DNA from: Phycisphaerales bacterium
GTDB lineage: Bacteria > Planctomycetota > Phycisphaerae > Phycisphaerales > SM1A02
Assembly (NCBI GenBank): GCA_022446885.1
Contig: JAKVBU010000024.1
Coordinates: 11,468 to 55,827 of the forward strand
Direction: 5' to 3'
DNA length: 44,360 nt
Notes under the pieces: model-generated
The model's input: the letters and a program-made list of their open reading frames with translations, nothing else
Database searches by the model: none
What the model was told of the DNA's origin: nothing
Part shown: positions 1-44,360 of the stretch, in pieces
How positions within the stretch are numbered: the first letter of the stretch is position 1
Layout of the letters: every line of letters begins with the position of its first letter
Made by a program: the position numbers and the translations under genes

Positions 1-387
1 AAGGTGCAATTTGCGTACTTGCTTCGAGGCTAAAAAACCAAGCGTACACAACTCCATATCAGTCTCTTTCTTAACTTAACGTTATTTATACTGTTGGATC
101 ACAGTTTGTAGAGACTTCTGGATTGGTCCTGTTCTGTATATTCATCATTCTCATCTCTTGGCCATGGGCCTTGACCTCATTGATGGGCTCATCGTGCATC
201 AGTTGCATGGCCGGGTGAACCTGGACTGGGCACCCTCAGGCATGCAGTGTCTGATCGAGGTGCCAGCTGGTGGTGGGCCTGCCTGACGCTCAGGGCCCTT
301 GGTGTGGGCAGAACCGTCAAGTGAAGCCCTGCAGTTCAAGCCCTGCAAACTTTGCCCTGCAAAATTCAGCCCCCCCGGGGGTCCAAA
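1..387. other. AT-rich non-coding stretch
   Basis: No convincing protein gene or recognised RNA gene lies here. Bases 1-180 contain about 73 G or C by hand count (about 40%), well below the neighbouring coding DNA, and stop codons are frequent in all frames. The stretch lies on the 3' side of the minus-strand tRNA-Ala, where integrative elements often end, but I see no integrase or copy of the tRNA 3' end. The only ordered structure is the short tandem repeat at 324-365. Confidence 0.6.
324..365. repeat. 14-bp tandem repeat, three degenerate copies
   Basis: Three head-to-tail 14-bp units begin at 324, 338 and 352. Each contains the exact core GCCCTGCA (326, 340, 354); the remaining six positions vary. 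The array ends about 22 bp before the 3' end of tRNA-Ala. Function is unknown; a slippage-derived spacer is the simplest reading. Confidence 0.7.
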
Positions 388-460
388 TGGAGCAGATGGG
401 ACTCGAACCCACAACCTCCTCGATGCGACCGAGGCGCTCTCCCAATTGAGCTACTGCCCC
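388..460 (-). tRNA. tRNA-Ala (anticodon CGC)
   Basis: On the minus strand the 73-nt sequence folds into a full cloverleaf. The 7-bp acceptor pairs GGGGCAG with CTGCTCC, and the anticodon stem CCTCG/CGAGG encloses loop GTCGCAT, so the anticodon is CGC (reads GCG). The T arm carries the standard TTCGAGT loop. The third acceptor pair is G3:U70, the main identity element of alanine tRNA, which independently confirms the specificity. The discriminator is A and CCA is not encoded. It is divergent from the ZIP transporter gene. Confidence 0.96.
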
Positions 461-518
461 CGAGAACGGGGCAGGATAGCGGGCTGGCGACACCGACGCT
501 ACGCTGTCCGATTCTGCC

Positions 519-1406
519 ATGGAACCGCTCCTTGCCCTGATCGTGTCGTGTCTGCTGCTGGTAGCAGCCTCCCTTGTGGGTGGCTGGGCTGCAGCGTGGC
601 GAGGTCTGAGCCATCGAGGCATGCATGTGATGCTGAGTTTCGTCGCGGGCCTGCTGGGCGGTTTGGCTGCGCTGGTACTCTTGCCGGAAGCGGCCCACGG
701 TTTGAGCATCAAGGCCACGCTTGCTTGGGCCACGACGGGGTTCGTGGCGATCATCGTGCTTGGGCGTCTGATGTGCTTTCATCACCACGAAACGCCCGGT
801 GGAGACGGCGGGCATGCCTGCTGCGGTCATGATCACGGGGCCAGACTGGCAACCCCGGCGGCGTTCGCGGGGCTGGCCATTCATGGTGCTGTGGCCGGGC
901 TGGCCCTCGGCGTGACAATCACTGCCGAGTCAGGGGTTTGGTGGCCGGGGGGGGTGTTTCTGCTCGCCATCGTGCTGCACAAACCATTTGACGGCCTGAC
1001 TGTGGTGGCGGTTGCTCGTCGCGATGGCCTGAGTTCGTCACGTCAGTGGCAACTCAATCTGCTGTATGCCCTGGTAACGCCAGCGGCGGCATTGGTGGGC
1101 TGGTTGGCTGCCCCATCGCTTGACCCGACCGCCAGTGCCATCGCCATGGCGCTGGCCGCGGGTCTGCTTCTGGCGCTGGCACTGGGGGACCTCCTTCCAG
1201 AGGTTCAGAGCCATGATCACGATCGGTTGCTGCTGACGGCCGCCTTGCTGGTGGGATTGGCCGCGTCGGTGGGTGTGGGGCTGCTGCACGAGATGGGACA
1301 CACCCATGAGCACAGCGACGCTCATGATCATGCCTCGCACGGACACGTCCACCATGGACATCCTCATGACCACGGGCATGACCATGGCCATGCGCATGAG
1401 CACTAG
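519..1406 (+). CDS. ZIP-family divalent metal transporter with His-rich tail
   Basis: A 295-residue, almost wholly hydrophobic protein with about eight predicted membrane helices. It fits the ZIP (ZRT/IRT-like) family, which moves Zn2+ or similar ions into the cytosol. The long loop after helix 3 has HHHE and CCGHDHG metal-binding stretches, and the last ~45 residues are a dense His/Asp repeat (HDHGHDHGHAHEH). The helix-4 and helix-5 signatures are recognisable but altered: IHGAVAGLALG where many ZIPs have H-N-x-x-D-G, and LHKPFDGL where HEIPEG is usual, so selectivity may differ. No Shine-Dalgarno precedes ATG 519. A -10-like TACGCT lies at 500-505. The gene ends 11 bp before ileS. Confidence 0.82.
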   Translation: MEPLLALIVSCLLLVAASLVGGWAAAWRGLSHRGMHVMLSFVAGLLGGLAALVLLPEAAHGLSIKATLAWATTGFVAIIVLGRLMCFHHHETPGGDGGHACCGHDHGARLATPAAFAGLAIHGAVAGLALGVTITAESGVWWPGGVFLLAIVLHKPFDGLTVVAVARRDGLSSSRQWQLNLLYALVTPAAALVGWLAAPSLDPTASAIAMALAAGLLLALALGDLLPEVQSHDHDRLLLTAALLVGLAASVGVGLLHEMGHTHEHSDAHDHASHGHVHHGHPHDHGHDHGHAHEH

Positions 1407-1417
1407 AATGCTCCGCC

Positions 1418-4240
1418 ATGACCCCTGAGGACTCTTCCGCTGACCGCAGCGAAACGATCGACCCCCGCAAGCAGTTGCGCAAGACGCTGCGCCTGCCCAG
1501 CACCTCATTCCCAATGCGGGCCAATCTGGCTCAGAACGAGGCTGCTTCGATCAAGCGGTGGCAGAAGCGCTCACTCTATGAGGCGATTTGCGAGGCGCGG
1601 GGCGAGCGTGAGCCCTTCGTCTTTCATGACGGGCCACCTTTCGCCAACGGTGACATCCACATCGGGCACCTGCTCAACAAGGTGCTCAAGGACATCGTCG
1701 TTCGGGCCAAGAACATGTGTGGTCAGGCCTGCCGATACGTGCCTGGATGGGATTGCCACGGGCTGCCTATCGAACAACGCGTGCTGCAGGATCTCATCGA
1801 CAAGGGGAAGTACGACAAGATTGCTGCGCTTGACGACGATGCTCGTCGCATGGCTATCAGGCGAGCATGTGCTCAGTACGCGGCCAAGTTTCAGAAGACG
1901 CAGCGGGTGGACATGGAGCGCCTGCTGACGCTGGCCGACTACGACAATCCGTACCTCACCATGGACCCGGCGTACGAGGCGGCCGTGCTTGAGGTGTTCG
2001 CTTCGCTGGTGGAGGGTGGGTTGGTACATCGACGCCTCAAGCCGGTGCACTGGTCGATCGCCAGTGAGACCGCCGTGGCCGAGGCCGAACTCGAGTACGT
2101 CGATCGCACCGATCCGTCGATCTGGGTTGACTTCGAGGCGACCGACCGATCTGCCGTAGGGGCGGCCTTTGGCGTCGAACTCGACGAGACGGCCAGTTTC
2201 ATGATCTGGACGACGACGCCATGGACGCTGCCGGCCAACCTTGCCATCGCGGTGGGTGAGTCGCTGACCTATGTCCTGCTTCGGTGCAATGGAGCGATGT
2301 CGATTGTCGCTGAAGGTCGATTGGAGTCACTCCTCAAGACGATCGGCGCATCGGCGCATGAAGTGCTGGGCACATGTTCGGGTGCGGCGCTGGTGGGGCT
2401 CACCTATGCGCACCCATTCTGTGATCGCGTGTCACCCGTTCTGGCCGGAGATCATGTGACGCTCGAGGACGGCACAGGATTGGTGCACACTGCGCCCGGG
2501 CACGGAACCGAAGACTACATGCTCGGTTTGGAGGCGGGCCTGGAGATCTACTGCCCGGTGCGGCCCGACGGCACCTATGACGAGACGGCTCCCAATTGGC
2601 TCCAGGGCTGCGACGTGTGGGCTGCCAACGAGCGTGTGGTGGAACAACTTCGGTCCTCCGGCCACCTCGTGCACCATGTCGAGTACGAGCACGCCTATCC
2701 GTTTGACGGGCGGACGAAGACTCCGGTGATCTTTCGGGCCACTGAACAGTGGTTCGTTGATGTCGATGCCACATGGGACGGCAAGTCGATGCGTCAGCGT
2801 GGGCTTGAGGCGATTGACGGTGACATCACGTTCGTGCCCGACTGGGGCCGAAATCGGATGCGGGGCATGGTGGAGACACGCCCTGACTGGTGCCTCTCAC
2901 GTCAGCGTGCCTGGGGGCTGCCGATTCCAGCATTTCTCACGGCGACGGGAGAGATTCTGCTGACTGCGGCGACGACTCGGGCCGTGGCCGATGCATTCAG
3001 GGCCCATGGGTCGGATGCATGGTTCACCCAGACGCCCGAGCAGCTTTTGGCAACGTGGGATTGCGCGGCTGATCCCGATGTCGGCGACGTGGACGTTTCC
3101 ACACTCTCTCGTATGTACGACATCTTCGACGTCTGGATGGAGTCGGGGTCGTCGTGGCACGCGGTCATGCGACAACGAGGGCTCGGATATCCGGCCGATC
3201 TCTATCTGGAAGGATCGGATCAGCACCGCGGGTGGTTCCAACTCTCGATGCTGCCCGCATTGGGCGTGACCGGCCAGCCGCCATTCAAGACTGTTCTGAC
3301 ACACGGATTCATGGTCGATCGTGACGGCCGCAAGATGAGCAAGTCGGGGGGCAACGCCCTCTCCGTGCAAGATCTGCTCAAGGATGTGGGCGCCGATGTC
3401 TGCCGATGGTGGGTCTCTTCTCTGGCATTCGAGAATGACATTCGGGTCGATCAGGAGTTGATCCACTTGGCGGGGGAGTCATACCGAAAGGTGCGCAACA
3501 CGTTGCGTTTCCTGCTTGGGAACATCGGCGAAGCAGCAGGCTCTGCGGCGCCGCCTCCGGCTTCATCGTTGGATGCATGGGTGCTCGCCGAGGCGGCCAA
3601 CTTGCGGCAGACGGTGTTGGAAGCATGGTCTTCCTTTGAATTCAGGCGGGCGCACCTCGCCATCTTTGACTTCTGCAACGACACGCTGAGCGCCAGGTAC
3701 TGCGTGGCGATGAAGGACCGCCTCTACTGCGACGGCGACTCGCCCAGGCGGATCAGAGCGCAGGCCACAATGCGCACGATCGCCGAACTACTCTGCACAC
3801 TGCTGGCGCCGATTCTTCCGCACACCGCCGACGAGGCTTGGCGGTGCATGCATGGCGAAGACGCGTGTGTGCACTTGGAGACGGTGTCAGTGCTTCCCGA
3901 GATCGAGGTTGACGCTCGATGGGTCGCCGCCATGGATCTGCGGGAGGCGGCGCTCAAGGCGTTGGAAGACGCAAAGGGGCGGGGCATCGAGAAGAGCCTT
4001 GATGCGGGGCTGGTGCTGCCAGATGGCGAGGATTCACTCTCACCATTGGCCGAAGATCTGCGTGACCTGCTGGAAGTGTCACGCCTGACGCTGAAGGGTG
4101 ACTCGATTGAGGTGCAAGACCTGCGAGAAGCACCCTTGTGCGAGCGTTCACGCCGTCGAGACGAGACGGTGAGCGTGCGGGCCAACGGGCTTCATCTGAG
4201 CGATCGAGATTGGCAAGAGGTTCAGTCGATCGAGGCCTGA
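1418..4240 (+). CDS. ileS: Isoleucyl-tRNA synthetase
   Basis: Class I aminoacyl-tRNA synthetase that charges tRNA-Ile and edits valine, in the cytoplasm. At 940 residues it is close to the E. coli enzyme. The HIGH motif is at residues 81-84 within PPFANGDIHIGHLLNK; the KMSKS loop is at 639-643. The CP1 editing domain (TTTPWTLPAN motif) and the WCLSRQRAWGLPIP block are present. The C-terminal zinc ribbon is visible only as a relic: C908-E-R-S911 and S928-D-R-D931 stand where two CxxC pairs are usual, so three of four ligands are gone. The start is ATG 1418, 11 bp after the ZIP gene; a TAGAAT box overlaps that gene's stop codon. Confidence 0.98.
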   Translation: MTPEDSSADRSETIDPRKQLRKTLRLPSTSFPMRANLAQNEAASIKRWQKRSLYEAICEARGEREPFVFHDGPPFANGDIHIGHLLNKVLKDIVVRAKNMCGQACRYVPGWDCHGLPIEQRVLQDLIDKGKYDKIAALDDDARRMAIRRACAQYAAKFQKTQRVDMERLLTLADYDNPYLTMDPAYEAAVLEVFASLVEGGLVHRRLKPVHWSIASETAVAEAELEYVDRTDPSIWVDFEATDRSAVGAAFGVELDETASFMIWTTTPWTLPANLAIAVGESLTYVLLRCNGAMSIVAEGRLESLLKTIGASAHEVLGTCSGAALVGLTYAHPFCDRVSPVLAGDHVTLEDGTGLVHTAPGHGTEDYMLGLEAGLEIYCPVRPDGTYDETAPNWLQGCDVWAANERVVEQLRSSGHLVHHVEYEHAYPFDGRTKTPVIFRATEQWFVDVDATWDGKSMRQRGLEAIDGDITFVPDWGRNRMRGMVETRPDWCLSRQRAWGLPIPAFLTATGEILLTAATTRAVADAFRAHGSDAWFTQTPEQLLATWDCAADPDVGDVDVSTLSRMYDIFDVWMESGSSWHAVMRQRGLGYPADLYLEGSDQHRGWFQLSMLPALGVTGQPPFKTVLTHGFMVDRDGRKMSKSGGNALSVQDLLKDVGADVCRWWVSSLAFENDIRVDQELIHLAGESYRKVRNTLRFLLGNIGEAAGSAAPPPASSLDAWVLAEAANLRQTVLEAWSSFEFRRAHLAIFDFCNDTLSARYCVAMKDRLYCDGDSPRRIRAQATMRTIAELLCTLLAPILPHTADEAWRCMHGEDACVHLETVSVLPEIEVDARWVAAMDLREAALKALEDAKGRGIEKSLDAGLVLPDGEDSLSPLAEDLRDLLEVSRLTLKGDSIEVQDLREAPLCERSRRRDETVSVRANGLHLSDRDWQEVQSIEA

Positions 4241-4311
4241 TCTTGCGAGGCCTGACCTCCAGTGGCTCGCTCTTGCAACAGGGCCCGACCCGCGTTCCAA
4301 CAGATCAGGGT

Positions 4312-4680
4312 TCAGCTGACCTTGCTGCCCGGCGGCAGTGGGCGATCGAGTCTGAGTACGCAGACGTCACCCTTCTCGCCAGACTCGTCCATCGCTGAAC
4401 CGGCGAGGATCATGCCTTGACTGGTCTCGCCTCGGATGGTTCGCGGCTCAAGATTGGCAACGATCACGACCTGAGTGCCCACCAGAGACGCCGGGTCTTC
4501 GTACCACGCCTTGATACCTGCGCAGACCTGCCGTCCCTCCTGCGATCCGTCATCCAACTGAATCTTCAGCAGCCGATCTGCATTGGGATGTGGCTCAGCG
4601 CTCTTGATCGTTGCTACGCGCAGATCCAGAGCGGTGAATTGGTCGAAAGAGACCGAGGACAGCGGTTCGGGAGCGGCCAT
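4312..4680 (-). CDS. MetRS beta/CsaA-like tRNA-binding protein
   Basis: A 122-residue OB-fold protein of the EMAP-II/MetG C-terminal type, which binds tRNA outside the anticodon. It carries the family signature DLRVATIKSAEPHPNADRLL near residues 18-37 and the ANLEPRTIRG and SQGMILA blocks later on. It is a free-standing protein, not fused to a methionyl-tRNA synthetase. It could be the detached beta subunit of MetRS or a CsaA-type chaperone; sequence alone does not separate these. Its ATG overlaps the TGA of the upstream foldase gene by one base (TGATG), so the two are translationally coupled. It converges on ileS. Confidence 0.85.
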   Translation of the reverse strand: MAAPEPLSSVSFDQFTALDLRVATIKSAEPHPNADRLLKIQLDDGSQEGRQVCAGIKAWYEDPASLVGTQVVIVANLEPRTIRGETSQGMILAGSAMDESGEKGDVCVLRLDRPLPPGSKVS

Positions 4681-6581
4681 CAGGAGGCATCCGCCGAAGT
4701 GGTGGTCTCGTCGGTGGTGTCCTGTGCTGGAGCCGAAGACGACTCTTCATCTTCTTCATCCGAGTTGCCTGATCGCACGTAGCCGTGCCGTGCAGAGAGC
4801 GCCTCGACCGAAAGCGCCTCGGCAAGATCGGGCATTCCAGGGCCACCGAAGTCGTCCACGGCGGTGAGCTGCACCAATTGACCACTGCCTACGATTGCAT
4901 CCCACAGGGACTCATTGGCAGGCACCCTGCGATCCAGTCGGGCGATGACCAAGGCCAGATGGCGATCGCTGGGTGTGATGATGATTCGGTCGGATTCGTC
5001 GATGTCAGACAGGGGATCTGCCCCGAGTTCAATCGATCGATCGATGATGGCTTCAGCCACGTCCGGATCCGCCCCCAGCCCACCGATGGTGCCGGTGGTT
5101 GAGCGACGGATGCTTGTGGTCAGCGGGGCATCGAGTTCCCAGGTGTCTACGACAGCGTCAAGCCCGCCCGCATCGGCCAGCCCGCGCAGTTCGCCCTGTC
5201 GGGCCACCAGTTGCTCGTATCGACTCAGGCGACGAACGTCCGAGTCCACCTGATCTCGAACCTCGGCCAGATCATGAGGCGGCCGATCAGCCTCGGCCTC
5301 GGTGACGCGAATGAAGAGGCGGTCTCCGGTGGGGGCGGTCAGTACAGGCATGGCCACACCACTTTGGAGCGGCACGCCACTCTCTCCAAACTCATTCAGG
5401 CCAGTCAGCAGATCCTCTACCGACCACCGTGGGCGACCTTCTGGTGTTGGGCCAAACCGATCCGTGCTCGCAAATCGGAATGCCTCCAGATCAGCCACAT
5501 CTTCGACAGGCGTGAGTTCATCGCCAGTTGTCTCCACCTGGGCGATTGCATCGGCGGGCATGTCGAACTCCTCGGTCAACTGCTGGCGGAGCGAGTCCAA
5601 AGGCAGTCGCTGGCTGGCCCAGTCATCTGGCAACGCAACGATGCCGTCAACCGAGTCGAGGCCACGACGCGGCGCTCGGAGCAGGTCGGCAGCGCGACGT
5701 TCGAGGTCTCGCTGCCGCCGCTGTACTTCTTCCTTGACCCAGGCTTCGACGACCACATTGGGCACTTCAAGTTCGTCCCCGATGGCGGGGAATCGACCGC
5801 CGTCGCCGGAGTTGCGGCGCCAGTACATGCGTAGATCAGTGTCGTCGGTTTCAATGCCGCTGCGGACACCCGCTTCCACTGCCGCCTGAGGCACGATGAT
5901 CCACTCAGCTCGGACACGATCGGGCAGGCGGTAGCCAAACCCATGATCACCTTCACCGGCGGGGATGTCTTTCCAAGCGTCAAACTGGGCCTGCAGTTGT
6001 TCTTCGGTGGGGGGCGTGCTGGCGTCTTCAGCCTTGGCCCGTACCACTGCGAGCTTGGTGTCTGCGCTCTCGAACTGCCGTCGCCCTTCGCGGGTCTGTC
6101 GGCGATCGGACAATACGCCGGCCTCAAGAATGTGCCGCACGTAGCGGCTGATGCCGTCGTATCCGGCAATGGCCTGCTTGACTACAACAGGGCTGTAGCC
6201 CGTTGCGTTTGACAGTTGAATGAGCGATTCGGTGTCGAGTTGAACGGCGCCAGGCCCGGTGACCATGCCGGCTTCGGCTGCTTCATGGAGCAGCGTGATG
6301 TAGGCATCCGGATCGCGGGTGATGTCACCAACGACGGGAAGCGGCTGAAGAAGGCCGATGCCGCGAAGGCGATCGAGCACCATCAGTTCCTGCTGTACGC
6401 GGGAGAAGTCCTGTCGAGAAATGGTGCGGCCGTCGGCGAATTTCGCCACCCAGGATGACTGTCCGCCCAAACCACTGAAGTAGCCCACCACATCGGCGTT
6501 CCCGAGGAGGAAGACGATCATGATGCCTGAGCCGAAGATGGCCAGCAGCAGGCGGTTGTACTTTCTCAGAACGCGAAGCAT
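4680..6581 (-). CDS. Membrane-anchored PpiD/SurA-like periplasmic foldase
   Basis: A 633-residue protein with one N-terminal membrane helix (about residues 11-30) after a short basic cytoplasmic tail (MLRVLRKYNR), then a large extracytoplasmic region. The start resembles PpiD/SurA_N chaperones: the helix is followed by FADGRTISRQDFSRVQQELM and helical segments ending in charged repeats. I cannot find a convincing parvulin catalytic motif, so it may be a chaperone without isomerase activity. The C-terminus is acidic and Ser/Thr-rich. No Shine-Dalgarno precedes the ATG; a strong hairpin lies eight bases upstream. It is cotranscribed with the downstream tRNA-binding protein and probably with rpsD. 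Confidence 0.72.
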   Translation of the reverse strand: MLRVLRKYNRLLLAIFGSGIMIVFLLGNADVVGYFSGLGGQSSWVAKFADGRTISRQDFSRVQQELMVLDRLRGIGLLQPLPVVGDITRDPDAYITLLHEAAEAGMVTGPGAVQLDTESLIQLSNATGYSPVVVKQAIAGYDGISRYVRHILEAGVLSDRRQTREGRRQFESADTKLAVVRAKAEDASTPPTEEQLQAQFDAWKDIPAGEGDHGFGYRLPDRVRAEWIIVPQAAVEAGVRSGIETDDTDLRMYWRRNSGDGGRFPAIGDELEVPNVVVEAWVKEEVQRRQRDLERRAADLLRAPRRGLDSVDGIVALPDDWASQRLPLDSLRQQLTEEFDMPADAIAQVETTGDELTPVEDVADLEAFRFASTDRFGPTPEGRPRWSVEDLLTGLNEFGESGVPLQSGVAMPVLTAPTGDRLFIRVTEAEADRPPHDLAEVRDQVDSDVRRLSRYEQLVARQGELRGLADAGGLDAVVDTWELDAPLTTSIRRSTTGTIGGLGADPDVAEAIIDRSIELGADPLSDIDESDRIIITPSDRHLALVIARLDRRVPANESLWDAIVGSGQLVQLTAVDDFGGPGMPDLAEALSVEALSARHGYVRSGNSDEEDEESSSAPAQDTTDETTTSADAS

Positions 6582-6589
6582 GATCGAAA

Positions 6590-6618
6590 GATCCCGTGGT
6601 GGGCACCACCGCGGGATC
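6590..6618 (-). other. Strong hairpin between rpsD and the foldase gene
   Basis: The arms GATCCCGTGGTG (6590-6601) and CACCGCGGGATC (6607-6618) pair over 12 bp with one G-U and a 5-base loop. Read on the minus strand the hairpin is followed by TTT and then the foldase ATG only eight bases later. It may terminate or attenuate rpsD transcription, or hide the start of the next gene. It occupies the place where a Shine-Dalgarno should be. Confidence 0.7.
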
Positions 6619-6686
6619 GAACGGTCGATGGGGCGCCTACGTCAGACGTCCCTATCTCGTCGATCACCCCACGGAGGTGGGTTGAA

Positions 6687-7286
6687 TCAACGATAGAACT
6701 CGACGATGAGGTTGGTGTTCACTTCGAAGGGAATTCGATCCGGCGAAGAGGCACCTGTGATGGTCGCACGTAGTTCGGAGGGATTGACGTCGAGCCAGTC
6801 GGGCGTGAGGTGTCCGGCAAGAGACTCCATGTTCTCTCGGACGATCTTCTGAATGCCGTCCTTGAAGCTGATGACATCGCCGGCCTTGACGGCGTAGCTG
6901 GGTCGATCAACCTTCTTGCCATTGACAAGCACGTGGCCGTGGACGACGGTCTGCCGTGCCGCCCAGATCGTGCGGACGAATCCGCTACGACGCAGCACGT
7001 TGTCCAGCCGTTCCTCAAGCAGTTGCAGCAGCAACTCGCCCGTGTTGCCCTTTCGGCGAGAAGCCTCGGCGACGTAGCGGCGCATCTGCTTCTCAAGAAT
7101 GTTGTAGTGGAAGCGGAGTTTCTGCTTCTCGGTCAGGCGAATGCCGTAGTCCTTGGGACGACGATTACGGAAACCGTGCATGCCAGGGGCATTGAGCTGC
7201 CGACGAGCGGTGTGCTTTGGGATGTCCGCGATCGGCACGCCGACACGGCGTGACAGTTTCACCTTGGGACCGAGATACCGAGCCAT
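6687..7286 (-). CDS. rpsD: 30S ribosomal protein S4
   Basis: A 199-residue primary rRNA-binding protein of the small subunit, of normal bacterial length. It opens with MARYLGPKVKLSRR and contains the S4 RNA-binding domain at about residues 90-150 (ERLDNVLRRSGFVRTIWAARQ, VNGKKVDRPSYAVKAGDVI). The N-terminal zinc cysteines seen in some S4 proteins are absent (C-minus type). I chose ATG 7286 over an upstream in-frame start because MARYxGP is the family start and TTGGAG sits ten bases before it. It is not in an alpha-operon context with rpsK/rpsM/rpoA but stands alone upstream of the foldase gene. Confidence 0.97.
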   Translation of the reverse strand: MARYLGPKVKLSRRVGVPIADIPKHTARRQLNAPGMHGFRNRRPKDYGIRLTEKQKLRFHYNILEKQMRRYVAEASRRKGNTGELLLQLLEERLDNVLRRSGFVRTIWAARQTVVHGHVLVNGKKVDRPSYAVKAGDVISFKDGIQKIVRENMESLAGHLTPDWLDVNPSELRATITGASSPDRIPFEVNTNLIVEFYR

Positions 7287-7340
7287 GGGAGCACTCCAAC
7301 AAGGATCCTGCCGCCCGCGTGGCGGCATGGATCGAGTCGC

Positions 7341-7371
7341 GTATTAGACCCGCAAACGGGTCTGGATTCAA
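7341..7371 (-). promoter_or_regulatory. Putative rpsD promoter with internal palindrome
   Basis: On the minus strand TTGAAT (7366-7371) and TAATAC (7341-7346) are separated by 19 bases, long but usable for sigma-70. The spacer is almost filled by the palindrome AGACCCG-CAAA-CGGGTCT (7346-7363), a perfect 7-bp inverted repeat. It could be an operator, or a terminator/hairpin for the upstream PurF-like gene. Confidence 0.4.
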
Positions 7372-7398
7372 GGGCTCGCCCAACGGGGCCCCGCAGGC

Positions 7399-9315
7399 CT
7401 AGTAGGCCCTGGCATCCAGCCCCTCACGCCAGTTCAGATAACTGCGATTGAGCACTCGCAGGCCCCCTGGGGTGGGGTAGTTGCCGGAAAAGTACCAGTC
7501 GCCGGTGAATTCGGGCATGGCCAGATGGAGCCCCTCGAGGCTCTGGTACACCACCTCCAGAGAGCCAGTCCAAGGCACGTCCGAGGGCCGTACGAGCTTG
7601 GCCACCTGAGCGGCGAGTTGGGTGTCGGTGAATGGCTCGTAGATTCGGGCCACATGGTTCGTCAGTTCATCGTCGCTGCGGTCGGCTTGAGCCCGACAAT
7701 CGGCCTCGACCTCTTGAAGAAGCGACTCACCGCCTTGCTCCTTGAGCAAGGTGATGGCCGCTTGAAAGGCGACGAACCGATTCAGGTGGCTCATATCGAT
7801 GCCGTAGCAGTCGGGGTACTTGATCAATGGCGCTGAGGACACGACCACGATTCGAGCCGGATTGAGCCGTGAGAGGATCGTGACGATCGATTCCTTGAGC
7901 GTGGTACCTCGCACGATCGAGTCATCGAGCACCACCAACGTGTCTTCGGGCTTCACCATCGAGCGGGTGATGTCGTAGACGTGCATCACCAGATCACGAC
8001 GTGCCGAGTCATGGGTGATGAAGGTTCGAAGCCGCTGGTCCTTGTGCGCGATCTTGTCGGCCCGAACCTGCGGCGTCACAAGCGACTCGATCTCCTCACG
8101 GCGAATGTCGCCAGATTGAATGTGGTCCCAGATCGCATCGACTTGCCGGGCCCGTACGAGTCTCTGCGTTTCCCCGACCAGGCCATAGAAGGCCGTCTCC
8201 GCCGTGTTGGGTACGAATGAGTAGACAGTCTTGGACGGATCCCAGCCGACCAGATCGAGCACCGGGCGAGCAAGTTGTCGGCCCAGCCGCTTGCGCTCCT
8301 CGTAAATGGACGGGTCGTTGCCGCGGCTGAAGTAGATCCGCTCGAAGGTGCACTCACGCCGTGGCTGCTCATCGATGTATCGCTCGGTCTTGACAGTGCC
8401 GTCTCGTCGAACGATGACCACCGTTCCAGGTTCGACTTCGCGTACCTGTTCCGGATCGACGTTGAACACGCTGGTCAGGGGAGCCCGCTCCGATGCGGCG
8501 GCGACAACGTGTTCGTCTTCGTACCAGAATCCCGGTCGAATGCCGTGTGGATCGCGAAAGACGAACCCGTCTCCGCTGCCGAGGAGCCCGCCGAAAAACC
8601 AGCCGCCATCCCAATCTTCACAGGCCCGACGCAGCACGCGTGCGATGTCGATCTCCGCAGCGACAGCGTCCACCAGTTCCCGGCCGTCAAGGCCGAGGAA
8701 GGAGCCCGGACCCATCGTGCTGCGCAGATGCCGGTGTTCGAGGTCGAGGCAGTAACCGATGCGTTCTAGCACTACCTGCGTGTCGGAGTCGCCAACCGGA
8801 TGCAGACCGAATTCCACCAGCCGCCGGAAGAGCTCCGGCGAGTTGGTCATGTTGAAGTTGCCGGCCAATGCCAGATTGCGACTGGCCGTGTTGTCTTTGC
8901 GAATGAGAGGGTGGCAGAAATTCACGCTGCGACCGGCGTGGGTGCCGTAGCGCAGGTGGCCCAACCATGCATTGCCGAGAAAGTCCGCTCGCTTCTTCCA
9001 CCAGTCCTCGGTCTCGGCAGTCAGAGGTTTGTCAGCCAGCGCATCCAGATCGCCTACGAGCCCATCAAAGATCCGCTCCAGGGCGTTGTGTCGAATGGAC
9101 CGTATCCGCCGCAGAAAGGGCAGCCCGGGCGGCATGTCGAACTTGGCCACGGCGACTCCGGCGCCGTCCTGGCCTCGGTTGTATTGCTTCTGCATGAGCA
9201 GGTGGAGCCGGCGAATGCCCCAGGCGGCGTCGCCCATCTCCTGCGCATACCAGTGAAGCGGCTTGCGCAGCCGCAGAAAAGCCAGCCCGCAGTAGTGGCC
9301 GATGGGGTCGCTCAC
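7399..9315 (-). CDS. Long PurF-like class II glutamine amidotransferase/phosphoribosyltransferase
   Basis: A 638-residue two-domain protein. The N-terminal Ntn-type glutaminase has its likely nucleophile at Cys9 (HYCGLA) after an eight-residue propeptide, plus GHLRYGTHAG and NFNMTN blocks. The C-terminal half is a type I phosphoribosyltransferase with the PRPP loop VVLDDSIVRGTT near residues 455-470. Standard PurF is about 470-510 residues; the extra length and the start (CGLAFLRLRKPLHWYAQ) match a longer paralogue known mainly from Bacteroidetes and Planctomycetes. It may make phosphoribosylamine for purines or serve a related reaction. The start is GTG 9315 without a clear Shine-Dalgarno. 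No other purine gene is nearby. Confidence 0.85.
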   Translation of the reverse strand: MSDPIGHYCGLAFLRLRKPLHWYAQEMGDAAWGIRRLHLLMQKQYNRGQDGAGVAVAKFDMPPGLPFLRRIRSIRHNALERIFDGLVGDLDALADKPLTAETEDWWKKRADFLGNAWLGHLRYGTHAGRSVNFCHPLIRKDNTASRNLALAGNFNMTNSPELFRRLVEFGLHPVGDSDTQVVLERIGYCLDLEHRHLRSTMGPGSFLGLDGRELVDAVAAEIDIARVLRRACEDWDGGWFFGGLLGSGDGFVFRDPHGIRPGFWYEDEHVVAAASERAPLTSVFNVDPEQVREVEPGTVVIVRRDGTVKTERYIDEQPRRECTFERIYFSRGNDPSIYEERKRLGRQLARPVLDLVGWDPSKTVYSFVPNTAETAFYGLVGETQRLVRARQVDAIWDHIQSGDIRREEIESLVTPQVRADKIAHKDQRLRTFITHDSARRDLVMHVYDITRSMVKPEDTLVVLDDSIVRGTTLKESIVTILSRLNPARIVVVSSAPLIKYPDCYGIDMSHLNRFVAFQAAITLLKEQGGESLLQEVEADCRAQADRSDDELTNHVARIYEPFTDTQLAAQVAKLVRPSDVPWTGSLEVVYQSLEGLHLAMPEFTGDWYFSGNYPTPGGLRVLNRSYLNWREGLDARAY

Positions 9316-9366
9316 GGGGAGAGGCAGGGTACCCGAGCGAGGATCAATGCACCATGGTCAGGGGGC

Positions 9367-9690
9367 TCAAGTCTCGGCTGATCGGGCACATTCTTCTGGG
9401 CTGGGCCGCGACGCATCGGCGCTGAGCACCACCGCGATGTCATCCTGCCCTGTCACGATCACCAGCACCACTTCGCGGTCCATGTCCGATTGCAGCATCA
9501 AGGATCGAAAGTCGTCGCCGGCAGGGACGTCAGCGGCAGCGAACCAGGCCAGGGTGGGTTGGGTGCCTGCTGTCAGATCATCGGCGTGGATCACGACGGC
9601 ACCCGGGCCGGATCTGGACGAGTTATAGGCAAATGCGGCCAGATCACGCCAATGGGCGGCCGCCGCGCCTACGAGTGCGCTTGTGTCCAT
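9367..9690 (-). CDS. Small hypothetical protein
   Basis: A 107-residue protein I do not recognise. It is soluble, starts with a helical region (MDTSALVGAAAAHWRDLAAF), and has alternating beta-like hydrophobic stretches (GAVVIHADDL, EVVLVIVTGQDDIAVVLSAD) that suggest a compact alpha/beta fold. I prefer ATG 9690 to the in-frame ATG 9741, which would start inside the terminator-like hairpin region. There is no obvious ribosome binding site. It lies between ahcY and the PurF-like gene in the same orientation. Coding status rests on codon pattern and the open frame alone. Confidence 0.55.
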   Translation of the reverse strand: MDTSALVGAAAAHWRDLAAFAYNSSRSGPGAVVIHADDLTAGTQPTLAWFAAADVPAGDDFRSLMLQSDMDREVVLVIVTGQDDIAVVLSADASRPSPEECARSAET

Positions 9691-9725
9691 GGGGGCACTG
9701 TAGAGCCTTGTGAACTTCTGAAACT

Positions 9726-9761
9726 GCCACGGGCCTCCCACCGAGGTGGAAGGCCCGTGGC
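9726..9761 (-). terminator. Strong hairpin after ahcY
   Basis: GCCACGGGCCTCCCACC (9726-9742) pairs with GGTGGAAGGCCCGTGGC (9745-9761) with one mismatch, an exceptionally long GC-rich stem 53 bases after the ahcY stop. On the minus strand only a weak AGTTTC follows. It most likely ends ahcY transcription. Confidence 0.7.
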
Positions 9762-9814
9762 CGGGAGAGGGAGAAATGAAGAATGCGATTGGGGTGCGGA
9801 GGCGTCAGGCGGGC

Positions 9815-11308
<1,494 letters not shown>

Positions 11309-11326
11309 GGGGGCCTCCAGGGTGTA

Positions 11327-11379
11327 TATCCATTCTTCCGGAAGAACGGATAATATGGGTCCGAATAGGGCTTCGTCAA
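11327..11379 (-). promoter_or_regulatory. ahcY promoter with overlapping 26-bp palindromic operator
   Basis: On the minus strand -35 TTGACG (11374-11379) and -10 TATTAT (11350-11355) are 18 bases apart. The expected transcription start, around 11343, falls inside an inverted repeat at 11327-11352. Its half-sites TATCCATTCTTCC and GGAAGAACGGATA match at 12 of 13 pairs; only A11332/C11347 differ. A repressor site over the -10/+1 region is the natural reading. An RNA hairpin just before the ahcY ribosome binding site is the alternative. No SAH-riboswitch consensus was seen. Confidence 0.72.
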
Positions 11380-11456
11380 GCCGCCAGAGGCGGTTTTCGG
11401 CTGTTGTGGTCGCTACACTGCCCCATTCTCCATCTTCAGGAATCGGAGTCCACACC

Positions 11457-11747
11457 GTGGCTGCCACAGCATTTGAATGTCATGTCATTACGCCCTCCGG
11501 GCCGGTCTTTGAAGGCCAGGCGCAATACGTCTCCTTTCCCGCCTGGGATGGGCAGTACGGCGTCATGGCGGGTATGGCGCCGATTCTGTCTCGCTTGGGT
11601 GAAGGCACGCTTCGCATCGATGGACCACAGTCCAGTGAGTTGCGAACCCGAGGTGGATTCGCGCACGTCAAGGGTGGCACGTTGACGGTCCTTCCCGACG
11701 AGATCGTCGAGGGCGACGCAGATGCCACTGGCGGCGACGCGACGTGA
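11457..11747 (+). CDS. atpC: ATP synthase epsilon subunit, short form
   Basis: A 96-residue protein matching the N-terminal beta-sandwich of F1 epsilon ([39 protein letters not shown]). This domain binds gamma and the c-ring in the rotor stalk. Typical bacterial epsilon is about 130-140 residues; here the C-terminal two-helix inhibitory domain is absent and the protein ends after the sheet with an acidic tail. The start is GTG 11457 with GGAG eight bases upstream. It stands alone: no other atp gene is in the window, and it overlaps scpB by four bases. A -10-like TACACT is at 11414-11419. Confidence 0.88.
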
Positions 11748-12421
11748 CCCAAGACGCCACAGCGGCGTCAACCAACGCCACGCAGTTGTCTGTACAGCAG
11801 CGTGTTGAAGCGCTGCTCGTAACTGCCGATCGAGCAGTTTCAACTTCTCGTCTGGCAGTTGCGGCCGACGCGACAAGCGCCGAGGTCGACGCTGCCATCG
11901 AACAACTCAACGCGGCTTGGGCAGACTCCGGGCATGTGCTGCAGGTACAGCGTGTTGCGGGCGGTTGGCGGGTGCAGACGATTGCTGATGTTGCGCCTGT
12001 GCTGGCAGAGGCGGCAGCTCGACGTGGGCAGCACAAGTTGTCACAGGCGGCGCTTGAGACGCTCTCGGTGATTGCGTATCGACAGCCGGTGATGCGGGCT
12101 GAGATCGAGGCAATTCGCGGCGTGGCTTGTGGCGAGGTACTTCGGGGGCTGATGGAACGGCGACTGATTCGCATTGCTGGCCGAGCCGAAGAGGTCGGGC
12201 GACCGATGCTCTATGGAACGAGCCGAGAGTTCTTGCAGGTGTTCGCGTTGGGGTCGATTGACGATCTGCCGGAGGTTGAGGGGTTGGAACGACGGCCTCG
12301 AGTTTCAGTTACAGAGGTGGCGCCCGAGGAGGGCAGCGCATCGCCCGGCAACAGTAAAGATGAGGCCGCTGCGGCCTCTGATGATCCGTCCGAAGCGACG
12401 GCAACCGATTCAGAGGCCTGA
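11744..12421 (+). CDS. scpB: Segregation and condensation protein B
   Basis: A 225-residue non-SMC subunit of the SMC-ScpAB condensin, which compacts and segregates the chromosome. Two winged-helix domains are visible. The first starts at about residue 18 (VQQRVEALLVTADRAVSTSRLA). The second contains the family hallmark LSQAALETLSVIAYRQPVMRAEIEAIRGV and ends in GRPMLYGTSREFLQVFAL. A low-complexity acidic Ala/Ser/Thr tail follows. GTG 11744 overlaps the atpC TGA in a GTGA junction. scpA, its usual partner, is not in the window. Confidence 0.95.
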   Translation: MTQDATAASTNATQLSVQQRVEALLVTADRAVSTSRLAVAADATSAEVDAAIEQLNAAWADSGHVLQVQRVAGGWRVQTIADVAPVLAEAAARRGQHKLSQAALETLSVIAYRQPVMRAEIEAIRGVACGEVLRGLMERRLIRIAGRAEEVGRPMLYGTSREFLQVFALGSIDDLPEVEGLERRPRVSVTEVAPEEGSASPGNSKDEAAAASDDPSEATATDSEA

Positions 12422-12450
12422 GGCTCGCTGGCGGGGGGTATCCTCGTCTC

Positions 12451-13557
12451 ATGCTCGCGTCCAAGGCATCTGCGGTACGCCCGTCACTGGCGTTCATTCT
12501 CGCGCTGATGCTTGTGCTTCCGCCAGCCTTTCTGCGTGGAAACAACCTGCTGGTACTCATGCTGGTCATGGTGCTCGCCGCTGCAGTGCTGGGCCTGATC
12601 ATGCCGGGGTTGTCGCTGAGCGGAGTCCGCGTTCGGCGCCAACTCCCACGCCACGGCCGAGTGGGCGAACCGATGCGGATCCGCTATCAGGTGTCCCGAG
12701 ACAGAGGGCACTTCTGGCCGGCTTTTTCGGTCGGTATCGACGAGCATCTGGACGGGGTCGAGGTGGACATCACTCAGTCTGCCTGGCTGTTGCATGTGGC
12801 ATCGGGCGACACCGTGCACGGAGACTTGTTGTTCGTGCCCAAGACTCGCGGTCGGCTTGTCCTTGACCGGATCACAGCAGGGACGTCTTTTCCCTTCGGC
12901 CTGCATCGGGCCAAGCGCCGCTTTGGGCCCAGGCGAGAAGTTGTGGTGCACCCTCGCACGCGGCCTGTACCAGCGTCGCTGCTTCGAGCTGCGCGAGGGG
13001 CAGGGCTGGATGGCCCTCGATCGAGCCGTGCCAGAGGGCAAGGAGACGAGTGGCATGGAACCCGACCGGCACGGCCCGGTGAACGACTGCGTGACATCGC
13101 ATGGAGGGTGAGTGCGCACCGCGACGAGTTGGTAGCCCTTGAGAGAACCTGCCCCCGTCCACCTCGGATGATGGTTGTGCTGGACCTCACTCGAGAAACG
13201 GCGTCGCTCGATGAGGCAGACTTGGAGGTGGCTCGCCAGTTGGAGGAGGCAGCCATTGAGTGCGCGGCATCCTTGTTGATGGAGGGGCATCAGTCAGGAG
13301 ATGAGGTGGGCCTGCGAGTGCTCGGGATGGAGGCAGCCGCACATGATCCACGTAGAGGAAGCCTTCATGTCGATCGGATGATGACCACATTGGCGCTGCT
13401 CGATCTTGATGCCCATCGAGCCTCGCCGCGGATGGACTGTGGTGACCGATCCGGGGTCATTGTTGTGCAACCAGACCGGATCAGGCCACTCGCTGCGATG
13501 CCCGGCGCGCTGCACCTGTCCGCCCGAACCTGGCGATCACGGATGGAGACACCATGA
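12451..13557 (+). CDS. DUF58 domain protein
   Basis: A 368-residue protein with two N-terminal membrane helices (about residues 12-55) followed by a cytoplasmic or peripheral region with the DUF58 core, a von Willebrand A-like fold. The core includes RLRDIAWRVSAHRDELV and PPRMMVVLDLTRETASLDEAD, where the DxTxE stretch resembles a MIDAS-like motif. DUF58 proteins are routinely encoded beside MoxR ATPases and transglutaminase-like membrane proteins. Here the transglutaminase partner follows with an ATGA overlap but no MoxR gene is present. The function is unproven; a role in envelope protein maturation or assembly is inferred. Confidence 0.85.
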   Translation: MLASKASAVRPSLAFILALMLVLPPAFLRGNNLLVLMLVMVLAAAVLGLIMPGLSLSGVRVRRQLPRHGRVGEPMRIRYQVSRDRGHFWPAFSVGIDEHLDGVEVDITQSAWLLHVASGDTVHGDLLFVPKTRGRLVLDRITAGTSFPFGLHRAKRRFGPRREVVVHPRTRPVPASLLRAARGAGLDGPRSSRARGQGDEWHGTRPARPGERLRDIAWRVSAHRDELVALERTCPRPPRMMVVLDLTRETASLDEADLEVARQLEEAAIECAASLLMEGHQSGDEVGLRVLGMEAAAHDPRRGSLHVDRMMTTLALLDLDAHRASPRMDCGDRSGVIVVQPDRIRPLAAMPGALHLSARTWRSRMETP

Positions 13558-15740
13558 CGATCGATCGGGTTTTTTCGTGGAGTGGCGCAGCGCTTGTGCT
13601 GCTCTCCGTACTGGGCGTAGGCGTGGCGCTCGACGCCCCCTGGATGTTGCTGGCCGGCGGAGGCATGATCGTGGCTGCGCGGTTGGTGACGGAGGGGCCG
13701 CGTGGTCGTTGGTTGTCTCGTCGAGTGTCGTTGCTCTGCACGTTGGGGGCGGCCTTACTTGGCATCGCGTTGATTGCGCAGCAGCCAGCGGACCCACTGG
13801 GGCCGATTGCGATCTTTGCCGTGTGCCTGACTGTGATCAAGTGTCTTGAGCGACGGACGATGGAGAACGAGGCGGAGCGGCTCGTGTTGAGTTTTCTGCT
13901 GGTGGCGCTGTCGGCAATGATCTCAGTGGAGGCTCTGTTCGGCCTGATCTTCCTCTTGTGGGTTCCGCTGGCAATCCTCGTCCTGCTTCTGTTCCAAGTA
14001 CAGCACGGGCGAACCACGGCCCGTGGCGGATCACAGGACGCCTTGCCCCGACTTCGTCCTGCCGGACGTCGAGCTCGAAAGCACCTCGCCATGAGTGTGG
14101 CGTCGAACATTGTGCTCATGGCTGGGCTGATCATCGGGTTGTTCCTCGTTCTTCCCAGGGGATTGACGCCCGAACTCTCATCGGCAGTCGCTGCGGGCGT
14201 CGCACGTACGTCGGCTGGCAACAGTCAGCGTCTCGATCTGGTGTCGGGCGCGAGGATCATCTCGACTGACACCCAAGTCGCACGGGTCGAACTGCGTACG
14301 GGGCCCGAGCCACTCGGCGGAATTCTGCGCCTGCGTACCGGAACGATGTCGGACTACTCCGGCAAGGGCGACTGGACGCCGTCGTGGACGTCGCACTTGC
14401 GTGAAGTGTCGGTCGGCCCGTCTTGGACCCGTCTGGACACCTTGCCGGAAGGAGCGTCATTCACGCTTGAGATTGAGTTGATGCGTCCACTGGAGTGGTT
14501 GCCGGTTCCCCCCGGAATTGAGCAGATCAAGGTTGATCGATTCACCAGGCTTCAGTGGGATGCATCGCGAGGCATCGTGGGCGCCGCTTCGTCCGCGGCG
14601 CCGCTGCGATATGAGGTTCAAGCCATTGCCGGTGACATGCCCGCTGCGTCCAACATCAAGGGGCATTGGGAATGGCACGATGCCTCAGTTCTTTTGCTCG
14701 CTCGGCGCATTCTCGAAGAGGCAGGGTTGCCCATTCGAGCACCGTCCAGTCCGAGGTCTCGGCTCACGTGGATCGACGCGGCCTGCGATGCATTCGTCGA
14801 GCATCTTCGAAGTGGGCGTTATCAATACACCCTCGATCTACGTCGTGTTGGACAGAGCGACGCCATTCGATACAGCACCGATCCAGTGACGCGATTCCTG
14901 CTGGAGGAGCCGGTGGGTCACTGCGAGTACTTCGCAGCCGGTTTCACGGCACTGGCGCAGTCGGTGGGCATCCCGGCCCGCATCGTGACCGGATTCGTGG
15001 CCTTCGATCGAGATGTAGAGGGGCGGTGGATCGTGCGTGATCGTGATGCCCATGCGTGGGCTGAGGTGCTGACCGAGCCGGGGCGATGGGAGGCGTTCGA
15101 TGCGACTCCATCGGCGGGGCCACTTCTGCACGGCCAAGAGGCCGACTACTCGTTCGCAGCGAGATGGGCCCGACTACGTTCAGCGATCGAGTTGTGGTGG
15201 TACGGCGATGTGATGGGCTACGACGCAGCTGCCCAACGCATGATGGGAGACATGATCTTTCCCCAGTGGCGTGTCTGGTTGACTGATGCGTGGCGTTGGG
15301 CCGGTAGACAACGCGAGCGACTGGACCTCTTCTTCGGATTCGGCATCGTCGGCACCGTCTGGGCCCTCGTTGTGGCAGCGCTGGCTCTGGGGGGCGGCTT
15401 TGTCTTGTTGCGTCGTCGGCGCAGACGGCGGCGGCTGGCAGCGCAGGTGGGGCTCGTAGGCGCCGGGCGTGGTGCGTTGGCGGCGGTTTCTTTCTATGGC
15501 GAGGCGCTGCGCCTGCTGGAACGAGGAGGTCATGCAAAGCCCGAGGCGACCACGCCGCTGGCTTGGGCCGAGGAATTGCGAGTTGATCGGCCAGCCTGCG
15601 GCGATGCGTTGGCCTGGTTGGCTCGATGCATGTACCGCCGTCGATTTTCCCTTCATGACAACACACCTGACGCGCAGGTGGAGTTGCACATGAATGAGTT
15701 GGCCCGGGCGCTGGGCGTTCGGAGGGGTCGTGGTCGATGA
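13554..15740 (+). CDS. TgpA-like membrane transglutaminase
   Basis: A 728-residue protein with an N-terminal block of about six membrane helices (residues 8-210), a large extracytoplasmic transglutaminase-like domain, and a last helix near residue 600 followed by a basic cytoplasmic tail (RRRRRRRR-type) with a DUF4129-like end. The catalytic triad is visible: Cys457 in GHCEYFAAGFTALAQ, His500 in DAHAWAEV and Asp516 in WEAFDATP. This matches TgpA of Pseudomonas and related DUF3488/transglutaminase proteins. It is coupled to DUF58 upstream and the methyltransferase downstream by 4-bp overlaps, so the three are one operon. Confidence 0.92.
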   Translation: MTIDRVFSWSGAALVLLSVLGVGVALDAPWMLLAGGGMIVAARLVTEGPRGRWLSRRVSLLCTLGAALLGIALIAQQPADPLGPIAIFAVCLTVIKCLERRTMENEAERLVLSFLLVALSAMISVEALFGLIFLLWVPLAILVLLLFQVQHGRTTARGGSQDALPRLRPAGRRARKHLAMSVASNIVLMAGLIIGLFLVLPRGLTPELSSAVAAGVARTSAGNSQRLDLVSGARIISTDTQVARVELRTGPEPLGGILRLRTGTMSDYSGKGDWTPSWTSHLREVSVGPSWTRLDTLPEGASFTLEIELMRPLEWLPVPPGIEQIKVDRFTRLQWDASRGIVGAASSAAPLRYEVQAIAGDMPAASNIKGHWEWHDASVLLLARRILEEAGLPIRAPSSPRSRLTWIDAACDAFVEHLRSGRYQYTLDLRRVGQSDAIRYSTDPVTRFLLEEPVGHCEYFAAGFTALAQSVGIPARIVTGFVAFDRDVEGRWIVRDRDAHAWAEVLTEPGRWEAFDATPSAGPLLHGQEADYSFAARWARLRSAIELWWYGDVMGYDAAAQRMMGDMIFPQWRVWLTDAWRWAGRQRERLDLFFGFGIVGTVWALVVAALALGGGFVLLRRRRRRRRLAAQVGLVGAGRGALAAVSFYGEALRLLERGGHAKPEATTPLAWAEELRVDRPACGDALAWLARCMYRRRFSLHDNTPDAQVELHMNELARALGVRRGRGR

Positions 15741-16405
15741 GTGGCGAGCCGGGAGTTGATGCCGTCAATCCGATCGAACATGAGCGATCGATCATGCAGA
15801 TCGAGTGGTTGATTCGTCACGCAAGTGGCGGGCGTCTGTTCGATGCTGGTTGTGGAGTAGGTCGGATCGCTGCGCCGCTGTCAGCCGCAGGCATCGACGT
15901 CATAGCGATGGATAGTGACGAGCGGGCGCTGGCGATGTGCGGCCAACAGGCCCCGAATGCAACGTGCCTGCACGGCGACTTCATGCGTCCAGATGTGCCT
16001 GAGGCAACGGTGGATGTCGTCTGCTGCCTCGGCAATACATTCAGTCTCCTGCACGACATCGGCGACGCGATAACCGCGATGCAGGCATGGCGCAGGCTCC
16101 TGCGAAAGGGAGGCATCATCGTGATCGATGACATCCCGCAGGACCTCTGGCCGGAACTGACCTGTGGAAACTGGGCGTCAGGCATCTCAGAAGAGGGGCA
16201 GGAACTGGTCTGGGCAGATGATGATGCGGTGTTTGCCCTTCGTGATCAGCCTCGGCCGGGGCAGGCTGTACCTGACGCCAGTGATCGGCGGATGCGATTG
16301 TGGACGATGGGGGCCCTTGAACTGCTCGGGCGGGCAGCCACTATCGGTGCGCCGCAGCACCTTCCCGAAGCTGCTCTGATCATGTTCCCGGACGCTACCG
16401 GCTGA
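15737..16405 (+). CDS. Class I SAM-dependent methyltransferase
   Basis: A 222-residue Rossmann-type methyltransferase. Motif I (LFDAGCGVGRIAAPLSAAG, about residues 34-52) binds SAM, an acidic residue follows the second strand (VIAMDSD), and motif IV-like VDVVCCLGNTFSLL is present. The substrate cannot be predicted. It overlaps the transglutaminase gene by ATGA and is the last gene of that operon. Loss of the second half of the fold is not evident; it ends in a short beta-like tail typical of Methyltransf_25 proteins. Confidence 0.88.
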   Translation: MSGEPGVDAVNPIEHERSIMQIEWLIRHASGGRLFDAGCGVGRIAAPLSAAGIDVIAMDSDERALAMCGQQAPNATCLHGDFMRPDVPEATVDVVCCLGNTFSLLHDIGDAITAMQAWRRLLRKGGIIVIDDIPQDLWPELTCGNWASGISEEGQELVWADDDAVFALRDQPRPGQAVPDASDRRMRLWTMGALELLGRAATIGAPQHLPEAALIMFPDATG

Positions 16406-16539
16406 GGACGGGATGCAGGCAAGGGGCGCAGAGCGACCTTCAGGGCCAAAAAAGACCCCAATCCAGTCCGAACAACTTCAGCGGGTGGCTACCGGCGTCG
16501 ATCCAACAGCCACGGCCTGATGCCGTCTGGAGACTCAAC

Positions 16540-17376
16540 GTGCCTGCAATGCGATCAAGAACCGCCGGTTGGCGACGCTGTCTGGAGCAGATTTGCGATC
16601 GCCGGGGATCAATCGAACTGGCCATTGAGCGGGCCGAGGGCTCCGGCCGAGACCTGCTGCTACGTGCTCGATTGCTCAAGATCACGCCGGAGGGCATCGA
16701 AGTTGAAGCGCCGGTGGCCTTGGGTGAACGCGTCTTGTTCGAACAAGGTGCAGGGCTCGTGGGTGTCATGGCCGTTGGGCAGAACCGTTGGATGTTCCGA
16801 ACCACCTGTACCGGACACATGCCCGGTCCACGAGGAACAACGACGCTGCAATTGGGCGCTCCGATGGACGTGCAACGGTGCCAACGGCGCGCTGACTACC
16901 GGATCGACACAGCCGTGATTGATCTTCCAGAAGTCTCCATCTGGCCACTGCTCGACCCGACGACTGCCGTGCCTATCGAGCGTCTGGCAGGGGCCGCCTT
17001 TCTACGTGAAGTGGATGGCCGCGAAGCCGAGGCAGACGACTGCACTGCCGCGCTGCCGGCTACCGGCCCCTCCTGCCAAGCGACACTGGTCAATCTCGGT
17101 GGCGGTGGCGTAGGGCTGTCTGTGCCCGACTCGCAGGCCGGCCTTGTGGGGCGTCATGCCATGTGGTGGATGCGGTTTGAACTGCCACCGGCACTGCGAA
17201 CACCTGTGGCTTGCGCGGCTCGCATCGCGCACAGCCATGTTCGCAGCGATCGGACCATCTATCTGGGTATGAGTTTCGACTTCAGCGCGAATCCGCAGCA
17301 CCGGCGTACGGTTTCACAGCAGCTACTTCGTGCGCTGCATGGTCTGCAGGGCGAAGGTCAGCGTCGCTGCGCCTGA
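16540..17376 (+). CDS. PilZ-type (YcgR-like) c-di-GMP binding protein
   Basis: A 278-residue protein with a YcgR-N-like first half and a PilZ second half. The PilZ arginine motif appears as QRRADYRI near residues 112-119 and the distal loop as VNLGGGGVGL near residue 185, with N-L-G in place of the usual D-x-S; c-di-GMP affinity may therefore be altered. An insertion of about 40 residues separates the two motifs. Expected role: motility or secretion control by c-di-GMP. GTG 16540 has GGAG seven bases upstream; ATG 16549 is the alternative. Its last 95 bases overlap the 3' end of pabB on the other strand. Confidence 0.75.
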   Translation: MPAMRSRTAGWRRCLEQICDRRGSIELAIERAEGSGRDLLLRARLLKITPEGIEVEAPVALGERVLFEQGAGLVGVMAVGQNRWMFRTTCTGHMPGPRGTTTLQLGAPMDVQRCQRRADYRIDTAVIDLPEVSIWPLLDPTTAVPIERLAGAAFLREVDGREAEADDCTAALPATGPSCQATLVNLGGGGVGLSVPDSQAGLVGRHAMWWMRFELPPALRTPVACAARIAHSHVRSDRTIYLGMSFDFSANPQHRRTVSQQLLRALHGLQGEGQRRCA

Positions 17377-18658
17377 AAGACCGCTCAAGCGCTTCGGCCT
17401 TGATGCACGTTTCGGCCAACTCCAGATCGGGGTCACTCTGGGCAGTGATGCCACCGCCGGTTCCGTAGTCGAGCGTGCCGCTGAACATGTGCCCATCGAG
17501 TCTGCCATGCAGTGTGGCAGTTCGAATGCCAACCGACAGCATGGTTGCCTGCCGTGGCCCCAAGAGGCCGATGGCTCCGCAGTAGGCGCCCCGTGGCCTT
17601 GTCTCCAACTGACGAATGATCTGCATGGCGCGGATCTTGGGCGCACCGGTGACTGAGCCCGGTGGGAAGGTGGCTCGCAGCAATTCGACGAGCCCAACGC
17701 CGTCTTTGAGTTGTCCTCGTACTTCAGCCACGCCGTGATGCACGGTGGAGTGTGTCTCCAGAGACCGAGCCTTGATCACATCGACCGACCCCATGGCACA
17801 GATGCGACCGAGATCATTGCGAACCAGGTCTACGATCATGTGCAGTTCCGCCTGGTCTTTTTCTGACTGGGCGAGGGCATCAGTGGCCGTGCTTGCACCC
17901 GCCGTTCCCTTGATGGGACGCGACGTGATGACCCCTGACTCACTCACATGAACAAACAACTCCGGGCTCATGCTGGTGATGACGCGGTCACCATCGCGAT
18001 GGGGCAGGCGGATCATGGCGCCGAAGGGGGCACATGCTTCTTGAATGGCCCTTCTTGACCATGCCATCGGGTCACCCTCGACACACATGGTCAGTCGCCG
18101 GGCAATATTGGCCTGAAAGATGTCACCAGCCCGAATCAACTCGACAGTACGGCGCACCGCTTCTACATGGTCTTCGGGTGGGGGCTCGCTGATCACGGCC
18201 TCGCGATGCAGATCCGTGTCGTCCTGTTGGGCCTCATCTTGAGTGAGGCAGACAATTGGGTCAGGGCACCACAGGAGGTCTGCAAGCGGGGCGTTTCGAT
18301 CGTCGCTGGGAGGTGGGCCATCAACAACGGCAGTGTCGAGCAGTTCACCCAGTTCATAGGACAGCACGGCGATCCAACCACCCGCAGCCGGGCAGCCTTC
18401 TACAGCAGTCGCAAAGCGGCGGGCTTCGTGGGCCCAGTCGAGTGCCTCCAGCGGATCAACTGGAGGCGTGCCTGCAGGGTGAGATTTCGGCCCGATCCAT
18501 GATGCCCCCGATCGCTCAATGCGCAACATGCCAGTAGCTGGTGCGCAAATCGAGTGGCTTGACCATCGCCCCCGTCCGGCAGACTGCAGCAGCGCCACGG
18601 GTTGACCACAAGGCAAGTTGCGGGCGCATGTCCAGAGGTCGGTGGCTGTGGGGCTCAT
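17282..18658 (-). CDS. pabB: Aminodeoxychorismate synthase component I
   Basis: Chorismate-using enzyme of p-aminobenzoate (folate) synthesis, 458 residues from ATG 18658. The conserved C-terminal chorismate-binding half is complete: GDIFQANIARR, SMSPELF, RPIKGTAG, SEKDQAELHMIVDLVRNDLG, PPGSVTGAPKIRAMQII and DYGTGGGITAQSDP. The PIKGT lysine favours PabB over TrpE, which has alanine there. The longer upstream frame would cross the divergent ppdK leader, so I used the start at MSPTATDLW. The C-terminus extends about 30 residues past the usual end and overlaps the PilZ gene. pabA and pabC are not in the window. Confidence 0.9.
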   Translation of the reverse strand: MSPTATDLWTCARNLPCGQPVALLQSAGRGRWSSHSICAPATGMLRIERSGASWIGPKSHPAGTPPVDPLEALDWAHEARRFATAVEGCPAAGGWIAVLSYELGELLDTAVVDGPPPSDDRNAPLADLLWCPDPIVCLTQDEAQQDDTDLHREAVISEPPPEDHVEAVRRTVELIRAGDIFQANIARRLTMCVEGDPMAWSRRAIQEACAPFGAMIRLPHRDGDRVITSMSPELFVHVSESGVITSRPIKGTAGASTATDALAQSEKDQAELHMIVDLVRNDLGRICAMGSVDVIKARSLETHSTVHHGVAEVRGQLKDGVGLVELLRATFPPGSVTGAPKIRAMQIIRQLETRPRGAYCGAIGLLGPRQATMLSVGIRTATLHGRLDGHMFSGTLDYGTGGGITAQSDPDLELAETCIKAEALERSFRRSDADLRPADHAAHEVAAVKPYAGAADSR

Positions 18659-18737
18659 CTGGTGGCGATCATAGGTCGGCGTCGAGGACCAGCGACCGCT
18701 ACACTGCCCGATTCCACCTCTCAGGAGCCCCGTTCCC

Positions 18738-21431
18738 ATGGCCGCAGGACGCACATCAAAGACTCGCAACAAGATGATCTACTGCTTTGGTCGAACGAAG
18801 ACCGAGGGCAGGGCGAGCCAGAAGCAGTTGCTGGGCGGAAAGGGAGCCAATCTCGCCGACATGACGTCGATCGGACTTCCGGTGCCTCCGGGATTCACGA
18901 TCACGACTGAGACCTGTGCTGACTACAACGCACGTGCAGGGAAGATGCCCTCTGGCCTGATGGACGATGTCCGCAAGGCCGTGAAGCGACTGGAACGAGA
19001 GACCGGCAAGCAGTTCGGCTCAGACTCGAACCCGCTGCTTCTCTCGGTGCGATCAGGCGCCGCCGTCTCGATGCCGGGCATGATGGACACCATTCTCAAT
19101 CTGGGATTGAATGACAGTGCTGTAGAGGGCCTGGCTGCTGGAACCGGCAATGCTCGCTTCGCCTGGGACGCCTACCGCCGACTCATCAACATGTACGGCG
19201 ATGTCGTGCTCGGCGTGCACCATCACCACTTTGAAGCCGAATTCGACAAGGTGAAGAAGGCGTGCAAGGTTGCTGAAGACACCGATGTCTCCGCTGAGGG
19301 GCTCAGGGACCTCTGCAGTCGCTACAAGGCTGTGGTGCGAAAGCACACGGGCAAGCCCTTCCCGCAAGATCCGATCAAGCAACTCCAGCTCGCCATTGAG
19401 GCCGTCTTCAAGAGTTGGTCGAGCGACAAGGCGATCAGTTACCGCCGCATCAATGAGATCACAGGCCTTGCCGGAACTGCCGTGAACGTGCAGACCATGG
19501 TCTTTGGAAACATGGGCGATGACTCGGGAACAGGGGTGGCGTTCACCCGTGATCCCAGCACCGGCAAAAACGTCTTCTATGGTGAGTTTCTCGTGAACGC
19601 CCAGGGCGAGGATGTGGTTGCCGGTATCCGCACACCGCGTCCAGTCTCGGGCATGAAGCGTTGGAATGCCGCCGTGCACAAGCAGCTCATGGCGATCAGG
19701 TCCAAACTGGAGAAACACTACCGCGACGTGCAGGACATCGAGTTCACGATCGAGCGCGGCACGCTGTACATGTTGCAGACGCGAACGGGCAAGAGAACTG
19801 CTGCTGCCGCAGTTCGGATCGCTGTTGAGATGGCTGACGAGCGACTCATCACCAGAGATGAAGCCCTGCTCCGAGTGCCTGCCGGCGACATCGTTCAACT
19901 GCTCCTGCCCAGTTACTCGGCCGCAGACAAGAAGGGCGCGGACATGTTGTCCAAGGGCCTGCCTGCCTCACCGGGCGCGGCATGCGGCAAGCCCGCCTTC
20001 ACGGCTGAAGAGGCAACCGAACGGGCGCAAGCGGGTGAGGCTGTGATTCTCGTGCGGCGTGAGACGTCTCCTGAAGATGTCGAGGGCATGCACCATGCCG
20101 CAGGAATCCTCACGAGCACTGGCGGAATGACCTCGCATGCGGCCGTCGTGGCCCGTGGTTGGGGCAAGTGCTGTGTGGCGGGTGCTGGCGACATCGAGAT
20201 CAATGAGAAAGGCCGCTCGTTCACGGTGGGCGGGCGTCGATTCACCCACAAGGATGAGATTTCCATCGACGGGGGCACGGGCGAGGTCATGGCCGGGCGG
20301 ATCGAAGGATCGACGCCCAAGATGAGTCGCCACTTCTCAACGCTCATGAAGTGGGCGGATGCCAAGCGGCGACTGAAGGTGCGCACGAACGCCGACACCC
20401 CCGACGACAGTGCCCGCGCTCGCAGCTTCGGGGCCGAGGGCATCGGCCTCACTCGTACCGAGCACATGTTCTTCGAGGGTGATCGCATCACTGCGATGCG
20501 CGAGATGATTCTGGCTGACACGATCAAGGACCGTGAGCGGGCACTCAAGAAGCTGCTGCCCTATCAGCGAAAGGACTTCGTGGGCATCTTCACGGCGATG
20601 AAGGGGCTTCCCGTGACAGTTCGGCTGCTCGATCCGCCCCTGCACGAGTTCCTCCCCCACGAGTCGGCTGCCCAGAAGGAGATCGCTCGTCAACTCAAGG
20701 TGAAGCCCGCTGAAGTTGCCAAGCGAGTGGCGGCACTGCACGAAGCAAATCCGATGATGGGCCACCGTGGTTGCCGTCTGGCCGTGACCTATCCGGAAAT
20801 TCTCCGCATGCAGGTGACGGCGATCGTGGAAGCGGCTATCGCATGCCGCAAGAAGCGCATTGACGCCCGTCCGGAGATCATGATTCCACTCATCGGTACT
20901 CGGGAGGAACTGGCCCAACTGCGAGCACAGGTACTCGAGACCATGGAAACCGTCCGGGTGAAGAAGAAGTTCGCCGGCAAGTTGGGCATTCCTGTGGGCA
21001 CGATGATTGAGATTCCACGCGCTGCCGTCACGGCGGGCGAAGTCGCCGAAGTGGCCGACTTCTTCTCGTTCGGTACCAACGACCTCACGCAACTGACCTA
21101 CGGCTACTCGCGTGACGACATCAATGGATTCCTGCCCGACTACATCTCAAGTGGCATTCTGGAGCGGGATCCCTTCCAGTCCATCGACGCTGCAGGTGTA
21201 GGACATCTGGTGGATCACGCCTGCAAGCACGGTCGGAGCACCAAGCCGAAGCTCAAGTTGGGCGTGTGTGGCGAGCACGGTGGCGACCCAGACTCAGTGG
21301 ACTTCTTCGAGGGCGTGGGCCTCGACTACGTGTCGTGCTCACCTTTCCGCGTGCCCACAGCTCGGTTGGCTGCGGCCCAAGCTGTGATTCGTCGCAAGGC
21401 TGAGACCAAGAGCCGTCGCAAAAAGAAGTAG
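18738..21431 (+). CDS. ppdK: Pyruvate, phosphate dikinase
   Basis: A 897-residue enzyme that interconverts pyruvate + ATP + Pi and PEP + AMP + PPi, linking glycolysis and gluconeogenesis. The N-terminal nucleotide-binding domain starts at GRTKTEGRASQKQLLGGKGA. The swivelling domain has phospho-accepting His467 in GGMTSHAAV. The C-terminal PEP/pyruvate barrel has FGTNDLTQLTYGYSRDD and catalytic Cys844 in VCGEHGGDP. Length is normal for the bacterial enzyme. The start is ATG 18738 with AGGAG upstream; a TACACT box lies at 18700-18705. The end is Lys/Arg-rich. A hairpin separates it from the convergent HIT gene. Confidence 0.98.
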   Translation: MAAGRTSKTRNKMIYCFGRTKTEGRASQKQLLGGKGANLADMTSIGLPVPPGFTITTETCADYNARAGKMPSGLMDDVRKAVKRLERETGKQFGSDSNPLLLSVRSGAAVSMPGMMDTILNLGLNDSAVEGLAAGTGNARFAWDAYRRLINMYGDVVLGVHHHHFEAEFDKVKKACKVAEDTDVSAEGLRDLCSRYKAVVRKHTGKPFPQDPIKQLQLAIEAVFKSWSSDKAISYRRINEITGLAGTAVNVQTMVFGNMGDDSGTGVAFTRDPSTGKNVFYGEFLVNAQGEDVVAGIRTPRPVSGMKRWNAAVHKQLMAIRSKLEKHYRDVQDIEFTIERGTLYMLQTRTGKRTAAAAVRIAVEMADERLITRDEALLRVPAGDIVQLLLPSYSAADKKGADMLSKGLPASPGAACGKPAFTAEEATERAQAGEAVILVRRETSPEDVEGMHHAAGILTSTGGMTSHAAVVARGWGKCCVAGAGDIEINEKGRSFTVGGRRFTHKDEISIDGGTGEVMAGRIEGSTPKMSRHFSTLMKWADAKRRLKVRTNADTPDDSARARSFGAEGIGLTRTEHMFFEGDRITAMREMILADTIKDRERALKKLLPYQRKDFVGIFTAMKGLPVTVRLLDPPLHEFLPHESAAQKEIARQLKVKPAEVAKRVAALHEANPMMGHRGCRLAVTYPEILRMQVTAIVEAAIACRKKRIDARPEIMIPLIGTREELAQLRAQVLETMETVRVKKKFAGKLGIPVGTMIEIPRAAVTAGEVAEVADFFSFGTNDLTQLTYGYSRDDINGFLPDYISSGILERDPFQSIDAAGVGHLVDHACKHGRSTKPKLKLGVCGEHGGDPDSVDFFEGVGLDYVSCSPFRVPTARLAAAQAVIRRKAETKSRRKKK

Positions 21432-21441
21432 TTGCGACACC

Positions 21442-21467
21442 TCAGAGGCTCTGGCGATCACCTCTGA
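21442..21467. terminator. Hairpin between convergent ppdK and HIT genes
   Basis: TCAGAGG (21442-21448) pairs perfectly with CCTCTGA (21461-21467) across a 12-base loop, just after the ppdK stop and before the HIT stop on the other strand. No T-run follows on either side, so it may be a weak bidirectional terminator. Confidence 0.45.
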
Positions 21468-21491
21468 CCAGCGATCTTCAGACGAGGCTGT

Positions 21492-21896
21492 TCAATCGAT
21501 CGCCTCGGCGATCGCAATTGCGAGGGCCGCGGGGTCGTCGCAGGTACCAGCGTTCCAGTGCAGCCCCAGTCCGCTGCCGTCTGCATGCTTGGGAATGATG
21601 TGCACGTGCAGGTGCATCACGGCCTGATGGGCCGCGGCCCCGTTGTTCTGCAGCAGGTTGTAGGCGCTGCACTCCGTCGCTTCCATGACAGCGCGGCACA
21701 ATCGGGGCAGGACTCGGCCCAGAGCAGCGGCGGCCTCATCAGGCAGTTGGTCCATCGTGGCGACCGGCACCTTGGGGATGACCAGCACATGTCCTCTGGA
21801 GAGCGGGGCGACATCTAGAAAGGCGAGGACATGCTCGTCTTCATACACCCGGTGGCAGGGGATCTCACCCGCGAGAATCTTGGCGAAAATGGTCAT
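21492..21896 (-). CDS. HIT-family nucleotide hydrolase
   Basis: A 134-residue histidine-triad protein of the HinT/Fhit-like group, which hydrolyse nucleoside phosphoramidates or dinucleotides. The catalytic triad is in HLHVHIIP near residues 96-103. The N-terminal TIFAKILAGEIPCHRVYEDEHV and GHVLVIPK blocks are typical. The HinT zinc/cysteine features are limited to one Cys at position 14. GGAGG lies eight bases before the ATG. It is divergent from nadC with only 38 bp between starts. Confidence 0.95.
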   Translation of the reverse strand: MTIFAKILAGEIPCHRVYEDEHVLAFLDVAPLSRGHVLVIPKVPVATMDQLPDEAAAALGRVLPRLCRAVMEATECSAYNLLQNNGAAAHQAVMHLHVHIIPKHADGSGLGLHWNAGTCDDPAALAIAIAEAID

Positions 21897-21934
21897 GTGC
21901 GCGGGGCCTCCTGCTGCAGCGTATCGTAGGGCTC

Positions 21935-22849
21935 ATGGCTACTACGGCTCAGCTTGATGCATTGGCCCAACGACTATTGCCCGGCGACATGCTCTCTGCG
22001 GCGCTGCAGTTGTGGCTTGAGGAAGACGGCTTCATGCGTGGTGACGTCACTAGCCGGGCGCTCTGTGGAAAAAATGCCTCTCTTGATGGGTCGATCACAT
22101 CTCGGGCCACGGGCGTGCTGGCTGGTATGCAGCCGTTGGTGCGTGCCATTGAAGGCTCGCCGATGTTCGAGGAGGTGTCGCTGGTCGCGCGAGTCGAAGA
22201 TGGCGCATCGATCGATCCAGGCACCGTGATTGCGAAGATGCGTGGGCCTGCTCCTGATGTGCTCGGTCTGGAGCGGCCGCTCCTCAATTTGCTGGGGCGA
22301 TTGTGCGGGGTGGCGTCGCTGTCGCGCCGATTCGTCGATGCGATTGATGGAACACAGGCCTCCATCTGCACAACTCGAAAGACGACGCCCGGCTTGAGGC
22401 GATTCGAGAAGTACGCAGCAGCCTGCGGTGGGGCGACGCTTCATCGATTGGGGCTCGATGATGCGGCGCTCTTCAAGGACAACCACATTGCTGGAATCCC
22501 CGACGGGGCCTTCACCGAGCGGATGACGGAGGCCTGCCGCCGGGCTCGCGATGACCGCCCGCTAGCCTTCGTCGAGATTGAGGTAGACACACTCGAACAG
22601 TTCAATGGTGTGCTGGCCATCGAAGCCGGGCTGGTAGACATGATTCTGCTGGACAACTTCGACCTGGACATGCTGCGTGAGGCAGTCAAACGTAGAGATG
22701 TAGAGGGTTCGGCCATTGCACTGGAGGCGTCCGGGGGCGTGACGCTCGAGTCGGTCAGGCAGATCGCCGAGACGGGTGTCGATCGAATCTCGGTGGGGGC
22801 CCTGACACACCAGGCCGTGTCGCTCGATGTCGGGCTTGATGTGGCGTGA
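21935..22849 (+). CDS. nadC: Nicotinate-nucleotide pyrophosphorylase (carboxylating)
   Basis: Quinolinate phosphoribosyltransferase of de novo NAD synthesis, 304 residues. The signature blocks are intact: EDGFMRGDVTSRAL near the N-terminus, ERPLLNLLGRLCGVAS, the active-site stretch TTRKTTPGLRRFEKYAA, and DAALFKDNH. The C-terminal barrel end EASGGVTLESVRQIAETGVDRISVGALTH is also typical. nadA and nadB are not in the window. Its TGA overlaps the GTG of birA (GTGA), coupling two vitamin-cofactor genes. Confidence 0.97.
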   Translation: MATTAQLDALAQRLLPGDMLSAALQLWLEEDGFMRGDVTSRALCGKNASLDGSITSRATGVLAGMQPLVRAIEGSPMFEEVSLVARVEDGASIDPGTVIAKMRGPAPDVLGLERPLLNLLGRLCGVASLSRRFVDAIDGTQASICTTRKTTPGLRRFEKYAAACGGATLHRLGLDDAALFKDNHIAGIPDGAFTERMTEACRRARDDRPLAFVEIEVDTLEQFNGVLAIEAGLVDMILLDNFDLDMLREAVKRRDVEGSAIALEASGGVTLESVRQIAETGVDRISVGALTHQAVSLDVGLDVA

Positions 22850-23388
22850 GCCTGCAGTGTTGGGGTGACCGGGTCGAGGCGTTGGTGGAGGCAGTAGGGC
22901 CTCCACTGGAGCGATCACGGGTGATCGCCAGTTGTGCATCCACGCAGGATTACGCTCGGGCAATGGGAGAGGGTTCGCTCGTCGTCGCCCAACAGCAGAC
23001 TTCGGGGCGTGGGCAACGGGGCAACCGCTGGGCCGACACGGGGGATGACGGGCTGGCGTTCAGCATGTGCCTTGCGGCCACGACAGAGCCGGGCCGAAGT
23101 GCGTTGCTCGCTGCAGCGATTGTCGATGCGCTGGAAGATCTGGTGCCGGGGCGCTTGTCCCTCAAGCATCCCAACGACGTGCTGCTGGATGGTCGCAAAC
23201 TCGCTGGCGTTTTGATCGAACAGGGGCGAGGCATCGCAGTCATCGGGATCGGGATCAACGTGTCTCAGGCGAGTTGGCCCACCGAGCTGGAGGGCGCCGC
23301 CATCTCACTGGCCCAAGCTGGCCTCGACATCGGTCGGCTGTCGGTGCTTGAGCGTGTCCTGTGTCCGCTGGTGGCCGCCTGGGGCTGA
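22846..23388 (+). CDS. birA: Biotin-protein ligase, C-terminally short
   Basis: A 180-residue monofunctional-type BirA with no N-terminal HTH. The catalytic domain is present: ASTQDYAR, GRGQRGNRW (the GRGRxG biotinyl-AMP loop), KHPNDVLLDGRKLAGVLIE and VIGIGINVSQ. It should attach biotin to BCCP of acetyl-CoA carboxylase. The family is usually about 235-260 residues without HTH; here the frame stops at PLVAAWG, before the SH3-like C-terminal domain. I could not find that domain in the other two frames downstream. A pseudogene begins 90 bp later, so the gene may have been cut by a rearrangement. Activity is uncertain. Confidence 0.82.
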   Translation: MSLQCWGDRVEALVEAVGPPLERSRVIASCASTQDYARAMGEGSLVVAQQQTSGRGQRGNRWADTGDDGLAFSMCLAATTEPGRSALLAAAIVDALEDLVPGRLSLKHPNDVLLDGRKLAGVLIEQGRGIAVIGIGINVSQASWPTELEGAAISLAQAGLDIGRLSVLERVLCPLVAAWG

Positions 23389-23478
23389 TCTTTCGTACCG
23401 ATTCGACAGGGCTCTTTCGCAGGGGTTCTCAGGAAGGGGTACTGGTGGGGGCATGATCGTGCCCGTAGCCTCATCGGC

Positions 23479-23864
23479 ATGAGTTGGTACCACGAGGACC
23501 TCCCGATGAGCGACCCCATCTTCAGGGCGATTGCGATGGTGCGTGACAGGCTCATTCGAGTGGTTGACCTGCTGCAGGCGGGCGATGTGCCCTTTGCGGT
23601 GTGCGGCGGATGGGCGGTGGCTGGATGGGTTGCGACGATCGATGAAGATGCCACCCGAACGACGAAGAACGTCGACATCCTCCTGCGTCGTGAGGACCTC
23701 GATCGAGCATCAGAAGCGCTCGCCGTGGGGGATTTCACTTTGTTGAGGTGAACGGTGTGCCCATGTTTTTGGATGGCCCGGACGGAACCCCCAAGCGGGC
23801 GGTGCACGTCATCTGGGCCAACGAACGCACCCGCCCCCGTGACGAACTGCCAGCCCTTGACTGA
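23479..23864 (+). pseudogene. Decayed AbiEii-like nucleotidyltransferase
   Basis: The first frame encodes MSDPIFRAIAMVRDRL, FAVCGGWAVAGW and TTKNVDILLRREDL, typical of small nucleotidyltransferases of the AbiEii/MNT type. It stops at 23749-23751. The match continues in another frame as GFHFVEVNGVPMFLDGP and RAVHVIWANERTRPRDELPALD, ending at 23862-23864. Loss of one G from the run at 23727-23731 explains the shift. The usual DxD pair reads N-V-D, so one catalytic Asp is also gone, and the C-terminal third is missing. A sequencing error could explain the shift but not the other lesions. Confidence 0.75.
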
Positions 23865-24023
23865 GCGGCTGGTGCAGGCGTGTCGATTCCAGCCGTTGCT
23901 TGAGGGATGTGCCCCCAATCAGAAGTTCTTGGATGCCACTGCGATGCAGCCGCTGGAACACCACCAGAGGCCTGCTGAAGCGGCCGGCGTCCGCTAGACT
24001 GCCTCGTTCACCCCGCCGGTTCG

Positions 24024-24542
24024 GTGGGGCGGGAGAGGCCCCAGATCGAGGATCGCCCACAGTTAGATGCCCCCCTCGTAGATGCCCCCCTCGCGGCAGA
24101 TGAAGCCAGCGCAGGCGTGCTGCAGTGGACTGCGCACCCCTTGCGGCAGCATCGGGCCAGGGGTGTATTGGCGATCGCGGTCATCATCGGTTGCGGCCTC
24201 ATGGTCGCAACCAGCTTCAAGACGCCCCTCACGGGCCTGTTGGTGGCCGGCGGGGCTATGGCCGTATTGCTGCTCACGCTGAATCGGTTCTTCCTGCCAT
24301 CTCGCTTTGCCATCGACGACGAGGGCATCAGTGCCGCCTGGCCTTTGAAACGACAGCGGCTCTGTTGGGCAGATCTGCGGCGATTCGCTCACGATGATGA
24401 GGGTGGGTTCCTGTCTACTCGAGCCAATCCCACCCGCTGGCAGTTGCTCCGCTCGGTCGGCGGAATGCACGTGCTGTTTGGCCCTCGCCCTGCAGTTGTC
24501 ATCCAAGCAATCAAGAGGCGATTGCCTGAGGTGTCCGCATGA
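24024..24542 (+). CDS. Two-TM PH-like hypothetical protein
   Basis: A 172-residue protein of unknown function. The N-terminal ~30 residues are acidic and include a duplicated DAPL unit. LQWTAHPLR leads into two membrane helices (about residues 46-66 and 70-88). A soluble C-terminal domain (RFAIDDEGISAAWPLKRQRLCWADLRRFAHDDEGGFL) has the strand pattern of bacterial PH-like domains. The start is uncertain: GTG 24024 is the furthest upstream in frame and lacks a Shine-Dalgarno. A -10-like TAGACT lies at 23995-24000. It overlaps the next gene by ATGA, which makes it the likely first gene of the MutL operon. Confidence 0.7.
   Translation: MGRERPQIEDRPQLDAPLVDAPLAADEASAGVLQWTAHPLRQHRARGVLAIAVIIGCGLMVATSFKTPLTGLLVAGGAMAVLLLTLNRFFLPSRFAIDDEGISAAWPLKRQRLCWADLRRFAHDDEGGFLSTRANPTRWQLLRSVGGMHVLFGPRPAVVIQAIKRRLPEVSA
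24064..24093 (+). repeat. Direct repeat, two 15-bp copies
   Basis: TAGATGCCCCCCTCG occurs twice head to tail (24064-24078 and 24079-24093), in frame, encoding the duplicated Asp-Ala-Pro-Leu in the N-terminal part of the PH-like protein. This is likely recent slippage. Confidence 0.85.
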
Positions 24543-24922
24543 GTCTGAAGGCAGCCCTGAAGCATGCATTCCATGTGGATCCGCCCGGTCCGGCTGAGCC
24601 CGATGATCGCACACGTGACATCGTTGACACCGTGTGCCGGTCTATCGTGAAGCGGGGCATGGTCATGCCGGCGCTCATGACGCTGGACATGTGCCGCCCG
24701 CTGAATTTCGTGGCAGCTCAGGCCATGCACGTCATCAAGCCCGCTGCTGAAATCGTCCTCGACACTGAGTCCTATACGCAGTTTGCGCTCTTTCTGGAAA
24801 AGCGTGGCAGCGTCGAATATCTCTGCAATCGTCTCGAACAACATGCCGCGGGCGAGGTGCCCGATGGGGCTGAAGAAGTCTCCGACTCAAGCCCCGGCTC
24901 AACCCCCGACCAAGACTCATGA
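24539..24922 (+). CDS. Small conserved soluble protein of the MutL operon
   Basis: A 127-residue helical soluble protein without a name I can give. The core (IVKRGMVMPALMTLDMCRPLNFVAAQAMHVIKPAA, then SYTQFALFLEKRGSVEYLCNRLE) is well ordered, and the C-terminal ~25 residues are acidic and disordered. No catalytic motif or metal site is apparent. It is coupled at both ends by ATGA overlaps (24539-24542 and 24919-24922), so equimolar production with the ATPase is likely. A partner or adaptor role for the MutL-family protein is inferred from this coupling only. Confidence 0.75.
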   Translation: MSLKAALKHAFHVDPPGPAEPDDRTRDIVDTVCRSIVKRGMVMPALMTLDMCRPLNFVAAQAMHVIKPAAEIVLDTESYTQFALFLEKRGSVEYLCNRLEQHAAGEVPDGAEEVSDSSPGSTPDQDS

Positions 24923-26745
24923 CCGATACACCGACTCTGGATCCTGACAAGATCAAGGTGATCCTCGCCACCGACTGTGGCAGCACGACCACCAAGGCCA
25001 TCCTCATTCAGTATGTGGACGGCGGCTATCGCCAAACCCATCGCGGCGAGGCGCCCACTACGGTTGAAAAGCCCTTCGCCGACGTGACCATGGGCGTGGT
25101 CAATTCGGTCACAGAAATCGGTGAGTTGGCCGGCCGCAAGCTGGTCGGCGACGACGGCCGAATCATCACGCCGGCCACTGACACTGAGGGATGTGACATC
25201 TACATTTCCACGTCCAGCGCCGGCGGTGGCCTGCAGATGATGGTTGCGGGCGTCATTGCCGAAATGACCGCGGCCAGCGCCAAGCGAGCGGCATTGGGTG
25301 CCGGTTCAATCGTGATGGATGTGATCGCCGCCAATGACGGCCGTCGCCCGCACGAGCAGATTCAACGCATCCGTGATCTGCGGCCCGACATGATTCTTCT
25401 CTCGGGTGGCACTGACGGCGGCACCACCGACAAAGTCGTGCAGCTTGCCGAACTCATCGCGCCGGCGAAGCCCCAGCCACGCTTCGGCAGCGACTACGAG
25501 ATGCCCATCATTTACGCGGGCAATAATCAGGCTCAGGGCAGTGTGTCAGAGGTCTTCTCCGAGGGCGGATTCGACCTGCAGATTGTTGACAACCTCCGCC
25601 CCGTCCTCGAGCGAGAGAATCTTGGGCCGGCTCGTGACAAGATTCATGACATCTTCCTCGAGCACGTGATGGCCCAGGCCCCCGGGTACGACAAACTTAT
25701 GGGCTGGACAGGTGCGCCAATCATGCCCACGCCCGGGGCAGTGGGGGACATCCTTCAGACTGTGGCTCGCATCCAGGGCATCAATGTCGTGGGAGTGGAC
25801 ATCGGTGGAGCCACCACCGACGTCTTCAGTGTGTTCGACGAGACGTTCAATCGAACGGTGTCGGCAAATCTGGGCATGTCGTACTCCATCTCCAATGTCT
25901 GCGCCGAGGCGACCATGCCCAATGTGCTGCGTTGGGTGCCGTTCGACATGGACGAGCGTGAGTTGCGCAACCACGTCAAGAACAAGATGATCCGGCCAAC
26001 CACCATTCCCCAGACGCGTGAAGCGCTCATGTTTGAACAGGCGGTGGCCCGTGAGGCGCTCCGGCTGGCGTACAAACAGCACAAGGAGTTCGCTACAACG
26101 CTCAAGGGCGTGCAGCAGCAGCGAACGGTGGGTGACACCTTCACGCAGGAGACCGGCGGCGAGACCATCGTCAACAACATGAAGCTCGATTTGCTGGTGG
26201 CATCAGGTGGTGTGCTCAGTCATGCCCCACGGATGCACCAGACGGCCATGTTGCTGATCGACGCCTTCGAGCCCGAGGGCATCACCATGCTCGCCAAGGA
26301 CTCGATCTTCATGATGCCCCATCTGGGTGTGCTCGCCAGTGTGCACCCCAAGGCGGCGGAGGAGGTCTTCGATCGCGACTGCCTGATCTATCTGGGCACG
26401 TGTGTGGCTGCAGCTGGCAACGTCAAGGCGGGCAAGACGGCATTCAGTTGGTCCTTCAATGGCCACAGTGGCGAGATCAAGGGCGGCGAGATGGATCTGA
26501 TTGACCTGCCGCTGGGCGAGACGGCCACCATCACGATCAATCCGGTCCGCGGTGTGGATCTGGGGGCAGGCCCCGGCAAGAAGGTCGAGCGTGAGATCAA
26601 GGGCGGCACCGTCGGGGTGATTCTCGACGGTCGCGGCCGGCCGCTGGCGTTGCCCGAGGAACGCACTGCTTGCCAGGCGACCATTCAGGGGTGGATCGAC
26701 AGTTGCGACATGTACGTTGAAGAGGAGGCCACGGCAGCCGTCTGA
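24919..26745 (+). CDS. MutL/GlmL-family ASKHA ATPase
   Basis: A 608-residue protein of the glutamate-mutase MutL family. Two actin/Hsp70-type phosphate-binding motifs are clear: ATDCGSTTTKAIL at about residues 14-26 and VVGVDIGGATTDVF near 290-303. Family blocks STSSAGGGLQMMVAG and MILLSGGTDGG are also present. In clostridia MutL (GlmL) lies between the mutase subunits and is thought to act as a reactivase-type chaperone. Here no mutE/mutS or other B12 mutase gene is in the window; all neighbours are membrane or unknown proteins. I infer an ATPase that drives or assembles the membrane complex encoded downstream. The gene following starts 19 bp after its stop. Confidence 0.9.
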   Translation: MTDTPTLDPDKIKVILATDCGSTTTKAILIQYVDGGYRQTHRGEAPTTVEKPFADVTMGVVNSVTEIGELAGRKLVGDDGRIITPATDTEGCDIYISTSSAGGGLQMMVAGVIAEMTAASAKRAALGAGSIVMDVIAANDGRRPHEQIQRIRDLRPDMILLSGGTDGGTTDKVVQLAELIAPAKPQPRFGSDYEMPIIYAGNNQAQGSVSEVFSEGGFDLQIVDNLRPVLERENLGPARDKIHDIFLEHVMAQAPGYDKLMGWTGAPIMPTPGAVGDILQTVARIQGINVVGVDIGGATTDVFSVFDETFNRTVSANLGMSYSISNVCAEATMPNVLRWVPFDMDERELRNHVKNKMIRPTTIPQTREALMFEQAVAREALRLAYKQHKEFATTLKGVQQQRTVGDTFTQETGGETIVNNMKLDLLVASGGVLSHAPRMHQTAMLLIDAFEPEGITMLAKDSIFMMPHLGVLASVHPKAAEEVFDRDCLIYLGTCVAAAGNVKAGKTAFSWSFNGHSGEIKGGEMDLIDLPLGETATITINPVRGVDLGAGPGKKVEREIKGGTVGVILDGRGRPLALPEERTACQATIQGWIDSCDMYVEEEATAAV

Positions 26746-26764
26746 GGCGCCGGGCAACAGATCA

Positions 26765-27892
26765 ATGGCCAAGGCCTATACACCAGGACTGCTCGTCACC
26801 ACGCATCGCCGCCATCGTTGTCGGCGCATATTGCCTATCGCTGGTGACGTGAATGTGAGCAAGGGCGATCAGGTGGTTGCAGATCAGGTTGTCGCTGAGA
26901 CGAGCCTGCCCGGCGACGTCAACCCGGTCAATCTTGCCAATCAACTTTCCATGCCCGCCTCTGACGTGATGGACTGCATGGTCGTGAAGGAAGGCGACAC
27001 AGTTGAGATTGGCGACACCGTTGCCCAGACCAAGGGCATCTTCGGATTCATGAAGACGACCATCCCGAGCAAGGTGGCCGGAACGGTGGAGACCATTTCG
27101 CCCGTCACCGGCCAGATGATCGTGCGCGGGGCGCCTTTGCCGGTGCAGGTGAAGGCGTACATGTCAGGCGAAGTTGTCAATGTGCTGCCGGGCGAGGGTT
27201 GTGAGATCGAGGCCGACGTGGCCTATGTGCAGGGCATCTTCGGCGTCGGAGGCGAAACGGCCGGCACCATCAAGATGGCCTGTCAGGCCCATGACGAGGA
27301 ACTCGACGCCAAGCACATCACCGATGACATGGCCGGGGCAATCATCGTCGGCGGTGGTCGAATGACGGCTCAAGCCGTGGAGCGGGCCCGTGCCGTAGGC
27401 GCGGCTGCCATCGTCTCAGGTGGCATCGACGACGCCGACCTCAAGAACATGCTGGGCTACGACCTCGGTGTGGCAATCACCGGCCGCGAGCAACTGGGCA
27501 TCACGGTGATCGTGACCGAGGGCTTCGGTGACATCGCCATGGCCGCTCGCACCTTTGAGATGCTCAAGGGGTTTGCCGGGCAGGAGGCCTCAGTCAATGG
27601 GGCAACCCAGATCAGAGCGGGCGTCATGCGGCCCGAGATCATCGTGCCGCTCGATGCCGCCCCGCCGGCGAGCGAAGGATCGGGCAGATATGAAGAAGGG
27701 CAGTTGGAGATCGGTCGACCTGTGCGATGCATCAGAGACCCGCACTTTGGGGTGATCGCCGAGGTGTCGGGATTGCCCAGCGAGCCGGCTGTACTTGGCA
27801 GTGGCTCCAAGGCTAGAGTGCTCGAAGTGAAACTCCCCACCGGCGAGCACGCGGTCGTTCCTCGTGCCAATGTGGAACTCATCGAGGAGTGA
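26765..27892 (+). CDS. Barrel-sandwich/KOW domain soluble protein
   Basis: A 375-residue cytosolic protein with no signal peptide. The first ~150 residues look like repeated barrel-sandwich hybrids (GDVNVSKGDQVVADQVVAE, VVKEGDTVEIGDTVAQTKG, TIPSKVAGTVETISPVTGQ), a fold shared with lipoyl domains, RnfC/NqrA and RNA polymerase inserts; no lipoyl/biotinyl lysine is evident. The middle has a Rossmann-like segment (AAIVSGGIDDADLKNML, ITVIVTEGFGDIAM). The last ~65 residues resemble a KOW/SH3 barrel (RPVRCIRDPHFGVIAEV to VVPRANVELIEE). I used ATG 26765; an upstream in-frame start lies in the previous gene's tail. It is possibly an adaptor between the ATPase and membrane subunits. Confidence 0.78.
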   Translation: MAKAYTPGLLVTTHRRHRCRRILPIAGDVNVSKGDQVVADQVVAETSLPGDVNPVNLANQLSMPASDVMDCMVVKEGDTVEIGDTVAQTKGIFGFMKTTIPSKVAGTVETISPVTGQMIVRGAPLPVQVKAYMSGEVVNVLPGEGCEIEADVAYVQGIFGVGGETAGTIKMACQAHDEELDAKHITDDMAGAIIVGGGRMTAQAVERARAVGAAAIVSGGIDDADLKNMLGYDLGVAITGREQLGITVIVTEGFGDIAMAARTFEMLKGFAGQEASVNGATQIRAGVMRPEIIVPLDAAPPASEGSGRYEEGQLEIGRPVRCIRDPHFGVIAEVSGLPSEPAVLGSGSKARVLEVKLPTGEHAVVPRANVELIEE

Positions 27893-27897
27893 GGTTC

Positions 27898-29232
27898 ATG
27901 CGAATCCAGGCTGCAGCGTTGCTCGCCTGTGTGCTGTCCGTGACGGGATATGCGCCGGCTGACATCGCACCACCGGGCAAGGTGAAGGCCCTGAATGCCC
28001 CCGACGACAAGGGCAACCAGGTCGAGGTCTATTGGACGCCATCTCCGAATGACGCGGTTCCCGGCGCGATTCAGGGCTACGTGATCTATCGGCACAAGGT
28101 CGAGACGGGCGAGGGCCTCGAGAGCATCCCCACCGAGTGGGATCCCGATCTGTTCGCTGGGTCCGAGCCCATCGGCGACGTGCCCTACGGCGTGACGGAA
28201 TTCGTCGATGAGAATGGTGAGCCGGACACAACCTATCTGTACGGCGTGGCCGCGGTCACTGAGAACGAGCAGTCTTCGGTGACACTGGCGTCAGATCTGG
28301 TGACGCCCCGGATGGAGTGGATCAACAAGGGCAAGATCTGGTTCCTGATCATCATGCTCACCATCAGCGGCGTGCTGATCTGGTTCGTTCGACATGCCAA
28401 GAAGGGTGGTGAGGTCAAGGTTCGAAAGATCGCGGGCCTTGAAGCCGTCTCCGAGGCCGTGGGTCGAGCCACCGAGATGGGCCGTGAAGTGCTCTTCGTG
28501 CCGGGCATTCTGGACATCAACGACATCCAGACGGTTGCCGGCATCACGGTACTGAGCAATGTGGCCCGCACCTCGGCTGAGTATGACGCCCAACTAGAAG
28601 TGCCCACCGCCCGATCGCTCGTGATGACCACGGCTCGCGAGACCGTGCAGGCTGCCTATCTGGGCGCTGGTCGCCCGGATGCATATGACGAGAATCGCAT
28701 CTACTACCTGACGGATGAACAGTTCGGCTACACCGCCGGCGTGCAGGGAAAGATGGTGCGTGACAAGCCCGCCGCCTGCTTCTACATGGGGGCCTTCTAC
28801 GCCGAGTCGCTGATTCTGGCGGAGACCGGCAATTCGATCGGCGCCATTCAGGTGGCCGGTACCGCCATGCCCTCACAGCTTCCCTTCTTCGTGGCGGCCT
28901 GCGACTACACGCTCATCGGCGAGGAGTTCTTTGCGGCCTCGGCCTATCTGTCGGGCGATCCAGAGCAACTGGGCTCGCTCAAGGGGCAGGACGTGGGCAA
29001 GGTGATCGCTACCTTCCTGCTGGTGATCGGCTGTCTTCTGGCCACGCTTGCGGGTGTCTCCGGGCCGGAGAAAGGCTCCGATGCCGAGCCTGGGGCATTC
29101 CACACATCCATGCAGGATGCGACGGACTACATCAAACAGAACATCCTCGGCAAGGAGGGCTTCATGGTCGAGGCCGATCGCGGGTCATTCGAAGAGACCG
29201 AAGCGAACACCGGTGGAGGTGGTGACCAATGA
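27898..29232 (+). CDS. Fibronectin III - DUF6754 membrane protein
   Basis: A 444-residue protein. A signal peptide (MRIQAAALLACVLSVTGYA) is followed by a fibronectin type III-like domain (about residues 25-120: APPGKVKALNAPDDKGNQVEVYW... YLYGVAAV), a membrane helix near 140-157, then a long conserved cytoplasmic block matching DUF6754 (ATEMGREVLFVPGI, RPDAYDENRIYYLTDEQF, YAESLILAETGNSIGAIQVAG, ACDYTLIGEEFFAASAYLS) and a final helix near 375-392. ATG 27898 is preferred because GAGGAG lies eight bases upstream; GTG 27889 would overlap the previous stop but lacks a binding site. It is linked to the next gene by ATGA. DUF6754 has no known function. Confidence 0.85.
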   Translation: MRIQAAALLACVLSVTGYAPADIAPPGKVKALNAPDDKGNQVEVYWTPSPNDAVPGAIQGYVIYRHKVETGEGLESIPTEWDPDLFAGSEPIGDVPYGVTEFVDENGEPDTTYLYGVAAVTENEQSSVTLASDLVTPRMEWINKGKIWFLIIMLTISGVLIWFVRHAKKGGEVKVRKIAGLEAVSEAVGRATEMGREVLFVPGILDINDIQTVAGITVLSNVARTSAEYDAQLEVPTARSLVMTTARETVQAAYLGAGRPDAYDENRIYYLTDEQFGYTAGVQGKMVRDKPAACFYMGAFYAESLILAETGNSIGAIQVAGTAMPSQLPFFVAACDYTLIGEEFFAASAYLSGDPEQLGSLKGQDVGKVIATFLLVIGCLLATLAGVSGPEKGSDAEPGAFHTSMQDATDYIKQNILGKEGFMVEADRGSFEETEANTGGGGDQ

Positions 29233-30119
29233 TCGCCAAGCGGACGATTCCACTCCTCATTGCGGCGATCGTGGGCTTCCTGCTCATCGCCACATACTTC
29301 GTGCCCTACACGGAGCAGTGGGGTGCCGAGGCGATGGAGATGTTCATCATCCTCGCCGCCGCAGCCATGGTGCTGGGTGCTGGCAATCTGGTGATGATGA
29401 ACCTCTCCAAGATCTCCCGACGCAGCGAAGGCTGGGGCTACGCGGCCATCACCTTGCTCGCGTTCACGGCAGTGCTGATCGTGGGGATCTTCAAGATTGG
29501 GGCCCATGGAACAGCTGTGGCGCCGGACAACGCATGGGCCTCTCCGCCGATTCAGGAGGGAGCGCCCTTCTGGTGGATCTACCAGTATGGCCTTGTGCCG
29601 CTGACGGCCACGATGTTCGCCATGCTGGCCTTCTACATTGCCTCGGCCGCCTTCCGAGCCTTCCGAGCCAAGAATCTCGAGGCGACGCTACTGCTGGGAA
29701 CGGCTTTCATCGTGCTGCTGGGGCAGGTGTATGCCGGCTACTGGTTGACGAGTTTCCTCCCCGATTTGCAGTCCTATGTCGACAGTTTCCCGGAGGCCCA
29801 GCGAGGCTTCGCAATGATTGTGGGCATGCAGGCTGAGTCGGGCGTCCCACTGAATGAACTCGTTGTGGCTGGGACTGAGTATGCGGCCCTGCCCGCCGGG
29901 CAGCAGGAATTGGCGACACAGATTCATCAACACCTCGACGGCTGGTGGTACCAGTTGCTCAACGGACTTCGGTTGGAGAACCTGACCTCGATCATTCTCG
30001 ACATCCCGCAGAAGGCGGGCAACCGAGCCATCACCATCGGCATCGCGCTTGGCATCGTGAGCACGTCGCTCAAGGTGCTCTTGGGCGTCGATCGCTCCTA
30101 TCTGGGATCGGAGGACTGA
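29229..30119 (+). CDS. Multi-pass membrane protein of the MutL operon
   Basis: A 296-residue integral membrane protein I do not recognise. About six helices are visible: residues 6-26, 36-55, 72-90, 112-138, 152-175 and 268-288. The loop between the last two (about residues 178-262) is larger and likely extracytoplasmic, with SGVPLNELVVAGTEYAALPAGQQELATQIHQHLDG-type helical content broken by conserved Trp/Tyr. The start overlaps the DUF6754 gene by ATGA with GGAGGTGG upstream. Its short spacing to the next gene (3 bp) places it firmly in the operon. Confidence 0.78.
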   Translation: MIAKRTIPLLIAAIVGFLLIATYFVPYTEQWGAEAMEMFIILAAAAMVLGAGNLVMMNLSKISRRSEGWGYAAITLLAFTAVLIVGIFKIGAHGTAVAPDNAWASPPIQEGAPFWWIYQYGLVPLTATMFAMLAFYIASAAFRAFRAKNLEATLLLGTAFIVLLGQVYAGYWLTSFLPDLQSYVDSFPEAQRGFAMIVGMQAESGVPLNELVVAGTEYAALPAGQQELATQIHQHLDGWWYQLLNGLRLENLTSIILDIPQKAGNRAITIGIALGIVSTSLKVLLGVDRSYLGSED

Positions 30120-30122
30120 TCC

Positions 30123-30995
30123 ATGATGAACTTCCTCCGCAATCTCGACCGCCGCATCGTGTTCCTGCTCATGGGTTTGGCCGTGGCAGTACCGGTCCTG
30201 TTGCGAGCATCATTCCCCGAGCATGTCCAGCCGATGGCCCGCAGCGTCTTCGAGGAGATCGAAGCCCTGCCCGACGGCTCCAAGGTGCTCTTGAGCTTCG
30301 ACTTCGATCCCGGATCGCAGGGCGAGTTGCTGCCGATGGCCATGGCCTTTACCCGCCACTGCGCCGAGAAGAAGCACAAGATGTACTTCATGTGCCTTTG
30401 GCCCTTGGGTGAGCCATTTGTCGAAGATGCGATGAACGTGGTCCTCGGCCTCGAGTATCCCCAACTCAAATATGGCACCGACTATGTGTCGTTCGGGTAC
30501 AAGCCCGGCAACGAAGCCGTCATCAAGAACTGCATCGTTGATCTGAAGGCTCTGTTCATCACCGATTCACGCAAGACGGATCTCAATAAGATCCCCATGA
30601 CAGCCAACATCGTGTCGGCCAAGGCGATGGACCTCATCATCAACATCAGCGCCGGTGACCCGGGCACGAAGCAGTGGGTGCAATACGCAGCCACCCCCGG
30701 CGACATTCCGCTGGTTGCTGGCTGCACCGGCGTGCAGGCTCCCTTGCTCTATCCATATGTGCCCGAACCATTGCGTGGCCTGCTGGCGGCGATCAAGGGT
30801 GCGGCGGGCTATGAGCAAGTGCTGAACGAGGCCTATCCCAATCTGGCCGAGCCGGCGATCGTCAAGTCGAAGTACTCCACGACGGCGGCCCTGCAGAGGA
30901 TGGGACCACAGTTCGTGGCCCACCTGTTGATGGTCGGTCTGATCCTGCTGGGCAACATCATCTACTTCGTGGACAAGAAGGGAGGCGGCCGATGA
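30123..30995 (+). CDS. Doubly anchored Rossmann-like membrane protein
   Basis: A 290-residue protein with one N-terminal helix (about residues 12-29) and one C-terminal helix (about 263-281) flanking a soluble alpha/beta domain. The alternating strands and helices (KVLLSFDFDP, KHKMYFMCLWPLG, NCIVDLKALFIT, AMDLIINISAG, IPLVAGCTGVQAPLLYPYV) suggest a Rossmann-like fold; no nucleotide-binding loop is recognisable. Hydrophobicity does not decide the sidedness of the domain. It overlaps the next gene by ATGA. I know of no characterised homologue. Confidence 0.76.
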   Translation: MMNFLRNLDRRIVFLLMGLAVAVPVLLRASFPEHVQPMARSVFEEIEALPDGSKVLLSFDFDPGSQGELLPMAMAFTRHCAEKKHKMYFMCLWPLGEPFVEDAMNVVLGLEYPQLKYGTDYVSFGYKPGNEAVIKNCIVDLKALFITDSRKTDLNKIPMTANIVSAKAMDLIINISAGDPGTKQWVQYAATPGDIPLVAGCTGVQAPLLYPYVPEPLRGLLAAIKGAAGYEQVLNEAYPNLAEPAIVKSKYSTTAALQRMGPQFVAHLLMVGLILLGNIIYFVDKKGGGR

Positions 30996-32347
30996 GTGAC
31001 GCTTCCGCCAAGACGAACATGCCTGCGTCTTCCAAGGGTGCATGGGGCATCGTGATCGCCGTGCTGGTGCTCGGCATGGTGCTGGCCGGCGTGCTTCTGG
31101 ATGCCGGGCAGGTGTGGGTGACGTCGAAGACAGTGACCTATGAAGAGGTTGAGCGTACCCATCACACCGACGAGTGGTTCGAGCACAGCCAGGCCACGGA
31201 CCGAATTGACAGAGACAAGGCAGCGGAAGCATCCACTCTGGCCATCGTCGACACGGCCCAGGAACACGCTGTGGACGTGAACGACAGTGAGGCCTACGAG
31301 TCAGTGGTGCACAAGTCGCGGGTGCGTGGTCTGACCGTGACTGGTGAGTGGCATGAATCCCAGAGCGACACCCTCCGAGAGGCCCTGGCCGACGGGGGCA
31401 CGCTCGGAGAGCGGGTGTCCTGGGAGGAGCGCAAGGTGGTCAGCCGGCTTCAACTGAAGCATGAGCAGATGGTTTCCGCTGACATAGGACAGGACCAGAT
31501 CGACAACCTCGTCTCCAAGGCCTACGAGGGCTTGCAGGAGGAGGCGACCGAGGCCGGGCTGCAGTCCATCAAGATGTCGGCAGCGGCTGCACCGGCGGCA
31601 GGTCAGCCGGGCCAGGTGAACATTGTTGCCACCGCGAGTGGATACCCCGCCGGTTCCAGCCTGTCCATGAACCGCACGATCGGTGTGTGGCTCGCGGCGA
31701 TTCTCACTTTGTGCATCATGTCCTTCCTCGCAGGGGACAATCCCTTCTACAAGGCCGCAGAGGCCATCGTGGTGGGGGCCTCGGCAGCCTATTGGATGGT
31801 GCTCTCTTTCTGGACGGGCATCGTTGACAAGCTGCTGGTGAATCTGATCCCGGATATCACGCGGGCGTGGGCTGTACCCGGGCTGCCTGAGTCGGCGCAA
31901 TTCAGTTGGATCTACCTGATCCCTCTGGTGCTGTCATGCATGCTGATCTGGCGTCTCTCGCCCAAAGGTGGGTGGATCGCCCGGTGGCCGCTGGCCTTTG
32001 TCATCGGTGCCACGGCAGGATTCCGGTTGCTCTCCCACCTGGAGAGCGACTTCCTGCTGCAGATCAAGCTCACGATCACCTCGCTGTGGGTTGTTGGAGC
32101 CGACGGGTTCGAATTCTGGAACTCGGTAGGCGCGATCGTCGTGCTGCTCAGCGTGCTGTGTTGCCTGGTCTACTTCTTCTTCTCCATGGAACACAAGGGT
32201 GCCGTGGGCAAGACGGCTCGAGCGGGTATCTACGTGCTGATGGTCACCTTCGGCGCAGCATTCGGGCTCACCGTAATGGGCCGTATCACCCTGCTGACGG
32301 AACGATTCGACTTCCTCTTCAAGGACTGGCTGCATCTATTGGGATGA
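30992..32347 (+). CDS. Large membrane protein, last gene of the MutL operon
   Basis: A 451-residue protein. An N-terminal helix (about residues 18-40) leads to a ~190-residue extracytoplasmic region rich in charged helices (EEVERTHHTDEWFEH, QIDNLVSKAYEGLQEEATEAG) with coiled-coil character. About seven membrane helices follow from residue 230 to 445. No transporter signature is apparent. It ends 43 bp before the rpmF promoter, so it closes the operon. A GC-rich stretch follows the stop, but I see no convincing intrinsic terminator with a T-run. Confidence 0.78.
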   Translation: MSDASAKTNMPASSKGAWGIVIAVLVLGMVLAGVLLDAGQVWVTSKTVTYEEVERTHHTDEWFEHSQATDRIDRDKAAEASTLAIVDTAQEHAVDVNDSEAYESVVHKSRVRGLTVTGEWHESQSDTLREALADGGTLGERVSWEERKVVSRLQLKHEQMVSADIGQDQIDNLVSKAYEGLQEEATEAGLQSIKMSAAAAPAAGQPGQVNIVATASGYPAGSSLSMNRTIGVWLAAILTLCIMSFLAGDNPFYKAAEAIVVGASAAYWMVLSFWTGIVDKLLVNLIPDITRAWAVPGLPESAQFSWIYLIPLVLSCMLIWRLSPKGGWIARWPLAFVIGATAGFRLLSHLESDFLLQIKLTITSLWVVGADGFEFWNSVGAIVVLLSVLCCLVYFFFSMEHKGAVGKTARAGIYVLMVTFGAAFGLTVMGRITLLTERFDFLFKDWLHLLG

Positions 32348-32389
32348 GGCCCCTGAGAGGCCCCTGGGGGCATCAGGGCAGTCAGGTGA

Positions 32390-32418
32390 TTGACAGTGGC
32401 CCCCGCCTGGCCTACGAT
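32390..32418 (+). promoter_or_regulatory. Near-consensus sigma-70 promoter of the fab cluster
   Basis: TTGACA (32390-32395) and TACGAT (32413-32418) are exactly 17 bases apart, the best -35/-10 pair in the window. It sits in the gap after the MutL operon and about 68 bases before rpmF, so it should drive rpmF-plsX-fabH and onward. Confidence 0.82.
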
Positions 32419-32485
32419 TGCCCCCTTCCACAGGCCCGAATCGGGTCTGCAGACCCGGTTTCCCTCTCGTGCAGGAGTTCTCGAC

Positions 32486-32671
32486 ATGGCCGTTCCAGCC
32501 TTCCGCACCTCCCCCTCGCGTAAGCGAAAGCGGCGGTCGCACCATGCGCTTCGACGAACCAACCTGTCGACCTGCCCGGCATGTGGCGCTACGCGTCATC
32601 CGCACCGTGCATGTCGCGAGTGCGGATATGTTCGCCCCGGGCTGACCCTCAAGACTTCCGGCTTGGGCTGA
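32486..32671 (+). CDS. rpmF: 50S ribosomal protein L32
   Basis: A 61-residue large-subunit protein. It begins MAVPAFRTSPSRKRKRRSHHAL, as in most L32 proteins, and has a zinc ribbon CPACGATRHPHRACRECGY with both CxxC pairs intact. The start is ATG 32486 with AGGAG upstream; a longer in-frame start would cross the promoter. The rpmF-plsX-fab order is widespread in bacteria, which links ribosome and membrane synthesis. Confidence 0.96.
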   Translation: MAVPAFRTSPSRKRKRRSHHALRRTNLSTCPACGATRHPHRACRECGYVRPGLTLKTSGLG

Positions 32672-32677
32672 TCTCGC

Positions 32678-33700
32678 ATGCGTATCGGCGTCGACTGCAT
32701 GGGGGGCGATCTTGCGCCCGATCCCATTCTTGAAGGTGCGCTGGCCTCGCTGGAAGACTTCAGCGAGGATGATCGCCTCGTGCTGTTCGGTGCGGGTGAA
32801 GTGCTCGACCGGGCGGCTGGTCTTGCCGGTGACAGGGCCCATCTGATCGAGTGTGTTCCCAGCACGTCCGACGAAGTCTCCATGGAGGCATCACCCGTCG
32901 AGGCTGTGCGATCAAATGCGGGCAGCGCCCTGGTGCAGATGACGCGCATGGCCGGCCCCAAGGCAGGTGATCAGCGCATCGACATGGCCGTGTCGGCGGG
33001 CAATACCGGGGCCTTCGTTGCGGCAGCCCAGATGTTCATGCGTCGATTGCCTGGTGTCGCCCGGCCTGGCATCGCGGCCATCGTTCCGACCTTTGCAGGT
33101 CCGGTGACGTTCATTGACGTGGGGGCCAACATCGAGCCCAAGCCGCACCACCTGCATCAGTACGGCATCATGGGAACCGTGTACACACGGCGCGTACTCG
33201 GCATTCAGACGCCGCGCGTGGGCCTCATGAATGTTGGTGGAGAAGAGCAGAAGGGCACTGATGACATGAAGCGGGCTCGGGACCTGCTGCGTGAAGATCC
33301 GAATGTCGAGTTTGTCGGATACGTCGAAGGTCGGGCGGTCTTTGACGGTGCCTGTGATGTCGTCATCAGCGACGGCGTGACGGGCAACGTTGTGATCAAG
33401 CTCGCCGAGGGGCTTTCGCGAGGCATCTTCAATCGCATCAAGGAGAAGATCACCGGGCTCGACCCCAGCGTCGCCCGCCAGTTCGGAGGCGTGGTGAAGG
33501 AACTGTATGCCGAGTACGACTACCACGAGTACGGCGGCGCCCCGCTGCTGGGGGTCAATGGGGGATTGCTCATCTGCCATGGTTCATCCAAGGCGATCAC
33601 CATTCGGAATGCCGTTGGAGCCGCCCGGCGATTCGTTGGCCTGGGTGTGAACGAGCGTGTCTGCGAGCTGCTGGACCAGCAGGAAGCGAGCGTGGGATGA
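32678..33700 (+). CDS. plsX: Phosphate acyltransferase
   Basis: A 340-residue peripheral membrane enzyme that makes acyl-phosphate from acyl-ACP for PlsY, the first committed step of phospholipid synthesis. It starts MRIGVDCMGGDLAPDPILEGAL, the classic PlsX N-terminus, and has SAGNTGAFVAAAQMFMRRLPGVARPGIAA-type and GANIEPKPHHLHQYGIMG blocks; VISDGVTGNVVIKLAEG and GGAPLLGVNG are near the end. Length is normal. It begins 6 bp after rpmF and overlaps fabH by four bases. Confidence 0.97.
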   Translation: MRIGVDCMGGDLAPDPILEGALASLEDFSEDDRLVLFGAGEVLDRAAGLAGDRAHLIECVPSTSDEVSMEASPVEAVRSNAGSALVQMTRMAGPKAGDQRIDMAVSAGNTGAFVAAAQMFMRRLPGVARPGIAAIVPTFAGPVTFIDVGANIEPKPHHLHQYGIMGTVYTRRVLGIQTPRVGLMNVGGEEQKGTDDMKRARDLLREDPNVEFVGYVEGRAVFDGACDVVISDGVTGNVVIKLAEGLSRGIFNRIKEKITGLDPSVARQFGGVVKELYAEYDYHEYGGAPLLGVNGGLLICHGSSKAITIRNAVGAARRFVGLGVNERVCELLDQQEASVG

Positions 33701-34692
33701 CCACCTGCGGTGTTCGCATTGCGGGAACTGGTTCAGCGGTTCCCGACAGGCGACTGACAAATGATGACCTGGCGCAGATGGTCGATACCAGCGATGAGTG
33801 GATCCGCAAGCGCACTGGAATCTCCGAGCGTCGAGTAGTTGATCGGGAATCCGGAGAAGGCCAGTTCACACTCGCGTGTACGGCAATGCAGCGGGCGCTT
33901 GATGATGCCCAGATGCGAGCCGACGAACTCGATCTGATCATCAATGCCACGGTCTCTGCTGAGATGACATGTCCCAGCAACGCCTGCCGCATCGGTGCCC
34001 ATATCGGGGCGGGTACGGCAGGGGCTTTCGATCTGGTGGCAGCCTGCTGCGGCTATGTCTATGCGATCAATCTGGCGGACTCGCTCATTCGATCTGGGCG
34101 GCACAGGGCCGTCGGCATCATCGGCTGCGATGCGATGTCCACCCTGTTGGATTATGACGATCGCAGCGTTTCGATTTTGTTTGGCGATGCGGCGGGAGCA
34201 GCCGTACTTGTCGCCGATGATGATCCCGATCGTGGATGCCTGCATCAGGTGATGGAGGCCGACGGCAACGGCTGGGAGTCGCTGTACATTCCTCGCAAGG
34301 AAGCTGATGTAGCAGAAGGTGCGGTTGGCGAGCACATCAAACTTGGTTGTCTGCGGATGGACGGCAAGGGTGTCTACCGATTCGCGGTCGGCAAGTTCCA
34401 GAAGGTGATCGAAGAGGCGCTGCAGCACACCGGTCTGGCGGTGGACGACATCGCTCAGTTCATCTGCCATCAGTCCAACGTGAGAATCATCGAGTCGGCC
34501 AAAGAGAAGATCGGCCTTCCTGATGAGAAGGTCTACATCAACATCGACCGATACGGGAATTCGTCCGCCGGGTCAGTCGGCCTGTGTTTCGATGAGTTGC
34601 GCCGCGCCGGCAAGGTGGTGGAAGGCGACAGGGTCATCTTCGTGGCCTTTGGTGGCGGTATGACCTGGTCCAGCAGCGTCTGGAAGGTCTGA
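33697..34692 (+). CDS. fabH: 3-oxoacyl-ACP synthase III
   Basis: A 331-residue condensing enzyme that starts fatty-acid chains by joining acetyl-CoA to malonyl-ACP. The catalytic triad is complete: Cys117 in LVAACCGYVYA, His258 in ICHQSN and Asn288 in YGNSSAGS. The N-terminus (GTGSAVPDRRLTNDDLAQMVDTSDEWIRKRTGI) is typical. ATG 33697 overlaps the plsX stop (ATGA). The next gene starts 42 bp on, after a TATGAT box. Confidence 0.98.
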   Translation: MTTCGVRIAGTGSAVPDRRLTNDDLAQMVDTSDEWIRKRTGISERRVVDRESGEGQFTLACTAMQRALDDAQMRADELDLIINATVSAEMTCPSNACRIGAHIGAGTAGAFDLVAACCGYVYAINLADSLIRSGRHRAVGIIGCDAMSTLLDYDDRSVSILFGDAAGAAVLVADDDPDRGCLHQVMEADGNGWESLYIPRKEADVAEGAVGEHIKLGCLRMDGKGVYRFAVGKFQKVIEEALQHTGLAVDDIAQFICHQSNVRIIESAKEKIGLPDEKVYINIDRYGNSSAGSVGLCFDELRRAGKVVEGDRVIFVAFGGGMTWSSSVWKV

Positions 34693-34734
34693 CTGGTCGC
34701 ACGTGGGGGAACCTATGATTTGGAGTCCATGAGC

Positions 34735-35679
34735 ATGAACGATACCACCGTCATTTGCCCCGGTCAGGGAGCCCAGGCACTGGGTATGGGGTGCGCCTGG
34801 ATGGAGGCATCCGAGGCGGCCAGGGCAATCTTCGATCGTGCGAACGATGTGCTGGGCGACGCTCTGGGGGCGCCCTTGTCCGAACTGTGCCGAAGTGGCC
34901 CGGTCGAAACGCTCAATCGAACAGATGTCAGCCAGCCAGCCATCTACGTGTGTTCAATCGCCAGTTGGCATGGGCTCACCGATGGCGAGGCGCCTGTTCC
35001 AACATGCACCGCCGGACTATCGCTGGGTGAGTACACCGCTCTGCATCTGGCGGGCGTGCTCTCATTCGAGGATGGTCTGCAACTTGTTGCCCGTCGAGGG
35101 GAGCTCATGCAGGCAGCGGCTCAGGAGAGCGACGGCACGATGCTCGCCGTTATGGGGCTGGCGGACGAATCCGAGGCGACGACCTTCTGCGACGAGGTGC
35201 TGGCCGAATTGGGTGGTGGTGTGCTGGTGCCAGCAAATCTCAACGCCCCGGGCCAGATCGTGCTCAGTGGAGATACCGCCGCCTGCTCAGCCGCAGCGGA
35301 TGCCTGTGCTCAGAGAGGGCTGCGAGCAACACCGCTGTCAGTGGCTGGCGCCTTCCACAGTGCCCACATGGCCTCGGCAGCGCGGGGCTTGGAGCAGTCG
35401 CTGCAAGCCGCCGAGGTCAGATCTCCCGCCTGTGAGGTGTGGTCGAATGTCACAGCCGATCGATACGATGCGGATCCGGAGGGCATTCGCCGCCTGCTCG
35501 TGGAGCAGTTGACCAGCCCTGTCAGGTGGGCCAGCCAGTGTGGAGCCATGGTTGAAGCGGGGCGGGTGGTGTACACGGAACTTGCTCCGGGTAAGGTGCT
35601 GCGGGGGCTGATGCGACGCATCAGTCGAGATGCGAAGGTAACGAGCCATGATGAACCAGACCCGACCCATGCGACCTGA
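34735..35679 (+). CDS. fabD: Malonyl-CoA:ACP transacylase
   Basis: A 314-residue cytosolic enzyme that loads malonate onto ACP. The N-terminal CPGQGAQ motif and the nucleophile elbow GLSLGEY with Ser96 are clear; AGAFHSAHM contains the catalytic His. Three in-frame starts cluster here (TTG 34720, ATG 34729, ATG 34735). GGAG at 34722-34725 is nine bases before ATG 34735 but only three before ATG 34729, so I chose 34735. A -10-like TATGAT (34714-34719) may add a local promoter. The 3' end overlaps the lipoprotein gene by 32 bp. Confidence 0.97.
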   Translation: MNDTTVICPGQGAQALGMGCAWMEASEAARAIFDRANDVLGDALGAPLSELCRSGPVETLNRTDVSQPAIYVCSIASWHGLTDGEAPVPTCTAGLSLGEYTALHLAGVLSFEDGLQLVARRGELMQAAAQESDGTMLAVMGLADESEATTFCDEVLAELGGGVLVPANLNAPGQIVLSGDTAACSAAADACAQRGLRATPLSVAGAFHSAHMASAARGLEQSLQAAEVRSPACEVWSNVTADRYDADPEGIRRLLVEQLTSPVRWASQCGAMVEAGRVVYTELAPGKVLRGLMRRISRDAKVTSHDEPDPTHAT

Positions 35680-36505
35680 TCCGCGACCACTGCCACTGGC
35701 TTTCGCGGCAGCATTGCTGCTCGGCGGCGTGAGCTTTACGAGTGGTTGTTCCGAGGAGCCACCACCACCGCCGCCTCCACCGCCGCCGCCACCGAAGGAC
35801 ACCACACCCAAGGCAAAGAGTGCCGAGGATCTCAAATCGGAACTGGGCGTTGATGCGCGCATCTACATGAACGAAGAGCTCGCTCATCGTGATGAAGCGG
35901 TTCGTGCTGGAGCAATGTTGTTCATCGATGCGCTGCTCAATGACAATCGTGATCTGGCAAAGCAACTCTCTGGCACCGACGCATCTGTGGCTGGCATGCT
36001 GACCAACCCGCCTTTCTCTGACGCTCGGCACGAAGTTGAGCGAGTTGATCTTGAGTTTGGCCGCATCTTCGGTGGCGATGCGATGTTGGTGATCTGGGAG
36101 TTTCCTGATCGCCTCGACGCGCAGATGTGGGCCGTGGGCGGGCCGACGACGGGTGGCGAAGCGACCCACTATTGGCCGAGTTTTCGCAATGACTTCACCC
36201 GTGAGGGCGAAGCGGACGTCTCCTCAGACGACCACTGGGCCTATGACAACGGCAAACAGGTGGCGTTCTTTGCAGCGCCTGCCATGCAGAACATGATCGA
36301 CCACCTCGGTGAGGAGCCATTCCAGGATTGGAGCGACATGGTCGCCTCGTGGCATGAGGTCGCAAAAGAGCCGGACTTGGCCATCACCGTGATCGACTGG
36401 ACCAACGTCAACTGGCGCGAGGAGCGAGCCGGAGGTGGCGGTGGCAGGGCGCCCGGGTTTGGTGGCGGCGGTCCTGGCGGTGGTCCTGGTATCTCGCCTC
36501 CCTGA
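35648..36505 (+). CDS. Proline-rich lipoprotein within the fab operon
   Basis: A 285-residue predicted lipoprotein. A signal sequence (LPLAFAAALLLGGVSF) ends in TSGC with Cys34 as the lipidation site. A run of 12 prolines (38-49, coded by CCA/CCG/CCT triplets) forms a rigid spacer. A soluble domain of about 200 residues follows, which I do not recognise (GAMLFIDALLNDNRDLAKQL, MLVIWEFPDRLDAQMWAVG). The C-terminus is glycine-rich. The start overlaps fabD by 32 bp; ATG 35651 is equally possible. Presence inside the fatty-acid cluster suggests an envelope role linked to lipid supply, but this is inference only. Confidence 0.78.
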   Translation: MMNQTRPMRPDPRPLPLAFAAALLLGGVSFTSGCSEEPPPPPPPPPPPPKDTTPKAKSAEDLKSELGVDARIYMNEELAHRDEAVRAGAMLFIDALLNDNRDLAKQLSGTDASVAGMLTNPPFSDARHEVERVDLEFGRIFGGDAMLVIWEFPDRLDAQMWAVGGPTTGGEATHYWPSFRNDFTREGEADVSSDDHWAYDNGKQVAFFAAPAMQNMIDHLGEEPFQDWSDMVASWHEVAKEPDLAITVIDWTNVNWREERAGGGGGRAPGFGGGGPGGGPGISPP

Positions 36506-36564
36506 ACACGTTTTTTCCACCGGCTGGATCAGGGCCATTCGCCCGTCAATCGGAGGGTTTCGTC

Positions 36565-37320
36565 ATCGCTGCTGACTCATCACCACAAGAACATCGTGTC
36601 GCGATTGTCACAGGCGCCAGCCGAGGCATCGGGCGGGCCATTGCTACGGCGCTGGGCGCCAGAGGTCGTCACGTTGTCTGCGTCGCTCGTGACCTCGAGA
36701 AGCTCGAGGCGGTCTCAAGCGAGATTCAATCTGCAGGCGGCTCGGCCGAGGCCCGCGCGTGTGACCTTGGTGACGGCGATGCCGTCGATGCACTGATGGA
36801 CGGCGTCGTTGAGACGCATGGGCGGCTCGACATTCTGGTCAACAACGCCGGAATCACCCGTGATGGGCTGCTGCTGCGGATGAGCGATGACGACTACGAC
36901 ACCGTCATGCACCTGAACCTGCGCAGTGTCTTTCGCATGTGCCGAGCCGCGGCTCGTCCAATGATGCGAGGCCGCTTCGGTCGGATCATCAACATCAGTT
37001 CGGTGGTGGGGCTCTGGGGCAACAGCGGGCAGGCCAATTACGCGGCTGCCAAAGCAGGGCTCATCGGGCTGACGAGGTCGATCGGCAAGGAGTTGGGCGC
37101 AAAGGGCGTGACAGCCAATGTCGTCGCGCCAGGCTTCGTGGAGACCGACATGACGGCCCAGTTGCCCCCTGATCTGCTGGCGGAGGCCGTCAAGCGGCTG
37201 CCGGCCCGACGGGCGGGCACTGTGGACGAGATTGCCCATGCGGTGGCCTTTCTGGCCGACGATGAGGCCGCCTACATCACAGGGCAGGTGCTCTGTGTGG
37301 ATGGCGGATGGATGGGGTGA
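36565..37320 (+). CDS. fabG: 3-oxoacyl-ACP reductase, apparent AUC start
   Basis: NADPH-dependent reductase of fatty-acid elongation. Catalytic Ser146 (NISSVVG), Tyr159 and Lys163 (NYAAAKAG) and the cofactor loop TGASRGIG (residues 16-23) are intact. No ATG, GTG or TTG occurs in this frame upstream of the TGASRGIG loop; the first ATG (36796) would delete it. ATC 36565 lies eight bases after GGAGG (36552-36556) and gives a 251-residue protein with a normal N-terminal lead of ten residues before RVAIVTG. CTG 36502 is a poorer alternative. A base error in an ATG is possible. The Ser-Tyr spacing matches E. coli FabG. Confidence 0.9.
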   Translation: MAADSSPQEHRVAIVTGASRGIGRAIATALGARGRHVVCVARDLEKLEAVSSEIQSAGGSAEARACDLGDGDAVDALMDGVVETHGRLDILVNNAGITRDGLLLRMSDDDYDTVMHLNLRSVFRMCRAAARPMMRGRFGRIINISSVVGLWGNSGQANYAAAKAGLIGLTRSIGKELGAKGVTANVVAPGFVETDMTAQLPPDLLAEAVKRLPARRAGTVDEIAHAVAFLADDEAAYITGQVLCVDGGWMG

Positions 37321-37328
37321 GGCCCGGT

Positions 37329-37358
37329 TTGCCGCCGGAGGCGGCACTGGAGTAGAAT
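37329..37358 (+). promoter_or_regulatory. Putative acpP promoter
   Basis: TTGCCG (37329-37334) and TAGAAT (37353-37358) are 18 bases apart, between fabG and acpP. The spacer contains a GCCGCC/GGCGGC inverted repeat (37331-37345) that could be an operator or a weak hairpin after fabG. An internal promoter would suit the high demand for ACP. Confidence 0.5.
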
Positions 37359-37413
37359 GCCCACCAATGCAGTGGCAGGGCCGCTGCGATTTCCCGCACA
37401 GAGGAGAAGCACC

Positions 37414-37668
37414 GTGACCGAATCCGAGGTCGAAACCAAGGTCATCGAAATCGTCGCCGAGCAGATGGGCGTCGAGAAGAGTGATATCAGCCGCGAGACG
37501 AGTTTTGCGACCGATCTCAACGCCGACAGCCTGGACACCGTCGAACTGGTCATGGAGTTCGAGGACGAGTTTGAAACTTCGATCCCCGACGACCAGGCCG
37601 AGAAGATCCAGACGGTTGGGCAGGCGATCTCATACATTCTCGAGGCCGCCAAGTCTCAGTCGTCCTGA
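37414..37668 (+). CDS. acpP: Acyl carrier protein
   Basis: An 84-residue acidic four-helix carrier. Ser39 in [17 protein letters not shown] is the 4'-phosphopantetheine site. The start is GTG 37414 with GAGGAG seven bases before; a longer in-frame ATG at 37357 would place the promoter -10 within the coding region and adds unconserved residues. It has a possible promoter before it and a clear terminator after it, so its transcript can be made separately from fabG and fabF. Confidence 0.97.
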
Positions 37669-37726
37669 CGTCCAGTTGAGTACCGTCCGGGTTGAATGCC
37701 TGCGGGCAGACCCGATCGAAGACGAC

Positions 37727-37777
37727 AGGCCGCCGCCGGCCGAACCCACGGGATCGGGCAGCGGCGGCCTTTCTTTC
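37727..37777 (+). terminator. Intrinsic terminator after acpP
   Basis: AGGCCGCCGC (37727-37736) and GCGGCGGCCT (37761-37770) form a perfect 10-bp stem around a 24-base loop, directly followed by TTCTTT. It lies between acpP and fabF in the same direction, so partial read-through would give much more acpP than fabF transcript. Confidence 0.75.
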
Positions 37778-37806
37778 CCCGACACCGACGTAGCCGGAGC
37801 TGTCGA

Positions 37807-39054
37807 ATGAGCCAGAACAGACGAGTCGTGGTGACCGGGTTAGGTGCCGTGACGGGCATCGGCCTCGACGTCTCTACATTCTGGTCATCGTTGCAGGAGG
37901 GCCGCTCGGGCGTTTCGCCCATCGACGCCTTCGAGACTGACGAGCAGTGGTCGACCACGATCGCCGGCCAGGTACACGGGTTCGATCCCACATCCTGCAT
38001 GGACCCGCGGGAAGCCAAGAAGGTCGATCGCGTGGCCCATCTTGGGGTGGCGGCGGCAACCCAGGCCGCTGAGCACTGCGGGATCGATTTCGGCTCGGGA
38101 GACCCATGGCGACGCGGCGTTGCAATCGGTTCGGGGATCGGCGGTATTCTGACGATCGAAGAGCAGTACCTTCGCCTGCTTGAGAAGGGGCCGCGCCGAC
38201 TGACACCCTTTGTTGTCCCTCGACTCATGGTGAATGCTACGGCGGGCCACACGTCCATCAAGTACGCCCTCAAGGGCTGGAACATGGCTCCTGCCACGGC
38301 ATGCGCCACTGGCGGTCACGCCATCGCTGATGCCGTCACGCAGATTCAGCGAGGGGCGGTGGATGTGGTGTTGGCTGGCGGGTCCGAAGCATCCGTGTCG
38401 AAGCTGTGTATTGCTGCCTTTGGTGTCATGAAGGCCTTGTCCACCCGAAATGAGGAACCAGAGCGGGCCTCACGCCCGTTTGATCTCGATCGCGACGGAT
38501 TCGTCATGTCCGAGGGCGCTGCAGTGCTGGTGCTTGAGGAACTGGAGCACGCCAAGGCCCGAGGGGCGGAGATTTACGCTGAGATTCTGGGATACGGCAT
38601 CACGGGCGATGCTCACCACATTGCTGCACCGGATCCAGAAGGGGCTGGCGCCCACATGGCCATGAAGCTCGCTCTGGAGGACGCCGGCGTCGCGCCCGAG
38701 CAGGTGGACTACATCAATGCTCATGGCACATCGACACCCTTGGGCGACGTCGCAGAAGTCAGTGCCGCCAAGGCACTCTTTGGCGATCACGCCTACAAGT
38801 TGGCCATGAGTTCGACCAAGTCCATGACCGGGCACGCGCTCGGTGCGGCTGGTGGTATCGAGAGTGTGGCCGTCGTCAAAGCCTTGTGTGACGGCGTGTT
38901 GCCACCGACGATCAATCTGGACACCCCCGATCCAGAACTGGATCTGGACTTCGTGCCCAATGAAGCCCGCGCCTGCGATATCGACATCGCACTGAACAAC
39001 ACGTTCGGATTCGGAGGCGCGAACGTCAGCCTCGTCTTCAAGCGTTGGGCCTGA
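37807..39054 (+). CDS. fabF: 3-oxoacyl-ACP synthase II
   Basis: A 415-residue elongating condensing enzyme. The Cys-His-His triad is complete: Cys166 in PATACATGGHA, His306 in NAHGTSTPLGD and His343 in TGHALGAAGGIE. The N-terminus RRVVVTGLGAVTGIG and the C-terminal NNTFGFGGANVSLVF are typical. The start is ATG 37807 with GGAG upstream; an upstream in-frame extension would run through the terminator. It is the last gene of the fab cluster and converges on the PagL-like gene, 28 bp away. Confidence 0.97.
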   Translation: MSQNRRVVVTGLGAVTGIGLDVSTFWSSLQEGRSGVSPIDAFETDEQWSTTIAGQVHGFDPTSCMDPREAKKVDRVAHLGVAAATQAAEHCGIDFGSGDPWRRGVAIGSGIGGILTIEEQYLRLLEKGPRRLTPFVVPRLMVNATAGHTSIKYALKGWNMAPATACATGGHAIADAVTQIQRGAVDVVLAGGSEASVSKLCIAAFGVMKALSTRNEEPERASRPFDLDRDGFVMSEGAAVLVLEELEHAKARGAEIYAEILGYGITGDAHHIAAPDPEGAGAHMAMKLALEDAGVAPEQVDYINAHGTSTPLGDVAEVSAAKALFGDHAYKLAMSSTKSMTGHALGAAGGIESVAVVKALCDGVLPPTINLDTPDPELDLDFVPNEARACDIDIALNNTFGFGGANVSLVFKRWA

Positions 39055-39082
39055 GTCCGCTGAGGCAGGCCTCTAGAGACCT

Positions 39083-39787
39083 CTAGAAAGGCAGGCTCAG
39101 CCCGCCCCATACCACGACGTTGTCTCTTCCGGGATTTGTCCGGAAGAGGGACGCGTTTGAGATGTGATGCCAGCGGGCACCGATGATGGCCCGGCGGCCC
39201 TCTCCCACGTCAAAGGTGAAGCCGAAGCCCGCTTGCGGTGTGAAATTGAAGCGGGAACCATCGATTGGTACGTCGTGATTTGATCCCAGCATGCCGCAGC
39301 CAAAGTCGGTGAAAAACGACCAGTCATCCCTGCGAACAAGATGCCAGCGAAAGAGGAGATCCAGCGATCCGCCCATCGCATCTTCGCCGGTTTGAAAGAA
39401 CCCCCAGAGCCGCACTTCAGGTGCAAATGAGAAGCCCTCTACCAGGAAGTACTCCAGACCCAGCCCGAGGAATGCCTCCTTGTTGCGAACCTCGGTCACC
39501 TGCGCGCCGATCCCCCCTGTGATCATCCAACGCAGCGTGCCTTGTGCTCCAAACGCATCATTGGGTGCCCCCTCTTCAAGTTCTGTCGCTCCATCGCTCT
39601 GCCAATTGGTCCGCCAGGGCGCACATGTGAGGTCGGCCAGAGGGCCTTCCAGGGGGCCCTCCTCTGAGGCGGTGGCCCCCGACGCTGAGATGGTGCATCG
39701 AAGGTGGTGGGCCAGCGCCTGATCCGGCACCGGCTGAAGCGAGAAAGAAGCGGCCATCACCGCGGGCAAGAAGATGTCGATAGGCAT
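39083..39787 (-). CDS. PagL-like lipid A 3-O-deacylase
   Basis: A 234-residue predicted outer-membrane beta-barrel with an N-terminal signal-like segment (MPIDIFLPAVMAASFSL). The C-terminal half has amphipathic strands and the PagL hallmark ARWHHISNAS followed by NPG, where the His and Ser are the known catalytic residues; the last residue is Phe, as usual in outer-membrane barrels. A ~60-residue variable region precedes the barrel and is longer than in PagL. ATG 39787 has GGAGG six bases upstream. Its presence implies LPS in the outer membrane. It lies beside the fatty-acid cluster but on the other strand. Confidence 0.8.
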   Translation of the reverse strand: MPIDIFLPAVMAASFSLQPVPDQALAHHLRCTISASGATASEEGPLEGPLADLTCAPWRTNWQSDGATELEEGAPNDAFGAQGTLRWMITGGIGAQVTEVRNKEAFLGLGLEYFLVEGFSFAPEVRLWGFFQTGEDAMGGSLDLLFRWHLVRRDDWSFFTDFGCGMLGSNHDVPIDGSRFNFTPQAGFGFTFDVGEGRRAIIGARWHHISNASLFRTNPGRDNVVVWGGLSLPF

Positions 39788-39807
39788 GAATCCCTCCGGC
39801 AACTACC

Positions 39808-40449
39808 CTAGCAGGGCTCTGGCGGGCCCTCCAGCAGGGCTTCAAGCAATGTTCCCAGGGCCTGCATGGCCGAATTGGCATCCCGCTTGAGGGCCAGCAG
39901 CCGTCCCACTTGCATCGGGTGCAAGGCGAGCCAGCCCATCGCCGAGGCAAGCCTGGTTCGCCCTTGGGCATCGACCCACTGTTCAACCGGAGGCAAGGTC
40001 GCGTCTAGACCATCACTGACGCCTCGGACGATCGCCCAAGGGCGTTGATCACGGTGGGCTGCTTTGGCAAACGCCTCACTCTCAAGATCTGCCAGCGTGG
40101 CGCCTGTTGCGCGGGCGACAGCCTCGCGGCAGGGGCGATCAGGCAGGACATCACGCACCTGACAGACGCTGGCTGTGGATGCGCCCGCCGGAGGCCGCAG
40201 GGGAGGTGGGGCATCGACCTGATGAACAGCGTCGATCCACCAGGCACTGCCCCCAGGCACGTGGGGCTGCAGTGCGGTAGCCAAACCAGCCAAGATGACG
40301 GGGCAGGTTGGCTCGATGGGCGAGAGCGCCGCTTGGACCCTCTCTGGCCCGGGGCCGCTGCAAATCACCTCCACACCGAGCCGCCGCAGATGCCCAAGGG
40401 CAGCAGCTTCGAAAGCCAGCGGACAGAGGATGTGAGGAACACAGCTCAT
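39808..40449 (-). CDS. Nucleoside phosphorylase-like protein (MTA/SAH nucleosidase or HpnG type)
   Basis: A 213-residue protein of the PNP/UDP-phosphorylase superfamily. VICSGPGPERVQAAL resembles the N-terminal phosphate/ribose loop, DLESEAFAKAA matches the D-x-ES-x-A ribose-binding motif of nucleosidases, and GVSDGLD is the catalytic Asp region. It may act on methylthioadenosine, SAH, futalosine or, as HpnG, on adenosylhopane; residues do not settle this. It is 21 bp upstream of the PagL-like gene and probably cotranscribed with it. It is a little shorter than typical MtnN. Confidence 0.7.
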   Translation of the reverse strand: MSCVPHILCPLAFEAAALGHLRRLGVEVICSGPGPERVQAALSPIEPTCPVILAGLATALQPHVPGGSAWWIDAVHQVDAPPPLRPPAGASTASVCQVRDVLPDRPCREAVARATGATLADLESEAFAKAAHRDQRPWAIVRGVSDGLDATLPPVEQWVDAQGRTRLASAMGWLALHPMQVGRLLALKRDANSAMQALGTLLEALLEGPPEPC

Positions 40450-40491
40450 GAGGGCGACGAACGGTCAGCGTCACGCTATCATCCGCACCCC

Positions 40492-40566
40492 GACCCCATC
40501 GTCTAGTCAGGCCTAGGACGCCAGGTTTTCATCCTGGAAACAGGGGTTCGAATCCCCTTGGGGTCG
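40492..40566 (+). tRNA. tRNA-Glu (anticodon UUC)
   Basis: A 75-nt cloverleaf. The acceptor pairs GACCCCA (40492-40498) with TGGGGTC (40559-40565); the discriminator is G. The anticodon stem CCAGG/CCTGG encloses TTTTCAT, giving TTC. The T arm AGGGG-TTCGAAT-CCCCT is standard. CCA is not encoded. A TATCAT box at 40477-40482 could be its -10. The next gene starts only seven bases after it. Confidence 0.96.
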
Positions 40567-40573
40567 CTTCTTC

Positions 40574-41200
40574 ATGCTCGCGATGTCTCTGCTTGCGTTG
40601 CTGGCGGCGACGACGCCAGCTCCATCACCAGGAGCCGCGTCGCAGGACGAGCCTGCAGGTTCTACAACTGCAGGCTTTACAACTGCAGGGCTTCGGTCGG
40701 GGCCGACGCATCGAGTTGCGGGCACCGTTGAACAGATAGAGCCGCTTCCGGCGCCCCAAGACGGCATGCTCGAAGTGTTCGTTCGCAAGGCCGACGGCGC
40801 TCTTGTGCAAGCCATCGTGCCCGAGACATGGGCCACGCAGGTCCAAGTTGGTGCCAGCATCGACTTTGCTTCCAGGCCTGATGGCACCTATTCCTACCGC
40901 GATCAAAATGGTCAGCGACGAACGGTTGAGCGGGTCAAGGCGATCGAAGCGCCTGCTGCGACGAGTTCGGGTGTCGATGACTTGACCCTTATGTTGGGCT
41001 TACTGGTGCTGCTGATGGCCGGCTTCGGCATTCTGGCGCTTCTCGTAGCTCGATCTCGCAGCAGCCGCCGGTCGGTGGGTGAACTCATCGAGGAGGGTGA
41101 TGAGACCGTTCCCTGCGATGACGACGAGCCTCCACTGCCGGGGGATCCGGCCGATGCCATGGCCGAATTGATGCGGCGGGCGCAGAATGCTGAGCAGTGA
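40574..41200 (+). CDS. One-TM hypothetical protein
   Basis: A 208-residue protein of unknown function. A short N-terminal hydrophobic segment (MLAMSLLALLAAT) is probably a signal peptide. A Thr/Ala/Gly linker with a duplicated TTAG unit (direct repeat TACAACTGCAGG) follows, then a small beta-rich domain (residues 45-120: VAGTVEQIEPLPAPQ, YSYRDQNGQRRTVERV). A membrane helix at about 138-160 and an acidic cytoplasmic tail complete it. The gene starts seven bases after tRNA-Glu with no clear Shine-Dalgarno and overlaps aroB by GTGA. Confidence 0.7.
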   Translation: MLAMSLLALLAATTPAPSPGAASQDEPAGSTTAGFTTAGLRSGPTHRVAGTVEQIEPLPAPQDGMLEVFVRKADGALVQAIVPETWATQVQVGASIDFASRPDGTYSYRDQNGQRRTVERVKAIEAPAATSSGVDDLTLMLGLLVLLMAGFGILALLVARSRSSRRSVGELIEEGDETVPCDDDEPPLPGDPADAMAELMRRAQNAEQ

Positions 41201-42309
41201 GTAAGACGCTCATTCCATCCAGCCGAGGTGCGTACGAGGTGCACGTGGCGCCCGGATTGCTGCAGAGCGCCGGGGAGATGTGCGGCCAGTTGCTCAAGAC
41301 GCGACGCGTGCTGGTTGTGGCTGACGATGAAGTGACCGCCACGCACGCCCGCACAGTTGTGGAGGGGCTGCAAGCGTCCGGACTCACGGTTTCGATGGTC
41401 TCTATCCGGGCAGCAGAGATTCGCAAGACCATCGAGGTTGTGGCTCAGATCTGGTCTCACGCCATGTCGGCGGGGATCGAGCGATCGGATGCACTGGTGG
41501 TGGTCGGAGGGGGCCTCGTTGGCGACGTCGGCGGCTTCGCAGCGGCTTCGTGGCTGCGAGGGGTTGATGTAGTGCAGATTCCCACCACGCTGCTGGCGAT
41601 GGTCGATGCTTCAGTTGGCGGCAAGACAGCTGTCAATGTGCCGCTGCCCGATTCCGTCGGTGGTGGGTTGGGCAAGAACATGGCTGGCGCCTTCTGGCCA
41701 CCCCGCCTGGTGCTGGCTGATCCAGAGACGCTCCAGACGCTGCCCAGCCGGCACATCAGTTGTGGGCTGGCGGAGGCCGTCAAGCATGGTTTGCTGGCGG
41801 ATCCAGATCTGCTCGACCTGATCGAGCGCATGGGGCCCGCTCTGGTCAAGGGTTCATTGGATGGAGCCGAGACGATCATCAGTCGGGCCGTCTCTATCAA
41901 GGCCGACATCGTGGCCCGTGATGAGCTCGAATCCGGCCAAAGGGCCTTGCTCAACCTCGGGCATACCTTCGCCCATGCCATCGAGGGGCGGCCGGCACTG
42001 GGGCTGCATCATGGAGAAGCTGTCGCCATCGGGCTCATGGCGGCGGGCGCCCTCGGGGTGCAGTTGGAGACGATGGCGTCTGATGCGCTGGATCGACTGA
42101 GATCGCTGCTGGCGTCGCTCTCCCTGCCGGTCATCTTGCCTGGTCCGTGCCCCGCGGACCAACTGCTTGAACGGATGCGATTCGACAAAAAGATGGACCA
42201 AGGCACGATGCGTCTCATCGTGCCCCAAGCCCCATGCGGCGCCTGTATTCGAACAGATGTGTCCGACGCGCAGGTGCTCGAAGCCTGGCGGAGCGTTGGG
42301 GCTTCTTGA
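41197..42309 (+). CDS. aroB: 3-dehydroquinate synthase
   Basis: A 370-residue NAD- and Zn-dependent enzyme of the shikimate pathway. VVVGGGLVGDVGGFAAASWLRGV is the NAD-binding glycine-rich segment; PTTLLAMVDASVGGKTAVN is the classic signature. Metal ligands are seen in LAEAVKHGLL (Glu), LNLGHTFAHAIE (His) and GLHHGEAVAIG (His). Length is normal. GTG 41197 overlaps the preceding stop. It supplies the pathway that ends in chorismate, the pabB substrate. Confidence 0.97.
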   Translation: MSKTLIPSSRGAYEVHVAPGLLQSAGEMCGQLLKTRRVLVVADDEVTATHARTVVEGLQASGLTVSMVSIRAAEIRKTIEVVAQIWSHAMSAGIERSDALVVVGGGLVGDVGGFAAASWLRGVDVVQIPTTLLAMVDASVGGKTAVNVPLPDSVGGGLGKNMAGAFWPPRLVLADPETLQTLPSRHISCGLAEAVKHGLLADPDLLDLIERMGPALVKGSLDGAETIISRAVSIKADIVARDELESGQRALLNLGHTFAHAIEGRPALGLHHGEAVAIGLMAAGALGVQLETMASDALDRLRSLLASLSLPVILPGPCPADQLLERMRFDKKMDQGTMRLIVPQAPCGACIRTDVSDAQVLEAWRSVGAS

Positions 42310-42389
42310 TCACTTGAATTCTGGGGCCATCACCCAAGAGAGACCGATAGTCTCTTCAGACTCACCGGGCAAGGAGGCCCGCCGGCGCC

Positions 42390-43655
42390 GTGCGCATCAT
42401 TGCATTGGTCAATCAGAAGGGCGGTTGTGGCAAGACCACGACCGCCATCAATCTTGCGGCAGTCGCTGCTGCTTCTGGCAAGAGAACGCTGTTGGTGGAC
42501 ATGGACCCTCAGGGGCACTGTGCCGCGGGCCTTGGCATCCCCGAGGACCGCGTCGAGGGTGGCACGACCGCCATTTTGCTGGGGGAGTACGTAGACCGTG
42601 AGACCATCTTCTGGGACATCAGTCCAACGCTCAAGGTGCTGCCCAGCACCGTGCTGCTCTCCTCAGTTGAGGCTGGAGCGGCAGGCCCTCGATCGGATCG
42701 CCGTCTCGGAGAGTTCTTGCAGAGTGTTCGGGACCAATTCGATCTGTGCCTGATCGACTGCCCACCATCGCTGGGATTGCTGACCATGGCGGCGCTCCAG
42801 GCCGCTCAGGAAGCGCTCATACCGGTCGAGACGGGCTACTTCTCCCTCAAAGGGGCGCAGCGGCAGTGGGACACCATCGAGGCGGTCGTGCGTCGATTGG
42901 GGCGGTCGCTCCAGCGGTGGGTGCTGCCGACCATCCACGACACCCAGTCACGCATCTCCGGGCGAATCCTCGAGACGCTGCGGAGGCAGTTCACCGGCCG
43001 GGTGTCTCCCGTTGTCGTACACGAGCACGAGGCACTTCGAGAGTCTGCCAGCCTCGGTCTACCGGTCTGTGAACTCGAACCTGAGGGATCGGCTCAAGAG
43101 GACTTCGCCCGCCTGCTTGCATGGCTGGAGACAACCACGCCGGATCCCATTGAGCCCACGTCGCGTAACGGCTCACGTGCTGCGGAGATCCTCGGGCGTT
43201 TGCGAGATCGTCCGGCGCCGCAGCCTGAGTACACCGATCAGACCGATCTGTCTCAAACCCAGGAGCCGGTGTCGAGCCCAGTCCCTCAGCCGCTCACAGG
43301 GCCTCAGCCGCTCACAGTGCAGGACACGCCACGAGCCGAGGCAGGAACAACTGCGCTTGCCTCTTGCGGCGTGCAGATTTCAACGAGCGGCGTCCACTTT
43401 CGGCAGCCGGGCCGCCCTGGGCAGTCCATGGCCATTCGAGGTGACTTCAATGGATGGTCGGCCATCGCAACGCCGATGCGCTGGGATGCCCAGAGCGGGC
43501 TGTTCCAGGCGCTGGTGGCGCTGGAGCCGGGTACCTATCGATACCAGGTGGTGATCGACGGTATGCCCGGCGCTGATCCATTCAATGACGAAGGCGCTGA
43601 GGCCGTCGGGGGTGGGGCCGCAAGCGTGCTCCAGATCGATCACGGGCAGCCATGA
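42390..43655 (+). CDS. ParA-family ATPase fused to a glycogen-binding-like domain
   Basis: A 421-residue protein. Residues 1-250 form a ParA/Soj ATPase with deviant Walker A KGGCGKTT (signature Lys10, catalytic Lys15), Walker A' VDMDPQGH and Walker B LIDCPPSLG. A Pro/Gln/Thr linker (about 255-325) contains an 18-base direct repeat coding PQPLTG. Residues ~326-416 match the CBM48/AMPK-beta early-set fold: MAIRGDFNGWS, YRYQVVIDGMPGADPFN. ParA proteins usually position DNA or cell structures; the added domain may bind polysaccharide or another protein. The start is GTG 42390 after AAGGAGG. ATGA couples it to the next gene. A small hairpin lies at 42339-42355 in the leader. Confidence 0.85.
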   Translation: MRIIALVNQKGGCGKTTTAINLAAVAAASGKRTLLVDMDPQGHCAAGLGIPEDRVEGGTTAILLGEYVDRETIFWDISPTLKVLPSTVLLSSVEAGAAGPRSDRRLGEFLQSVRDQFDLCLIDCPPSLGLLTMAALQAAQEALIPVETGYFSLKGAQRQWDTIEAVVRRLGRSLQRWVLPTIHDTQSRISGRILETLRRQFTGRVSPVVVHEHEALRESASLGLPVCELEPEGSAQEDFARLLAWLETTTPDPIEPTSRNGSRAAEILGRLRDRPAPQPEYTDQTDLSQTQEPVSSPVPQPLTGPQPLTVQDTPRAEAGTTALASCGVQISTSGVHFRQPGRPGQSMAIRGDFNGWSAIATPMRWDAQSGLFQALVALEPGTYRYQVVIDGMPGADPFNDEGAEAVGGGAASVLQIDHGQP

Positions 43656-44360
43656 GCCGGGTTCGGCGGGACATTGAGGCGATGGCGGATCTCCTGTTGG
43701 GGCCCGCCGGCGTGTCGATGCCCGATCAGGTCTCGGTGTTGATTGACGGCAATCTTCCCTCGCGTGGAGACGGATGGCGGTCCGCTGCTGCACGGCTGCT
43801 GGCCCAGCGTGCACCGGCCTCCTTTCTGCAGGCGCGATTTGGGTCGCTCGATGCGCTTCATCTGGGCGAGTCACAACCGCAGGGAACCGCGTTGGCGCAG
43901 TTGTTTGAGTCGGCGCCTCAGGGGCACCACTGGATCGTGTCCATGGGGTCGGCACTTGATCCCTCGACGCTGCAGGGTGTGGACGAGGTCGTGTTGCTTA
44001 CAGGCGTCGATGAAGCCGCCATTGTTGCGGCATACGCCTTGCTCAAACAGATCGTGTGCGACTGTCCGGGCCCGATGCCGGTTGTTCGGCTGGTGCTTGC
44101 AGGCGCAGACTCGCTCGAAGCGGGCGACCGATTCGTGCGAACCGCTCGCGCTCGACTTGGGGTTGAGCCCATCGTGGCCGGATGTCTGCCTGAACCTGAC
44201 CGTGTCCACCATGCATGGCAACGACTCGACCTGCCCGACGGGGGCATTGGCGCCGTGTTGACCACGCTGGTCGCGGCTGCCGGTTCACGAACAGGCGCGG
44301 CCCACGTGAGTGCTCATGTGCCGCCGCCACCTGTTCAGGCCAGTGCACCTGCGCCGCCGC
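43652..44360 (+). CDS. ParA/FlhG-like protein lacking Walker A, partial
   Basis: The frame is open for 236 codons and leaves the window. It starts MSRVRRDIEAMADLLLGPAG and reads VSVLIDGNLPSRGDGWRSAAARLL, HHWIVSMGSALDPSTLQGVDEVVLLTGVDEAAIVAAYALLKQI. The last stretch resembles the region of MinD/FlhG after Walker B, where aa-tyr-x-x-x-K is typical, but no GKGG/Walker A loop exists before it. The visible end is Pro/Ala-rich. It overlaps the ParA-CBM gene by ATGA, so the two probably form a pair, with this one as a non-hydrolysing partner. The true length is unknown. Confidence 0.75.
   Translation, partial: MSRVRRDIEAMADLLLGPAGVSMPDQVSVLIDGNLPSRGDGWRSAAARLLAQRAPASFLQARFGSLDALHLGESQPQGTALAQLFESAPQGHHWIVSMGSALDPSTLQGVDEVVLLTGVDEAAIVAAYALLKQIVCDCPGPMPVVRLVLAGADSLEAGDRFVRTARARLGVEPIVAGCLPEPDRVHHAWQRLDLPDGGIGAVLTTLVAAAGSRTGAAHVSAHVPPPPVQASAPAPP

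Follow-up and report, generated by a model that had tools for sequence, protein, structure and literature searches.

The window analysed here, a 44,360-nucleotide stretch of DNA from a Phycisphaerales bacterium, contains eight open reading frames (g1-g8), all on one strand and tightly coupled (Table 1), as the initial annotation had proposed. The g1/g2, g2/g3, g5/g6 and g7/g8 junctions are four-base ATGA overlaps, g4 and g5 share a GTGA overlap, and the two remaining gaps are 19 bp (g3/g4) and 3 bp (g6/g7), all read directly. The larger of these gaps is counted from the conserved g4 ATG at 26765, which was preferred over an upstream TTG at 26717. Hydropathy peaks are found in g1 (two), g5 (three, of which the first is probably a signal peptide), g6 (six), g7 (two) and g8 (six), with none in g2, g3 or g4.

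Table 1. Genes of the eight-gene cluster, numbered from the first nucleotide of the window.
Gene	Position	Strand	Product
g1	24024..24542	+	172 aa; small C-terminal domain (possibly bacterial PH) after two TM helices; start codon uncertain
g2	24539..24922	+	soluble, 127 aa, without known family
g3	24919..26745	+	MutL-type ASKHA ATPase, 608 aa, PF13941
g4	26765..27892	+	375 aa soluble; barrel-sandwich (biotinyl/RnfC_N-like) N-terminus, alpha/beta middle and SH3/KOW-like C-terminus, all weakly called
g5	27889..29232	+	likely signal peptide and periplasmic FN3 domain, followed by a DUF6754 alpha/beta domain between two TM helices (cytoplasmic by charge)
g6	29229..30119	+	polytopic membrane protein, no known family
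g7	30123..30995	+	Rossmann-like domain between two TM helices, periplasmic by charge
g8	30992..32347	+	membrane protein without known family: N-terminal TM, insert, polytopic C-terminal domain

The g3 product matches MutL (PF13941) with 423.7 bits, far over the cut-off, and its phosphate motifs DCGSTTTK and DIGGATTD are intact, with an exact copy of each in 67 of the 70 rows aligned; the protein extends about 120 aa past the C-terminal end of the Pfam domain. The MutL of PMC5167688 is the mismatch-repair protein and was not drawn on here. The g5 product had been described as an FN3-DUF6754 protein, and DUF6754 is secure by sequence (PF20539, 407.2 bits against a gathering cut-off of 27); fn3 falls under its cut-off by sequence (17 bits against 25) and is clear in the structure model (Z 13.0; 96 residues at rmsd 2.1; pLDDT 81.0). 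The barrel-sandwich and KOW calls for g4 are both weak: Biotin_lipoyl is barely over its cut-off (24.3 bits against 22.1), RnfC_N (23.8 against 25.6) and NQRA_N (13.3 against 25) are under theirs, and KOW appears in weak PDB matches (SPT5, E 0.15). The g4 alignment (A5, 54 rows) has a mean column identity of 63%. Because a birA-like gene lies upstream of the cluster, g4 was suspected to be biotinylated, and this was rejected: the candidate lysine is not invariant (K in 77 of 95 rows), and its spacing also differs from that of the biotin-carrier motif. For g1, called a PH-like two-TM protein, the two hydropathy peaks bear out the second half of the description, and the first corresponds to one sub-threshold bPH_6 match (19.5 against 22 bits) on the homologue in locus L108. 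Profile searches returned no family for g6, and neither the Pfam search of g8 nor its homologues gave a known family; the g8 insert is absent from most homologues.

The g7 structure model (pLDDT 94.7, pTM 0.91) has a generic fold, matching 1kjn best among PDB entries (141 residues, Z 9.8) and many Rossmann-like folds following at Z 7-9. In the fold search of g5, where the DUF6754 core was submitted together with the FN3 domain, FN3 filled the match list. By sequence, no convincing PDB relative was found for g3, g4, g7 or the g5 core, the g5 matches covering the FN3 part. In the models, helices and strands are predicted to follow one another in the same order in the g5 core and in g7, each between two TM helices; flanking charge gives the two proteins opposite topologies, so that their domains are predicted to lie on opposite membrane faces. 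A common origin, suspected from motif order, is unsupported because hhalign finds no sequence similarity between them (probability 1.2); the agreement is confined to predicted secondary-structure order.

Comparison with 100 related loci, mostly retrieved through DUF6754 so that g5 itself is given, shows the order g5-g6-g7-g8 in 87, drawn from many phyla and scored regardless of distance, with g6 between g5 and g7 and g8 after g7. This quartet is present in two or three copies in 19 of the loci, and in a tree of 120 g5 sequences, tandem copies from different loci cluster largely according to their position. The g1 and g2 genes are less widespread (22 and 39 loci), g2 lying mostly immediately upstream of MutL, and in four Marinimicrobia loci (L104, L110, L112 and the contig-truncated L096) MutL and g4 are fused. 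Since the gene order recurs across phyla, the eight-gene arrangement is not a chance one. The quartet is not strictly linked, because five planctomycete genomes that are complete or nearly so (G024, G087, G105, G137 and G194) have g5 and g7 far apart or on separate contigs; in several others g2-g3-g4 is distant from the quartet. One public genome collection holds at least 580 DUF6754 relatives, and the titles of 80 of these name planctomycetes together with many phyla that are known chiefly through metagenomes. The absence of DUF6754 from all eight sampled genomes of the same order and four others of the same class raised the suspicion that the window had been gained horizontally or misbinned. 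This is not supported, as DUF6754 is present in 24 of 25 genomes of the family (that of the window included) and in five of 16 others of the order.

The genes also travel together when they are not adjacent. Among 199 genomes of the phylum, 50 have DUF6754: 45 of these also have MutL (five have DUF6754 alone, eight MutL alone), 45 have g4 (five DUF6754 alone, three g4 alone), and all 50 have g7, which occurs once by itself. Quartet loci that lack MutL number 48, and in 31 of the 32 tested MutL is elsewhere in the genome. Departures include the L153 genome, which has quartets and no MutL; G037 (95% complete, 8% contaminated), with DUF6754 and no MutL; and G153 (99% complete), with g2-g3-g4 and no match to DUF6754 or g7.

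To our knowledge, the MutL family is known only as an accessory of B12 enzymes, and g3 could be a reactivase of a B12-dependent mutase that lies among membrane genes by historical accident. Its membership of PF13941 agrees with such a role, and the window's genome encodes one methylmalonyl-CoA mutase, a B12-binding/MeaB protein, methionine synthase and one further B12-binding ORF. However, glutamate mutase E (PF06368) has no match in that genome and exceeds the cut-off in none of the 50 DUF6754 genomes; the three of the 199 genomes in which it does are all without DUF6754. Acyl-CoA mutase is absent from 19 of the 50, 13 of them at least 99% complete, and already has a chaperone in MeaB (PMC10481361). 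An association of DUF6754 with acyl-CoA mutase was considered and dropped, the trend being negative (present in 31 of the 50 DUF6754 genomes and in 114 of the other 149; Fisher P 0.065). Among B12-dependent mutases, the search covered these two enzymes. The g3 protein also misses the NCBIfam GlmL cut-offs, scoring 225.9 against 475 (NF040745), 202.8 against 600 (NF040744) and 171.3 against 204.05 (TIGR01319), of which only TIGR01319 discriminates, because the GlmL-type planctomycete control L049 passes that model alone (272.6; 361.2 and 275.6 with the other two). It is 31% identical to this control, 71% identical to an operon-type protein of another planctomycete (L063) and 58-64% identical to those of L147, L157, L158, L197 and L200, and a model of the operon MutL gives 949-1096 bits for complete operon-type proteins, 625-927 for truncated ones and 48-436 for other MutL proteins. 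The same membrane genes also recur beside MutL across phyla, and a reactivase role with accidental neighbourhood is a very improbable explanation. The distribution of the two enzymes supports the conclusion, at the level of sequence, that this MutL subfamily is an accessory of neither glutamate mutase nor acyl-CoA mutase; the claim of the initial annotation that MutL goes with the membrane genes rather than with glutamate mutase is supported, as the genome has no glutamate mutase E, the membrane genes are conserved beside MutL in many phyla, and the two co-occur when MutL is not in the same locus.

The wider neighbourhood is variable. A TolQ/ExbB-type gene is present in eight of the 100 loci against 1.7 expected, and since counting by lineage gives four against 1.7 (P 0.09) the association could be chance. 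A Tol-type operon is divergent from g3 in two further loci of the 100, L128 and L145 (extended as L195 and L196), and a TonB-dependent receptor gene adjoins g8, or lies one gene further, in L147, L149 and L198. Tol or ExbB/TonB genes in four lineages are a statistically weak hint of an envelope role, and an independent one for the earlier suggestion of an energy-driven envelope machine, which is reasonable. In the window g8 is followed after 330 bp by plsX-fabH-fabD-fabF, and a role in fatty-acid synthesis was rejected, plsX being near the cluster in eight of 100 loci, all planctomycete by title. A PPDK-like ORF is near the cluster in the window and in nine of the 100 loci.

We lean towards a single inner-membrane complex as the product of the eight genes. 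A MutL-type ASKHA ATPase dedicated to it, and not serving glutamate mutase, would drive or remodel the complex. MutL and g4 would form a cytoplasmic ATPase unit, with g4 docking it onto the DUF6754 domain on the cytoplasmic side of g5. On binding and hydrolysing ATP, the unit would change the conformation of g5, and the change would pass via the membrane cores of g6 and g8 to the periplasmic g7 domain and the g5 FN3 domain. When two or three quartets are present, the copies probably serve as non-identical subunits within a single larger assembly. As for the output, a cell-envelope task in diderm bacteria, close to the Tol-Pal/TonB systems, is probable. A more tentative possibility is an ATP-driven transmembrane machine in diderms, of a class not described before. 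In it actin-fold MutL, with a barrel-sandwich protein as adaptor, would act on a hetero-oligomer built from one to three paralogous sets of the four-protein module and deliver work to the periplasm, perhaps to the outer membrane alongside Tol/TonB.

A rather unlikely alternative is that MutL and g4 are an ATP-driven assembly or reactivation chaperone, and that the membrane complex is powered otherwise, for example by the proton gradient. GlmL and diol dehydratase reactivase, relatives among the ASKHA reactivases, act by remodelling partner proteins; the MutL gene can sit far from the quartet, and the Tol/Exb genes in the neighbourhood belong to proton-driven systems. The near-strict co-occurrence and the g3-g4 fusion, however, fit a motor equally well, and sequence cannot separate the two. 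It is less probable still, and to us improbable, that the complex is a regulator or sensor with FN3 and the periplasmic Rossmann domain as ligand receptor and MutL as a nucleotide-dependent switch. The modelled g7 domain may bind a ligand, a DUF4388 gene adjoins g8 in WOR-3/Stahlbacteria loci, and response-regulator-like genes were seen by eye near the cluster in five of 101 sequences, but no regulatory gene recurring beside it across phyla was recognised by eye among 45 neighbour clusters.

If the favoured interpretation is correct, the MutL family would gain a second, membrane-bound role. A gene set common to many little-studied bacteria, in which such an ATPase is joined by four inner-membrane proteins of unfamiliar type, suggests an unstudied cell-envelope machine, and a module that is old, ordered, in places tandemly amplified and equipped with an ATPase of its own probably matters to the cells that have it. 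A search of the open-access literature (PMC) found papers on MutL as an accessory protein but none on the cluster, which is open to testing: the named strain Thalassoglobus neptunius KOR42 (L120) carries DUF6754, g4 and MutL.

Several known systems resemble parts of the cluster. GlmL, the glutamate mutase accessory (NF040745, TIGR01319, PF13941), shares the whole-length Pfam family and the ASKHA ATPase motifs with g3, but not its C-terminal extension, its failure at all three NCBIfam cut-offs, or its recurrent membrane partners in a genome lacking glutamate mutase. The N-terminal part of g4 weakly resembles the RnfC/NqrA barrel-sandwich, under the RnfC_N cut-off, whereas no other Rnf or Nqr subunit family is represented in g1-g8. 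Tol-Pal and TonB-ExbBD, energised by the proton gradient, are likewise inner-membrane systems of diderm bacteria whose genes sometimes adjoin the cluster, but they are only neighbours in some lineages, and the ExbB/TolQ and ExbD/TolR families are unmatched in g1-g8. PilM (type IV pili), GspL (type II secretion) and FtsA are actin-fold proteins of envelope machines, and although the membrane partners of g3 are of no known family and inspection by eye of the 45 most recurrent neighbour clusters revealed no gene for a pilin, a secretin, a secretion ATPase or cell division, these systems and g3 have in common a cytoplasmic actin-fold protein paired with partners in the inner membrane.

The host genome (2.87 Mb, 108 contigs) carries one gene of the MutL/GlmL family (PF13941) and one DUF6754 (PF20539) gene, and both belong to a cluster of eight ORFs, g1 to g8, as g3 and g5 respectively. 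The initial annotation described the eight as same-strand genes coupled by ATGA overlaps or gaps of under 25 bp, and direct reading agrees: five junctions overlap by four bases (ATGA, ATGA, GTGA, ATGA, ATGA), and the other two leave 19 bp (g3/g4) and 3 bp (g6/g7) between the genes. Among the matches listed, the best named full-length relatives of the DUF6754 protein are from Phycisphaerae/Phycisphaerales (L081-L083, 83-85% identity), and shorter matches in L089 and L090 share 88-89% identity.

Positions of features in the window and in related loci (L-numbers); the quartet is g5-g6-g7-g8
Sequence	Coordinates	Feature	Remarks
Window	24024-32347	g1-g8	All on the + strand
Window	26765	Start of g4	Most likely this conserved ATG rather than TTG 26717
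Window	23479-23751	90-aa ORF between a birA-like gene and g1	Resembles the start of a nucleotidyltransferase-type gene (by eye); may be a remnant
Window	18738-21431	Pyruvate phosphate dikinase-like ORF	Such an ORF is close to the cluster in 10 of the 101 sequences compared (window plus 100 loci), the others being L081, L108, L109, L125, L128, L139, L145, L152 and L158; Phycisphaerae, Zixibacteria and WOR-3 included
L153	13269-15136	Genes resembling NfeD, SPFH/stomatin and a CBS-domain protein	Between two quartets (by eye)
L201	13847-16825	Divergent second MutL	Adjoins a glycosyltransferase gene
L152	12853-15695	Five genes between g8 and ExbB (WOR-3/Stahlbacteria)	First has DUF4388, next four match no Pfam family
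L143	6792-10047	Five genes between g8 and ExbB (WOR-3/Stahlbacteria)	Same order as in L152
L063, L084 (planctomycetes)		TolQ/ExbB-type gene	Upstream of g2, with ExbD-like genes
L147, L149 (Aegiribacteria/Fermentibacteria)		TolQ/ExbB-type gene	Follows g8 and a TonB-dependent receptor gene; ExbD and TonB also present
L152, L143 (WOR-3/Stahlbacteria)		TolQ/ExbB-type gene	Downstream of g8, with five other genes in between; ExbD also present, and TonB in L152
L139 (Zixibacteria), L158 (unclassified)		TolQ/ExbB-type gene	Beside g4

The g3 protein covers the full family model with its phosphate motifs intact – from which ATP hydrolysis would be expected – and scores below all three NCBIfam GlmL-type cut-offs, while a control GlmL-type protein (L049, genome G197) is above the subfamily model (272.6 vs 204.05) and below both equivalog models. 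Operon-type (g3-like) MutL proteins form a clade (support 0.86) separate from the three other MutL proteins sampled, in a tree with a small outgroup and every second high-scoring row taken. For the proposed barrel-sandwich nature of g4 a Pfam domain match is present but weak, and comparison with solved structures found no convincing relative. Four Marinimicrobia loci have g3 and g4 fused into a single ORF.

The membrane protein g5 has an FN3 domain followed by the DUF6754 domain, which is bordered by a TM helix on either side, and the FN3 domain suggested earlier is borne out by fold comparison of the predicted structure (Z 13.0 over 96 residues). The g7 protein is confidently modelled (pLDDT 94.7) as a Rossmann-like domain flanked by two TM helices, with generic structural matches only; the order of helices and strands agrees between the g5 and g7 models, and hhalign revealed no sequence relation between them. 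Both g6 and g8 are polytopic by hydropathy, and neither they nor the homologues tried match a family model over cut-off, g8 having a sub-cut-off match to CoxD_Bacillus (19.6 vs 117.85 bits). The positive-inside rule relates flanking charge to membrane side. Across the first TM helix, the mean net charge of 14 flanking residues goes from -0.13 to +3.98 in g5 and from +1.18 to -0.81 in g7, so this rule would put the DUF6754 domain in the cytoplasm and the g7 domain in the periplasm; the second helix of g7 (+0.9 before, +1.16 after) is uninformative.

When a genome collection was scanned with 17 aligned DUF6754 domains, at least 581 stretches matched, of which at least 580 were confirmed and 80 loci kept. 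By record title these include Planctomycetota, Marinimicrobia, Zixibacteria, WOR-3/Stahlbacteria, Cloacimonadota, Latescibacterota, Gemmatimonadota, Fermentibacteria/Aegiribacteria, Acidobacteria, a Deltaproteobacterium and a Caldithrix-named genome. Adding 20 stretches found by scanning the phylum gives 100 loci (L061-L160), many ending at contig edges, in which g5 is present in 99 (L061, chosen for its MutL, lacks it), g6 in 90, g7 in 89, g8 in 87, g4 in 61, g3 in 52, g2 in 39 and g1 in 22. The quartet keeps order and strand, at any distance, in 87 loci, 19 have at least two ordered quartets, and g3 is followed by g4 in 49, fusions counted. Most of the 13 loci without a whole quartet are short or cut contigs; L064, L065, L113 and L120 have g4-g5 with g6-g8 not nearby. 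In five planctomycete genomes (G024, G087, G105, G137, G194) g5 and g7 are far apart or on separate contigs, and such split quartets are evidence against strict linkage. Interruptions also occur in L110 (6.8 kb separating g5 from g6) and L137 (other genes separating g5/g6 from g7/g8). In a tree of 120 g5 sequences, tandem copies cluster for the most part with those that hold the same place (first, second or third) in other loci, so the copies are probably old and distinct; L121, L075, L146 and the pair L157/L160 fit this grouping poorly.

The co-occurrence of DUF6754 and MutL that the initial annotation proposed to look for is seen in 45 of 199 genomes of the phylum, in which DUF6754 occurs in 50, MutL over cut-off in 53, g4 in 48 and g7 in 51 (Fisher P 1e-30, shared ancestry ignored); on the same basis DUF6754 shares 45 genomes with g4 (P 3e-35) and 50 with g7 (P 1e-46). 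Five genomes, 76-95% complete, have DUF6754 without MutL (G014, G037, G041, G050, G145), and eight the reverse, G127 being excluded with a MutL match under cut-off. Three of the eight (G010, G040, G098) are the only ones of the 199 with glutamate mutase E (PF06368) over cut-off. G197 has GlmL-type proteins; the one scored gives 375 bits with the operon model, a profile of g3-type MutL proteins, and its neighbours are PrpF and amidohydrolase genes, with no PF06368 match in a search of that genome, so MutL occurs in other settings too. Completeness is 72-79% for G053, G067 and G073, of which G067 carries g4 and g7. G153 (99% complete) has operon-type g2-g3-g4, with DUF6754 and g7 not found, and is an exception. 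For 32 of the 48 loci that lack MutL the whole genome was searched, and 31 of these genomes have it, the exception being that of L153; MutL loci fetched from 30 of these genomes all match the operon model (625-1096 bits, the lowest truncated or broken), and in some, L128 and L145 among them, MutL sits just past the locus edge. A second, divergent MutL (open frames of 680-1007 aa) accompanies the operon type in G124, G139, G169, G199, G200, G210 and L201; weak g4-like matches fall within its open frame in G124 and G169, and some have in-frame stops.

Neighbour clustering places a TolQ/ExbB-type gene in eight of the 100 loci (Table); Pfam was applied to L147, L152 and L158 and confirmed all three, the other assignments resting on clustering. 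In L139 TolR-, TolA- and TolB-like genes come next (by eye), and in L128 and L145 as extended (L195, L196) TolQ/ExbB and ExbD/TolR genes are divergent from g3, followed in L195 by TonB_2, TolB-type, OmpA and TPR genes (Pfam). The eight loci compare with an expectation of 1.7, based on how densely MotA/ExbB genes occur in 32 genomes, those with the adjacency included (P 4e-4 if independent); for four lineages P is 0.09. The adjacency is a lead, and no proof.

Most likely, MutL and g4 form a cytoplasmic ATPase unit that works on a complex in the inner membrane, with the domains of g5 and g7 on opposite membrane faces; in this picture g4 would dock on DUF6754, transmission would run via g6 and g8, and the output would be at the cell envelope. 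Whether MutL would act as a motor or as an assembly or remodelling factor is indistinguishable from sequence. None of the papers in the open-access collection searched contains DUF6754, PF20539 or PF13941, and topic searches there found none on the cluster; subscription papers or preprints may already describe it.

The claim that MutL here stands beside membrane genes without a glutamate mutase subunit holds: a search for glutamate mutase E found none in the window's genome, nor is there one over cut-off in any of the 50 DUF6754 genomes. Among the B12-related genes of the window's genome are one methylmalonyl-CoA mutase, methionine synthase, a B12-binding/MeaB protein and a further B12-binding ORF, and acyl-CoA mutase is absent from 19 of the 50 DUF6754 genomes, 13 of these at least 99% complete. 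Operon-type MutL thus appears not to be the accessory of glutamate mutase or of acyl-CoA mutase, the two mutases searched for, the latter having a chaperone of its own, described as MeaB (PMC10481361).
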